Of a stretch of DNA of 64,000 bases, positions 1 through 64,000 are shown piece by piece (within the stretch, counting starts at the first letter, position 1; each line of letters begins with the position of its first letter). The notes below the pieces were generated by a model that saw nothing but the letters and a program-made list of their open reading frames with translations, was not told where the DNA came from and ran no database searches. Origin of the DNA: Ulva prolifera. Its lineage: Eukaryota > Chlorophyta > Ulvophyceae > Ulvales > Ulvaceae. Location: positions 1,584,501 to 1,648,500 of the forward strand of contig CM041197.1 of assembly GCA_023078555.1 (NCBI GenBank). Direction: 5' to 3'. Position numbers and translations under genes: made by a program.

Positions 1-104
1 TGTGCGCGGGGGTGCGCTTGTCCGAGCGCCGGCTGCATGCTCACCCCCTGCGGCGCGCCGGTATCCGCGGCTGCCGCCTGTGCTGCCTCTCCAGCTGTGC
101 GCAC

Positions 105-3100
105 CTGTGGACTTGACAGGTGAGAGGAGGCGTGGGGTCCCGGCGGTGACCTCTGGCCACTGCCCAGCGGCCCGAACTGCTGTGACGTCGCCTGCGCAGA
201 TGCAGCGATGTGGCGCGCATGCATGGCCGCACCTTCGGCAGGCAGAATGGGGTCCATACGGCCGGTCTGCAGCGCCTGGCTGCCATGCATGGATGCCATG
301 GACGTAAGGACGGTCAGGTGTGGCTTGTGCGGCAACGCAAGCGATTCCGGGTCCTCAAGCGGCTGGCGGGACTGGTCCGGTGAGGCGATGTCCCCCGGCC
401 CCAACCGCGACGGAGGCTCTGGCCGGCTGTCAGATGAGTGGACCGCCGCATGGCCTGGATGTGTGCCTGACGGCGGCGCTGACTCAGCATGGTGCAGGCT
501 GGTGCCGGTGAAGTGGGCCCCGTCCGACGCCCATTTTCTGTGGCCGCTGGCATCAGAGGCTGAGCGCCGTCCGTGAGTATTCGTGTCCGCCGTGGGCCGC
601 GGCCGCCGTTCGATGGCGCTCTCCGAGCGGGCGGAAGGTGCAGGGAAGCTGGGCGTCGAGGGGCCGTCGGAGTGAATGGACATCGTGGGGAATGACGGCG
701 GGGAGGCGGGGCGGGGGGCCCCCTGCGGCGGCGCATGCTGACCGACAGCCGCGAGGGCACCCCCGCCGGAGGGGTCCCCGGAGGAGGACGCGGAGGCAAA
801 GGAGGCTGCCGCGGCGGTGCCGAGTGACGCAAAGGAGATTGACGGCGACGCGCGGATATGGCCCTTTGACTCCAGGGCAGGGTTGGAGAGGGGCGGTCTG
901 CCGCGCGGCGCGGGCGCGATGGGGTCGGTGGAGGGGGATGGAGAGGAGGAGACGCTGGCGACAGCAGGGTGGCCATAGGCGGCACGGAACGGCCGAGCAC
1001 CGAGCGTCGCTGGAGGGCCGCCCTGTGCACGCCGCAGGGTCGTCAGACGTGTGGACGTGGTGCTCTGATGTGGCTGATGTGTGGAACAGGTGAGGGGCTG
1101 AACGTGTTGTGCAGGTGTTGAGTGTTTCACTTACCTGGTTGCGCCTCCTCTAGCCACGTTCTTACTATGTAGCAGTGGGAATGTATCAGAAGCCTGTAAA
1201 TGTATCAAATGCCTCTGTCCACAAGCCCCAAACTGAACAGAGTTACCTGCTCTGTAGGCTGCGTTTAGTGGAGGACCATGGTATGCCCGGGAGGCACGAA
1301 TGGAAGCAAGTGCGAGCGGCTGTGTCAGCTTAATCGATGTCAAAAGGAAACAGGCGCAGGTCGGTCCTGCACAGGAGGAGAGACAGAACAGCAGGGGGCA
1401 GCGCACCCACGGCATGAACAACGGAGGCGGGGGCAGCACGATGGAGCCCGCGTCAAGAGGGCTCCGGTCCGAGCTGCCGTCATACGTCGCCGTCGGCCCG
1501 GCGGCCATGCCGTCCGAGCTGCTATATGTGTCCCCCCCCAGCCGCGACGCAGCCAGCGGTGCTGCCTGTAACAGCGCAGCCGAGGCTGCAGCCTTGGCGC
1601 CCGGCGGCCCGCGCGGCGCGGGGAACGTGAGTGGTGGCTGCGCCGCCGCCGCGTGTGTGCCGATGCGGGCGCCGGGTGTCTTTGTCGGGGAGGTTGAGGC
1701 GCTTGAGGTGGGGCGCGAGTACTGGGAGTGCTGGGAGTGCTGCGAATGCTGTGAGAGGGATCCACTGGGGTACCACTGCACCTCCGGCGGCGGCATCGGC
1801 AGCTGTGCGTCGTCGCTGCTGCTCACCCGGCTCTCCTGCGGCGACAACTCGTCATGCAGGCTCGCCGTGCGGGTCACGGCCGGCGGCTGCAAAACGACTG
1901 ACTCTTGCGACGTTGAAGCCGGGCCTGCAGGCCGCAGATGCAGGGGCCGCCGCAGGGACTGCTGCAAGTCCGTGGCGGCGGCGTGTGGCTGGATGGGGTG
2001 CGCGTCGGGTGCGCTTCTCGGCCGCAGCCCGGTCCCCTCCTGCAGGTCGGCGGAGCTGATGCGGCTGCTGCTGTGGCCGAGGTGTGCGAGGGATGCGCTG
2101 GGGTCGTCCGTTGGGTGCGGAGACCCTGCATTTAACGACCTCAGGGAGTCCCACATCGCGGCCGCACTACCATGCCGCGTTGCCAGAGACGCGCCGAGCG
2201 TCGCCGCGAGAGAATCCCCCTGCGGTGCTCGCTGTGCGTGCTGTGCGTGCTGTGCGCGCTGCGGCGCGCCCGCATCAGACGCCCACCTGCGCTCCGCCCT
2301 GGACTGATGAAACGAGAACTCATTCTGAGGTCCCTCCAGAGACCGATCGTGAGACAGGTCGGCGGAGGCGGTTGGGGAGAGGGAGGTGCTCGAGAAGCCG
2401 AACGACGTGAGCTCAAAAACGCTGCTCGTGTGCGTGGTGCCGTCCGCGGCGGAGGCGGAGGCGGCCGCGATCGCCGCCGCCGCTGCCGCAAGTGGCAGCG
2501 GCTCACTCGAGCCCTCCAACAGCGTCTCCAACGGCCCGCGGTATGCATGCAACGCACTGCGGCGCGGCAGGGTCTCTGGCACGCTCTCCGCTTCCGGCGC
2601 CGTCACGACCCGCGGCACAGGGTCCGGGCCGGCTGCGGCCCGGCCATGCCAGCGGCTACTCTGCCGCCGCTGCGCGTCCGCGCTGCCATCCCACCCGCCT
2701 CCGCCTCCAGCGCCCCTGCCGCTACCGTCCACGCTGGCGTGAGTCAACACGTCTGCCACCGCGTCAGGTACAAACGCTTCCCCCAGCGGCCCGCCGGCGC
2801 CTCTGGAAGACCCTCGGCTGTTGCTGCGCCAATGCATCGGCCCCGGGCTCAGCGTCCCGTCCTGCGGCGAGCTGCCCTGCCGGTGCTGTGCCCGGAAGAC
2901 AGTGACCACACCGGTTCCATGCGGCGCGGTGACCACTGTGCGTACATGCTTCGGACTCCGCGCGTTACCCCTCGACCCCTCCTGCGACGCGGCCCCTGCC
3001 GCACTTGACTCCGGCGACGCTGCGTGCATGCTGCGCTGCAATGCCACGTCTGCCGGACTGCCCGGCTCGAACCTCCGTGCCCCTTCGCCGCCATGGAGCC

Positions 3101-6100
3101 ATTCCGACCCCGCCAGCTGGCCTGCGGCATGCATGCCATCCGCTGTGCTGGTGTGAGAGCCATGCGGGCTGACTCCCGCCTGGGAGCCGCTCCCATGAGA
3201 TGCCCCCAGAGCCGGCGTCTGGCTGCGGGGGGGTAGCGCCTCCTGAGAGGCACCATCGAATGAAGTTGATGGAAAGCGCGCCGAAGACAGCCGCGTGCCG
3301 GAGCTCGGCATAGGCTCCAGAGCAGACTCTACGGGTTCCTCTGAGTGCCGTTCGAGACGCTGAGTCAGATCAAACGACCGCATGTGGCTCGACGTCTCGG
3401 CAGGGTGCTTCGCCATGGTGCTCGGCAGGCGGTAGAAGTTGTCCGCCGCCGCAGAGGCGCCGCTGATGCGGCCGGAACTGCTGCCGCGCTGCGGGAGCGA
3501 GGCCGCGCGGTGGTAAGACGAGATTGACGCGGGCCGGCCTGGCGTGCTCGGGCGGGTGTTGCCACGGGCGCCGGGATGCGGTGCTGCGTGTGGCTTATCG
3601 CGCGCTGTCGCGCGGATCGCTCCGCCGCGAGGGGAGGTGCCTGCGGCAAGGAAGGAGCGGTGGCTGCGGGCGGTGGAGTGGCGGACGGGGCGGGGCTCCG
3701 CGCTTGTGCGGCTGCCACGGGTTACCGCGGAGGCGGAGCGGCGGATTGTGGGCTGGAGGGAGGAGCGGGAGCGGGCGGAGGCGGCGGAGGGGCCGGTCGG
3801 GCGGGCTGGGCCGGGCTGGGCCTGCGGCATTGACCTACACAGCAAGAGCGCGTACGCTCAAACGCGATCATCCCGGCAAAGCTGCGACGGGGTTAACGGC
3901 ATGTCAGAGATGTAGCAGGTGCTTCCCTAGAAGGACCTCTGCGGAGGCGAGGCAAATTTTGCAACATGGTGCTTGGACAGCGTGGGACTGTGGAGCTGTG
4001 GATGCCGCACCGTGAGTGTGCCAACGCAACGGAGAATCCACAGGTGTGCCAGTGGGCCGCGATCACCGCCGGCGGGAGGCCCGTGTGGTCGATTGGCCCC
4101 GGGTCCTGGACGTGGAGCACTTGCCCCCGGCCAAGCGTGCCGTCGATGTCCTCTGCGGTCTCCGCGGCGGCCGCCGCCGAGGCGCCAGCAGCCGCACCCC
4201 GGCCGCGGCCGCGGCTGCGTGCCACGCCGCCGCCCCAACGCCGCACGCGCTGCTCGGCGCACATCGGCAGCAGCGCTGGCGCGAGCAGCCGATGCAGGCA
4301 TGCATTTTGCAGCCGCCGCCATGCGATGCCTTGGCGGGTGGAGGTGCCGAGCAGCAGCAGCAGGACTGTGTGGAGGCAGAAAGCGCCGATGAGGAGGGGC
4401 GAGAGGGAGGCGGGAGCGGCGGCGGGGGTGGCTGCAGCGGCAACGAGCGCGACAGCAGCGGCGAGGTCCCACGCGAGCGTGGCCGCGAGGGCAAGCTTGA
4501 ACTGCCAGACGAGCCTGGATGCCTTCTCGGTAGACCGTGGCTTCACGGAGTCACAGAAGGAGGAGGCTGTGAGGTCGGCGCTGCCGTCGCGCCCCCTGCC
4601 CGCTGCCTCCGGCAGGAATGCTTCGATTGATGCAAGGCAGCGCAGACCGTGGCTGTCCCCTGCATATACATTTCGTCTTCATGGCCACAAGTGTTCGCGA
4701 GGTCCCCCGAGCGCGGGGCCGAGCCGCACACTCCTGATCAATGAGTCCACATCTCACTTCAAACCAGGAGATTGCATGTGAGGGTAGCAAGAAGCAGTGC
4801 CGCTGACGGGACCAGCTGGGTGGCCAGGGGTGTCGCGCACCTGCCGTGGGCTCCTGGTGTTCAGACAGCAGCGGCGGGCCAATCACGCGGCCCTCTGCCA
4901 GCGGCTGCCCGGCACCTCCTCGCCAGCCGCCGCCAGCAGGGTCCAGTGCCGCGAGCGTGCCGGAGGGGTGTGACGGGGTGCGGGCCGCCATGAACAGGCG
5001 CTGCGACCCTGACCCTGAGGCCCCAGGGGGGGGCGGCAGGCGCGCAGAGATGTCAACGCCGCTGTGCCGCATCGACGCAAGCAGGTCCTGCGCCATCATG
5101 AAAAAGCATGCGGGGTTCACGATGAAGCCGCCGGTAGCCGCTTGCGCCAGCGTCTGGTCCTGCAGCAGCCATGCGGGTGGAGTCAGGGGTGATCGCCGGA
5201 GGTGGGCAGCCGGGAATGATAAGGCATGCACAAGGGTGGGCGGCGTTGCTTCACGGTTACTAAGATGTCAGGTAGACGCATAGAGATGCTAGATTGACGC
5301 TTCTGGCTCTCATGGCTGATGCATACGGAGTTGGCCACAGCTGACGCCTGGAATCTGTGCTCAGGCCGAGCCATCACATGACCTGTGAACGCTCACTGAG
5401 CTGCGCACCAGCAGCGATCGCGCCATCCCCGGCAGCCCCCCGCCTTTGCCCGCCGGCAGGCCAACACACGCGACACACTCCTGCACCGCGATCACGCTCG
5501 GCGCGACCGGGGTCACCTGGAAGTGCACCAGCGCTTGCCACACGTCGTCCGCGGTGACGACGGTCGACGCGCGCGCCGCGCACACCGCCGTCCGCATGCC
5601 GCTCCGCGCGCACCCCAACGCCACCTGCAACACCAGCGCCTCCAGCGCGTGCTCGTGGCGCATCGCGGCCGGCGCGATCTCCCAGTCGACGCGCCCGCCG
5701 CTCCCCCCTGCCGCGTCGGCGTCGGCGGCAACGGCGCCGTCTTCGCCGGGGAACAGCGCCCGCGCGATGCGGCCGTCGGCGACATCGCCGTATGAGCAGA
5801 AGAGCGTGTTGGTGATGTGGGCGTTGATGATTGCGGCGAGGGGCTCCATGAAGGTCCGGGGGCGGTTGTGGAGGACGAGGAGCTTGATCGGCAGGCGGGC
5901 GGCGGCGGTGGCCTCGACGTGGGAGAGCGCGGCGGCGCAGATGGCCTCGGCGTGGACCTCGTCAAGGATGTGGAGGATGGCGATGACGTTGGTCGGCATG
6001 AGCGCCTTGGGCCGCCGTGCGCGCGTCTTCCTGCAACAAGGCCCCCCTGATTGACCAATGTTACGTAATCAGTCACCAAGAGCTATTGCGCAGAATTCAA

Positions 6101-8691
6101 GCCTGCAGTGGACTTCGATACATACATGTACGGCGGGAGATATCATCATCTGGCACATGCATGGAGCAGAAGAGTTTGCCCCTCACTGAGTGATAGACAT
6201 GGGCATAGCTGGTGGGGGTTGGAATGCATGCCCATAGGCACGAGCCATCGGCAGCCTCGTGCACTTGCCGGAAGAAGACAGCGAGATCAGAGAGACAACA
6301 GTGCAGGACAAACCCTGCGCTGAAACAGCGGTCTGCACTGCAGGACACGGCGAGACGGGCCTCGGCTCCTACAAGACCACGTGTCGGGGTGCTTTGGGTG
6401 GAGCATTTTGGCTGCGGATCATCTCAGGTACACCAGCTCATGAGTCTGTGGGATGCGCACACTCGCCCCACCACGTGCCGCACGCACCACAGCGCAGGCC
6501 TACCGCCGCTGCAGAATGCATGCGTCCGCGGCCGTCAGCGCACCGGTTGCAGTTGTTCCCCCAGGAGAACGCCCCCGTAGCCATCGCGCTCCACGCCACG
6601 GCGGCGGCCCCATACACAGCCTCAACTGCAATCACCACCAGCCTCCACAGCAGGCCCCCCACGTCGGCCCGCGTGGCCCCCCATGCGGAATCATCCGCCT
6701 GTGCTACCTCCAGCTGTTCCGCCGCGGCCACGCGCGCAAATGACACATCCACATCGCTCGAAAGCGCGGCCGCGGCAGGGTCCGTGGCAGCCACCTCAGC
6801 ATCCAGCAGGACGCCGTGGCCGGATGAGAAGAGGGAAAACACATCGATCACACGTATGAGGACGTATGACACGTAGACGGCGGCGAGGGTGTAGGAGAGG
6901 AGGGCGCCGGCGGAGCTGCGCCGCAGCAGCTGCCGCTGCAGCTTGTTCACAGGCGACTTAGCGGGGCGGATCAGGGTCAGCCGGGGGGGGACAATGCCCG
7001 AAATGTACTCTGGCACGAACTGCGACGGCATGATGGACCTGCAGCCACAGCAGCGGATTGGCGCACTGCATGCATAAGCATGGTGGAGTTGTGCACAGTT
7101 GTGACTGCAGCACACCCATGCACATGGTAGCAGACACCGGCTGAGCGCCCGAACTTGGCATCACGCGATGATTAGTACGCATCGCCCACGGCACGACATG
7201 GATAGTACTCATGCATGTGATCAGATGCAGCATGGGCACACTGGGGTGAGATGCGCACTGGGAATGCATGGTGCTGTTGATGAGTGACGGGCGGCTCTGC
7301 CACACAGCCATGCACTGCGAGGCCGTGGGGAGCGGCCCTGTGCCATCCTCAGTGATGGTCATCGACGCCCGGGTGTCTCCGTACGACACTCCCCGGGCCG
7401 GCAGCCGCAGCCGCTGCATGGAGCCCCGCGCGGACAGCGCCGGCAGGCTGCCGCTGAGCGTGTGCAGCGCGGTGCCGTCGCTGCGGCGGCCGCTTGTGAA
7501 CGACCGGCTCGCGCCGGCGCCGGGGCGGCTGGCTTGGAAGCTGCGTGCGCCGCGGGACGTCGAGTCTGTGCGGGTGCTGTGGAAGCTCGGCATGGAGCGG
7601 CGGCCAGCGTCGCCCCCAGCCGTGCTGGATCGCGCGGTGGAGTGTGTCACGGCGGACAGGCTGGGGGGCGGGGGCGGGCGGAGGGACTGCTGCAGGATGA
7701 GTGGTGGAGGCACGACCGGGGACGCGGGCTTGACGTCCGGGGGGAGCGCCTGGAGCGGCGGGCTGAGCTGAGATGGCGGGTCAAACGGGGAGAAGAGAAC
7801 CGGCGCGGAGGGCTGCCGCTCGGCGTCGGCTGCGGTGGAGCTGGGGGTGGAGGAGCCCTGTGGCTGGATGGGGGCGGAGCGGTGGCGGTGCAGGGACTCG
7901 GAGTCGCTGTGCGGGGTGGTGGCGCCGTAGGGCCACCATTCACGGACGGGCTTGGACGGGTGTGCGGCTGGGGAGGCCTCGGCATGCGAGGCGTGGGGGC
8001 CGTGGAAGCTGTAGAACATCGGGTGGGAGCTGCCGCGGGGTGGGGACCGTGCGAGGTTTTGGCTGCTGCTGGAGGATGGGGCCGCGGGGGCAAATTTGTC
8101 GGGTGGGGGGGAGTGAGGGTGGTGGCTGCGGGTCGGTGAGGGGGGGATGTAGAGGTGCACAGGCGGTGCAGAGGCAGGGCGGTGGACTGGGGAGGCATGA
8201 GAGCCAGCGGGAGTGAGCACCGGAGCTGGAATGGAGATGGGGTCTGAGATGGGCATCTGGTGGCTGCGAGAGGTCACCTGCTTTTGCTTCATGTGAGCCT
8301 CTGGGCTGTTGCCGGGGATGCGCCCAGAGGTGTACTCTAGGTAGCCAGAGAACATGGAAGGCGCTGAGGAGGCGTGGGGCGACTGCTGCACCTCTGAAAT
8401 CGGATCCGAGGAACTGTGGGGCCTGCCAGTGGAGGTGATGGATGAGCTTCGGTGGCGGAGGAAGCTGCTGGCAGAGTCGCCTGAGTGTGGGTTGAGGTCA
8501 ATCGTTGGCACGGAGGGCAGCTGAAGGCTGACATGTGGGTGCGGTTGAGCTGTAGATGTTCGCATGTGTGGCCAGAGCCTGGAAGACTGGGACACGGACT
8601 GCGTGTCGGTGTGTTCGCGGACGTCGAGTGAAGTACCGTCCATCTGACCTTCAAGCTCATGCGTGCGATGGCTGCCGGGCAAGGAGGCCAT
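105..8691 (-). CDS. Unrecognised large multi-pass membrane protein with long Ser/Pro-rich tails (3' end outside window)
   Basis: I read seven exons on the minus strand: 8691-7316, 7038-6544, 6030-5409, 5159-4841, 4566-4011, 3834-1407 and 1064-105. All junctions are GT-AG and keep one frame (phases 2, 2, 0, 1, 2, 0, 0), giving 2,252 codons. A GTGCGC donor follows position 105, so the gene continues past the left edge. The ATG at 8691 is the first in frame. Residues 1 to about 458 are low-complexity Ser/Pro/His/Arg. Residues from about 460 to 1120 hold hydrophobic helices and folded-looking sequence. The last 1,130 or so residues are again Ser/Ala/Gly/His-rich and probably disordered. I recognise no family. 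The tails suggest a surface or signalling membrane protein, but that is inference. Confidence is good that this is one gene and low for any function. Confidence 0.72.
4011..7038 (-). other. Membrane-spanning and folded core of the left-edge gene (exons 2-5)
   Basis: Exon 2 (7038-6544) encodes a basic segment, a hydrophobic helix containing LAAVYVSYVLIRVIDVF, an acidic loop and a second long hydrophobic helix. Exon 3 (6030-5409) encodes a folded-looking alpha/beta segment that starts near MPTNVIAILHILDE and includes a conserved-looking IKLLVLHNRPRTFMEPLAAI stretch. Exon 4 (5159-4841) contains GGFIVNPACFFMMAQDLL and then a Pro/Gly-rich linker. Exon 5 (4566-4011) carries two adjacent hydrophobic helices, one rich in Ala and one reading HTVLLLLLG. 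At least four membrane passes are therefore likely. The exon 3-4 segment could be a soluble regulatory domain such as a nucleotide-binding fold, but I see no diagnostic motif. Confidence 0.5.
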
Positions 8692-10505
8692 ACTTATGCT
8701 TGTATACTGAAGATCTTCAGCGCATTGGCATTCGATCCAGCATTTCGAAGCGCTGCTGCGGCTGGCTGTGTTGATGCGTCGCCTGTCGTTGAAACGGTCA
8801 CCAGCAGGTCTCTAAGCCGCGGACTTGGGACGCTGCAGGCACGGATCAGCAGTCAGTCTCGAGACCACACCCAGGCACTGACACTGCCTCTGTATGCATG
8901 TGTGCATTTACTCCACAAGCTGTGCCTGCGGGACTGCGTGCAGAACGTGCAAGGCATGAACCAACGCCAGTTCTGACTGACGCACCGCCGGCTGCACCGA
9001 CATCACAGGCATATTAAAGCAGCCACAACCGTCTTTTGATCATTCGAGGTGTATCGTGCGGGCCTGTGTCCTTCTGTGTCGCACCTGACAAGACCCAGGG
9101 CACGCACTGTTGGAGAGCGCGTTCGCCCGGCTGGCATACTTGGCCATGGCACGGAATGCTACAAGAACGAGACTATAATATTGTTCTTGCATCTGTGCTG
9201 TCATTGTAGACTGGCAAGCCTGGGTACAAGCTGAGTGAAAGGGACGGCTTGACGGAGCGCAATGCCAGCGTTCACAATCTGGACCCCGCTGGTGACACGC
9301 GTTCAGACGACCATTTCCAACAGAAAAATACAATTATTACACTAGTATTGTCATGGTTCTAGACGATGTCTGGCCCCATCAAGAGCGATGCACAGGGGCC
9401 ATGTAGCAGGCCAATGGCAAGTATTATCAGAGCCCCGAACACATGAAGGACAACAGATTGTGGCAGTCACGACTCATAGCAGAAACACTGTCTCTTTTTA
9501 CAAACAGCTGCGCTGATCCAACGATGCTGGTCTCCCTGGCGCCAATGATTCCGTGTGCCAATGAATCGTTCGTCACGCAGTTTGTGGTTTCGACTGCACG
9601 AAGGAGACTCCCCGGTTGTCGAGGACATCAGTCTACAAATGCTTTGTTACATCGATTGACACCATTGCCGAGCTTGATGCCCTGCCAAGCTGGATGAGTG
9701 AAGGCGAATGACTATTGGCCATTCCTGTTAGTTTCTGCTTGCCGTGCTCCGAGCGTGACCTTACATCGCTAGCATGCGCTGCGCCCCACAGCTTGCTGTT
9801 GCGGCATGCAATACACAAGGGCTGCATTCCGACTCGGCACTTGCGAGAAACCCTCCTCCCGTCGTCGAGCTGCAGATGACAATCATCAAGCTTGGGGATT
9901 GCACGCAGACGAGCCCTGGGCAGGCGTGTCACGCAACGCTTGCCCGAAGGGAGCATGTGCATCATGTTACTACGCCGCAGTGAGCTGGCCGCCGCCGTGA
10001 TGCCTGCTCACGCAGCAAGCCTCGTTCACAACGCGCAGTTCAGAGGCTGATAGACGCATGACGCAGTGCTCGCGCGGCGCACCGCGGTAGCGGCCACACG
10101 AATCCACCTGGCAGTTGCTGACTCGTCACGGCCCACGGAACGCGGGCAGCGCATGGCGTGTGACGAGCGTGTCCTTGAAGCTGTATCGATGTCCTGACGT
10201 CTTAATGCCCATTTCCACAGCACTAGGGTGTATAGGTGTACATGATATGTTGACCGCGATCGCATCAGGCTTGCTTTGCACGTGGGCTCCAGAAGTCTGC
10301 CATCACATGCTATATGCCCAGCTTGAGCTACAGTGACTACCTCCCGTGTAAGTTTGGCCATGCCAAGGTTGGGCTCGGAATTCAAATCTACCATTTGTCT
10401 GGTATGTGAGACAGTTTTGCAGCACGTGTTGTGTTACTTCGAACCGGTTCCGTGCACTATAGTAGCTTGCGATTGCACTTTTCTGTGTGTACATATCTAC
10501 TTCGA

Positions 10506-10601
10506 GACCGAGATGCTCGTGCAATGACTGTCTGCCCCAATATACTCTTGTGTGACCGAGATGCTCGTGCAATGACTGTCTGCCCCAATATACTCTTGTG
10601 T
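10506..10601. repeat. 48-bp tandem duplication
   Basis: Two directly adjacent copies of a 48-bp unit lie at 10506-10553 and 10554-10601 with no differences that I can see. Each begins GACCGAGATGCTCG and ends with an AATATACTCTTGTGT segment. The identity implies a recent duplication. No function is apparent. Confidence 0.9.
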
Positions 10602-11041
10602 AACATGCGGTACGGGTGGGCCCGGGCCCGGCGGCCGCAACATCACCAGGTGGATCATCTGCAGCCATGGCGTGTGCGCGAATCTGGAGCGTGGCCACTG
10701 CGGTGTCATGTGCGATCTGTAAAGAACAGTCGTGTGCTGTATCTGACACTTTACCTAAAAATGCGATATTGTCACCTGTACACGACAGAGCGTGCCCAAG
10801 CTTGGCCAAGATGACGTACATGCACGCAGGCCACAGCCAGCCTGTAAAATACGTGTATCTCGAGATACGCGTACGCCTAGGAAGGGGTGCACCTATAATT
10901 ATGCGAATCACACCAACATAGACAACAGCAACATTGTTGTCTCCTGCTGCCTTACGGTCAAATCTGGCAACAGAATAGTGATTGAGTCTACACACGGACG
11001 TCACGGCTGTGTGCCTTGCACTACATGCAGTGTATACTATC

Positions 11042-11060
11042 GGGGGGGGGCCAGTGCCGC

Positions 11061-11089
<29 letters not shown>
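11042..11089. repeat. Homopolymeric G tracts (9 G, then 29 G)
   Basis: A run of nine G is followed by CCAGTGCCGC and then a run of 29 G. CAGTGCC flanks the long run on both sides. Such tracts can form G-quadruplexes on the plus strand. Their exact length is prone to sequencing or assembly error. Confidence 0.9.
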
Positions 11090-11094
<5 letters not shown>

Positions 11095-11942
11095 CCGTAG
11101 TACACGTACAAGTTGATTCGGTTTTGTTGTTTGTCTTCTTCCGTTCACTCTTTTCCAGAGATTCCCAAGAGACAGATTGATTCGGGCAAGATTCTTTTGT
11201 CATTTATATCTCGTATGAGATACGCACAAGCGCAATCGGGACGTCGACGACTCCGAGGCCGAATGTCGAGCAACGGTTCATGTGATCATGCATATGATCA
11301 TATTTTTGGAAGAGACTCTCGTATTGTGCACACGTGTCTGCCTAAACTCGTTTACGCTTCTGTACATGTAATACATATGTATACTGGCAGGATGTGCCAG
11401 GCCCATGTTACAAAAGAGTCAACGGGAGAACACACATACCACAAAAGAATCTCATCCAAAACAACAGCCACATGCACACAGTCACAGCTAGGATGTGCCA
11501 GGCCTTTGTAGATCATCGAGATGACAATTTATATTTCAAGCTGTTGCAAGAATGGCACCGTTGTTGGTTTTGTGGCTGTTGCCGAGAGATGTAGCCAGGG
11601 CTTGACGGTGATTCTCATTATCTCCGATTTCTGACCGGTTCAAGACACATGAAGCTGTCGCTGCAGAGTGTTCCTCGCAGGCATGCATGGAGGCCTGAGT
11701 GTGCGTCTGAATGTTCCAGCGTATTCCGTGCGAGCTCGTGGCCAAGAAGTCCTGGTAGCGCCCAGGAGGCCGTTCGGGGCTTCCTCAAGCATGCGTCAGG
11801 CCAGCGAAGGATGTGAAACTTATGCATACGTCGACTTTGATTTTGGTCTCTGCGTGGCTGCCAGCTACTTTGTGCTTGTAGAGTTTTCAGCAGCCACAGC
11901 TCGAATTAGCGTTGTGTGTTCGCCACCCAGTCCAACATTACA

Positions 11943-13963
11943 ATGCAAGCACAAAGGGTATCAAGACGACAAGTCCTTAGCGCTCCAGCAGCTCTTCGGA
12001 CGGCAGCTCCGGCCAAGCGGGCCGTGGCTGTGCGTGCTGCAGTAGCAACCGAGGAGAATGCTGGCGATGTTGCTTGGAACAAGACATACTATCCAAAGCT
12101 TGTGGATGCAGCTAAAGCTGAGAAGGACTGGTATGGTCTTGCTCGGCTTGGCCGATCCTGGTGCTGTTGTTGTCAAGGTGGCGTCCACCAAGTTGAGTTC
12201 ACGTGACTTGCTAAAATCAAATGCTCGATGCCCTCAGCGACAGCGGGTCGTCAATTGAAACTAAATCGTATCGTTGTCGACGTTGAGCGTGAGCGTGGTG
12301 CGTTGACTCGTTACGACAGCGATCATCCGGCCTCTGGTGACATTGCCGGTGTCATTACAGTGTTTACACTGCCGACGATGACGGTAGACATTTAATAACA
12401 TTGGTATTTCGCCCTCGTGATATTTCGCCCAGCTTGCGGAGGTTCATTGATGTCATGCAGCTTTACATATGGTACAGGACTCGTGTTGTTCCATGGTGGG
12501 ATTGCGCAGTTCTTCAAACACTGCAGATTTGCTGCAGCTGGTGATGCCTGTGTTCTACTAGGGTTGCGTATATGCTAGATATATCAAGAGATCGGCAAGG
12601 AACAGTGCTGTGATCACATGTTGTGAATTACCGCCACTGATGCGCAAGTGTGCAATGCCCCAAATTATACACACGACAAGTGTGACCTGAAACTTGCACA
12701 AGGCTAATGAGATTTTTTCATCGCATCATGAGCTTGGGAGATTCGCCGAGATGCTGCCATGATGTTTTTTCTGGTGCCAGCATCCATTCAGCTGGCAGTG
12801 GCTAGCAGATGCCAAAGAGCAATGCAGCATGAGGCTGTGTGGCACTTAAAGTTGCGGGCTGCTGCAGGTTCATCATCGATGCTGAGGGGCAGCGCCTGGG
12901 CCGGCTTGCATCGCTAGCAGCCAAGTACATCCGGGGCAAGCACACCCCAGCGTATACCCCATCAATGGACATGGGTGCATACGTGGTCGTCATCAACGCA
13001 GACAAGGTGTTTCTCGTCAGCACCCCGGTGGCTGTCTACCCATTTTGTATGCGCATGCAAGCTCGAGCGTGAGATTCTAGTGAAACAGCCGCTGGTGCAC
13101 TGTTTCTATTGCATGTGGCATTTGCATGCCTTTCAACTGCCGGTTCGTCCTGACTGCCCCAAACACTCTGTCCACTTGGTGCTTTTGGAGAAGTTCACAT
13201 GCTGTCCGGTCCGAGATTTTCATACTGCCTCACAGCATGAGCAGCCAAAGGTCTCATCTCGGGGCAGACAACACAAGCTGAGTCTTATGATGGCGCTTCA
13301 TCCTTGACGTCGTTGTGCCGATGTAACGGGGCCGCCGGCATCAGTCAGAGTTCGTTGCAGCTACTGGCACTGTGCATATGCTTGTCAGTTTCAGGTTGTG
13401 CCGTTGAAGCTGGCACGATTGACGGGTGTCACACAAGAAACACTTGAGCGGCTTCTGGTTTGCAGGTGGTCATGAGCGGCAACAAGGAGAATGCCAAACT
13501 GTACAAGCGCCATGTGAACGGTCTGCCAGGGTCCATGAAGGTCGAGACCTTCAAGCAGCTGCAGCAGCGCATCCCAGAGCGCATCATCGAGAAGGCTGTC
13601 CACGGCATGTTGCCCAAGGGCCGCCTTGGGCGCCGCATCAAGCTCAACCTCAAGGTCTGGTCCCTTTCGGGGCTAACACAATGTAGCCTACATACCATCT
13701 TTTATGCATCGAGGGCCGCCAGGCAGGACGTGATGTCTCTTGTAGAGCTGCTATGATCAGTGTCAAGCTGATGATCGCCCAGTGCCTGTTTGCAGCGTCT
13801 GAGTTTGCCACAGGACGCTGCGCTATTTTGATGTCTCGATCAACTTCTGTCGCACGGTCACTGACGCTGAGAGACACGTATGCAGGCATTCAAGGGCACC
13901 AGCCACCCACATGAGGCACAACAGCCAGTTGACATCACCGACAAGATCAATGGACTTTTCTGA
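11943..13963 (+). CDS. RPL13: Chloroplast 50S ribosomal protein L13 (uL13c), nuclear-encoded
   Basis: The product is a large-subunit protein of plastid ribosomes. There are four exons, 11943-12130, 12868-13006, 13466-13654 and 13886-13963, with GT-AG introns and a continuous frame of 197 codons. Residues 1 to about 35 are rich in Ala, Arg, Ser and Val without acidic residues, which fits a chloroplast transit peptide. The L13 fold then follows: [68 protein letters not shown] and finally HPHEAQQP, which is typical of bacterial and plastid L13. The invariant Trp codon is split by intron 1. An in-frame GTG 27 bases upstream exists, but the ATG at 11943 is the expected eukaryotic start. The plastid rather than mitochondrial assignment rests on the transit peptide and on similarity to plastid L13. 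Confidence 0.95.
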
Positions 13964-15175
13964 GCTGCTGTCCGGGGGCCCACGGCTTGGGAGCCGACCT
14001 GGACTGGGCAAGCTGCTGCCAGCTGAGGCCATGGCTGTTGCCTGACGGCATCATGTTAATAGGGTAGCCACTAGAGGCGGTAAGCATGTAACCGCTTCTG
14101 CATTTCCAAGGGCTTTGCAAGGTCTGGGAAGGCATCGCTGCTGCCGACGCGGTGGCTGCATTCCGCAATTGCGGAGATGGCTAGTTCCCTGGATGATGTG
14201 ATCTAGACGCCTTTCCTCAGCTGACAGCATCGTGAACCTGGTTGAGCATACCATGCTTTCAAAACCTCACTACGCACGTCATTGAAGATGAGGACTGTCG
14301 GAACCTGCGGATACAGCAGATTTCACTTTCTCCGCTTGGTCGTGGCTGTGCAAGAGTCTCGGTTCATGCCAGGTGGTCTGGATGATTCTGGAGCTTGCAG
14401 CATGCTGGTTCATCCCTGTCTTAGGCTAAGCTGAATCACTTGTCAATGACTGCTGACATCAAACTGTGGCCCTAGTCTAGCCTCAGATTGACTGGCTCCT
14501 GAGAAGCCCGCTGTCTCTGTGTGAGCACTGTTCCTCCAAGATGCCAACACTCGAGCTGCGTGCAGACTGCTTGGTTCCCCACATCCCGTGGCTTTCAAGA
14601 CATCATCACAAGATGCGAATCACAGTCGCATCCTCATTGTAAGATTGTTCGACGCTGAGCACTTGAAACGCTGATGTAACGTCATTCCCTCACATGAGCT
14701 TGGGTCCTGCTGGCGACAAGAGAATATATCCCACTGTCAGCTACCATAAGGCAAGCACTTTACATAGTGACTCAATCGTGTTCACTTGGCGCCAATGTCC
14801 TGCTGTCTACAGCACGGCTGGCCGTGTCGCGCGCCATGCATGCTTCACTCGAGCCTGTGGATCCACCCCATCCCGAGGCAGTCAGCGCAATTTGCATGCA
14901 CATCAGAAGTAACGGAGTATGTCTCTATACTGTGCATCGTGGTCTCGATGAAAGCGCTCCCGCTGTCAAGTGTTTCTTACTCGTCATCGAAGTATCTTCT
15001 GCGCCTTCTGAGCTCAAGGACGGATGATTGACCATGCGCAATCTGCCGGCGCCTTTACTCATCTATTGGCTAAGCTCATTTTGCGCTTGGCTGTATGTCT
15101 TCGGCGACCATGCTTGCGTTGTTTCAGGTATGTTCCCGTTAACGTTTGGTGATGTAGGGCTAATATGTCTCCGAT
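13964..15175. other. Intergenic region between rpl13 and the polycystin-like gene
   Basis: This 1.2-kb stretch should contain the rpl13 3' UTR and the promoter and 5' UTR of the next gene. I see no convincing coding sequence or RNA gene. An unrecognised upstream exon carrying a signal peptide for the following gene could lie here, because that gene's apparent N terminus lacks one. Confidence 0.4.
14087..14091 (+). terminator. Probable poly(A) signal TGTAA for rpl13
   Basis: TGTAA lies about 124 bases after the L13 stop codon. Green algae commonly use TGTAA instead of AATAAA as the near-upstream polyadenylation signal. It is the first copy downstream of the stop. Confidence 0.6.
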
Positions 15176-16209
15176 ATGGCTCAATTTGATCCACAAAGCA
15201 TTCTGCGCACTGCAGAAGCTGGGGATCGGTCCGTTGGGCAGGTTGATCATGTGCACCAGAGGAGTCTGCTCAATCTGCCCACCGACAACGAAGGGTTGGA
15301 CCCGGACACTGATGATACATCAATTTGGAGTCATACGGCACAAATATGGGAGAAGTCCGGGAGTATGGTTATTGGTGTGTTACTGAATCGCATGAAGTCA
15401 AGATCACCCCTTCTGGCAGGTCACCACTGTTACTTGCAAGCCGAAGGGGCTGATCTTAAGACGATACAGGCACACCTGATGACTATCTCCAGTACAGCCC
15501 TTCATGCCTTTACTATAACTGGAATTACCTGAAAGGTGCGGATTGGAGCTCAGCAAAGACATTGTGGAAGTGGATCGGTGGTGACCAAGGCTTCACCTGC
15601 TCGTATGGAGACGAGGCAGCCATGGCATCCGCCACAGACCCGCTTCACTTAGCCCTAAGAATATCCGTGCGTCCTCCATAGTTCCAACTCTCTTGCATTG
15701 TGGCCTGGCGCCACCAGGACCTGCCTATAGCAACTGCCTGCATGCCATCACAGCGGCCTATCAATGCACTCGAATGATCAGTCTACGTGGTTGGTCAGAA
15801 CGGGACTAAGGCCACATACTGTTCGCAAATATTTACGGCAGCATCAAGAAATATCACACATGACGGGCTGTCAATTCTGGCCTTGGCTTTTGCCAGAAAT
15901 TGCTATCCAGCACATGTGTACATGTGGCCAAAAACATGTACATGGTCGTGCAGGCTACACTCTATGCTGCCACAGGCTACTCCCTGCAATGCGTCGAGTA
16001 TATTGTGTCTGGCTCATATTCAGCATCCGTGCGGGCAGCAGACGGTTCCTATTCTCGAATTACTGGTACTGCCACAACAGCAACCATTGTCAGTGGTGGA
16101 TGCCTTGGGCCACTGATAACCACTCTCCAAATTGATATCATCACTGAGTATAGCACATCGTTCTCGGGCGACAAATACGTTCTGGGTTACCGCACACAAT
16201 ATGGACAGA
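15176..16209 (+). other. N-terminal exons 1-3 of paralogue 1
   Basis: The exons are 15176-15374, 15470-15666 and 15954-16209. They encode about 217 residues with no Pro-rich sequence. Exon 2 has Trp- and Tyr-rich segments (YYNWNYLKGADW, LWKWIGGDQGF) and exon 3 has a Ser/Thr/Gly beta-strand pattern. An in-frame stop lies just upstream of ATG 15176, which supports that ATG unless a splice acceptor intervenes. I do not recognise the fold; a carbohydrate-binding or lectin-like domain is possible. Exon 3 ends in phase 1, which matches the start of the first LamG exon. Confidence 0.6.
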
Positions 16210-19200
16210 GTGTGCCCCTGCTCCCCTATGCAATGGCAGCTTTGCCAGCACCTGAGATTCCCCATCTATCACACCAGTGAACAAGTAAGTGACAGGCGCA
16301 CTGCTGCTATCCAGGTCTCGCAAACGATGGTGCCCTGGGCGCATCAGTGGCCCTTAGTGGTCCGGACGGGGGGATGTGTGCCCACGAAGAGCCCCTGTTC
16401 CAGGTGCCATCATCTGCTGCAAGCCAGCCCTCACTGGACTCCTCCAATGGCTATTACATCTTTGATCGCAGTGCAGCAAATGCACACTTCATAGAGTCAA
16501 GGTCACCGTTCTTCATGGATATTGCGAGCTCAGGAGGATTCACTGCTGTCGTCGCTCTGCGTCTCCGCACCAGCCCAGCGTCTGCGGGAGCCATGACCGT
16601 GCTATCGCTGCGGGGGCCAAGCGGATCTCATCTCGTTGAGGGACAGCTTGGCGCCTTTGCCGGGAGCCAGCCTTCCTTCCGCTTCACTGATGCATCTGGT
16701 CGCGACTACCTGACAACTTCTGCGGACGTAGCCACTGCCACTTGGCTGGTCCTGGCATTCCATTATGTGCATTCCTCTTCGGAGTGGTCCATCTACGTTG
16801 ATGGCGTCCAAGAGGGGAATAGTGCACAGGCTGATGTACGATCCTGATTACCGATGAAACCTGTCGTGCAAGAAGTGCTGGATCTCACCTCATATTGATT
16901 GTGAGACTGCTCTGTGTGAGACTTGCCATGATCTGGCATTTAAACTCGCAATGCATGGCAATCTGACCCAGGCTGCCACGCTCATGATGAACCTGTCAGA
17001 ATCTGAGGAAATGGCAGTGTCACATCTGCAAAAAGTTGAGAATTTGCTGGTCATTGGGCTAAGATCATGCAGATGCTCTCAGCCGGTGACCAACTGTACG
17101 ATCTTGGCCTGAGCTCAGCCTTCATTGGGTCAGATGACATTGCCGATCAAATGGATGCTGATGTTCGCTACGCAGCCATTTACAAGCGCCCCTTGTCTGC
17201 AAGTGAGATCAATGCCATCACCACCAAGTTCTCAGGCGCTGGCGCCATCTGCACAGGCATGCAGCAAGGTGCGCCTCCTCCTCATGTTCCACGCTTTCAC
17301 CACGTGCTCTCTCTAGAGGTGTGCCATTAAATCTCAACATGGCACTTTGAAGGCACAGCTAAGTGCAGATGCTCATCATGGAGGTCCCGTGCCCGCTGAG
17401 GGAGGTCCCTGGCTTTGCAGAATCTGACGCCCTACTTGTGCTGTCCGCCCCAGATGGCGGCGTGTGTCCACGAGCCACCACTCCCATCTTCAGGCTCCCG
17501 TCCTCACCGACAGCGCAGCCAGCTCTATCTGGCGGGGCCCTGGCGTTTTCAGGAGGATCTCAACGCCTTGAGCTGTCTGTGCCCGTGCTGAGAATCCCTC
17601 TCAGGTCCACGACGGGTTTTTCTGCGATCCTCACCTTCCAGCTGACGTCCATGCCAGGGGCTGCAGACTCGACCTTGCTACTACTGACTGGCGACACGTA
17701 CACGATCAGCGTCCGTGTCACAGCTGGAACGCAGACGTTGCAGTTCAAGGTGGATGTGGGCGGCGGTGTGACCTACACCGTGGCTTCTGCAGTTGCATCG
17801 GTGGGCCCAGCCACGTGGCACACCGCAGTCGTGCGGTACGAACAAGAGACGCACAAGATGCAAGTGTGGGTTGATGGTGTAGACAGCACCCAAGCGAGCG
17901 TGGCATCCACGGTGTGTTTTGCTGTGATGGCATGTGTCAGGTCACTCCTGCAGCTGCACTCGTTCTCCAGCGCCTGTTGCGGCGGACACTTTGACCCCAT
18001 CTTAGCCATGCGGTGTTGGGAAAACAGCAGAGAAGCATATGGTCCCTGTCAGTCACACAACACTGGGCGTTTATCGCCAAGCCACTTTGGCAGAGGCATG
18101 CTAGCGGCTCTCATCTGCCCACAGAGCTCTGAGGGCGATCGACTCGTCGGAAATACTTATCCAGATCCAGTGCAGTGTGCGTCGTGCTGTCAGCTTCAGC
18201 AAGAGTGTTGTTGCTGCATCGGCTGCATGTGTAGGGTCACCATGCGGCTGCTGTGTAGATTCAGGCCAGCGGCGGTCTGGACGACTTTGATGCCGAAGCA
18301 GCCTACATTGGTGGAAGCCCGGCAGACGATGGAATCGATGGAAGCATCAGGTACCTCGTCATTCTTCAGAGATCGCTGTCCGAGGCCGAGATGTCCGCGC
18401 TGTCCTCGACCTTCTCCGGCACAGGGGCCATATGTGCCACCATGGCGTATGGTGCGATTCGTTACATATCCATGCGTATGCTACTGTGGGGTGCCAGAAA
18501 GCACGACCCCCTGACCGTGGCGGCGTGGGGCGATGCATTGTGTGTAGGACTGCAAGGTGGGCATCGCTTGATTCACTGAGGCAGCCACGCCAGAGTTCCA
18601 CATGCTTGAAACATGAACATGCCACATGCAATGCTGCAAGTACACAGCCGCAGCACCGTGATGCCGGAAAAATGCAGCTTCTTAGTTGTGCCGACCGGCA
18701 GCGTGTGTCGCCGCTGGCTGTACATGCATGTATGAGTGTCGCCGCTGGTGACGTCCGTGGAACCTTTGCCTCGTCGGCAGGAAAACAGCACGCCAGCCAA
18801 AGCTGCTGTCCGGATGACATGCAACCTGTGCTGCCCCCTTGGTCGATGCACAGCAGCGAATCTCAAACACTGTCCATAGCTTCGTGTCTGCCTGCTGCCT
18901 GCGGTTTGTTGCCGAGATTCATTTTCCAGCTGACCCAGTGCTGTGCTGATTTGGACATTCGCATGCAGATGATCGCCTGCCAGCTGTGGCGGCCGTCACT
19001 GCTGCAGAGTACAGCCACTGCCCGCAGCTAGTCCAAGCCATCGATGCGCTGGGGGGCACCCGGCCTCCCGGCCTCAGCACGGACAGCGGCAGCCACGTCT
19101 TCCGGTTCGACCGATCTCAGGAGAACTACATGGAACTGCCTGGCCTCACATGCCACATGGCCAGCAACGGCGGCTTCACATTCATCATGTCGCTCAGCTT

Positions 19201-22200
19201 CACTGTAGACCCGTCTGCTTCAAGCTTCATGCTTCTGGCATGCCTGCGAAGCCCTACAGGCTCGAACCACAAATTCCTGCTGTACACAAACAACGGAGAC
19301 GGCCGAATCGGTGTTCTGCTGTGTGGTGCAGATGACTGTGCAAGACTGCTATCTGACTCTCCGGCGCCGGGTGGTGTGTGGCTGACGCTCGCCGTGCGTT
19401 ACGTGCGTCAGGCCTCGCGAGTGGAGGTGCTGATCGACGGCGAGCTTGCCTCCGTTGTAGACACTACCAACTTAAAATCCGATGTACGCTCCTGAACGCC
19501 TTCGCCACAGGGTCTGGCACTTTGCTTCGGGTGCCTGTTCTGTAACGTCTGCGGGGAGCCGTTCCCTGGCAGCATGCGATTTCGACTGTGGCAAGCGGTG
19601 TCATTTCAGCCTGAAAGTTTCAGGCTTTTGGCATGCGCGTGCCGTGGGTAGTGCTCCGTAGGCAGATCTAACCCCACGGCCTAAATATGCCATGCATAGG
19701 GTCCGTGCCTGTGTGGCATGTGGTGCTGTGGGATGCAGTGATGGTGGAACTGGAACACGATCATGTGCAAAATCCTGTGTATGCGCAGCGCTCCCTAGCT
19801 GCCAGATGTGCATTTGGGATCATGACCTGAGCAAAGTGACCCAGCCCGACATTGGCTGGCAGGAATCATCAGTGTGTTCATGGGAGACGCGGACAACCAT
19901 GGTGGATGTAGTCTTCGCACGGACGCCGTTGCGAGCGCCATTGCCCAGAGACTGGTATCGATTGGCTGCGCATGGTCGAGGCAACGTGCAGGTCGAGGCG
20001 ATCGGCGCCGAGGATGTGGAGCTGCGCGGCCCGATCGGCGTGTTCTGGCAGTCCCTCAGTTCTCCATTTCAGAATTATCCCTTGGCTGCGGATGTGCGGC
20101 ATGTGTCAGTGCACGACGCCGCGTTGAGCGATGCTGAGATGCATGCCGCCACAGTCGCCCACGCCAGCTCCGCACCCATCTGTGCCTCCCTGCACTCCTC
20201 CGGTGCGCACCAAACCCCCCACCCGCAGGTGGGTTTGCTGTAGCGTGTGCGCAAATGAGCTGACCGCATACTTGCACCGCCGCTGTGCCTGACCCCCTCG
20301 CATGTATGCATGATCACGTCAACCACTGTGTCCACTAGGATACTGATGCACGCGATCATTCGAACACGCATGCGGCCAGGATGCATTGCATATGGACGGC
20401 GAGAGATAATGTAGAGTGGTGCATGTGCTTTAAATTTTTGTACAACGTGTAGATGCTGGCGGCGGTGTATGACCATTGACCAGCGTGGCAAATGCAAAAT
20501 CACTGCAAGCAGGCCGGCATATGGCCTTCTTGGTCTGAAGACGCTTGGACTAACGCTGTTGTATCGCTTGGTGGGTCTTCGCGCAGGCGTGATGGGCTTG
20601 GGGGTGTGTGTTAGTGCAACATGATTCGGTGGCAGAAAGGTTGTGCAGCTGCAGCTGTCGTCTCCAGTCATGTCTTGATGGGCTGCCGTAGCGTCTGCAG
20701 AGTCGAGCACGTGCAGACTGCATCACCAGTATGTGATTTGTCCTGTCAACCTGACACGTGGTGTGAGGCTAATTCTGCAGATGTGCACTAGCTTGTCACC
20801 GTTGCCCACGAATGCAATTCCGCCACATGTGGTCTCGATGTAGTCATTGCCACCGCGTACCTCTTCGCATCGTAGGACATAGGTAATACATGCATCCCTG
20901 CAAGCATGTCCTGTGGGGTCTGGCATGCGCCATTGCTGATCTTAGCACGAGCAGCTGTGTTGCAAGGACAGAGTCAGAGAGTAGCTGTGGGGTATCTTGC
21001 CAACTGCGACATGATGGCGTTGATGGCCTGATGATGATTTATCCATCCAGGTGGTGTGCAGATTTCGTCAATGGGTACGGATCGTCACGGTATGGTACAC
21101 CAGGTTACACAGCGCCCCCACCCCCACCCGCGCCCCCGCCTGTCGCGCCACCACCGGCGGTGCTACCACCACCTGAAGTACCACCACCGGCGGTACCACC
21201 ACCCCCTGAAGCACCACCACCGGCGGTACCACCACCACCTGAAGTACCACCACCGGCGGTGCCACCTCCACCTGAAGTACCACCACCGGCGGTACCACCA
21301 CCGGCGGTACCACCACCGGCGGTACCACCACCACCTGAAGTACCATCACCGGCGGTGCCACCTCCACCTGAAGTACCACCACCGGCGGTACCACCACCAC
21401 CTGAAGTACCACCACCGGCGGTACCACCACCACCTGAAGTACCACCATCGACTGTGCCACCGCCACCTGAAGTACCGCCAGCAGTGCCGCCATCAGCAAC
21501 ACCACCACCAGCAGTACCACCTCCAGCGATAGCACCACCACTGGCGACACCGCCAACAGCAACACCACCACCAGCAGTGGCGCCACCGCCTCAGGTCGAA
21601 CCTCCACCACCGCAGGTTCCGCCTCCAGCTGCAGTGCCACCACCACCAGCTGCAGCAGCACCGCCTCCACTGCTGGCACCACCTTCGGCAGCGCCGCTGT
21701 CACCTCCACAGTCCGGGCCGCCTGCGCCTGGACCAGCACCGGTGCAGCCTCCCACTTTGGCTCCGCCTCTACCACTGCCAGTACAACCATCACCACCGCC
21801 ACCACCTCCCCCATCTCCGACTCCGCCTCCCGCTTCCACCGCCTTGGCCCTCTTTGCCGCTCCGCCCCCGCCTCTAGGTGAGGCCACCCCCGTCTCACTC
21901 GACTATGAAGACCCACCCCCCCTCCCCCCCGACACGCAGCCCCCCATCCTCACGCTCCTCTCCCGGACCCTGCACATGACCCTGTACTCAACCTACGACC
22001 CGGCAGCTCAGGCATCGGCGACCGACTTTGAGACCCCCGACAGCGTCAGCATCGCCGTTACGGGGGCTGCCTCCCTACAGGGCTACCTCTCCAGTGCCTC
22101 CGCCACTCGTGGCCTTCCATACATCCCGAGCTCGGATGAACACGGGCCGGTGGAGGTTGTGTTTCAGGCGCGGGATGCCGCCGGGAACGAGTCCCCGCGG

Positions 22201-25200
22201 GATGTCCAGCAGGTCTTCATCTCGTTGACTTCATCTGCATGTGAGCCGGGGGAGCAACTGTGTGCTTCCGGCGCATGCAGCGTGGGGGGCCTGTGCTTGG
22301 ACCCCGCCCTAGCGGCGCTGTTTGCGACAAGCAACGTGGCCGTGTCAACGTACGTGCCGCCGGTGGACACCACACCCCCAGCCATCACAATGCTCGGGGA
22401 GCCCCCCGTCCACGTGCGGGCGACCTCTGCACAGACTGGGGACGTTGTGATCGAAATGACCGTGCCTGTGGACACTGTGTATGTTGACGCTGGTGCTGTT
22501 GCTGTTGACGACTTCGACGGCGATGTGACTGCCCGAATTGCGGCGACCGGGGTGGCTTGGGTGATGACGAGCGCTCCGACCCCGCCGGACGAACCGTTTG
22601 TGATCAAGTACCACGTATCTGACTCTTCGGGTAACGCTGCGGCAGTACGCAGCCGGCGGGTGTTTGTTGTGTGTCCAGAGGGGCGCAAGCTGTGTGCGGG
22701 CGACGGAGGGGGGTTCTTTTGCAGCATCTCAGCAGACACATGCATCCAGCCGCCCGGCAGCGCGCAGCCAGAGCCTCCTCCAGCGCCCGTGTTGACGCTG
22801 TTGGGGGCGGCGGTGGTAGAGGTGGCTCAGGCGCAGCCATATGGCGCATGTGCGCCCGACACCCCTGTCACCACGCCCTGTGACCGGGGCGCAACCGCGT
22901 TAAGCTCGGTGGACGGAGACGTCACCGTTCTAGTGCAAGCGTGTGAGCAGGGGTTTGCGTTTGACAGCTTCGGGCTGCAGGGATGCGCGATTGACACGAG
23001 CGCAAGCGGCGCAGTGTCGCTTGAGTTCTTCATCATGCACGGGGATGAGAAGGTGGCTGTCGTGCGCACGCTGTGGGTGCTGCCCAACTGCGCGGTCGGG
23101 GAGGGGCTGTGCGAGGACCGCAGCTGCAGTGTCGATGGTGTGTGTCCGCCAGGCTCCCCGCAACGAGAGCAGGTTATCAACGCGGCACCTGTGGTCACAC
23201 TGCAGGCGGTGGCATCGGAGACAGACCTGGGCGAGGTCCTCGTGCCACGGGGTTGGGCCTACACGATGTGTCTGGAGGGGTCGCTCCCAACGAGCCTGCA
23301 GCCCTGCGAGACAGGTGCGGTGCTGTTCAACACCTACTGAGACTTGCCTGGAAGGTCATGATATGTTTTCGCCTTCCCTGAGCTTGACCTGTTTAGCACG
23401 CGGCCTGGATTGAAGAAGATGCATCTCGAGTTGTTCCATTTGCTGGTGGCTGTGACGCCATCGACTCTGAGGTTGTTGTGTCTCAATGCATCCTTGTGGC
23501 TCATTGCTACATCTCATTGACACAGAAGTGTGATTGATAACACCTGACTCCCGAAAACTTCTTCAAATCCAACATGAGTGTGCTGCCGGAAACTAGCAGG
23601 ATCACATGCATTATGAGAGTGCAGGAGCGACAGCTTTTGATCTGGAGGATGGGGACCTCACACACCGCATCCTGACCTGCCCGCCACCCGAGTGCATGCC
23701 CTTTGGCTGCCCTGGCCACGAGCTGCGCCGCAAGGGCATCCAGGGCTGTGGCGCGGACACAGCCACCGCCGCCGTCGGCACCCTCCTCACCTTTGACTTT
23801 GTCGTCCTCGACCACAGTGTGCCCCCGGCAGTCTCGCGCGAGTCGCGGCTCATCCGCGTCACGTCCCCGTGCGCCGCGGCAGAGATCTACTGCCCGGACC
23901 TGGAGGCCCCGTACGACTGCGGCTCCAGCGACTGTGTGTCGCGGGCAGAGCTGGTGGCAGCGCAGCCACCTGCGGATGAACCCCCTTACCTCAACTTCAC
24001 CGCCGCGCTCCCCCCTGCTCTAATTGCCAACGGCAGCTCAGCCCGTGCGGCCGCAAGCCTGGCCGACATCCCGGAATCGCTGCTCTCTGCGCTGGGGGAG
24101 AGACGAGTCAGCTCCATTGGGCATGTGGCTGTGCGGTGTGGAGCTGCAATGCCGGTGCCGCTTTCGGTGTGCGTTGCGCCGGGGGCGCCGGCGGCGTGCG
24201 TCGCACATGCATGGCACGCTGACGCGAGCAACGTAGCGGCCGGGTGGGCGTTTGCTGTGAGCCCGGTGACGGACCCGGCATGTACAACGGAGCGCATGCA
24301 GAGCGGGGCGTGCGCAGCGTGCACAGCAGAGGCGGCGCTCATCGGCGGCTGCCTACCCGGCATGTACGCGTTTGCACTCCGAGCACAGGCCCCTAACGGC
24401 CTCTGGTCGGATGCTCAGATCGCCGTTGCGGTTGCCGTGCAGGCAGCTGTGGTTTCAGGGGAGGTAGGTGTTCGTGTGACAGTCCGCACCTCGGCGCACA
24501 ACGGGACAGACACTGGTGCCTCTGCTGCTGAGGTGGAGGAGCGACTGGAGAACACTCTAGGCGCTGCGGGACAGTCGGGGGTGTCTGAGGTGGCCTTGGC
24601 TGTCGGGAGTGCTATGGCGGAGGCGCTGACGCTGCATGACGGCGCGTGCAGTCTTGGGCCGTTCGAAAACATGGCAGACGCCGGCAGCGTCGTTGTGGAT
24701 GCTGGAACCACCGCCAGCCCAGTGGTTGTCGCCTCAAGTGTAGGGGGAGATGGGAGAAAAGTGCTGATGGTGCGGTTTCCTGCTACAAACGATTCTCATG
24801 TGCCCTGAGAGTCTATTGTTCACCACCGCTGGCCGCTGCTCAGGTGGCTTTGCGTAGCACAGTCACGTCATGGTCATGGTGACTGCATGACTGTGATGAT
24901 GCGACTGTGAATCATGCAGCGTGGACCACGATGCCGGCGCGTAGCAGTTGCAACACTGCAGGGCATTCTGTACACTAGTGAGCGGTTTGCAAAGAGGCAA
25001 GCAGCAGTGCTTGACGTATGAGCTGTTTCGGTCATGCGGAGCTCCGGCTGTGCTGTGCTGATGATGGCTCACACATGCCAGGTTCTGGTCGATGTGATGG
25101 TGTCAGTCGAGTGGACTGATCACATACCACTGGAGCCTTGCACATCGCGTCTGACCAGTGTACGTGATTTGTGCTGGCTGTGCAGGTGGACCTATCGTTC

Positions 25201-28200
25201 CGAGTGTCCCTGACCCTGCCGACTGTGTCAGACGCAGAGTTGCTCCTCCCGTCATCACAACCACCACCTGCACCACCTCCGCCCCCGCTCCCCAGCGACA
25301 CCAACGCCACCTCTCCCGCAACCACCGCCTCGTCCACACCGCTGACGGCTGCATCCATCGCACAGTGCATCAACTCGATTGTTGCAGCAGGGCATTTGGT
25401 GGATATCCCCTTGACGGCTCTGGGGCAATTCCTGTCGGCCCGGAGCGAAGACTACCCAAGCATTGAGGGTGCAACCGTGGACGTGTCTGCTGCAGGCGGG
25501 TCTGCTCAGCCGTTCGCCGTGCAGGAGTGCCCCGTCACTGACGGAAGGCCTGTGTCGCTGTCTGCGCTGATGCAGGCATCCGAGGCGGACGCGGAGCAGA
25601 CCGACCGGGCCTTCCCGGAACTGTCGCTGACCATCGGGGTGCCTCCCTCACCTTGCTTTGTGCTGTCCGACATCAGTTTGTCCATGCACACCAATGTGTT
25701 TGGACGTTGTTCATTGATCCTGATCATCGGTCGGCTGAAGGCTGCCCGGGTGTATAGGTGCTGGGCCTCATCGCGTACAACACTCCCTAGGTTCCTGGCC
25801 AAGTGTGAGGGTCGAGCCCATCAACAGCAGGAATGGGACATCATTGCTCTCTGCTCTGCAGGAGTTGCCGGCCCTGCTGTTTGAGCTCAGTCGGGGTGAG
25901 AGCTTTTGCAGCTTGACCATAGCAGCTGTGGAAGAGCTGGACCGGGTGGCAGGCCGGTCTACCACCGCCGCGGTGCGCCTGTTTCCCGTGCTCGGAGAGA
26001 CAATCTCGTCATCGGAGATGTTTCTGGCCGCCGAGACTGCCTGCGCTGGCGAGTACCAGAACCTCGAGGCTCAGATTGCAGATGTTCTCACCAGCTCGAG
26101 GTCCTCCACAAGTGCTGGCTCACCGTCAGATGACAGTACAGCCGATGCAGTTGGTGCTGACGGTGCGGTCTAGCTCAGCTGCTGCTCTTCTTCTATTGCA
26201 CAGGGTGAAGTAGTGATGTCAGCCTGGTCAGCGACATCAGGTATCGCAGTCATGTGACTGGACGTGAAGTGCAACTCTGGGCCACGTGCCTGCCTCTGTT
26301 GCAGGATCTGTTGATCTATGCTGACACTCTCCGACTTGTTAGGCAAATCAACCGTCCATGGAATAAGACCTTGTCTTGTATCACTCTGTTGGTCACTGTA
26401 CATGTTGTGGCTAATGCCGTACTGTGGCTTGACAACAGGGACCCGGGTGTGGATGCAGGAGACCTGGTTACTGTCTCCAAGACCCTGTACATCCCCACGC
26501 TGGCGGGCCAAGAAAGCTCACGCATGCTGCCGCCGAGAAGGTCTCTGCTGGACACTACTTCTGCGGCTTTGGGGCAATCAGCGAGCCCAACGGTCGAAGG
26601 CATTTGGGAGTCTACCAGTATCAACAGCTCGGTCCCGATTCGGCATGTTACGCCCGAAAACCAGCTGGTTTCAGGATTTTTCGTTCATCAGACCCGCAAA
26701 CCAAGCTACAGCATCTGTGACCGATTCTTCGCATCCAAGCTAGCGCATCCGTGCTTGCTGCAGAAGCTTGCAGGGCCGCTCAACGCAGGGAGCTTCGCCC
26801 GGACCGCCACTGACCCGTATGGCACGGATCCTGTGTTCAATTCTTTGAGCTCGATTTACGACTCCCAGACAGCGCAGAATGTGTGGCAGTACTACAACGC
26901 GTCTGCAGCTGCCGGGGAGGTGGCTGCTACAGGAACACCTTATGGATTTTTCAGTCGGGAAGCAAAGGGATATTCGAAAGGATTCCCCATCACATTCCCG
27001 GTGTGCCACTGCTACCTCATGTGTGCCAGGATTTCTGAATCAACTGTCCATCAGGCCTGTGGACATGTCTGTGGATGTCTGCTTCTATGCATCTGAGACA
27101 GCTGCATAGAAGCTGTCTGGGTCAGCATGCTGCAAGCTGCAGCATTCTGGGTCAGCATGCCTCTATCATAACGATGCAGACGCAAGCTTCTGTGTAAGCT
27201 CCCTGGTCTAGGGCGTCTCTCAGATAATGTCTGCTGTCTTCAATCATTTCCAGCTGCTGTCGTCTGGCCATACTGCATTAGTCACTCTGACTCGGCTGTC
27301 GCAGATATTGGCAGGAGTGTATGTGCTGTCGCGTAACGATCACTTCGAGCTGAATTTGTAGCCACAGAGCAGTTGCAAGCAATATATGGCGTATCTGGTC
27401 CCGTTAATTCGGAGTTGCCAGTGTCCTCTTCAGGATACGGCTCAGTATAACCAGATTTGCTTTACATACATGTAGCAGGTATACTGCAGGTGTATGCATC
27501 AGCAGGTGCTGTCCAGCGGGTACTACGGCTGCTGTTGGAAGGCACTTACATTGACACGCGGACAAAGGGCATATCTGGCCTACTGGTTACATACAATGCC
27601 GCCGCCGAAGCATTTGGCATAGCCAGGCTGGGCCTATCGAGGGGCCTCCATGTACGCCCCTTAAGCTTCCTGCAGTCTGAAGCAATGCCTTCACCTTCAG
27701 TACGGCAGCTTGTTCTATGTTGCTCTCGTCATGACTGTCTGAGCAGGGCACAGCAACTGGTGAGTGCTTGGTGCTTAGAGGAAAGCGATTGGCAGATCTG
27801 CCAGAGGACTTGCAGTCCCCAGCACTGACTGTTCCCCTTGGCTGCAGGGAACGTTCATCGGTGACGTTGATGTCACAGCCTCGTCTGCAGCATGGTATCG
27901 CTATACATCAGTGGGAGTCATGCGCCTGCTGAGTGATCTCTTTGTCCTGGTGACTGGGGTGGGACATGTCATTGCTGCCTGGCTGGCTGTGAGCCGCAGA
28001 AATGCACTGCTAAAGCGAGTGGTGAGCCATCTGACCTAGAGGTGCACAGAAAGTCTGCATGCATCACCCGTGTTGAGTCTGCGATGGCACGTGCACCATG
28101 TCTGGACAAATTGCCGGCTCCTGATTCTCCTCTTGTCTTTGTGCCTTCCTAACTGTTGGCCGAACTGCCTGGCAGGCTCTATCATACTTGCAGTCATGTT

Positions 28201-31200
28201 GAGAGGTTGCTATTGCAAGTTGGGCTCTGCATTTAACCGACCTGATGATCCCTTGGAGCTGGATGAGCAGTGTTGTGGATCATGCACTCTGTCTCGATGT
28301 TCCATTCTGACAGCGATGCTATTGCTGCATTTGCCGAACAGGGATCATGGCCTGCAATACGATCGAAATGCATGCTTGTGTCTCAGCAGTGAATTGAGCT
28401 GTGCATGAATCATGGCATGGATAAGTTTGCTGCTGCCTCATGTGGGCCTCGTGGCACAGTGTTGCTCTGGGTGTACAGGCGAAGCATCCGGAAATGGCAC
28501 AGGACGCCAGTGTCACCCAGGCGCTGGAGTTCCCAAGCATCATTGTGATGCTTGCGTGTATCCATCTCCTCTCCATCTCAGTCTTTGCTGTCCGGGTGTG
28601 GTTCAACTTTCAACTGCCCGGAAACATCCAGACCAGGCACCAGATTTACCACGATCTGGAGAGCGCAGCTGCGCGGATCTTGATGCCCTACAAGAAGGAT
28701 GCTTACGCAGCACTGCTGGAAGATGTTGCGAGTGTGGATGACCTGGATACAGAAGATGCAGTGCCCGAATGTGTTGGCATTGGTAGCTCTGTCGATACGA
28801 GTGAAAGCGACTCTCTGGCAAGTGGGGGTGTCCTGTCAGAGCTGCCAGCCTGGGCTCTTCAGGATGATAACACTGGCCTGAATGATATGCTCCATGAACT
28901 GGTGCGTTTCGTTCATGTTGCATGGCCAGTGTATGGCACAGCAACGTGTTGAATGGGCGACCTGTGCTGTGTAATAGCAACAGCATGCTCAGCTCCTCTG
29001 TGAAGGCATCCACACACGTCAGTGGTGCTTATGACACCAGGCTGCGACGCAAAAGGTTCGACACATCAACCTGATAGGGCCTGGGCTGTAGATGATGATA
29101 TCCCGGACAGCACGTCTGCGGGTCGTGTACATGAGCATTCAATCAGTGCTTGTCATTCTGACACTTGCCCGCTGGATGGCCATTGCAAGTGCTGTGCCAA
29201 GAATTGGCGTGATCGTCCGCACTCTACGCCAGGCTGCCACTGTGCTCACTGAGCTAACGCTAGTGTTCCTCATGATGGCCTTGCCAATCGGAATCAGCCT
29301 TATCATGACTGTTGGCTCACGGGTGGAGGACTTCAGCTCTCCACACAAAATGCTGCAGCGCATGGGAGAAGAGAGCATTGCCTGTGCGACTGCCCTCTTC
29401 TCTCTTGAGCTGTGTATCCACACTGGTGTTGCAGTGCATTCAGCACTGACAATGCACAGCCTGCAACGCCCATGAACAAGCGTGAGGCAGTGCTCCTGCC
29501 GTGCCATCCTGCACAACTGCCATGATCCCGTGATCCTCTTCAGAGCGCTTACAATTTTCAGAAGAACGCACAGAGCAATGTCTGGTGACCGAGCTGAAGC
29601 CACCACTGTAGGCCACTCATGCAGTCATTATAGTCTCAATCCATCACGATTTTGCCGTCGCCGGTCGCACTGTGTTGGAATCCTGCATCACCTGACATCG
29701 CTAGCTGCCCTGCAGTCGGCTTCACTGGGCTGTATCCTCTCTTCTTTGATCCTTACGTGGAGCGCAAGTTCGTGGACACCTTCACAGGCTACCTCTCAGT
29801 GACTCTGTTCCCTCTCCTGATGTTCTTTTGCCTCTTCAACTTTGTAGTCGCAGGAATGATGGACACGTTTGCTGTTGTCCAAAGTGAGTCAGAGCAACAA
29901 GTCGCAGAGATAGAAGAGGTCATCAGAGAAATGCACGTATGATTCTGCCTATCTGCTCGAAAGTGTCCCCGGCACTCTCTGCTGCCAAAACTACCTGCAG
30001 CCAATTGATGCCCGCTCACAAGTGATGCACACAGCAAGCTCTAGCGGCCACCTAGGCACACCAGGAGCAGCTGCTCTGTTTGTTCAAGACGTGAACAACG
30101 ACGTCAGTGCGATATGGCATGCAGGTGGCCGATTTCTTCAATGTCGCGCTGGTCTCAGCACCACCAGATCCCGAGGGAGAAGATATACTCGAGTCCTGGT
30201 GGTACCGGTCGTTCAGGCAGCCCAAGTCCGTCCACACGGCTCTGCTGCGCTGGGTGATGCGCCATGCCAAGCTCACCCGCTCCCTGACAATCAATGTGCA
30301 CCGCCTGACGCTTCGCGGCCGCATCGACACCATCGCAAAGGCCGTCGTTGAACGGCTCGGGGCGGGCATCATGGAGGTGCGATCCACCCCACAGCCACGC
30401 AGTGTCTACCTGCCTCACCTGCCTCGAGGTGCTTCAGCCCGGCCGTCTACGCTTGGAGCTTGGATACCACATTGCCGATAGCATCCTGGCCACGCCACCA
30501 CAGATACACGCTGCATTCAAGTGTCTGCCTCGACCCCGCATGGGCAGGGGCTCCGTTAAACAGGCCGTATCCTCTCGTGACCCGCCTGTCCCTTTGCAAG
30601 CAGTTCACGTGAGCCTACAGTTCAGCGTGAAACGGAGCAGACTCACGCGCACTGCAGGTTGTTTCGTTTTCGCGTGCGTTCATCATCGGCGTGCCCGGCG
30701 GCCCCACGGAGGAAGAGCAGTCCCGGTGGATGCTGCCGGTGCAGTCACAGGCGCTGCTGTACGGCGCGCGTCACCTCGCCGTCGTGCTCGTGCTGGCGCG
30801 CTACCAGCGCCTGCACGACGTTGCGGTGCGGGCGCGCGAGCGCGCTGACATGCGGGCGGCGCGCGCGGCGGAGCGCCGCATGCGCGTTCTCGCCCGCTTC
30901 ACCTCCGCGCTGCCCGGCCTCGCCCGCTCTGTGCGCACCTTCCGTGCGAGTAGCGCAGGGATGCTCAGCCGGCGGCTTGCCGGCTGGGGTGGCGGCGGGC
31001 GGCCTGCGTTGGTGCCTGTTGACGAGGCAGAGCCCGATGCCCTCGGGAGCACGATCTCTGGCACGATGCAGCAAGTGATCGACCGCACGCATGCACCGCC
31101 GGGATCGGGCAGGGGGTGGCCCGCTGCACCGCAACCGCGGCGGGGTGGACCCGTCGCGGAGGCGATCATATCGACGACATTCGAGAAGCGGCCGTCCGAG

Positions 31201-34200
31201 GAACGGCGACGCCCCACGGAAACTGCACAACCCGATGCAGCACCAGTGGTGCCCGCCCCAGCCACACGCATGGAGGCCGGTGTGGCAGATACTGTCTGCA
31301 AGGCTCCTCCAGCTCCGGGCGAGGATCCAGCGGCGCTCGATCGTCTGACGAGTGGTCTACTGACAATGCGGAGGAGCTGCAGCTCCGTCGCCGGGGTGCC
31401 ACCTCTGCCACAGGTGACGTCATCGGACCTCTCAAGGTCGACGCTCAGCTTCCCTTCCGAGAGCAGCTTCGGGGAGGGCGCTGTGGCGGACGTGCTTGCC
31501 CTCTGCGAGCCGGACCCTGCCCCACCGCCACCACCGCCGCAGTCAAGCATGCCGCTACGTGTGGGCTTCGAGCGGCAGGCAAGCATCTGGGCTCAGTTCT
31601 GTGAGTGCCGACTGCGCATGCGCCAGGCGGTGCAGGCCCTGCCACCGCAGCCCCCGCCGCCCCCTGAGCCGGGAGCCTCCCTGGGGCTGCTCCAGCGCCG
31701 CCTGGAGCGGTTCCCGGTGCCGTTCCCGCGGACCCCCCTCGACGCCGCAATCGCGGCAAACAGCTCTTGGCAGCACCATACCGGCCTGCGGCTGCTGCGA
31801 TTCGGCGGTATGTATGGACTAGTGCCGTTTTCGAGCAGACCGGCGCGGGCGCCTGCTGCGGCCGTGCAGGCGCCGCAAGGTTCCGCCACACCGTCACTCG
31901 GCGCAGCTGTGAGCGCGGCCGATGGTGTGGCTGCTGCAGGGCTGAGTGACATCGGCACCAGCCCTGCCGGGCTGGCAGGCCCCAGCAAGTGGGCTCGATT
32001 GAAGGCTCCGGCGGCTGAAGTCAGCCACCAGTCAGCCACCGCTGGCTCACAGCAGGCGCCGGGCATGCGGCCGGGTAAGCGCGGCTGGGCCGCCGCCTCT
32101 GCGTCTGCGTCCGAGCTACGATCCCCTCTCCGGGGATTCAATGCGACCGGAGGGTCATCTCTCCGGCAGAGGCTGTTTGATGTAGTCGCGGCGTCCAAAG
32201 CCGATGTCGGGCTAATCGCACAGAGGCCATTCGAGGGAGCTTGGTCGCAGGTGCGCATCCGCTGGCTTGCCATGCTGGCTGAATAGACAATGCGCCACAG
32301 TGCGGTAGCCGCATGGCGTGATCCATGTGTTGATTAAGTCTAGGTGACTGGCCATGTTTACGTAGCGCCGCATGCAGCACATCTTCAGGCTTGAACATTT
32401 TTAAATGCACCCAGTACCAGTGCTGTCTGTCCTCTACTGTGAGTGCTTCATTGCCGCTCCGTTTTCGTTGCCGCCTGACTCATGCCCGACGCTGACGGTG
32501 TGATCCCGCACTTGTAGCTGGAGGTGGAGCACTTGGCTCGCGTGCAAGCACGGCTCAAGAAGGAATCCCAGGGCTACCTGAAGCAGCTGCAGCAAATCTC
32601 AGATCAGCAGCGGCAGCTGCGCAAGCAGATGAAGCTCTCCCCAGAGCTCCGCAAGCCGGCCCGCCAGAGTACTGTCACCAGGTGGCGTGCTGGGGCTAGC
32701 AAGCTGCTTGACCCCGGGCGCCAGCCCCGCCGGCTGTGGGGCGGCCTCTGGCTCAGCCCAAGGGGCGCCGGCGGGGAGTCTGCCGCGATGACAGCGCCCG
32801 GCAGTGATGAAGCGACTGAGGCAGCAATGGCAGCTCTGGTGTGCTCTCTTGCTGATTCTTGGTTGTGAGCTGATATTTTGTTTTTGTTTGCCTGGTGTTC
32901 TGCCATACATGGCCCGAGCTTTTGTGAATTGATTTTACTTGCTGCTTCTGACAGCTGCTTGTGCGGCTGGTGTTACAGATCTGGCTGTGTTTGCTTGAAG
33001 TGCAGTGTTGTGATTTGTGTCAGCTCTCACACGGAGACCGAGGTGCCGAGCTCAGGTGGCCAGATCCAGGCTGCACTCCGTGCAGACTGTGTGGAGCCGG
33101 CTCGATTGGGGTCGTGTGCGCATGGGGCTGGAGCAATCCAGGTTCTGGCGTTCATTGCCCCGACAATGCCACCAATTGCAGGCCGCACAGAAGGAAGCGC
33201 TCCTGCAGCGCGCGGCACACACGCTCGCCGCACAGAACCGGTTCACCACCACGAAGCCAGAGGCACGGCAAACAATCGCGTCTGTAGCGGGGGCAGCCGC
33301 GGCCTTTGCCGTGCGGGCGTCATGGGCCGGGATGTCGCGGCGCGCAGCGGACGGCGAGCGCTCTTCCATGGTCGCTTCTTCAGCACGCGCCGCCGAAGCG
33401 TGCCGCGGCAAGGATGCCCATGAGACAGACAGCTCGCCACCAGCAGCAGTGGAAGGACGGGTCCCGCCTGGTGGTCCAAAAGCGGGCGGGCGATGGAAGT
33501 CGGCGGCCAAGCTCGCGGCCGGCGATGGAGGCCAGGCGGTGGGGCCACGGGATTTCAAGGGCCTTGCGTCGTTCCACCCCGTGGCACCACGCTTCTCAAA
33601 GCAAGTGGGCTTGGCGATGCTGCGGCAGGGATCAGCCCGGGGCTCACCCAACCCGCAGGCACAGGACAGCCGGTGGTCGACGGCATACCGGCGGGTGCAG
33701 GGGCCATTCCGGGTGGCGAGTGCGATCCCGGACGATGGCGATGCGGTATCGGACCCGGGGGGAGGCGCAAGCGAGCACATGGAGGAGATCGAAGAGCATG
33801 CGTTGGCACTTCTGCTGAGGGTGCCATCCCGTGGGGAGCTCCAGATGCAGCGGGATGTGGCCGCAGCGGCGGCCGGCGACGGTGCGGACGGCACAGCAGC
33901 TGGCGCGCGGGGGTGGGGCCTCGCGCGGCGCGCAAGACAGCCCCCTGCCGCAGCACCGCCCGCGCGCGCCCGCGAGTCCCAGGTGAAACTGAGATGGTCG
34001 ACGGCCGCGGGGGCCGTCGGGGAGGGCTGCGAGGCCGCGGCTTATGGTGGCAGGGTTTCGGCGGCGCGTGAAGCGGCGCAGCTGCCTCAAGATGGGGTGA
34101 GCGCGGCCTCCGCCATATTGGCGGTGGATGACATTCGACAAGCGATTTCGCCTGCGTCAGAGCTGAGAGATGATGGTGCTACGCCGCAAGCCCGTTTGCC

Positions 34201-37200
34201 CATCTTCTCTCGAATGAAGCCCCCTGTGGACACTGGCAATGAATCGGCGGAACAGCAGGTTAAGGATAGCAGAGACCCTGGGACGAGCAAGAGGTCCGGT
34301 GGCGGTGCCGTGCTGGCATGGAGGACTGGCCTGAGTGCAGTTTCGGCGGCTGGAGGCTTGCCTGGTGGCAGCAGTGAGAACGCGGTGGACTCGCATGCGG
34401 AGGAGACTCCTGTCGGTAATCGTATCACAGCAATTGGACCCAATCCGTGGCTACGTGCAAAGGGCTTAGCCACCACCACCGCTGAGGAACCTAACGCACC
34501 GGTGTGACCATCGCCATAGCCTGCTGTACTTTGAATGTGTTTGTGCAGCGTTATGCGTGGACACGTCCACCGACGAACCCTTACGATGGATCATGGCAAT
34601 GACCGTATGACGCTTGAGGTTGGGGACAGCATCACCGACTGCACACGGCGGATCATGGACTGCTGTGGCCCAGCTGGCATGGCTACTAACAGTGAAAGAG
34701 AGATGGTGTCGCTCGAAAAAAATGTGTGTGGATATATGTGTTTCTCCCGCCGTAGTCCCCGGACAACTCCACGCGGCTTAGACTATGGAAGCCGAGCTAG
34801 ATTACACCAATTCCAGATTTCAGTTGGGCTATTCGAATGGACATGAATTGGTGAATGCAACTGGCTGTATGATTATGACCCCCTGTGGCCACGGATATCA
34901 CGGGGGCAGTGAGGGGACATGTGCACGGCCCTGTAATGCATCCTGTCATGCGTCTCCTCAGACAGGGCCCTGCTGCAAGTATATGCTGCAATTCTATCTC
35001 AGAGGTGGGTTCACGTGAAGGGGCAGCCAGCACTGGCCTCAAAGCTCCGGCTGAAGCTACGGGACGTCGTCAAGCAGGCCCGGGAGCACCTCGACAACAA
35101 CCGCATGCGCATCCCCGTTCAGGGCGCCGCCGCGCCGGAGGCAGCAGGCGGCGGCCGCGGCGGCGACCCGCCAGCCGCCGCGGTATACACGGACGACCTG
35201 CTCGGAGCCATCCTCGGCAACGCGGAGCTGTGTGAGCACCTCGGCATCCGCCCCGCGGACGTCGGCGGCCGCATGCAGCTCTACGAGGGGCTCGCAATCA
35301 ACTTTGTGTATGATCTCGGCGCGCTGTCCAACAAGGTGCGCGATCGCCGCCAGCGCGTAGCACACGGCCGTAAAACAGCTGCGGCAAAGTGGCGTCAAAA
35401 CTGACCGCGAGGTGATGCACCTGTAGCCACTGACCGAACGTGCGTTTGATGGAGCGAGCTCATGCGTGATGGAGGTCATGCCTGTGCCATATAGCTGCTT
35501 ATGCTGTCGGTCCTGCTGTGGAGTCCACAGTGTGGACTTACAGAAAGCAGTCCCTGCCATGGACATGGTGACGTCGACATGTGTCCAAATCAAGCTGGAC
35601 ACACACCAGGCAGTGGAGTGCAGGCAGCGCTGCACCCGCAGTGGAAGAGCTACGCGCTGGCGCAGGACTTCATGTCGGCTGAGGCATTTGCGGCGCGGCA
35701 GCACCTGACGCAGTCGCAGCAGGCTGTGTTCGAGCAGCAGGACGTAGCGCGGCGCACGCCGGAGCAGGAGCGTGCCGTCGCCGAGGCTGTTGCCGCGCAG
35801 GCCCGGCAGGAGGCGGTTGAGCACATTGAGGAGGCGCGGGCGGGGCTGCAAGCCTTCTTGGACGAGGCGGCAGACGCGGTGGAGGTGCGGCCCGCCAGCA
35901 CGCGCGTTTTATTATGCATTCGCGCTCACAAGCACATATACTGCATCGGCAATTTGAAGATGGAGAGCCAGGCCGTGGATGTTAGGTTCATGCAACTGGA
36001 TTTTCAGGATTGCGGGATTGTGCAGCTGTACCTGGACTTACGATTACACAGGGCAGAGTTGCCATGTTGACGAACCTGTGCTGCTCGGAGCGGATGTGCT
36101 GTTCTCACACTGGCTCCGGGGTCCAGGTGATGCAGAAGCAGGCCCGGGCGCTGAAGGCGGCCCACGACAACTTCGAGTGTGCGACGGCCATCGTGCTCGC
36201 ATTCGTCCGCAACCCGGCCCGCTTTGAGCAGCGGCTGATGGCGCCGATCCTTGCGGAGCGCCGCCGCCGCGAGGCCGCTCTCGCTGCCCTTGCGGCCGAG
36301 GTGGCGGAGGCGGCCCAGGAATACACCATCCTGCAGAGCCGCGCCGTCGCCGCCACAGCCACCGTTGCCGCAGCGTCCTTCAGCAGGCACCTGGCTGTCG
36401 CTCGCGCCGCGGCGTCGGCGCGGGCGATGTGTATTGCAGCAGCGCGGCACACGCATGCAATGCATGCACGTCTGGCATGGAGCTTCCGCAGAGGCGCGCA
36501 AGCCATCGTCGCGTCGCAGACTGCCCAAGCAGACATCGGACGGCGCGCCGTACACATGCATGAGCTGCACAGCGCTGTGAAGCGGTGTGCCGCCAGGCAT
36601 GCTGTGATGCAGCGGAAGCAGTGCGACAGAGCTGCGAGGCAGGCGGCGATGGACAGGGTGCAAGCGCAGAATATACTTGCTGTGCGGGTCGCTGCCCGGA
36701 TCGACCGCCGTGCGAATGTGCGACGGGGGGTTTTTGCCAAGAAGCGGTGCAAGCTTACGTCTAAGGCGCGGCTGCATACGTATCAACATACAAGGACCGC
36801 ATTCGCACGTGCATGCAGCGAGGGGGTTGCCGCCGCAGCAGCAAGCAGCCGCGCCGCCGCGGCAGCATCTGCTGCAACAGCTGCGGCAACTCATGCGCGC
36901 ACACAGGCCGTGTTTGCGGCCGTGCTCGATTCGGCCCGTGCAGGCGATTTGCCTGACTCCGCGGACGCCGCACCACCGGGCGATGGAGATTCTGAGTCTC
37001 ACTCTGAGGAGGTGGACTGCAAGCAGCATCCGCAGCTACATGATCAAACCACGGCAAGTGAAGCTTGGCACCTCGAAGGGCAGCCCAGCGTGGAGGCGGA
37101 GGCCAGCACAGAGGCAACCACTGGTGCTCCGTCCGCTGTGGTGGAGTCATGGCGGGCCCCACATCCACGTCCGGCATCGGCTACACACTGCAGTGAAGTT

Positions 37201-38037
37201 CGGGCCACGGGCAGGGGAGGCGTGGCTGGAGCGTCCCGCGTGCGGGCAGCCTCGGCGGCACCCCTGAGAGCCATCCATCGACTTGGCGGCCTTGGAGGTG
37301 CTGGTCAGAAACGCCGCGCTGCTGCTGGGGTGACAGAACAAAGCGTGCTGCGAGGGGTCACATTTTTGGGAGGGCAGCCAGGGGCCAATGAGCACGCTGG
37401 GGACGGATCGCCCCGGTATGAACGTCGGCCATGGGCGTCGACCGCTGCCGCAACCTCTCTGCAACGGGTGGTGAATGAGGTGCAGCAGTCACTGCGGCAC
37501 AGCCCCGGCACAGCAACGCTGCGGCCATGGAACGCCGTCCTGGACACCACCGTTGCAGCAATGAGTGTTCGGCACACGGACCGACAAGTGCGGAACCGAA
37601 ACGCTCCGCGTGTGAGCTTCGCAGGGGCGGGAGAGGGGGAAGCGGAGGACGGGGACGGGGAGCTTCCCTGGTGCCCGGCAGCAGAAGCCTGCAGGGAGAG
37701 GCTGCCGACGGTGCACAGGGTTCCGGGGCCGACTGCTGTCGGCGCACTGGCAGAGGCCACCCGGACCATGCGGGCACCGGCGGTGTCGGAGCTCTGGCAG
37801 CGTGCTGCAGACCACCAGGCGCAGACCCTGCGGCAGGTGTCGTTTGGGGGAGCGCTCACAGCCGCGGACGCCGGAGCGGCAGTTGTGGATGACGATGCCG
37901 CTCTGCCGCTGCTCTTCCACCCGGTGTCTGCAGGCAGTGAAGCTGGGGGGGCTCGCTTGGATGGCAGCTGGAGCGGGGAGCTCGATGGCCGGCGGTCTCT
38001 GTCACCTCGTGGTGCTGAAGCTGCACAGGGTCGATAA
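15176..38037 (+). CDS. Giant polycystin-1-like protein: LamG x3, Pro-rich linker, Ig/HYR-like x4, PKD channel, cytosolic tail (paralogue 1)
   Basis: Twenty-seven exons can be chained with matching phases from ATG 15176 to TAA 38035-38037, giving 4,960 aa; exon coordinates are under the regional entries. Known polycystins are cation channels or receptor-channels of cilia and the cell surface. Here the order is: an N-terminal beta-rich segment (about 1-217), three LamG modules (218-924), a Pro repeat (about 943-1207), Ig/HYR-like modules (about 1210-1800), a juxtamembrane region, a polycystin extracellular domain and channel helices (about 2309-2913), and a cytosolic tail of about 2,000 residues. 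The same order, phases and many exon lengths recur in the minus-strand gene at 39871-63134. No signal peptide is visible at ATG 15176, so a 5' exon may be missing. An annotation pipeline might split this into several genes; the continuous phases and the paralogue argue against that. Confidence 0.8.
16315..20202 (+). other. Three tandem LamG/concanavalin-A-like modules, each a two-exon phase-1 cassette
   Basis: The modules are exon pairs 16315-16835 + 17073-17268, 17421-17911 + 18265-18451, and 18969-19483 + 19992-20202. Each begins with a Gly/Asp/Cys motif such as SGPDGGMC, then alternating beta strands (GGFTAVVALRLR type) and a strand ending in a W.IYVDG or W.LTLAVRY pattern. The second exon carries the closing strand, such as ADVRYAAIYKRPLSASE, and ends near a Cys (GAICTG, GAICAT, APICAS). 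Each long exon is bounded by phases 1 and 0 and each short exon by 0 and 1, so every pair can be duplicated without a frameshift. LamG folds usually bind glycans or matrix proteins outside the cell. Confidence 0.8.
21062..24769 (+). other. Pro-rich linker plus four Ig-like/HYR-like (DUF5011-type) Cys-rich modules of paralogue 1
   Basis: The exons are 21062-23314 and 23625-24769, joined in phase 1 within a Gly codon. After the Pro block come modules starting near PPILTLLSRTLHM, PAITMLGEPPVHV, PVLTLLGAAVVEV and PVVTLQAVASETD. Several carry the A.DDFDGDVTARI or ATAFDLEDGDLT signature seen in HYR and DUF5011 domains. Conserved Cys patterns such as GEGLCEDRSCSVDG and CPPPECMPFGCPGHE separate them. 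The second exon continues into a region with several Cys (CVAPGAPAACV, GACAACTAEAALIGGC) that is shared with the paralogue. These modules are predicted to be extracellular. Confidence 0.75.
21117..21590 (+). repeat. Coding tandem repeat (PPPEVPPPAV)n, hydroxyproline-type linker
   Basis: The start of the exon 21062-23314 repeats an 11-codon unit reading roughly PPPAVPPPPEV about ten times, then degenerates into Pro/Ala/Thr/Val. In green algae such blocks are typically hydroxylated and O-glycosylated, forming stiff rods in wall and surface glycoproteins. Here the block links the LamG modules to the Ig-like modules. The DNA repeat favours unequal recombination, so copy number may vary between strains. 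Confidence 0.9.
25186..26162 (+). other. Juxtamembrane region of paralogue 1 (exons 12-13)
   Basis: The exons are 25186-25638 (phase 0 to 0) and 25862-26162 (phase 0 to 1). The first has a short Pro run and the segment AASIAQCINSIVAAGHL, matched in the paralogue by VVAQCLNDLISSNNL. The second starts ELPALLFELSRGESFCSLTI and is matched by EVPVLFLELEHAAGFCTLTN. The position between the Ig-like modules and the channel is where animal PKD1 proteins carry REJ/GAIN sequence, but I see no clear GPS cleavage motif. Function is unassigned. Confidence 0.6.
26459..29936 (+). other. Polycystin extracellular (TOP) domain and channel helices of paralogue 1
   Basis: The exons are 26459-27000, 27490-27651, 27848-28021, 28479-28901, 29092-29383 and 29716-29936. 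The TOP domain includes ENQLVSGFFVHQTR, DPVFNSLSSIYDS, QNVWQYYNASAAAGEV and GTYIDTRTKGISG...VTYNAAAEAF, which parallels the Trp/Tyr-Asp-Arg-Gly-Thr-Arg and YNAN motifs of PKD2. Hydrophobic helices follow: near GVMRLLSDLFVLVTGVGHVI, EFPSIIVMLACIHLLSISVF, VVYMSIQSVLVILTLARW, LTLVFLMMALPIGISLIM and LSVTLFPLLMFFCLFNFVV. The S6-like helix leads into a Glu-rich coiled coil (QSESEQQVAEIEEVIREM). The canonical LGD pore filter is not evident, and helix S1 is not located with confidence. Confidence 0.8.
27394..27472 (+). repeat. Diverged copy of a dispersed repeat, in an intron
   Basis: This intronic segment reads GGTCCCGTTAATTCGGAGTT, then a GATACGGCTCAGT segment and a short T/A-rich end with TTTACATAC. 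It resembles the copies at 39404-39490 and, reversed, 63198-63272, but with more differences. Confidence 0.6.
30125..38037 (+). other. Cytosolic tail of paralogue 1
   Basis: The exons are 30125-30376, 30438 to about 30608 (uncertain, since its 49-nt downstream intron is unusually short), 30658-32250, 32518-32838, 33182-34501, 35021-35335, 35624-35884 and 36127-38037. The 30658 exon starts with a conserved block (FIIGVPGGPTEEEQSRWMLP, LLYGARHLAVVLVLARY) and then becomes disordered. Exons 32518 and 35624 are coiled-coil-like (Gln/Glu/Lys/Ala-rich). The last exon has a long Ala-rich helical segment before a low-complexity end. The first two exons have no counterpart in the paralogue; the rest do. 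The tail presumably scaffolds or regulates the channel; this is inference. Confidence 0.7.
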
Positions 38038-38266
38038 CAATCCAGCCAGGAGCTGGTGTGTATGTAGAAACAGCGCTACTCATTGCCACAGAGACATAGA
38101 TGATGGTATGTGATTACGGCGGAGAGATGTGGTGGACGCGCGAGTCCGTCCAGACACACTTGAATGTTACCCTGGTGCCAATATATATGTTGTTACAAAG
38201 GACAGAGGCCGGGCAGCGAGCCGTTCCCAGGAATACAACAGCAAATCCACTCACGCAGTCATGGCA

Positions 38267-38790
38267 CTAGGCCGGGTACGAGCACGTACCACAGCCCGGG
38301 CCGGTGATGCCAGCCAAAGATTGAAGCCCCGCACGGAGGACAAGAGCATTCCCCTTGCACAACGCCACACTCAACCGGCGCAGAGCATTCGTCACAAACA
38401 AAGCACGGTTCACCTTACCACACCGAGACGCAACCTCCGCCAGCCGATTCAAGTGATTCATGGCAGGCTGTCCCAAGCGACCATGCGTCTCATGCGATAA
38501 CGGCACAAAACTATACGCATCAGGGTCGTACAAACGATAAGCAGCGCGTTTCTGCACGTCCCACGTCTCCGCAGCACCCCCGTCCTCCCGGGCCGCACGG
38601 CCGCAATAGGTATCAGCACAGGGGTTCACGACCGACACATCCCGTATGCACAAAGCATCACCCGGCGGCATAAACATGATGTCCCCCAGTTTCTCCTGGG
38701 CCACCGCCCTGATCACCCGCTCCAGCGCCGTCGCCTGCGCGGCAGCGGCCTGCTCCCCAGGCCCCGCCGGATCCTGGCCACCCGGCGCCG
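38267..38790 (-). mobile_element. 5'-truncated retroelement fragment (C-terminal part of an RT-type polyprotein)
   Basis: A minus-strand frame of about 175 codons ends at a stop at 38267. It contains LCIRDVSVVNPCADTYCG, KRAAYRLYDPDAYSFVPLSH, ETHGRLGQPAMNHLNRLA and ALRRLSVALCKGNALVLRAG. This D...E pattern with an Arg/Leu-rich end recalls the C-terminal endonuclease-like region of reverse-transcriptase ORFs in green-algal LINE- or DIRS-like elements. No reverse transcriptase domain or terminal repeats are present. The frame is still open, so the insertion may be fairly young. The family name is uncertain. Confidence 0.65.
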
Positions 38791-39403
38791 CTGTATGTAT
38801 GTTTGTATGCACATGTATATGCAGACATGGAATAGGAAATGCTATGCACTGTTACGCCAGCAAGCTGAACGTTTGAACGGAACTGGAGTCCATGAGGGGT
38901 GCGCATGCTTGTTGTGGCCACGTGCCTGTATTTTCATAAATTTAGTGCAGTGTAGAAATCTGAAGCATAGTGTACAGATGATTTGTCACTTGGATGACAG
39001 TGGAGTTGCAGCAAAATCATTGTGAGGGCCAGGCATGTAATTGTCGCAATCGTACAATCGTAGCGGGCGACTTGCAACAGGGAGGTATTAGTAATAGCAG
39101 AGTTCGTCGCATCAACAGGAAAAAAGGCTTTTTCAATTTGCTGAGATTATCATACGCATCGTCCACGATTGAGCAGCACTGCCTTGCTGACTAATCGCTC
39201 ACTCTATCTGTTTGTGAAGAAGACAATTGTCTTAACTTAAGTTACAAGAGCTCGGGCCAGTGCTTGGCAGAGCACCAAATCAGAGTACCAGGCAATGCAA
39301 CAAAAAGCAATGATCTGAAGATCTATACAAATTTTCTCATGTAGCACACAGCAAACGCCATCAACATGTGGTCAGCATATGTGGTCAGCATATGTGGTCG
39401 GCA

Positions 39404-39490
39404 TATGTGGTCCCGGTAACTCGGAGTTGTCAATGTCCAATAGGATACGGCGCCGGCTCAGTAAATTTATATTTACTTTACTTTACATGT
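39404..39490 (+). repeat. Dispersed repeat copy, with a 14-bp tandem array at its left side
   Basis: The sequence runs from GGTCCCGGTAACTCGGAGTT through GTCAATGTCCAATAGGATAC to a T/A-rich TTTACTTTACTTTACATG end. It matches the reverse complement of 63198-63272 closely. Both copies also share the flanking GGCATATGTGGTCCCG, which here is preceded by three near-identical 14-bp units. It could be the end of a transposable element or a solo terminal repeat. Confidence 0.8.
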
Positions 39491-39870
39491 GCAGCGAGAA
39501 CATGTTATCACGCCTGCCAAATGTCAATATCATCCTGCCGTGAACATCTGAATGAACTCACAGGCTCACCTACGTATACACCTTAGACATAGCACCATCA
39601 CTGTGATCATGAGAGGCCGTTGCTCTCTCAGTGCAAGCTTGTTCAAGGTATGGCCAGTGCGGAATAGCACATCTCCTCAGCTCTGCCTCAGACTCGCACA
39701 AAAACATATGTGACGTTCAATGTGCGATGAAAGCAACTCACGTGAACACAGGCCAAAATCGACACGACGACCGAAGTGACTGCTGAGCGTGCTACCCTGG
39801 CCGCACGTTGTACATCGTACCGTATTGCAACGAACACCCATTGCCAATTCTGATTGTGCGATCCCTGCTG

Positions 39871-42800
39871 TCAAGCATCTGTTCCTGCCTCCTCGATTTC
39901 ACGCCCATCCCCGCCTAGCTCTAGGTCACCCTCCTCCTCCTCAGCCACCGGTGGCAACGTCTGCACAGAGCACTCCCACCCCGCACCCAGTACCTGCGGC
40001 GGTGGGTCGTCCCACCCCGTAAACGTGCGCATCAGCGGCTCACTCGCCGATGCAGCGAGGGCTGGAGGCCGGGCCTCTGCCGCGGCAGCCTCCCACACCG
40101 TTGGGACCGCGGACATCGACGACGACAGGCACAGCGACCGCAGCTGCTCCGCAGACAGCTCCGACAGGACCGGTGCGAGCGGCTCCCCGAGGGAACCCTG
40201 TCGCAGCGCCTCCCCCTCCACCCGTGCGGCTGCCCGCACCAGCTCCTCCGCCATCGGCCCCCGCATGCTCCGCGTGAGCTTTACCGTGGCGTTCACGCAC
40301 CGGGGGATCCCCCGCGCGGCCCAGTTGAGCGGTGGGATCTTCTCCGCCTGCCACGCCGAGCACGCGTCCCGTGCGCCCGCCCGCCGCAGGCGGCGGAGCG
40401 CCTCATCAGCTCCCCCCGCCACGTCTTCACCTCGGCGCCGCGAGGAGCTGGGTGTCTCTCCGCCGTCGTCCGAGGGGGCATCTGTGGCGTCCCGCTCATG
40501 TCTCACTGAATCGTCAAGCTGCGTGCTGCTCCGATCTGCGCAGCGCAGCATGGACGGCTGCAGGCCGCTGAGTGTCGCGTCGAGCGACTTCAGCGCTGCG
40601 ACGGTGGACGATGACCGGGTCACCTGATTCTGTGCAGGCGCCGCCTGTGGCCCGGGTGTTGCGGCCGCGCGTGCACGCACTGCAGGCTCCACAGCCCCGT
40701 TCAGTCGGGCTCTGCGCTGCACCCTGTACGGTAGCGCTACAGCTCTGCCCTTACCCTTCATGCGGTCGTACGTATCAGCAAGCGCAACGGCCGGGGCTTT
40801 CCCCACGGCAGATGCATTGGTGGCATTTCTGGCTGCAGGCTTGCTATTGGCGTTCGATGGCCGTGCCAGCCCCACAGCCGCGGCAGCTGAGGGAGAAGTA
40901 GAGAGGGAAGGTGAGGGGCAGGCGGGATGTAAGGAACCTTCAGCAGGCGGCTGTGACTCAGCTGCATCCTGGAGCTCTGATACATATGCGGAGAGTGTGA
41001 CATGTTGCGGCGTCGATGCGGCGGTGTGCACGTCCGGCGTGTGGTGCTGCAGCGGCGGCGCCGAGGGCGCTGCTTCCTCCACCGCCGCCTCGGCGCCATG
41101 CTCAGCGGATGCACGGAGATCTGCTGTGCATGTTGCTGCCGCCAGAGGGCCTGCATGCATACAGCTGCGTCTGTTGCCGGCCCTGTACGGGTCGTTACGG
41201 CCGTGCCTGTCACACTCAAAGACCGCATGTGCATGCAGACGCCTTGTACACTACTGAGGCAGAGGGCACTCTGGTGCATGAGGTGTCCCACAGTGAAGCT
41301 TCCGCTCGAGATGATGATCAGCAAGAGAGCAGTGCCGACTGACTCAGTTGCTTCCCCAGAGGGGGGGGGGGGGGGGGGGGGGGGGTTTGGGCCTTCCAGA
41401 CATAGGTTAGAGACATCTAATTAGCACCTGGCCTAGCGCTGTGCACACCTGTGCCAGAACCAGCTTCACAAAGCCCCTCGGGCAGGCGCCGTGTGCCCAG
41501 CAGGGCCGGGGCTGCATGATCCAGGCTGAAAACAGCGGCGCTGCCCGACGGTGAGTCGGCACTCGACGGGCAGTTCGGACCCAACGATGAGCCCTGATCC
41601 GCCGCAGCCACAGCATCCGCTGGAGCCCCCTCCGCCCGTGGCGCCTGATGCCAAGCCGCCGCTGGCCCGCCCGCTTCCATCGCCACCCCCACCGCCGCAT
41701 CCGCGGCCGCTGCCTCTTGCGATCCCGCCGCCGCTTCCGCCGCCTCCATGGCCACCGCCACAGCCGCCTCCTCCTCAGTGGCATCGTGGGCCTTCTCAGC
41801 CACCTCCACTGCTTCCGACTCCACAGCCACCGCGGCCTCGTTGTCAATGTGTGATGCCTCTTGCCCAGCTTCCCATAGATCTGCGCCCGAGTCCACAGAC
41901 ACCTCTGGTGCGATCTCCACATGCATGTGCGCCGCCGCCTGCCCGGGTGCGGCCGGATCGCCTCCGTCTGCAGCAACAGCTGGCTGCAAGAAGTGCAGAG
42001 GGTCCAGGTCCTGGGGGCTCTGCTGCATGGCGGCCGCCGCCCCTTGGCCGTAATCTTCCAGGTCCTGCGCCCTTTGGTCCTCCAAAACCCCCAGGTCCTG
42101 GAGGCCTTGGGCCTCTGTGGCATTCATCTGCTGTTGCTGCAGAGTCTGCCCAGCATCATCTCCTGTCACATCGCGGCCGGATGCTCCGTCCCCGCCTGCA
42201 GCCTGGTCTGCTCCATGGTGCTCCGTCTGATGCGTGGAGAACTCCTGTGGCACTGAGGGCGGTTGCACGGCATCCTCTGCAATCAAACAGTTGGCAGCGA
42301 AGCCAGCATCGTGTAGCTGCCCCGTGGCGGCCTCGTCAGGGGAAGGTTGATGCATCGCGGGGGGATTCTCGAAAGAGCACGCGGCTGCTGCTGTTGCGGT
42401 GGGAATGGCGCGCGAGCCCGTTGAAGGGCACAGGCTGCTGGCGGTGCGTGGCCGCTCCAAAGAGGCAGCAGGGGGAGAAGCAGCAACGGTGTCTTGTTGT
42501 GAACCACAACCTTCACTGCCGTGATCCACGCTTGGGCAAGCATCGTCTGGTTGACTATCATTGCGATCACTAACACACGCGCTACAAGCCTCCGTATGGG
42601 TCGTGAGGACCAGTGCCAGCTTGCACTCCGGGAGCACGCCTTGCCTGCCCCTGCTGGCCACGGCAGCCTCAGGGCTCGCTGGACCTCTGCTGCCTCCTTC
42701 ACTCAGATCTGTCACATCCGCAGCTTGATCTGCATGCATGTCATGGCCAACTTCAAGCCAGGGTATAGTACCGTTGATGCTGGATAATGGACACCTGAGA

Positions 42801-45800
42801 ATCTGATCTATCCCGAGTCTCTGGCCATCTGTTAGGCTTTGCCTGCGCAGGTTCGAATCCTGTCGAGTGCGATGACGAGCACTGGTGCCCGAGCGGTTAA
42901 GGGGACAGACTAGAATATGGATAGCGCTGTTGTTGGCCTGGCATGTGCCTGTGGGCAACCAAGTGCACAGGGCAGGCACTTGCGCGACTTTTTGGGCCGA
43001 CACGATGTCTCATCGCTGGCCCAGTATACGCAACATCGTGCCATGTAACTGCCCATGCAAATCGACAATGCCCAGGAAGCTGAAATAGCATACAAACATC
43101 AGCAGCGTACCGCCCACACATGCGAATGCATCAGCCGCGCCAGCTAGAGCGGCGCAGGCCTTCCCATCCCCCCACTCCGTCCCCGCCGGCACACCTCCTC
43201 CACCCTCCGACGCTTGTGCCGCCGAGGCGCAGCTCCGCCTGAACGCGTCCCGGCAGCGCACGCGGGCCGCCAGGCACACCTGTGACGCTCCAACGGCATC
43301 GCCCCGGCCGTGATCATGAGCCTCCCACTGTAGCCTGGCAGCCTGAGCCTCCCGCGAACACGCAAGCTGCGTGCGAGCAAACACTCGCATGTCCCCCGCA
43401 ATGACGGCCCTTGCCCGGGCTATGCTCCGCGTGCTACGCCCCACCGCAATCCGCTCCTGTATGCTGCGCTGAGCACAGCCGCGCATATGCATGCCGTCTC
43501 GCGCACGAACACACGCCGCAGCCTGCGCGCGGGCAGCGCAGACGCGCACGGCTGCGGCAGCGCGCTCTGCAAACACCCGCGCCCGAGATGCATGCAGTGC
43601 ATGCATGCGAGCGGCGCTTGCAACGGCTGCCGACGCTGCGCACAGGCGAGCAATGGGCGCCGCCGCCTGTGGCGCGGTGGCCGTATCGGCGTGCACGCGG
43701 AGCGTGGCGTAGGCGCGCGCGGCGGCCGCGAGCGCGCTGCTTGTATCGCGCGCGGGGCGGCACATTGCTGCGGTCGCCTGTGCGAGCATGTGTTGCTCAT
43801 ACTGCACAGGATTCTGGACAAAGTGTGTTGCTGATGAGGTCGCGGTACCTAGCTTCGCGGCCTCTTGGCGCAGCGTGTCCAGATCGCACTGATGGGCCTG
43901 CATGCACAGGCACCAGCTACGATGCAGTACTGCCTCAATGAATCCATATTGGCCCAGGCCCAAGATGCCTGGGGCCGTCCTTCGTCAAAGAAACATGACC
44001 AGGTGTCCAGTGTGTTGCGATCACTTGACACTGTGAACTTGACAGCCCAAACTCCACGCCGCATGCATGACACCCAGCAGGAAAACGTTTGGTACCAGCA
44101 ACAGCAGCCCCACAATGCGGCACCGGATGGCATTCCTGCAGGTCTGCCCAGCTGCCCAGCTGCAAAGGCTGTGCATGCATGCATACACGTTCTGATGCAT
44201 GATGTTGCACAGGAGACGGGCCAGGTACAACAGACCACGGCAGTGACAGCACACCCATTGTGCACGTGCAGGCTCAAGAGGCTATCGTCGTGGCAGCCAC
44301 ATGTTCACACAACGTTGTTCATGCTCACCACACGACAACCCCTGACACCAAACGCCCCACGGCAAAAGCGCCAAGCTGTGGCGGAGGCGGGGCCCGCACC
44401 TGCACTGTGGCACGGGCCTCTGCAGTGAGGCCATGCACGCTGTGCCTCGCGGCCCGGAGCTCGTGGATCTGGCGCTTCCGTGCGCGTCGCTCCGCCATCT
44501 CTCCCTCTCGCTTGGACAGTTCGCCCGGGCTAAGCGGTGACAGCCACGAGGCATCAGCTTGCTGGAATGACCTCCATGGGTGATTCCTTGCAGCGTTCAT
44601 GGCTGCATCATCATGTTCCGATTGCAGAGATGCTGTAGCACCATGTACATTGAGCTGGCGAGTGAGTTTCAACTGGCTCCATGGCTCCTGCAGGTCAAGT
44701 GATATCGGCATGTGGTCACGGTCACTCGGACGCATAATGGTGGCTGCGGCAATGTTGGGAAAGGATGTAGGGAAACAGTTCTCTGCTTCCTTATAGCAAC
44801 AGCGGCTGGTGCATGGTTGAGGCAGTAATTAGGATGCCAACGAAAATCGCTGGAGTGGCTGCGTAGTGTGACATCACCGGCAACAAACTGCTCGGCAGAC
44901 GTGGTGCACTGGTTCTATGGGTGGAGGTCGTTGCTGACGTGGCTGAGTGGCGATGACACTGTGTGCGCAGCTGCCTGCAATGGCGGAAGAGCAACGCTGA
45001 CAGAAATTTTGTGTATATATACATTATTTGTGTGCAAAGTGACAAGCTGGCCAGACAGCTTCCAAGCTTCCTGTCATTAGCTCAGTTGGTAGAGCATTAG
45101 ACTGTAGTGGGTCACATTGGCATCTAATGGTCGTTCGTTCGAATCGGACATGACAGAATCTTTTTCCTGGAATGGCACGTCCATCGACGTGTGTACCCCT
45201 GAGCAACGTAGGTGATTGGATGGCTACGCCGTGACAATGCCTGCAAGAATCGATCAACTCGTGTACGGTACGTCGCGGTATGCTACCTGAGCTCGGCATG
45301 CCTACAAGTGGCATGCCTACAAGTGACACAACCTGCATGCTCACATGCCAGATAAATATTTTCTGAAGTGGAATATAGAAACGATGTGGAGCATGGGAGG
45401 TCGCTGCCTTCCAAAGGCTGACGAGCAGGGAGTGTGCCACGACATCCCTTTGCTCTTCCGTGCACGTTCGCATCTCGCTATCAACAAGCAACCGCACGTA
45501 ATGTAGCGTACCGCAAACAGTGTAACGCTGAGTGACTTCGGGCGGAGTTATGCACAAACCATGAAAGCGTTTCAGTGCACCGTGCTGCCAAATTCAGAGC
45601 GCGTGCTGTGAATTTATAATGTGGACGTTCCGTCAACAGATGCGATAGTACAGGAAGCCGGTGCACAAGCAAGCACGGTATCAAGCTAGCTTGATGCGAC
45701 TGAAACACTGCAGATTGAGGTAAAACTATGCAGACTACAGATGCATCCCGTGGCAGCTGTAGCTGTGCCGTGTGGCCATGTTAGGTTCAGGCAGCGCATC

Positions 45801-48800
45801 GAAACAAATGCACACCTCAACGAGCTCCGTTCCCATATCATACAGAAAATTGACAGCCAAGCCCTCCTCAAGCTGTGTGGTCTTTGCAAGCCTCTCCCGT
45901 TTCAGTTCTAGATGCCTGCTTAGAGCCTCGTTTTGGACTGCTGTCTCCAGAGCATCCACTGCGCCTGAGACAGTCTTGCCCGACCAAGCGGTGCCCCAGC
46001 TTTGCCGATCTAGCGTATAGCACGAACTTCGCCGATCAGCAAGACTGTGGCGGGTGGAACGGCGTTGTGGCTGCATTATCACAGCATCAGGTGCTGACAC
46101 AGACATCCACGACTGCTCTGCTGCGCTGCCTGTTGCGTTTGACCCCATATCCGCCCTTGCCAAGGCCAAGTGGAAGCTCCCCTGCGAATATACGCCACCA
46201 TCAGACAATCAGCATGCCTCACAACATGCTTTGCCTGTCCCACACCACAGGGCATGCTCAAACAATTGCCATGTCTCCCTCTCTGAGCAGCGCCATCGCC
46301 ACCTGCTGTGTCGTCTGTCTTTCTGTAAAGGACACCAACAAAACCAGGGGGGTCATACCTGACATTCCACACGAGACTCGAAAGGTACAACCCGAGACGA
46401 TGATGAGTTCCGAAACACTGAATTGCCCGTTACTCCAACAGCCTCTGTACATTTTCGGTTGATCCCATCCCCAGTCTGTCCGGTCCACACAGCTTCCATG
46501 TTTCCACGACAGCTGCCAGGCCTGCTCAAACTGCAGGGCTGCGCTACCATGCCTGCAATGCCGTTTGCCAGTTCTATGTGAGAAGTTCTGCTTGACTTGG
46601 ACTCCCACCGGCAGTCCATCACGTGACCATCCAGCGTCTGGGCGACTTCAGAAGATGCAAGCTCACAGCTGCTACCAGACCCCGACGTTTGACGTCCTGT
46701 CTGCCAGGTTCCAATGTCAACAGACATGGCGCAGTCACCTCCTGGTCTGGAGTCTTCCGCTGTCTGTGGTCTGGCCGACTGCAAAGCCACAGGATTCGTG
46801 GGAACAGCGCGAAACGTGCCACAGTCGCTGCTTGATGTCAATGAACAGCGGCGTCCGACAGAGCGCCCTCCTGCCTCGCCGCACAGGGAGGGACGAGTGC
46901 TCTCGCATGTAGGCTGCACAGCTGCCCCATCAGCACCTTGCGGGCTGCATGCGGGTACCATGGCCTCCGCCACAGGTTGGGCATGCCCACGACTTCCAGA
47001 TTCTAGCACGTCAGCTTCCATTTCCGACAGCAGACCGCTGCTTTCACTCACTCGCTGCTGTGAATCCTGCACAGGATTCACAGCAGCAATTTGGATGCTG
47101 CAAATCGCCTCCAATCCATCGATATCCAGGCCTGCTCTGGCTGTTCGATTGAGCTGCGACCAGCTGGCGTCGTTTGCGCGTTGCGCAGCGGCGCTCCCAC
47201 CGGACAGTGGGAGCTGCTGCAGCATGGCGAAAGCCTGCTGCTTAATGCGATCGAATTCGCCGTCTGGCGCTGCGATGGCGTCCTCGGCCTGCAGAGGTGA
47301 AGGAGGCCAAGGCACAACACGCGCCGGAAGCGCCGCACATGGAAAGCAGTTCGACTGGCCCTTCTCTTGACCATAGTCACGCTGAGTGGGATCACGCTGA
47401 TCGGGATCACCTGCCGGCAACCCCACCTGCTTCCTGTAGCCACTGGCAGCGCTGGACACCAGCTCATCGATTAGATGCTGGCTGTCTCGGTGATCCTTTG
47501 CGCAAGGCCGGCCAGGTGGTGGCCCTGACATAGCCGCGGTCAATGGCAGCGGTGCTGTTGACGCTTGTTGAGGTTGTGGCTCGAGAGGCTGAGCTTGCAT
47601 GCAGAACCGGTGTTGTGCGACTAGGATGTGAGCTGCACGGCTCACAGCTGCTGCCTCCCTGGCGCCCTGCACAGCAACCATCTGTGACAGTCAGCCACGG
47701 TGGCTGGCTTACATGGCTTTATACAAGCAATTAGTCACAGGTGTGGCAATCCAGTGGTATAGCGGTCATATCAGTGATATGGCCGCTATACCACTGGATT
47801 GCCTCTACAGGTAACAAGAACCCTGACAGCGCAGGCTTCCATAAGGGTTGGATTCGGGATCAGAAACTGCGCGAAGCATGCGCTCACTGAGGCACGGGCA
47901 GGCAGCCGCACCAGAGCTGCAAAGGCTGCCTGCTCAGGAGCAGGGAGCAGCCACGTTTCCGTGCCCTCGATCCCGAGGGGCTTTGGCTGCTGCTCGAGGC
48001 CCTTCCGGCCACTCGGTCCCGTGAGGGCCACACCATCTAGCCACCCGCCGGTGACATCCGCCCGTGCCAGCACCCCCTGGCCCACGGTCACCCACAGGGC
48101 CAGCAGACGCCCGGCAGAGCGAGCCCAGGTGCTTGCGGAGGTGCTGGCCGACTGCAGGCGCTGCATGGCGGCAGAGACCCGCCTGAGCTTCCTGTCCGTC
48201 GCTGCGGCTCGCCTGGAGAGCCGGTACGCCACTGCTGCAAGGTACCGTTGATGCAGCTGCAAGCACCAGAGCCAGGCGTCGACGTCAATATGGATTGTAC
48301 TGCTACAACAGACAAACGTGCAGCTGCAGTGTTGCACACAGCCCTCCATCAGTCACCAAGACTGGAGCGTCTGCCTCAAGATAAGGGCAACGCCTGATCA
48401 AGTCAAGCGATGGAACGCATTGATTGCCACATGCAGCCCAGGCCGGTTGTAATTTGCGCTGCGCACCTGTGTCCATAGCAACAAGAACCTCCCGGCCGTC
48501 CCTTGCCGTGGTGGAGCTGCGCCACCCTTCCCTGCCTTCACAGACTCTCCACAAGAGGGCGCAGACAAGCGCCTTGCAAGCTCCCCGCCCACCCACTTCG
48601 TCGCAGTCCACGAGCTGTCGCTCCCTTCAGGTCTGTCCTCATCAGCACCTGCACCCTTCCCAGATGACTGGGTCTCATATGCAGCGGTGCCTCCAGCATC
48701 GTCTCCGGCCTCGATCCAGCTTGAGTCTCTGCGCGACGGCTCCTCTGCTGCTACAGATATCAACCGCTCTCTCAGACCTGCAGTGTCTACAGGTCCCGCA

Positions 48801-51800
48801 TCCTCTAGCCCCAGCTTCCCACGAACGCCTGCTGCAGGCCCCCGCAACTGCACAGCATGAGCACGTGCCGCACTTACGCCCTGTGCTCTGAAGCCCACGG
48901 CCCCCGCCTTGAGGCTTGCAGGCGTATCAGCGACACCTAGCAGCCGCCTCGCGCCGCCAGCATGCCTGCCACCGTGCTTCAGCACACGAAGGCCAGCCAG
49001 GTGCAGCGGAGAACGCCCCCTGTGCAGCGCCACATCTAGACCTGGCTGCGTGAAGCACAGCCTAAAGCGGCTCAGCAGCTGCTCCAGGAACACCTCCGCG
49101 GGCGTGCCGGGCGGTAGCGCCCCCAGCGCCGTCGCGGACGCGGCGGCCGTGCGGCGGTGGCATGCGGCAAGGCGCCCCCACACCGAACATCCCAACCCGC
49201 TCCCGCCGGCGCGCACGCCGAGCGCACGTCGAGGTGAAGACACGGGGCGCTCGCGCCCGGCCGGCATGGCTCTGAGGGACACACCACCTGTCCTGCGAGA
49301 GAAGTGGCCTGGCTCGGGAGGGCATACGGCACCACATCTGCGCCTGATTGTGTCCACAGCACTGCCGGTACCGTATCCATTGCCGCAAGCGCCAGAAGCG
49401 CGCGGCGATGCCGCGGCGCCTGTCGGCGCTTCGGCACCTCCAGTCTGCGCCCCAGCACGAATGAGGGCACACCGCGGCCCAGCACCCGCGCACTCTGCTG
49501 CGCGGCCATCCGCATTGGTGACGATGACGCAGCTTGATGCCTGTGCCTGTGCAGAGGGGGCGTTCTGCTGTGCTGCGTCAGCAGCTGCTGTGGCGGGGTG
49601 CACCCCAGGGACATGCGGCGCTTCACTCGCCCAGGTGATAAGGTACTCAGGCATCTCCTGCGTGCGTGATGGCGCCGCCGCCTCAGCCACTGGGCCGGGC
49701 TGAGATGTGTGAGGTGCAGCGCTGCTCGTTGTGTCCCACCTGACACTCACGCGTCTGGTGCCGACAACAAGCCCAGGACTGGTGCCTCCTTGCGGATCTG
49801 TGTCTGTGTTGATGATCTCGACGACATCACTGCCTGCGTCATGCAGACTCCCTGGCACCGCGCTGCCGGGGCCGACTTGTGCAGCGTGCTGTGAACTGTC
49901 AATGCCGTCGCTGTGTGGCGGTGCGGGCGCCCTGGCGGTGCCGGGTGCTGCGCTCAGGCTACGGCGGGAGGCGAGGTGGCTGCGGCGGCGTGGTGGTGGC
50001 GGCGCACGCGGGCGCGGTGGTGGGCGTCGCACACGCGGCCGTCGCACACGCGGCATGGCCGTGACGGTTGCGGCGGCGTGGCGGTGGTGGCGCAGGCGGG
50101 CACGGTGGGCCAGCACGAGGGCGGCGGTGAGATGGCGGGAGCCATACAGCGCTGCATGGCACGTCACGGGCAGCACCCAGCGCGCCTGCTCAGCGGCGGG
50201 GGGGCCTCCGGGCGTGCCGATGAGGAAGTGGTCACTGAAGGTGGCGGCCTGCATAAGAACTATGCATGTGGGTTGATGAAGATGGATCGTCACAGGCCAC
50301 ACGTTGCCAGAGCCTGCTCACGCAGAAAGTAGCAGCGTGCTCCAGGGTGCTCTAGCGTACCCGGAGGATCACAACACAACCTTCAGCTGATCTTATCCGT
50401 CATCACATGACGCCAGTGCCAACGACTAGTCGTAAGAAGATGCCACCCATCCTCAGCAATGCAGCAGTCTGTGTGTCGGATGTCAGTTGGAAGGTTGCAC
50501 ACCTCCCGTACGCTGGCCACGACCGCCGCCCACGGAGCCCACACCACAGCCGAGATGTGACCCCAGAAGCCACGGCCACCGGCGCTTCGGCAGCAGGAGC
50601 AGCATTCCTGTGCCTCGCCGTCGTCATGCCGGGCGCGCCATGCAGCTAGAGCCGCGGGCAGACCGCAGGGGTTGAGGGCGGGCGAGCCAGGCTCATGCGT
50701 CTGAGACCTGAGCTCCCGGCGGCCGGCAACGAACAGCGCCAGTAGGACGGCGAAAGATTGGTAGAGGAGCAGGGCGCTGAGCAGGGGGGCGGCGGCCGCG
50801 GTGACGCGCTGCGCGAGGTGCTCGCCGCCGCTGAGCTCCATCTGCCGCTGCCGCATGCTCTTGTTCAGACCGAAGAAGAGGCCTGCAGCAGACAGCAGGG
50901 TTTGATGCGGCAAGAATAAGTGCGCCTACCGATGGCGTGCACACCCAAGTGGGTACAGGGCAGCGACGCCGGGGCAGTCGGTGGGCAGTCACGGGCCTGC
51001 ATGCGTTAAACTCTGCGCCGACAGACCCCGGCGTCCTCCAACTCGGTAGTCCAACCGGGACACCGATGACGTCCGTCGCTGCCAGGGGTACGGTACACCC
51101 CCGTGTTGGATCGTCGGGCTGGACTATGTAGCACAGTTTTGATTATGTAGCTCTATTTCTGGAAGGCAGCTCCACACATGCTGCAGTGCGACCACCAAGA
51201 AACCAAACCAAAATCCTTTTGAGAACTTTTTGTATCTTTGATGAAGGTACATATGGCGCTGTGGGAGATGCACACCGAGGAACCTCTGGTTGGTGGCCTC
51301 CCACAGCATGTCCTCAAACGAACTGAACTCCTTCACGTTGGATCCGACGGTGATGATTGCCTCGATAGACAATGGGAACGCCATGGCTGACCACACAATC
51401 GCTAGGTCCGTGAGGGCCGGAGCGGCGTGAGCCATCACGCGCACGAGGCCACCGCTGCATGGTAGCTCTAGAGCCAGCCCCACCCAGTGGGCGACTGTCA
51501 GGACGACGACTGCTCCTTGCAGTAGCGACTGTGCTCCCTCCAGGCGGGAGGCAAGTCCGACCTGTGCCTGCAGGGCACAGGCGGCGTGAGCTGTGAATAC
51601 ACCGCAGCTTCGCCTATCAAGACACTCTACACACGTGCAGTGCTTGTGGATGCTCAATGATTCTGCTGGTACCCAGTCGCCTAGTGTCCGCCTTGAATTT
51701 TGGAAGGAACTATCGGAAAGCAGTATACGGCGTTGGCAATGGCGCCTGCTGCCCAGCCGTCTGCTCTGCGTGATGGTGCACATGCGGGCGCACATGGGGG

Positions 51801-54800
51801 ACAAGGCACCCATCAGAGCAGACCGGGTACATTGAGCACCTGGAATTTGCTACAATTCACAGCCAATCATAAGTACTACCTGTCAGCTCTGAACGGAAGC
51901 ATGGGTTCCAGACGGGTTCAAGCCCCCGGACGGCACCAACACAGGAGAGCCCGCCACGGTGGCTGCAACACCACGGCGCGCACCAGATCCTCGACAAGGC
52001 CTTGCAGCCCCGCATTGTCGTCAGGCAGCGCCCACAGCGGCAGCTCCGACAGCGGCCCCCCAGCCAGAACGCTGCCGTCCTCCGGTGGCCGCCCCGTGCG
52101 GCCGACCCCGGCGCACCCCGGCAGCCGCCCCCCCTCCTCCACCTCGGCCGCAAGCACCGCATCGCTTGCGAGCACGGGAAACGCGTCGCGCTTGGTCGGC
52201 AGCAGGATGCGGGCCGCCGCGCGCTCCAGGTCGTTGTAAACGGCGTGGTGGCCATCGAGGCGCCGTGGAAGCGCGGCGTGGTGCCACGCTCTCGCGGCAT
52301 AGACGCCGATATAGGCCGCGTGGGCGGCGGAGAGCGCGATGAGGAGCCACGGCAGACCCGTGCGGCGGCACCGCTGCGCGCCTGCGCCGGCGGACGGGCA
52401 CCTCACCTGCACTGGTGCTGCGGCGTGCAGACGATGCCGACGCTACGCCGCTGCTGCTGCTGCCTAAGAGCGAGTGCTAGATATGCGGCATCGTTGTGTG
52501 TGAAGGCACTCATGCGATCCGCCGCAGGGCGGGGGCAGCGCCGTGGCTGACTTGTCTGCAACACGCTCAATGTGCAAGAACTAAGCAGGAACCTTTGTGG
52601 TCGAGATGCGGCAAGGCATGCGTATTGATCGCATCGGTCTGACATCTAGCTGTGCCTCACCAGGTTCTCCGGCCGGCATCGCTTCTGCAGTGCAGCAGAA
52701 TGATTGAGCGCTACACGTGACACCAGGCACAGGGACGGGGAGGTAGGCACCTGCCCGGAGCTCATAGAGTGGCTGTGCACTGCATCAAGGGCCGCCAGGA
52801 TGTGTGCAGCTGCGGCGGCGATACAAAGCGTGTCGATGCCTAGCCGGGCAACGCCCGCCGGTGATGCATCATACCAGCCGCTTGACGCTGACGCCAAGTC
52901 CACGTGAGCTACGAAGCCGCCCTGCACCATGCCGCAGCCTTCCGATTATCTCACAGTGAACTTCAGAAAAGCTGCTTGCATGACCGCCCCACCTGTCATT
53001 GCACAGCGGCTGCGTTCCTAGCGATCATATTCAGCAGACCTCAAGATAAGGTACCACATTGGAGCAAGAGGATACTAGTACTGTGTGGTTCATAGGCAGT
53101 GCGCAGAAACATAGGCGCGATACTTGCTGTGCCAGAATGAGACTCCACAGTGCCAGCCTGACATTCGGGATGTCTACGCGATGCTTCACAGCAGTGTGAA
53201 TTGGAAGCATCCAATCATTTATCAAGCGCCCAGGCGTGGTAGGCTCCATGGCTACATGCATAGCGCTCCACAGGGGGCAAGCGGAGGAGGCTGCACCTGC
53301 TTCCGCCGTGCGACAGAGAAGCGGGTGACGGCAAATGCGTCAGCCGCTGCGTTGAACGTGACGAGCAGCCCAGACAGCGTGCTCGTGCGGCCGTCCAAGA
53401 AGCTGCCCTGAGCCAGAAGCTGCAGCACACGCTGCATGGCATTGGCTGTGGCTTGCACCTGCACCCAAGACGCCCGCTTCAGCAAACCATCTCTGTCTGG
53501 CTCAAGAGCTTGGCTGTAAATTGAGTTGCTTCAAGGCACTCTTTGTGAACTTGATCAAGGCCAGCCAAGTGAGCTTGTTGCTTCCCACAATGCTGGTATA
53601 CCCGCGACCTTGTTCCTCTCTGCTGGACAATGACCAGCTCAAAGATGTACATGCTCGGATCGCGCCGGGGAGAGCGCACCGGCATGACAACTGGGAACCC
53701 GTCGCTGTGGCCAGGCAGCGGCCTCGGGAAGAACGCCCGAGGCAAGCCGCTTGCGCCGACCTCTCCCGCAGCGGCTGTCGCATTGTAGTACTGCCAAGCA
53801 TTCCGTGCAACCGGAGCGCTGTACTGTGGGGCGTCCGTGTCGAACACCGGGTCCACTCCAAACGGCTCCATCGATGTGTGCATCCCCGCAGAGCCCAGCT
53901 GCTCCAGCGGCGTCCCGTCTGTCCGGCGCAGGCTGCAGCTGTAGGCCAGCTTTACTGCCAGTGGCCTCACGCAGCCGGTTGGGGCCGTGGCGCGGGTCTG
54001 GTGCAGCAATAAGCCACCAAGAACCTGGTTGTTGGGGGTAATGGTGCGAGGGACGGCTCGTGGAGTGGCCTGGGCGGACAGGTCCAGACCGTCGGGGCTG
54101 GCTGGGGGGGAGGCAGGCGGTGCCACAAGGCTGTGGAGCGCTCTGGAGTGTCGGCTAGAGAGCTGTGGCTGTGGGGCAACGCTGCTGCGGTTGAGGAACA
54201 GCAGGCTAGACACCGTCATGAGGTCTCCTGAAAGCACAGCAGATGCTGTGTTGGTGACCAGTAGTCCGATCAAATCTACCGGGCATCTGCGTGCATTCGT
54301 TTGAGACAGGCCCAGTCACTCAGCAGTGAATGACTAGCGTGGGTGCTGGTATCTGTGTTTTGTAAAACTGGAAGTGTCGAGAGTGCCGGTTCACCGGGGT
54401 GATGTACTCGATTACAGACTGTGCAAGGGGCAGCGTGCCGCACTGCAAGGTACAGACTCCATGCATTAACATAAGAGAACAGCAGGAGGCAGAACTGCCG
54501 CACCACCACGGCCATCGATGCCACCAGCCCCAGCGCCCTCGCCTGCAGAGCTGCCTTCATCCGCACTCCCGCCCCCGCCCGAGCCTCCCGTGCCAAAAGC
54601 TTCACCATAGCCGTCCCCAAAGGGATTCGCCACGCCTCCATCCAGGGCGTCCCCCAGCTGGCTGTGAAGGCTGCGATACAGCCCATCGCAGGACGTCGAG
54701 ACGGCTGTCAGCGCTGCCAGCTCCGAGAGGAGGACGCCTGTGGCGGCATCCCTGGCAGAGGGCGGTGGCTGCTGTTGCATGAGCGAAGTTGCAACAGCTA

Positions 54801-57800
54801 TGGAGCGCTGACCGACCCAGTCCAACTCTTCCACGGCTGCGTTTGTTAGCGTGCAGAAACCAGCCGCGTGCTCCAACTCCAGAAACAGCACCGGCACCTC
54901 CTGCAGATGACAGTGAACGCCTCAACCCATATGGGTAGGGAGATGCATCCCGCACGTTCCCCGCGGCTCCGTAGTTTTATGGAGGCATCTCCCTACCAGT
55001 GCGCAAACAACATCTGTGGCCGTGGGTGACCGCTCTGCGTGTCATCAGAAAACGGAAACGTGAGCAATCCCAACTGTTCCATTCAGCCTCAAAGACACAG
55101 TAACGGGAAAAAAGGTATTTCAAGCGACTGCGCTGTGTGGTCGGGAATCCAGTGTGATTTAAGCTAGGGCTATATTGGGTGCGGGTCTGGTTTTGAGAAC
55201 AAATGCAGGCCATGTGACCCAGCACCACCACTACGGCCCGTGTCCGTGTCCCCCATGGTCATTCAGCTGCTCGAGACATGGATTCATGGCAGTGACTCCG
55301 GATCATGGTATACACTGGCAAAGCTGTGAGAGGCAGCACACCCCAGCCGAGAGCGACAGGTCTGGCAGCGACGAGGCGGCCTCCTCCATCCCGTACTGTG
55401 CCGCCTCGACCACGGCAGCAACTGAAAGGCTCTGGGCATCGGCCTCGCGGCAGGCCGCCGCCTCAAACGGCCCTGCCCCATTGCCGCCAGGCACTGTGGC
55501 AGTGGCAGAGACAGACACCACGGCCGAGTCGATGGACGCGGAGCCAGCGGTAGAGGCTGGAAGTAGCTGCTGAGGAGAGGGCAGCGACAGGGACGTGAGG
55601 TTGTTGGATGATATGAGGTCATTGAGGCACTGGGCTACCACGTCAGCGGAGAAGGTGGCGCCGGGGGAGACCTCGGCGGGAGATTCCGAGCGGGTGGGTG
55701 CGGACGTGAAGTAGAGTGCAGCGGCAGAGAGCGTGGGGGCGGTGAGAGCAAGAGTGAGTGGGACGTCAGCCTACAGGATGAGAACACTCGTAATGCAACT
55801 CCGTGATGCAGAGCGTGTGCTGGTTCAAGCTGCTTGATTCAAGCATTGGGGGCCAAGCTCTGTCCTGAGCTCTACACAGTCAGCTCGGGGACACGGCTAG
55901 ACATGGCGAGCTGCGTGGGACAAGCCTTGCAGGTGGATTTGCAAAAACAAGACCCGCGAGTTGTTATCAATCACTGGTGCTCCGTCACTGTGGCAGCAGC
56001 ATGAAGCTTGGACGCCTCGTTCAGGCTCGCCTGCACCATGGTGCCCCCAGGCCACACACCCGGTCCGTTGCCCCATTGGACGGACTCTGTCATTGTTGCG
56101 CAGATGCAGAACACTTGCCGACGGTGCTAGCAGCTACTACACACCGCATCGGCTCAGTGGGGACAACAGCACCGCTGCGATCCCAACGCAGCAGCAGACA
56201 GAAGGGCGCACCAGCAACTCCACGCCTCCGTCAACGGCGGTCGACTGGACCTCGATTTCGCCTGGAGCGGCCGCCTGCGACACCTCGACGCTGAGGCCCC
56301 CCTCTGGGCCCCCTGCAACGTCCAGCCCGCATGAGCCCTCTGCCTGAAACACCGCCGCATCAATAGAGCCTTGGAGCGCAAGGCGAAAACTGTTCAGCCG
56401 TGCCGATGTGGCCTGCATCTCTGCTGCAACATCGGCGGCCGCGGCCTCCAGGCTACCAGCCGGCTGCCCCGGTGCTTGCTGCACTGCAACTCGCAGCTGG
56501 ACAGTCACATCACCGACCGCTATGGACGCGCGGACGGAGACCAAGGCTGCGACTGGAGCCGCCGCACGGGCGCCCCCCGGCGCCGTGGCCGTGAGGACAA
56601 ACGCGTAGGTGCCGGGCAAGCATCCGCCGCTGTGCACCGCCTGCGCTGTGCACGCTGCGCACTCGCCGAGCTGCATGCGTGCGCTTGTACACGCTGGGTC
56701 GATGACCGGCGCAACGGTGAACTTCCACCCGGACATGGGCGCGCCGGCCTGCCGCGCCTCGACCATGCATGTGTCTGCAGATGCGGGTGCGGGGCAGCCG
56801 GTGAGTGCGAGTGGCGTGGGGGTCCCGCAGGCCACAGTCATCTGGACAACGTTGTCAACCCGCGCAGCTGCGAGAGAATCAAGCAGCGACTGCGGGAACC
56901 TGGAGCTGCTGTTGAGAGCTTCGAGTGGCGATATGAGAGTGGAGGGTACTGCGGCAGTGAACGCCAGGGAGGGGGGGTGTGCAGCGGCGGGATCGGACGC
57001 GGAGGCAGCGGCGCGTGCTGGGCATGCTGTGGTGCCGCATGTTAGGCGTGCCGGTAGATCGGGGCAGTAGATCTCTGACGCGGCACACGGCGACACGACC
57101 CTGATGACCCGGGTGACACGTGTGGTCACAGGGGGCACGCTGAGGTCCATGACAACGATGTCAAAGGTGATGAGGGTGCCGACGGCGGCGGTGGCCGTGT
57201 CCACACCGCAGCCCTGGATACCCTTGCGGCGCATCTCGTGGCCGGGGCAGCCGAAGGGCATGCATGTGGGCGGCGGGCAGGTGAGGATACGGTATGTGAG
57301 GTCCCCGTCTTCTGGATCGAAAGCTGTCGCTCCTGCATGCACATGCATGCAATGAGCAGACATTCATGCAGTCCATGCATGTGGCCGCTATCACTCGCCA
57401 TGCAGGACGTCAGGTAACACAGACAGTTCCGACGCCAAGCACAGCACTGCCGTGCAGCGGTCAATAGAATGCAACTGGCAACGACTGCCGGACAATCGTA
57501 GCCGATGCAATTCGTTTCCCTGGCGATCACGCACAAGGCTGCGGCAGCATGCACACCTGTCTCACATGGCCGCTGCGCTGTGGGGAGCACCTCCCCAGTA
57601 CACATCGTGTAGTGCCATCCCGCTGGCACGAGGACCTCTTCACCTGTACCCCCAGCAGGCTGCACAGCACGCAGCATGGGTGGCTCATTGGCCACCACCG
57701 CCCTCAGCTGCACCCCTGGTGGACAAATCCCGCCGACGCTGCAGCTGCGGTCCTCGCACAGCCCCTCCCCAACCTCACAGTCAGGCAGCACCCACAGCGT

Positions 57801-60800
57801 GCGCACCACAGCCACCTTGAGGTCCCCATGCATGACGAAGAACTCGAGCTCGGTCGCGCCGGCTACGCTTGTGTCGATGTCGCAGCCACGCATGCCATAC
57901 CGCGGAAAGTCAAATCCCGGGCGGCAGGCCTGCACTGCCGCCGACACGTCGCCGTCGATGCTACTCACCGCTGACACCCCGCGGTCGCAAGGGACGTCCA
58001 CAGGTATCTTTGGCCCACACGCCCCGTACACGCCCCCACGCTGCACCTCCACCACTGCAGCCCCAACCAGCGACAACCGTGGCGGCGGCGGCGCAGGCGG
58101 CGGGGAGGTGGCAAGGGGGGCAACACAGGTTCTGTCGGACAGACTGCAGAAATACCCCCCGCCGTCCCCAGCACACAGCGCGCGGCCAGAGGGGCACACA
58201 ACAAAAACCCGACGCCTGCGCTCCGCCGCCGCATTGCCCGCAGCATCCGCCACGACGTACCTTATCACATACGGCCGCCCCGGTGGCGTAGGTGCTCTGG
58301 TGTCCACCAGCGATAACCCGATCTTGGCAACGCGTGCGCTGACGTCGCCGTCAGTGTCATCCACCGCCGAAGCACCGGGGTCAGAAAACTCCGTTCCAAC
58401 GACAACTGTTGTCTCTATCACGATGCCGACCTCACAGCGCGGCACCGCGCGCACATGCTGCGGTGGCTCACCATGCATGGTGATATTTGGGGGTATCGTG
58501 TCCACAGGTGGTACATACGTTGACACTGGCCTTGGCACCGCACCAAACTGCGCGGCCAGCGCCGCACCAAAGCACAGGCCACCGATGCTGCAGCCGCCTC
58601 CGCCGTCGCAGACACGCTCCCCGGCGCCGCACGCTGGGGCGTCCAGCGAGATGTACACACGCTGAGTCAGCGGTGGTGCGACGTTGCCAGCCATGTCAGC
58701 GGCGGAAAACACGACTTCAACTGGGCCGTACTCTCCTGTACCGGGTGAGAACGGCAGCGTGCGGACGGCGGCGGCATCGTTCAGGTACCCCGCCAGCGCA
58801 GCAGCGCCGCTGTGCACGATCGCGACGCGGCCGGGCGTCTCAAAGTCTGTTGCGATGGCCTGCTGCGCTGCGGCGTACGCGGAGCCCAGCGGAAGCCGCA
58901 GCACTGGGGAGAGAATCGTCAGCAGCGGCGGCTGCGTGTCAGGGGGAAGCTCAGGGGGCGCCGGGCAGGCGTATTCTACGTCCGATGCGGCCTGCAGAGG
59001 CGGTGGCGGCGCTGCAAAGAGCGTGCCGATAGTGTCTGAGGCGCCGGGTGGAGCGTCCACAGTAGGCAACTTGAGCCCGCCGGGTTCTGTGCCATCGCCA
59101 GGGGGGTCGCTGCTGCCACCCTGCGAAGGCTCACTCTGAATCTCTTCACCATCAGACACACTGTCAGGGGCGACTGCTGCGGCGGCAGGACTCGGAACTG
59201 CGCCCGGGGCTGTGTCACCTCCAGCTCCATCTCCCCCAGACCCGTCGCTACTGGACCCATCGTTTCCAGACCCATCGCCGCTGGACCCGTCGCCACTAGG
59301 TGTGCCGCCCCCTGACCCATCGCCATTAGGTGTGTCACCCCCTGATCCGTCGCCACTAGGTGTGCCGCCCCCTGACCCATCGCCACTAGGTGTATCCCCT
59401 CCAGATCCGATATCACCGGACCCATCGCCGCTAGATGTGTCCCCTCCAGACCCATCGCCAATAGGTGTGTCGCCCCCTGACCCATCGCCGCTGGGCCCAT
59501 CGCCACTAGGTGTATCCCCTCTAGATCCGATATCACCAGACCCGTCGCCGCCACCTCCGTCACCACTAGCCCCGTCACCGCCGCCTGATGCGTCGCCCTC
59601 CGGAGTTCCCTCGAGCGGTGCTTCAGGTGGGCTCGATGCGGGGCTGTCAGCTGTAACATCCCCACCGGAGCCACTGTCGCCCGAACTGCTGCCAGAATCT
59701 CCGCCCGAGCCAGCTACCGGTGCTGCAGCTTCTCCCGGTGGTGTTGCGCCAGTGGCGGCACCGTCAGGGGTGCCACCGGTCCCGTCAGGGGCAGCGGCGA
59801 CAGGCGGTCCTGAAGGCCCCTCAGCCACTTCGTCGCCGGGGGCAGCCGCCGCAGAGTCCGGTGCGCCAGCTGCAGGGATTGCCGGCGCCGGTGCCGGGCT
59901 TGGAGCTGGCGCCGGTGCCGGGCTTGGAGCTGGCGCTGGGGCCGGGCTTGGAGCTGGCGCTGGGGCCGGGCTTAGAGCTGGCGCTGGGGCCGGGCTTGGA
60001 GCTGGCGCTGGGGCCGGGGCCGGCGCAGGTGTAGGGGGGTCCGGCGGCGGTAAAGGCGCCGGAAGCCGCAGCATCGACGCCGTCGCAAACCTGGGCGCGC
60101 CATAGCCATTGATGACATCTGCAGCACTAGCTGCATGCTTAAATACAGACCCGCCAGCTCAGGCGACTGTGAACCCCCACGAGGCCACACTATACATGGT
60201 TTACAGAGTCACGGTGATTAGCTGCGGGTCGAACACCATGCATTCCACGTTCCGCTCACGGCCGCACTGGAGGCGGCAGTGGTGGCGGCCGTTTAGCTGA
60301 CCTGCCACAGAAAGATACACACGCATGCAGCATCAAAGCAGAGCTGGTGTACGTCGCGACAGCTCATGCTCGCACAAGAGTGTTTGTCGCTTGGCGTGGG
60401 CAGCGCTGTGATGAGCCTGTAGGCCGTCGCAACCCAGCCGATGAGCAACAGCCATACCTGCATGCATGCATGTGCAACCACACAGCATACAGCGCGCAGC
60501 GCACCGTGGGGGAGGAGGCTGGAGCAGATGGGCTCCGCCGCGTCGCGGTGAGCCTCGAGGCCGGCTCGCAGCTGCGCGTCGGAGACGAAGGCCCCATGCA
60601 GCGACACGTGGCGCACGTCGGCCTGCAGCTGCCGCGGCCCGGCCGCACCAGGCGTGCCGTCGGGCTCCAGCCATACTCCCAGCCGGCCGCTCATCTCGAC
60701 GTCTTGTGGCATCACACCTGCCGCCTGCAACATCCGCCGCACACGCGTGTCAGTGCAGGTGCGCGAGTCGCAGGGCCAGTGATGTACAACATATGTGGAA

Positions 60801-63134
60801 CTTACGACAACAGGGACACGCTTTAGGGTGCTGTGCATGATCAGAGCACCAGCGTATGCGGCTGAGTGTCTGAGATTTTCACAATGCGTGTCGCACTCTG
60901 CACACGGAGCGCACTGTCGAGGATCAGCATGGATCAATTTGTATGTAGGGGAGCACGAGTTCAAGCAATGATGCGTCTCGGGCGCTCGACAACTCCGATT
61001 ATCATGAAGACCGGGGCCCATGGAGTACACGGTACACAGAAGATCCTCCGAGCGCTGGGCCAACATCGACACACTCTGAAGCTGGGATTGAGGCAAGCGC
61101 CCCCTGACGGCCATCGCTCGCTGAAGGCCGCTCGCACGGGATCTGAACAATCAGCCGCCGCCCACAGGCCCCGAGCACAGCTCACACTGCAGCACAGCGC
61201 AGCATAGGAGTCAGCGCCGCACCGTCACAACAGCAGCCTCCAACCCCGCCCACGCCGCCGCCCCATCATCCGCCCACAGCTCCAGCCGCGTGGCCGCCTC
61301 CACATACCTCAGACCAACTGTGAGCCACACGCCCGGCGACGGTGGGGCTGCCGTCGCCGCGTACACACACCCCACGCCATCGCACAGCCCCGCCTTCAGC
61401 ACCCCCCCTGCTGCAGCGTCCGTGTGCAGCAGCACGCTCTGAGCGTCGGAGCCCAGCACGCGCAGCACGAGCACCGTAAAGTCGGCCCCGGCCGTCGCAG
61501 GGTCCGCCGTGAACTTCACGCTCGCGAGTGCTGCAAAGCCGCCACGGGAGACAACGCGGAGAGGGCGCTGCGTGATAAGGATGTGCTGCGCTGCGCCGGT
61601 GTCGCCGAAGCGCAGCACGGCCGGGTCGGTGCCGGGGGTGGGGCGTTCGGCCGTAGCGGTGGGAAATGAGAGGGTGGGTAAGAGCTGCGGGCAGTTTGTG
61701 GCTATGGGGCCGCTGCTGGCGCCGTGCGCGGGCAGGCGCAGATCTGCACAGCAGCCGAGGTGTCATGTACCAGAGGCCTTCCATCATGCCTGGCATGTCC
61801 AGTGTATGCCCAGCTGAATAGCATCTGCGGCGGCGGAGATGGCACTGTGCGCTGACGTGGACAGCCCGTCGTGTCCTGAGAGTGCTTGCTGTTGAATGGT
61901 CCTGTGCCTGCGCTGCTTGCTACTTTGTTTCCAGCATAGTGCCACAACAGCACCGCAACATTGATGATGCTGGCGAGCGTGCTGAGAATTGAACACAACC
62001 AAACCCCAGCGACCACCCCCCCGCCGGATGCATTCCCGATAGAGCGGCGCACAGGTGAGCGGCAGAGTAGCGCCACATCATAATTCACAAAAATAGGAAG
62101 GCAAGGGATTGAGACGGCTACACACCATAGGCGACCAGGGGGCAGATGGTGTCAGTGCCAGAGAGCTTTGTAAAAAGGGATGCCATCTCAGCGTCCGAGA
62201 GCGCCCGCCAGAAGGCGGCGAGGTAGCGGATACTGCCGTCCATGCCCGTGAAGCCCTCGGCAGCCGGGCCGCCGCCGATGTAGGACTCAGTGACCACGAA
62301 GTCCTCAAGTCCGCCGGCAGCGACAACCTGCATGGCAGCCCATGCATCATGCGGCACAGCATCTCCTGTGTCGCCTGCCGCTTGGTGGCAGCTGCTTTGC
62401 GCAGGCCGATAGCGGCATCGGGCGGGGGAGCAGAGCACACGATGCCGTTTGGGCCCGGGGAAACTGATCCCAGGATTCTGTGAACGGCGCTTGACAGGGA
62501 GGCGGTTCAGCGAGTTGAAGACTGATTCCCCAATCATGTGCACATGTGACAGGAGCTGAGGCATCAATCATTCCCAACCTGTAACTATGCATGCAGTCCA
62601 ATACTCAGCATGCTGCAGTGATCATGGTCCGCACCAGCGAAGCTACGCTCGTCTGCGTGTCGTCAGCGCCCCCCAGCCACACCTCCATCTCTCCTGTCTC
62701 CTTCACAAACCGCACGGCCGCCGTCAGCGCCGTCCCCAGCACCACCGCGCCGTCCGCCGACGCGGCCGTGAATACGCCCCCGCCGCCGGCCAGCTCCACC
62801 CTGAACTCCAGCCGCTGTGCGGCTGTGGCAATCCGCACATGCATCGCGGCACCGGAGGCACCCTGAAGCAGCAGCATCTGCGCGTCCTCGCCACCGCTGG
62901 GGAACGAGTCGAGGGTGAAGGTGAAGGCTGCAGAGAAGCCGGTGGAGGCGCGCAGAGGCGCATAGAGGGCGGGGTGGGCGAGCTGCATGTGCTTTGTGCC
63001 ACCAGCAAATGCAAGGGCGCCGTTGTTGCGCGTCGGCCACGCTGACGAATCGGCAGGGCGGGTGTACAGGGCGTTTGTGGCGCGGTCGCAGATGGCAGAG
63101 TCGATGCCGGACAGAAGTATGAGGACATCATTGT
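39871..63134 (-). CDS. Giant polycystin-1-like protein, paralogue 2 (probably 5'-incomplete at the right edge)
   Basis: Twenty-two minus-strand exons form one frame of 5,120 codons ending at TGA 39873-39871; coordinates are under the regional entries. The order is two LamG modules in the window, an Ala/Pro then Gly/Asp/Ser linker, Ig/HYR-like modules, a juxtamembrane region, a polycystin TOP domain and channel helices, and a cytosolic tail. Exons of 162, 423 and 292 nt in the channel match paralogue 1 exactly in length, and all compared phases agree. The first visible exon (63134) begins in phase 1 with the second LamG of paralogue 1 as its counterpart. The first LamG and N terminus should therefore lie beyond 64000 or have been lost. 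The gene is convergent with paralogue 1. Its introns hold antisense tRNA genes. Confidence 0.8.
41361..41385. repeat. Run of 25 G in an intron of paralogue 2
   Basis: An uninterrupted G25 tract lies in the intron between exons 42729-41449 and 41150-39871. In the pre-mRNA it reads as poly(C). It may form a G-quadruplex on the plus strand, and its length may be inexact. Confidence 0.9.
42827..42915 (+). tRNA. Circularly permuted tRNA-Ser(AGA)
   Basis: The 3' half (42827-42871) precedes the 5' half (42879-42915), with 7 nt between them. The 3' half holds the anticodon-stem strand TCTGT, a long variable arm (AGGC/GCCT), a T arm with TTCGAAT loop, acceptor strand CGAGTGC and discriminator G. The 5' half holds acceptor strand GCACTGG, TG, a D arm CCC-GAGCGGTTAA-GGG, stem ACAGA and loop CTAGAA. 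Joined as 5' half plus 3' half they give an 82-nt type II tRNA; the anticodon AGA, long variable arm and G73 all indicate serine. One acceptor pair is a G-G mismatch and one T-stem pair is G-U. No D arm lies upstream and no T arm downstream. Permuted tRNAs are known from red algae, prasinophytes and nucleomorphs. It lies antisense in intron 42730-43110 of paralogue 2. Confidence 0.8.
42989..42993 (+). terminator. Candidate Pol III terminator of the permuted tRNA
   Basis: TTTTT lies about 73 nt after the 5' half and is the first run of at least four T downstream on the plus strand. Confidence 0.5.
45071..45157 (+). tRNA. tRNA-Tyr(GUA) with a 14-nt intron
   Basis: A perfect 7-bp acceptor stem (CTGTCAT/ATGACAG) encloses D stem GCTC/GAGC with loop AGTTGGTA, anticodon stem TTAGA/TCTAA, and T stem GTTCG/CGGAC with loop TTCGAAT; A73 follows. 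The anticodon GTA is at 45104-45106. A 14-nt intron (45108-45121) lies after position 37, the usual place in eukaryotic tRNA-Tyr. TTTTT at 45161 terminates Pol III transcription. The gene lies antisense in intron 44688-45815 of paralogue 2. Confidence 0.95.
45161..45165 (+). terminator. Pol III terminator of tRNA-Tyr
   Basis: TTTTT begins four bases after the tRNA discriminator base. Confidence 0.85.
47745..47803. repeat. Near-perfect 29-bp inverted repeat (hairpin) in an intron
   Basis: The arms 47745-47773 and 47775-47803 are complementary over 29 bases with one G-U wobble and a single-base centre. It lies in intron 47667-47911 of paralogue 2. Each arm contains GTGGTATAGCGGT, which resembles the D arm/A box of tRNAs such as Asp, Glu or His, so it may be a tRNA-derived inverted duplication. 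It could also be a small-RNA precursor. There is no sign that it is a functional tRNA. Confidence 0.85.
50503..54227 (-). other. Polycystin extracellular (TOP) domain and channel helices of paralogue 2
   Basis: The exons are 54227-53680, 53458-53297, 52921-52751, 52406-51984, 51567-51276 and 50882-50503. Motifs parallel paralogue 1: NNQVLGGLLLHQTR, DPVFDTDAPQYS, RNAWQYYNATAAAGEV and GSFLDGRTSTLSG...VTFNAAADAF. Hydrophobic helices occur near RLGIDTLCIAAAAAHILAAL, LPWLLIALSAAHAAYIGVY, LTVAHWVGLALEL, IVWSAMAFPLSIEAIITVG and LLSALLLYQSFAVLLALFVA. The S6 exon is 380 nt rather than 221 nt and runs straight to the cytosolic part, so the two exons 30125 and 30438 of paralogue 1 are missing. The pore segment (FSSFEDMLWEATNQRF) lacks a recognisable polycystin filter. 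Confidence 0.78.
54504..55770 (-). other. Juxtamembrane region of paralogue 2
   Basis: The exons are 55770-55342 (phase 0 to 0) and 54900-54504 (phase 0 to 1). The first contains VVAQCLNDLISSNNL, the second EVPVLFLELEHAAGFCTLTN and then a Gly/Ser/Glu-rich stretch. Both align with 25186-25638 and 25862-26162 of paralogue 1. No GPS-type cleavage motif is obvious. Confidence 0.6.
59205..59610 (-). repeat. Coding repeat rich in Gly, Asp and Ser (GDGSGGDTPSGDGSGG type)
   Basis: About 130 codons repeat units close to GDGSGGDTPS or GDGSGDIGSGG. This acidic, flexible linker takes the place of the rigid PPPEVPPPAV block of paralogue 1. Repeated Asp/Ser/Gly could bind divalent cations, but that is speculative. 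Confidence 0.85.
59880..60040 (-). repeat. Coding Ala/Pro repeat (APAPAPSPAPAP), 24-bp DNA unit
   Basis: Five to six near-identical 24-bp units encode alternating Ala-Pro with Ser or Leu at the unit ends. Such (AP/SP)n blocks are arabinogalactan-like glycosylation sites in green-lineage surface proteins. It directly follows the LamG part. Confidence 0.85.
60505..63134 (-). other. Two LamG/concanavalin-A-like modules of paralogue 2
   Basis: The modules are exon pairs 63134-62635 + 62327-62126 and 61743-61223 + 60724-60505. They correspond to the second and third LamG cassettes of paralogue 1, with the same phases (1-0, 0-1). Matching strands include GGLEDFVVTESYIGG versus GGLDDFDAEAAYIGG, and LQADVRHVSLHGAFVSDAQ versus LAADVRHVSVHDAALSDAE. 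A partner of the first LamG was not found before the window ends. Confidence 0.78.
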
Positions 63135-63197
63135 CTGCATGTGGCACCACCCATTGAGCTACGTCACGCCATGAGAATGCCGAAACAGATAGAAAAT

Positions 63198-63272
63198 GTA
63201 AAGTAAATCTGAATTTACTGAGCCGCATCCTATTGGCCATTGACAACTCCGAATCAACGGGACCACATATGC
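63198..63272 (-). repeat. Dispersed repeat copy
   Basis: Read on the minus strand it runs GGTCCCGTTGATTCGGAGTT, then GTCAATGGCCAATAGGATGC and CGGCTCAGTAAATTCAGATT, to a TTTACTTTACA end. It is close to the copy at 39404-39490. It lies about 65 bases upstream of the first visible exon of paralogue 2. Confidence 0.8.
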
Positions 63273-63473
63273 CGAAGGGAAAACCACCTGGAAACTCCCC
63301 TCAGACGACCGCACGCAACTCACAGGGCCTCCTCCTGTGCTAAGCGAGGTGGTCATGCACGGCCGTTTCGATTCCCCGATGTGATCGATACACCCAATAC
63401 ACAGCTGAGTTATCAATATCCACATCGATCTATCTACGTAACAATGCATATATACAGCCACTTGGTTGAGAAT

Positions 63474-63533
63474 GGAGTCCGGCCTCTGTACAGTAAAGTA
63501 AATCTGAATTTATCGGAGTCCGGCCTCTGCCCT
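63474..63533. repeat. Direct repeats around a partial dispersed repeat
   Basis: GGAGTCCGGCCTCTG occurs at 63474-63488 and 63519-63533. Between them is GTAAAGTAAATCTGAATTTA, which is the end segment of the dispersed repeat. This could be a nested partial insertion or a local duplication. Confidence 0.7.
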
Positions 63534-64000
63534 TTATAAGAACATACAGCCATGAGAAGCCAATGTGAACCTGGACTCAAAGGTACGCCGATGAGGGTGC
63601 ACATCTGCAGTGCACACAGGTTCACACAGGCGAGAGGCAGCACTTCCCGCGCACGTGGGGTATGGCCAAGAGACATTTGTGTGGCACTGGATCAGGTAAG
63701 CCCGGCCTCCATGTTCTCGGGGCACTTGCAGGCGTTAAGCCGCAACAACAAGGCGCAGTGCTGGAGCACGCGGCTGCGTACGTTGGGGCAGGTGTGAGCG
63801 TTGCTGCTGAGGGCTGCTTTAGTGTGTTGCTCAGACTGTTCCGGCAGCTAAGACCGTCCCTGCCGACACTGCCTACCTCAACAACGGGCGACTGCGGCAA
63901 CCCAGTGAACACCCGTACATACTGCTGGCTTGCCACAGCGACTGTGACCACGCAACACTCACACACTGTTGCGTCACGGACAGTGGATCTCAGCACCGCG

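Follow-up and report, generated by a model that had tools for sequence, protein, structure and literature searches.

Can a tRNA gene whose 3' half is encoded ahead of its 5' half be a working gene in the nuclear genome of a green seaweed, or is such an arrangement the debris of an ordinary gene? A locus in the 64,000-nt stretch of Ulva prolifera DNA analysed here (the window; C2:1584501-1648500 of an assembly of 88.9 Mb in 44 contigs) raises this question, and positions below are those of the window unless a contig or locus is named. We conclude, with a probability of roughly 0.9, that a nuclear tRNA-Ser(AGA) gene occupies the locus in circularly permuted form (type II, junction 37/38), and that it belongs to a permuted family of three, the probable source of all tRNA-Ser(AGA).

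Anatomy and detection of the permuted locus

The first-pass annotation of this DNA had placed a 3' half, a 7-nt gap and a 5' half, in that order, at 42827..42915, and this order is borne out both by the coordinates and by ARAGORN run on a duplicated fragment (Table 1). The 3' half lies upstream of the 5' half, adjacent to it and on the same strand, which is the arrangement that defines a permuted gene. When the two halves (42827-42871 and 42879-42915) are re-joined, they form an 82-nt tRNA-Ser(AGA), and ARAGORN recovers the type II tRNA that had been proposed, including its anticodon AGA, long variable arm and G73, as a complete cloverleaf with a single G-G mismatch. Canonical features identifiable by sequence in the re-joined tRNA include U8, G18G19, U33, TTCGA, the G15-C48 pair and G73. 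The best split falls at 37/38, with the 5' half ending in ...CTAGAA (A37) and the 3' half starting with ATCTG... (A38), which together give the loop CUAGAAA; ARAGORN sets the break in the anticodon loop one base later. Two weak points had been named at the outset, a G-G acceptor mismatch and a G-U T-stem pair. Both are real, but only the former (G6-G67) is private to the window copy, the G-U pair at 49-65 being present in 3/3 copies.

Table 1 Features of the permuted tRNA-Ser(AGA) locus and positions of the three permuted copies.
Feature	Coordinates	Strand	Remark
TATA-like element, likely RNA polymerase III upstream promoter (predicted)	42764..42767	+	63 nt upstream of the 3' half
Conserved leader, 37 nt, would be spliced off	42790..42826	+	BLAST homology with C1 from 42790, with C4 from 42803
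CTGG, leader strand of the central helix, bulge-helix-bulge-like site	42821..42824	+	Can pair with C32 U33 A34 G35 (42910-42913)
3' half: position 38, anticodon 3' strand, long variable arm, T arm (B box), acceptor 3' strand, G73	42827..42871	+	tRNA positions 38-73
Linker ATGACGA, 7 nt, would connect the acceptor ends in a circular intermediate	42872..42878	+	7 nt in C1, 15 nt in C4
5' half: acceptor 5' strand, D arm (A box), anticodon 5' strand and loop to position 37	42879..42915	+	tRNA positions 1-37
Anticodon AGA	42912-42914	+	Inside the 5' half
GGATAG in the trailer, outer helix beyond the junction	42919..42924	+	Pairs with leader CTATCC (42808-42813) in the 42808-42925 fold
First T-run after the 5' half, possible polymerase III terminator	42989..42993	+	73 nt downstream
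Permuted Ser(AGA), window copy	C2	+	Linker 7 nt
Permuted Ser(AGA) copy	C1:6172469-6172381	minus	Linker 7 nt
Permuted Ser(AGA) copy	C4:3601163-3601259	plus	Linker 15 nt

In its native order, the stretch 42827-42915 yields no tRNA by ARAGORN or by Rfam at the gathering score. Once the fragment is duplicated, ARAGORN reports an 82-nt tRNA-Ser(aga) with a break in the anticodon loop. We scanned the window on both strands with duplicated fragments moved in 10-base steps (6389 of 110 nt and 6386 of 140 nt), a design that covers anticodon-loop breaks with closely spaced halves only. The scan returned 12 junction-spanning calls, 10 of them at the permuted locus (seven labelled Ser(aga), and three mislabelled, two as Ala and one as Gly); the remaining two were rejected as an ordinary tRNA-Tyr cut by the fragment edge. 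A covariance model, R1, trained for the permuted order on the copies listed in Table 1 together with 15 artificially permuted ordinary tRNAs, scored the window locus at 67.7 bits (E 4.3e-22, on a rough calibration and with the locus itself a training row), and its second-best match in the window, on the tRNA-Tyr, at 21.8 bits. Among the loci searched with R1, the three copies scored 67.7, 71.7 and 65.2 bits, all being training rows, and the others reached at most 29.3 bits. A permuted-tRNA search of the region had been suggested by the first-pass annotation, and both the duplicated-fragment ARAGORN runs and R1 pick out 42827-42915. Ordinary tRNA annotation can miss permuted genes, as ARAGORN and Rfam at the gathering score both do here.

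ARAGORN and Rfam pick up just one ordinary tRNA in the window, at 45071-45157. It is tRNA-Tyr(GTA), with a 14-nt intron when introns are allowed; an ARAGORN run without introns labels the same interval tRNA-Thr(TGT). A Pfam scan of 20 window ORFs gave Ig-like surface-domain matches above the cut-off for the ORFs at 20887-23340 and 57126-60158, and a laminin-G match below the cut-off for the ORF at 17363-18514. These domain matches suggest that the three ORFs may encode large extracellular proteins.

Three permuted copies and the search for a conventional gene

Compared with the whole genome, the re-joined tRNA matched three places, each in two pieces in permuted order (Table 1). The first-pass annotation had advised checking for a conventional tRNA-Ser(AGA) elsewhere, and had reasoned that several intact genes of that kind, together with a lack of junction reads, would point to a rearranged pseudogene. 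The outcome was the opposite: three genes, all permuted, and no conventional Ser(AGA) in five kinds of search (with the re-joined DNA, the T arm, the D arm, the anticodon loop, and parts of the halves at up to 3 mismatches). An intron at 37/38 would not hide a gene from the last of these searches. With a 29-nt query from the 37-nt 5' half, that search returned the three permuted genes and the conventional Ser(TGA) (3 mismatches), and with a 34-nt query from the 45-nt 3' half, the three permuted genes only; control matches numbered 0 in either case. A DNA search of the genome with Ser(TGA) returned itself alone and missed the permuted copies, relatives with ~88% identity to it over 35-43 nt, which makes the mismatch searches with half-parts the stronger test. 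A conventional gene that has diverged beyond the search tolerance, or that lies outside a possibly incomplete assembly, may exist.

Of 1780 candidates from the Rfam tRNA search of the genome, only 63 were scored, so that the tRNA numbers given here are minima. This also applies to the conventional Ser genes found, one Ser(TGA) on C6 and two Ser(GCT) on C4. No Ser(CGA), permuted or ordinary, turned up in this partial genome survey, and Ser(AGA) is the only one permuted among the Ser tRNAs that the survey recovered. Since three permuted copies and no ordinary version of this isoacceptor were found, splicing through a circle is probably needed to read common serine codons. One conventional tRNA-Ser(GCT) (L070:2054-2135; C4, minus) lies ~1.0 kb upstream of the C4 permuted gene in the opposite orientation; between it and the other Ser(GCT) copy there is a one-base difference in the 5' acceptor strand.

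The survey for further permuted tRNAs was partial, with other T-arm forms and split genes outside its coverage. The exact T-arm motif GGTTCGAATCC occurs at 63 places in the genome (16 control matches), of which three are the permuted Ser(AGA) genes, seven lie in Rfam-listed tRNAs and 53 are others (52 loci). Among these 53 places, six are ordinary tRNAs, 47 are without an ARAGORN tRNA, and none is permuted according to R1. Five junction-spanning calls at GGTTCGAATCC loci were rejected, as they trace back to four Leu genes of the ordinary kind that the fragment edge had re-cut. The pattern GGTTCGABTCC is near chance, being found at 91 genome places against 102 in the control; for the 20 of these 91 places that were examined, ARAGORN gave no tRNA and R1 at most 25 bits. 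The anticodon-loop patterns GACTAGAAATC and GACTCGAAATC gave 8 matches (control, 7) and 16 matches (control, 6), respectively, and these 24 loci included no tRNA and no R1 match at E 0.001. Finally, the D-arm pattern CGAGYGGTTAAGG gave 7 matches (control, 6), namely the three permuted genes, two Ser(GCT), one Ser(TGA) and one Leu(TAG).

Other tRNA-like sequences were seen during this survey. The sequence GCCGGTTCGAGTCCGGCCTTGTGCA, which resembles the T arm and acceptor 3' strand of a tRNA, is found at two related loci (L166:92-117, plus; L170:85-110, minus) where ARAGORN reports no tRNA; these are possibly diverged, disrupted or pseudo tRNAs. At L040:164-235 (minus), a 72-nt tRNA of class I size with anticodon ACT is labelled Ser(act) by ARAGORN, which is odd for a eukaryote, and is perhaps a variant of another isotype. 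An exact, B-box-like GGTTCGAATCC is also carried, without an ARAGORN tRNA, by a dispersed repeat family at L071, L072, L075, L079, L080, L095, L104, L119 and L121, nine loci that are among 18 inspected.

In pairwise comparisons of the three permuted copies, the 3' halves are identical at 42-43/45 positions and the 5' halves at 35-36/37 (93-97%), against 17-22/70 at -41 to -110 and 13-23/68 at +13 to +80 in ungapped alignments of the outer flanks (19-34%). The leader is intermediate, with 10-11/14 identical positions at -13 to -26 in the three pairs and 6-9/12 at -1 to -12, and BLAST homology between copies stops 1 nt past the 5' half. The differences within the halves are located in stems, and two of the pairs concerned are compensatory: pair 4-69 is U-A in C1 and C-G in the window copy and C4, and pair 50-64 is U-A in C4 and C-G in the window copy and C1. 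Pair 6-67 is U-A in C1 and C4, C-G in the conventional Ser(TGA) and G-G in the window copy. Overall, 98.8% of cells pair in the aligned structure, compared to 29.8-45.2% with the structure slid. The pair count was not significant against shuffles (64/500, for three sequences), and pair counting was rejected as a stand-alone statistic because three sequences are too few. Permuted Ser(AGA) looks like a conserved permuted gene family and not a rearranged pseudogene.

A dispersed repeat of ~90 bp, AT-rich at one end, occupies 39399-39488 of the window; among 1362 first-look candidates elsewhere and here, 40 were scored as copies with ≥90% identity. Stretches related to this repeat occur near the C1 and C4 permuted genes, probably by chance.

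Putative transcription signals, possible splice site and proposed pathway

Elements resembling the TATA-like site of the window copy occur upstream of the other permuted genes, as TATA at -62 and -60 in C4 and only as AATAT at -64 in C1. In a comparison set of 69 ordinary tRNA genes of the same genome, related copies included, TATA is in excess ~30-60 nt upstream, and the sites of the permuted genes (-60 to -64) are slightly farther out than in most of these. Transcription starting ~30 nt downstream of the TATA-like site would make the leader roughly the conserved block. On the downstream side, the first T-run is found at +12 in C1, +15 in C4 and +73 in the window copy, and the first TTTT of ordinary genes is found ≤25 nt downstream in 53/69 and 0-54 nt downstream in 67/69, with none within 110 nt in 2/69.

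The leader CUGG (-6 to -3) and the anticodon-loop CUAG are invariant in 3/3 copies. A helix between them is possible in 3/3 copies, adjoins the anticodon stem and leaves 3 unpaired nt at the 3' site. An hBH-like junction motif can be recognized, with this helix present in the minimum-energy folds of 42808-42925 (5 bp) and of the C4 stretch, and absent from that of C1. The outer helix differs between copies, CUAUCC/GGAUAG being that of the window copy. Folding is, however, no proof of the splice site, because the predicted pre-tRNA fold varies with the length of flank taken, the minimum-energy folds of the C1 pre-tRNA and of the re-joined window and C1 tRNAs are not cloverleaves (that of the re-joined C4 tRNA is), RNAalifold has the leader paired where the anticodon stem should form, and neither the window nor the C4 pre-tRNA exceeds its shuffles in stability (z -0.44 and +0.46, respectively). 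Single-strand folding energy, no better than that of shuffles, was accordingly rejected as evidence.

A review describes the known pathway for permuted tRNAs, in which an endonuclease cuts off leader and trailer, the RNA is ligated into a circle, RNase P and tRNase Z remove the linker, and CCA is added (PMC3978253). By analogy, we infer transcription, cutting, circle formation and maturation of the Ser(AGA) transcript. RNA polymerase III would start downstream of the TATA-like site and produce an RNA ordered as leader, 3' half, linker, 5' half and trailer, in which a bulge-helix-bulge-like site would arise from the anticodon stem and the leader/loop helix (CUGG with CUAG). The tRNA splicing endonuclease would then remove leader and trailer, tRNA ligase would join position 37 to 38 to close the circle, and RNase P and tRNase Z would excise the linker prior to CCA addition. 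A34 would be expected to be converted to inosine, which reads UCU, UCC and UCA. The reviewed pathway fits the anatomy of the locus, with the exception of the late T-run of the window copy. Short anticodon-loop introns are predicted in two Lys CTT, Lys TTT, Thr AGT, Thr CGT and the window tRNA-Tyr genes, and splicing at the anticodon-loop position is therefore expected to be active; PF01974 (tRNA splicing endonuclease) has two matches in the genome.

How far the window copy itself contributes is a separate matter. It is the weakest of the three, with the G6-G67 mismatch found in no other copy and no T-run until +73 (vs. +12/+15 in the other copies and 0-54 in 67/69 ordinary genes), and the family could be functional with C1 and C4 supplying the tRNA while the window copy, poorly terminated and mispaired at 6-67, decays as a paralogue. 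Such a scenario is compatible with our main reading, and we consider it unlikely, if credible. The other 27 of 28 counted pairs, the CUGG leader, the TATA site and the anticodon are all intact in the window copy, and only 2-3/45 positions of its 3' half and 1-2/37 of its 5' half depart from the other copies, with flanks at chance level. Moreover, 2/69 ordinary genes likewise lack a TTTT within 110 nt, and one acceptor mismatch is tolerable in working tRNAs.

A rearranged pseudogene, in which relic halves of tandem tRNA-Ser genes would have been left in permuted form without function, is very improbable given three constrained copies with compensatory changes inside flanks at chance level, and given that no conventional Ser(AGA) was found in the genome searches. 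We give almost no credence to a chance resemblance or a tRNA-derived repeat. A dispersed repeat in the genome does carry exact T-arm motifs, but the R1 E-value of 4.3e-22 (rough calibration, locus in the training set), the lack of any permuted call outside real tRNA sites in the sliding scan of the window, the presence of three copies only within 3 mismatches, and the lack of shared sequence downstream of the 5' half all argue against this explanation.

Relation to known permuted tRNA genes

A family of permuted tRNA-Ser(AGA) genes, our preferred reading, can be set beside systems already described. Soma 2014 lists 34 permuted tRNA genes, including type II Ser(AGA) in Micromonas pusilla and in the Bigelowiella natans nucleomorph, and describes green-algal and nucleomorph junctions as hBH at 37/38 (PMC3978253). 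Both of these Ser(AGA) genes have the same anticodon as the Ulva genes, the same junction 37/38 (type II) and no intron. They differ in linker length, with 64 and 5 bp in M. pusilla and B. natans, respectively, against 7, 7 and 15 nt here, and in number, with one Ser(AGA) gene tabulated for each (PMC3978253) against three dispersed copies in the present 88.9-Mb assembly. Cyanidioschyzon merolae shares with the Ulva locus the order 3' half, linker, 5' half. Its permuted genes have an upstream TATA-like site and a downstream T-run, for which the Ulva family has possible counterparts, and a circular intermediate is reported for its permuted tRNAs; unlike Ulva, it has no permuted Ser gene among those tabulated, and its junctions lie at several positions (PMC3978253).

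Auxenochlorella is also reported to carry permuted tRNA genes (PMC12633428, PMC12636532), and strain UTEX 250-A is a green alga beyond the prasinophytes cited for earlier cases (PMC12636532). Because of this precedent, the rarity that the first-pass annotation had attached to a permuted tRNA in such a genome has to be toned down: the finding is somewhat less rare than supposed. In the nucleomorphs of B. natans and Amorphochlora, both Ser(AGA) and Ser(CGA) are permuted, and permuted nucleomorph Ser genes were inferred by the authors in the green algal ancestor of the plastid (PMC4494063). Here, in contrast to these chlorarachniophyte nucleomorphs, only Ser(AGA) is permuted and Ser(CGA) was not found in our partial survey. 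Within the open-licence PMC literature, we found no report that could be tied to this genome. The permuted Ser(AGA) gene type is already known, and the addition made here is its occurrence as three dispersed copies, apparently the sole source of this isoacceptor, in a large genome.

Permuted tRNA genes may persist as neutral remnants, for protection from mobile elements, for quality control or through genome reduction, hypotheses weighed in Soma 2014, where it is also noted that they occur alongside many transposons in Ostreococcus (PMC3978253). The retention of the permuted order in three copies, seemingly the sole source of the isoacceptor, in an 88.9-Mb repeat-bearing genome argues against genome reduction as the only reason for keeping it. 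The genomes of M. pusilla and of the B. natans nucleomorph are much smaller than 88.9 Mb. The three Ulva genes also provide three diverged natural substrates from which rules for leader, linker and splice site may be drawn. Tentatively, and as a possibility we hold with less than even confidence, permuted Ser(AGA) could be old and vertically kept, shared with prasinophytes and with the green alga that gave rise to the chlorarachniophyte plastid, with the ordinary gene wholly replaced in Ulva and the permuted unit spread as such to three chromosomes. If this were true, a circular RNA would be compulsory for the decoding of UCU and UCC in a large, repeat-bearing genome.
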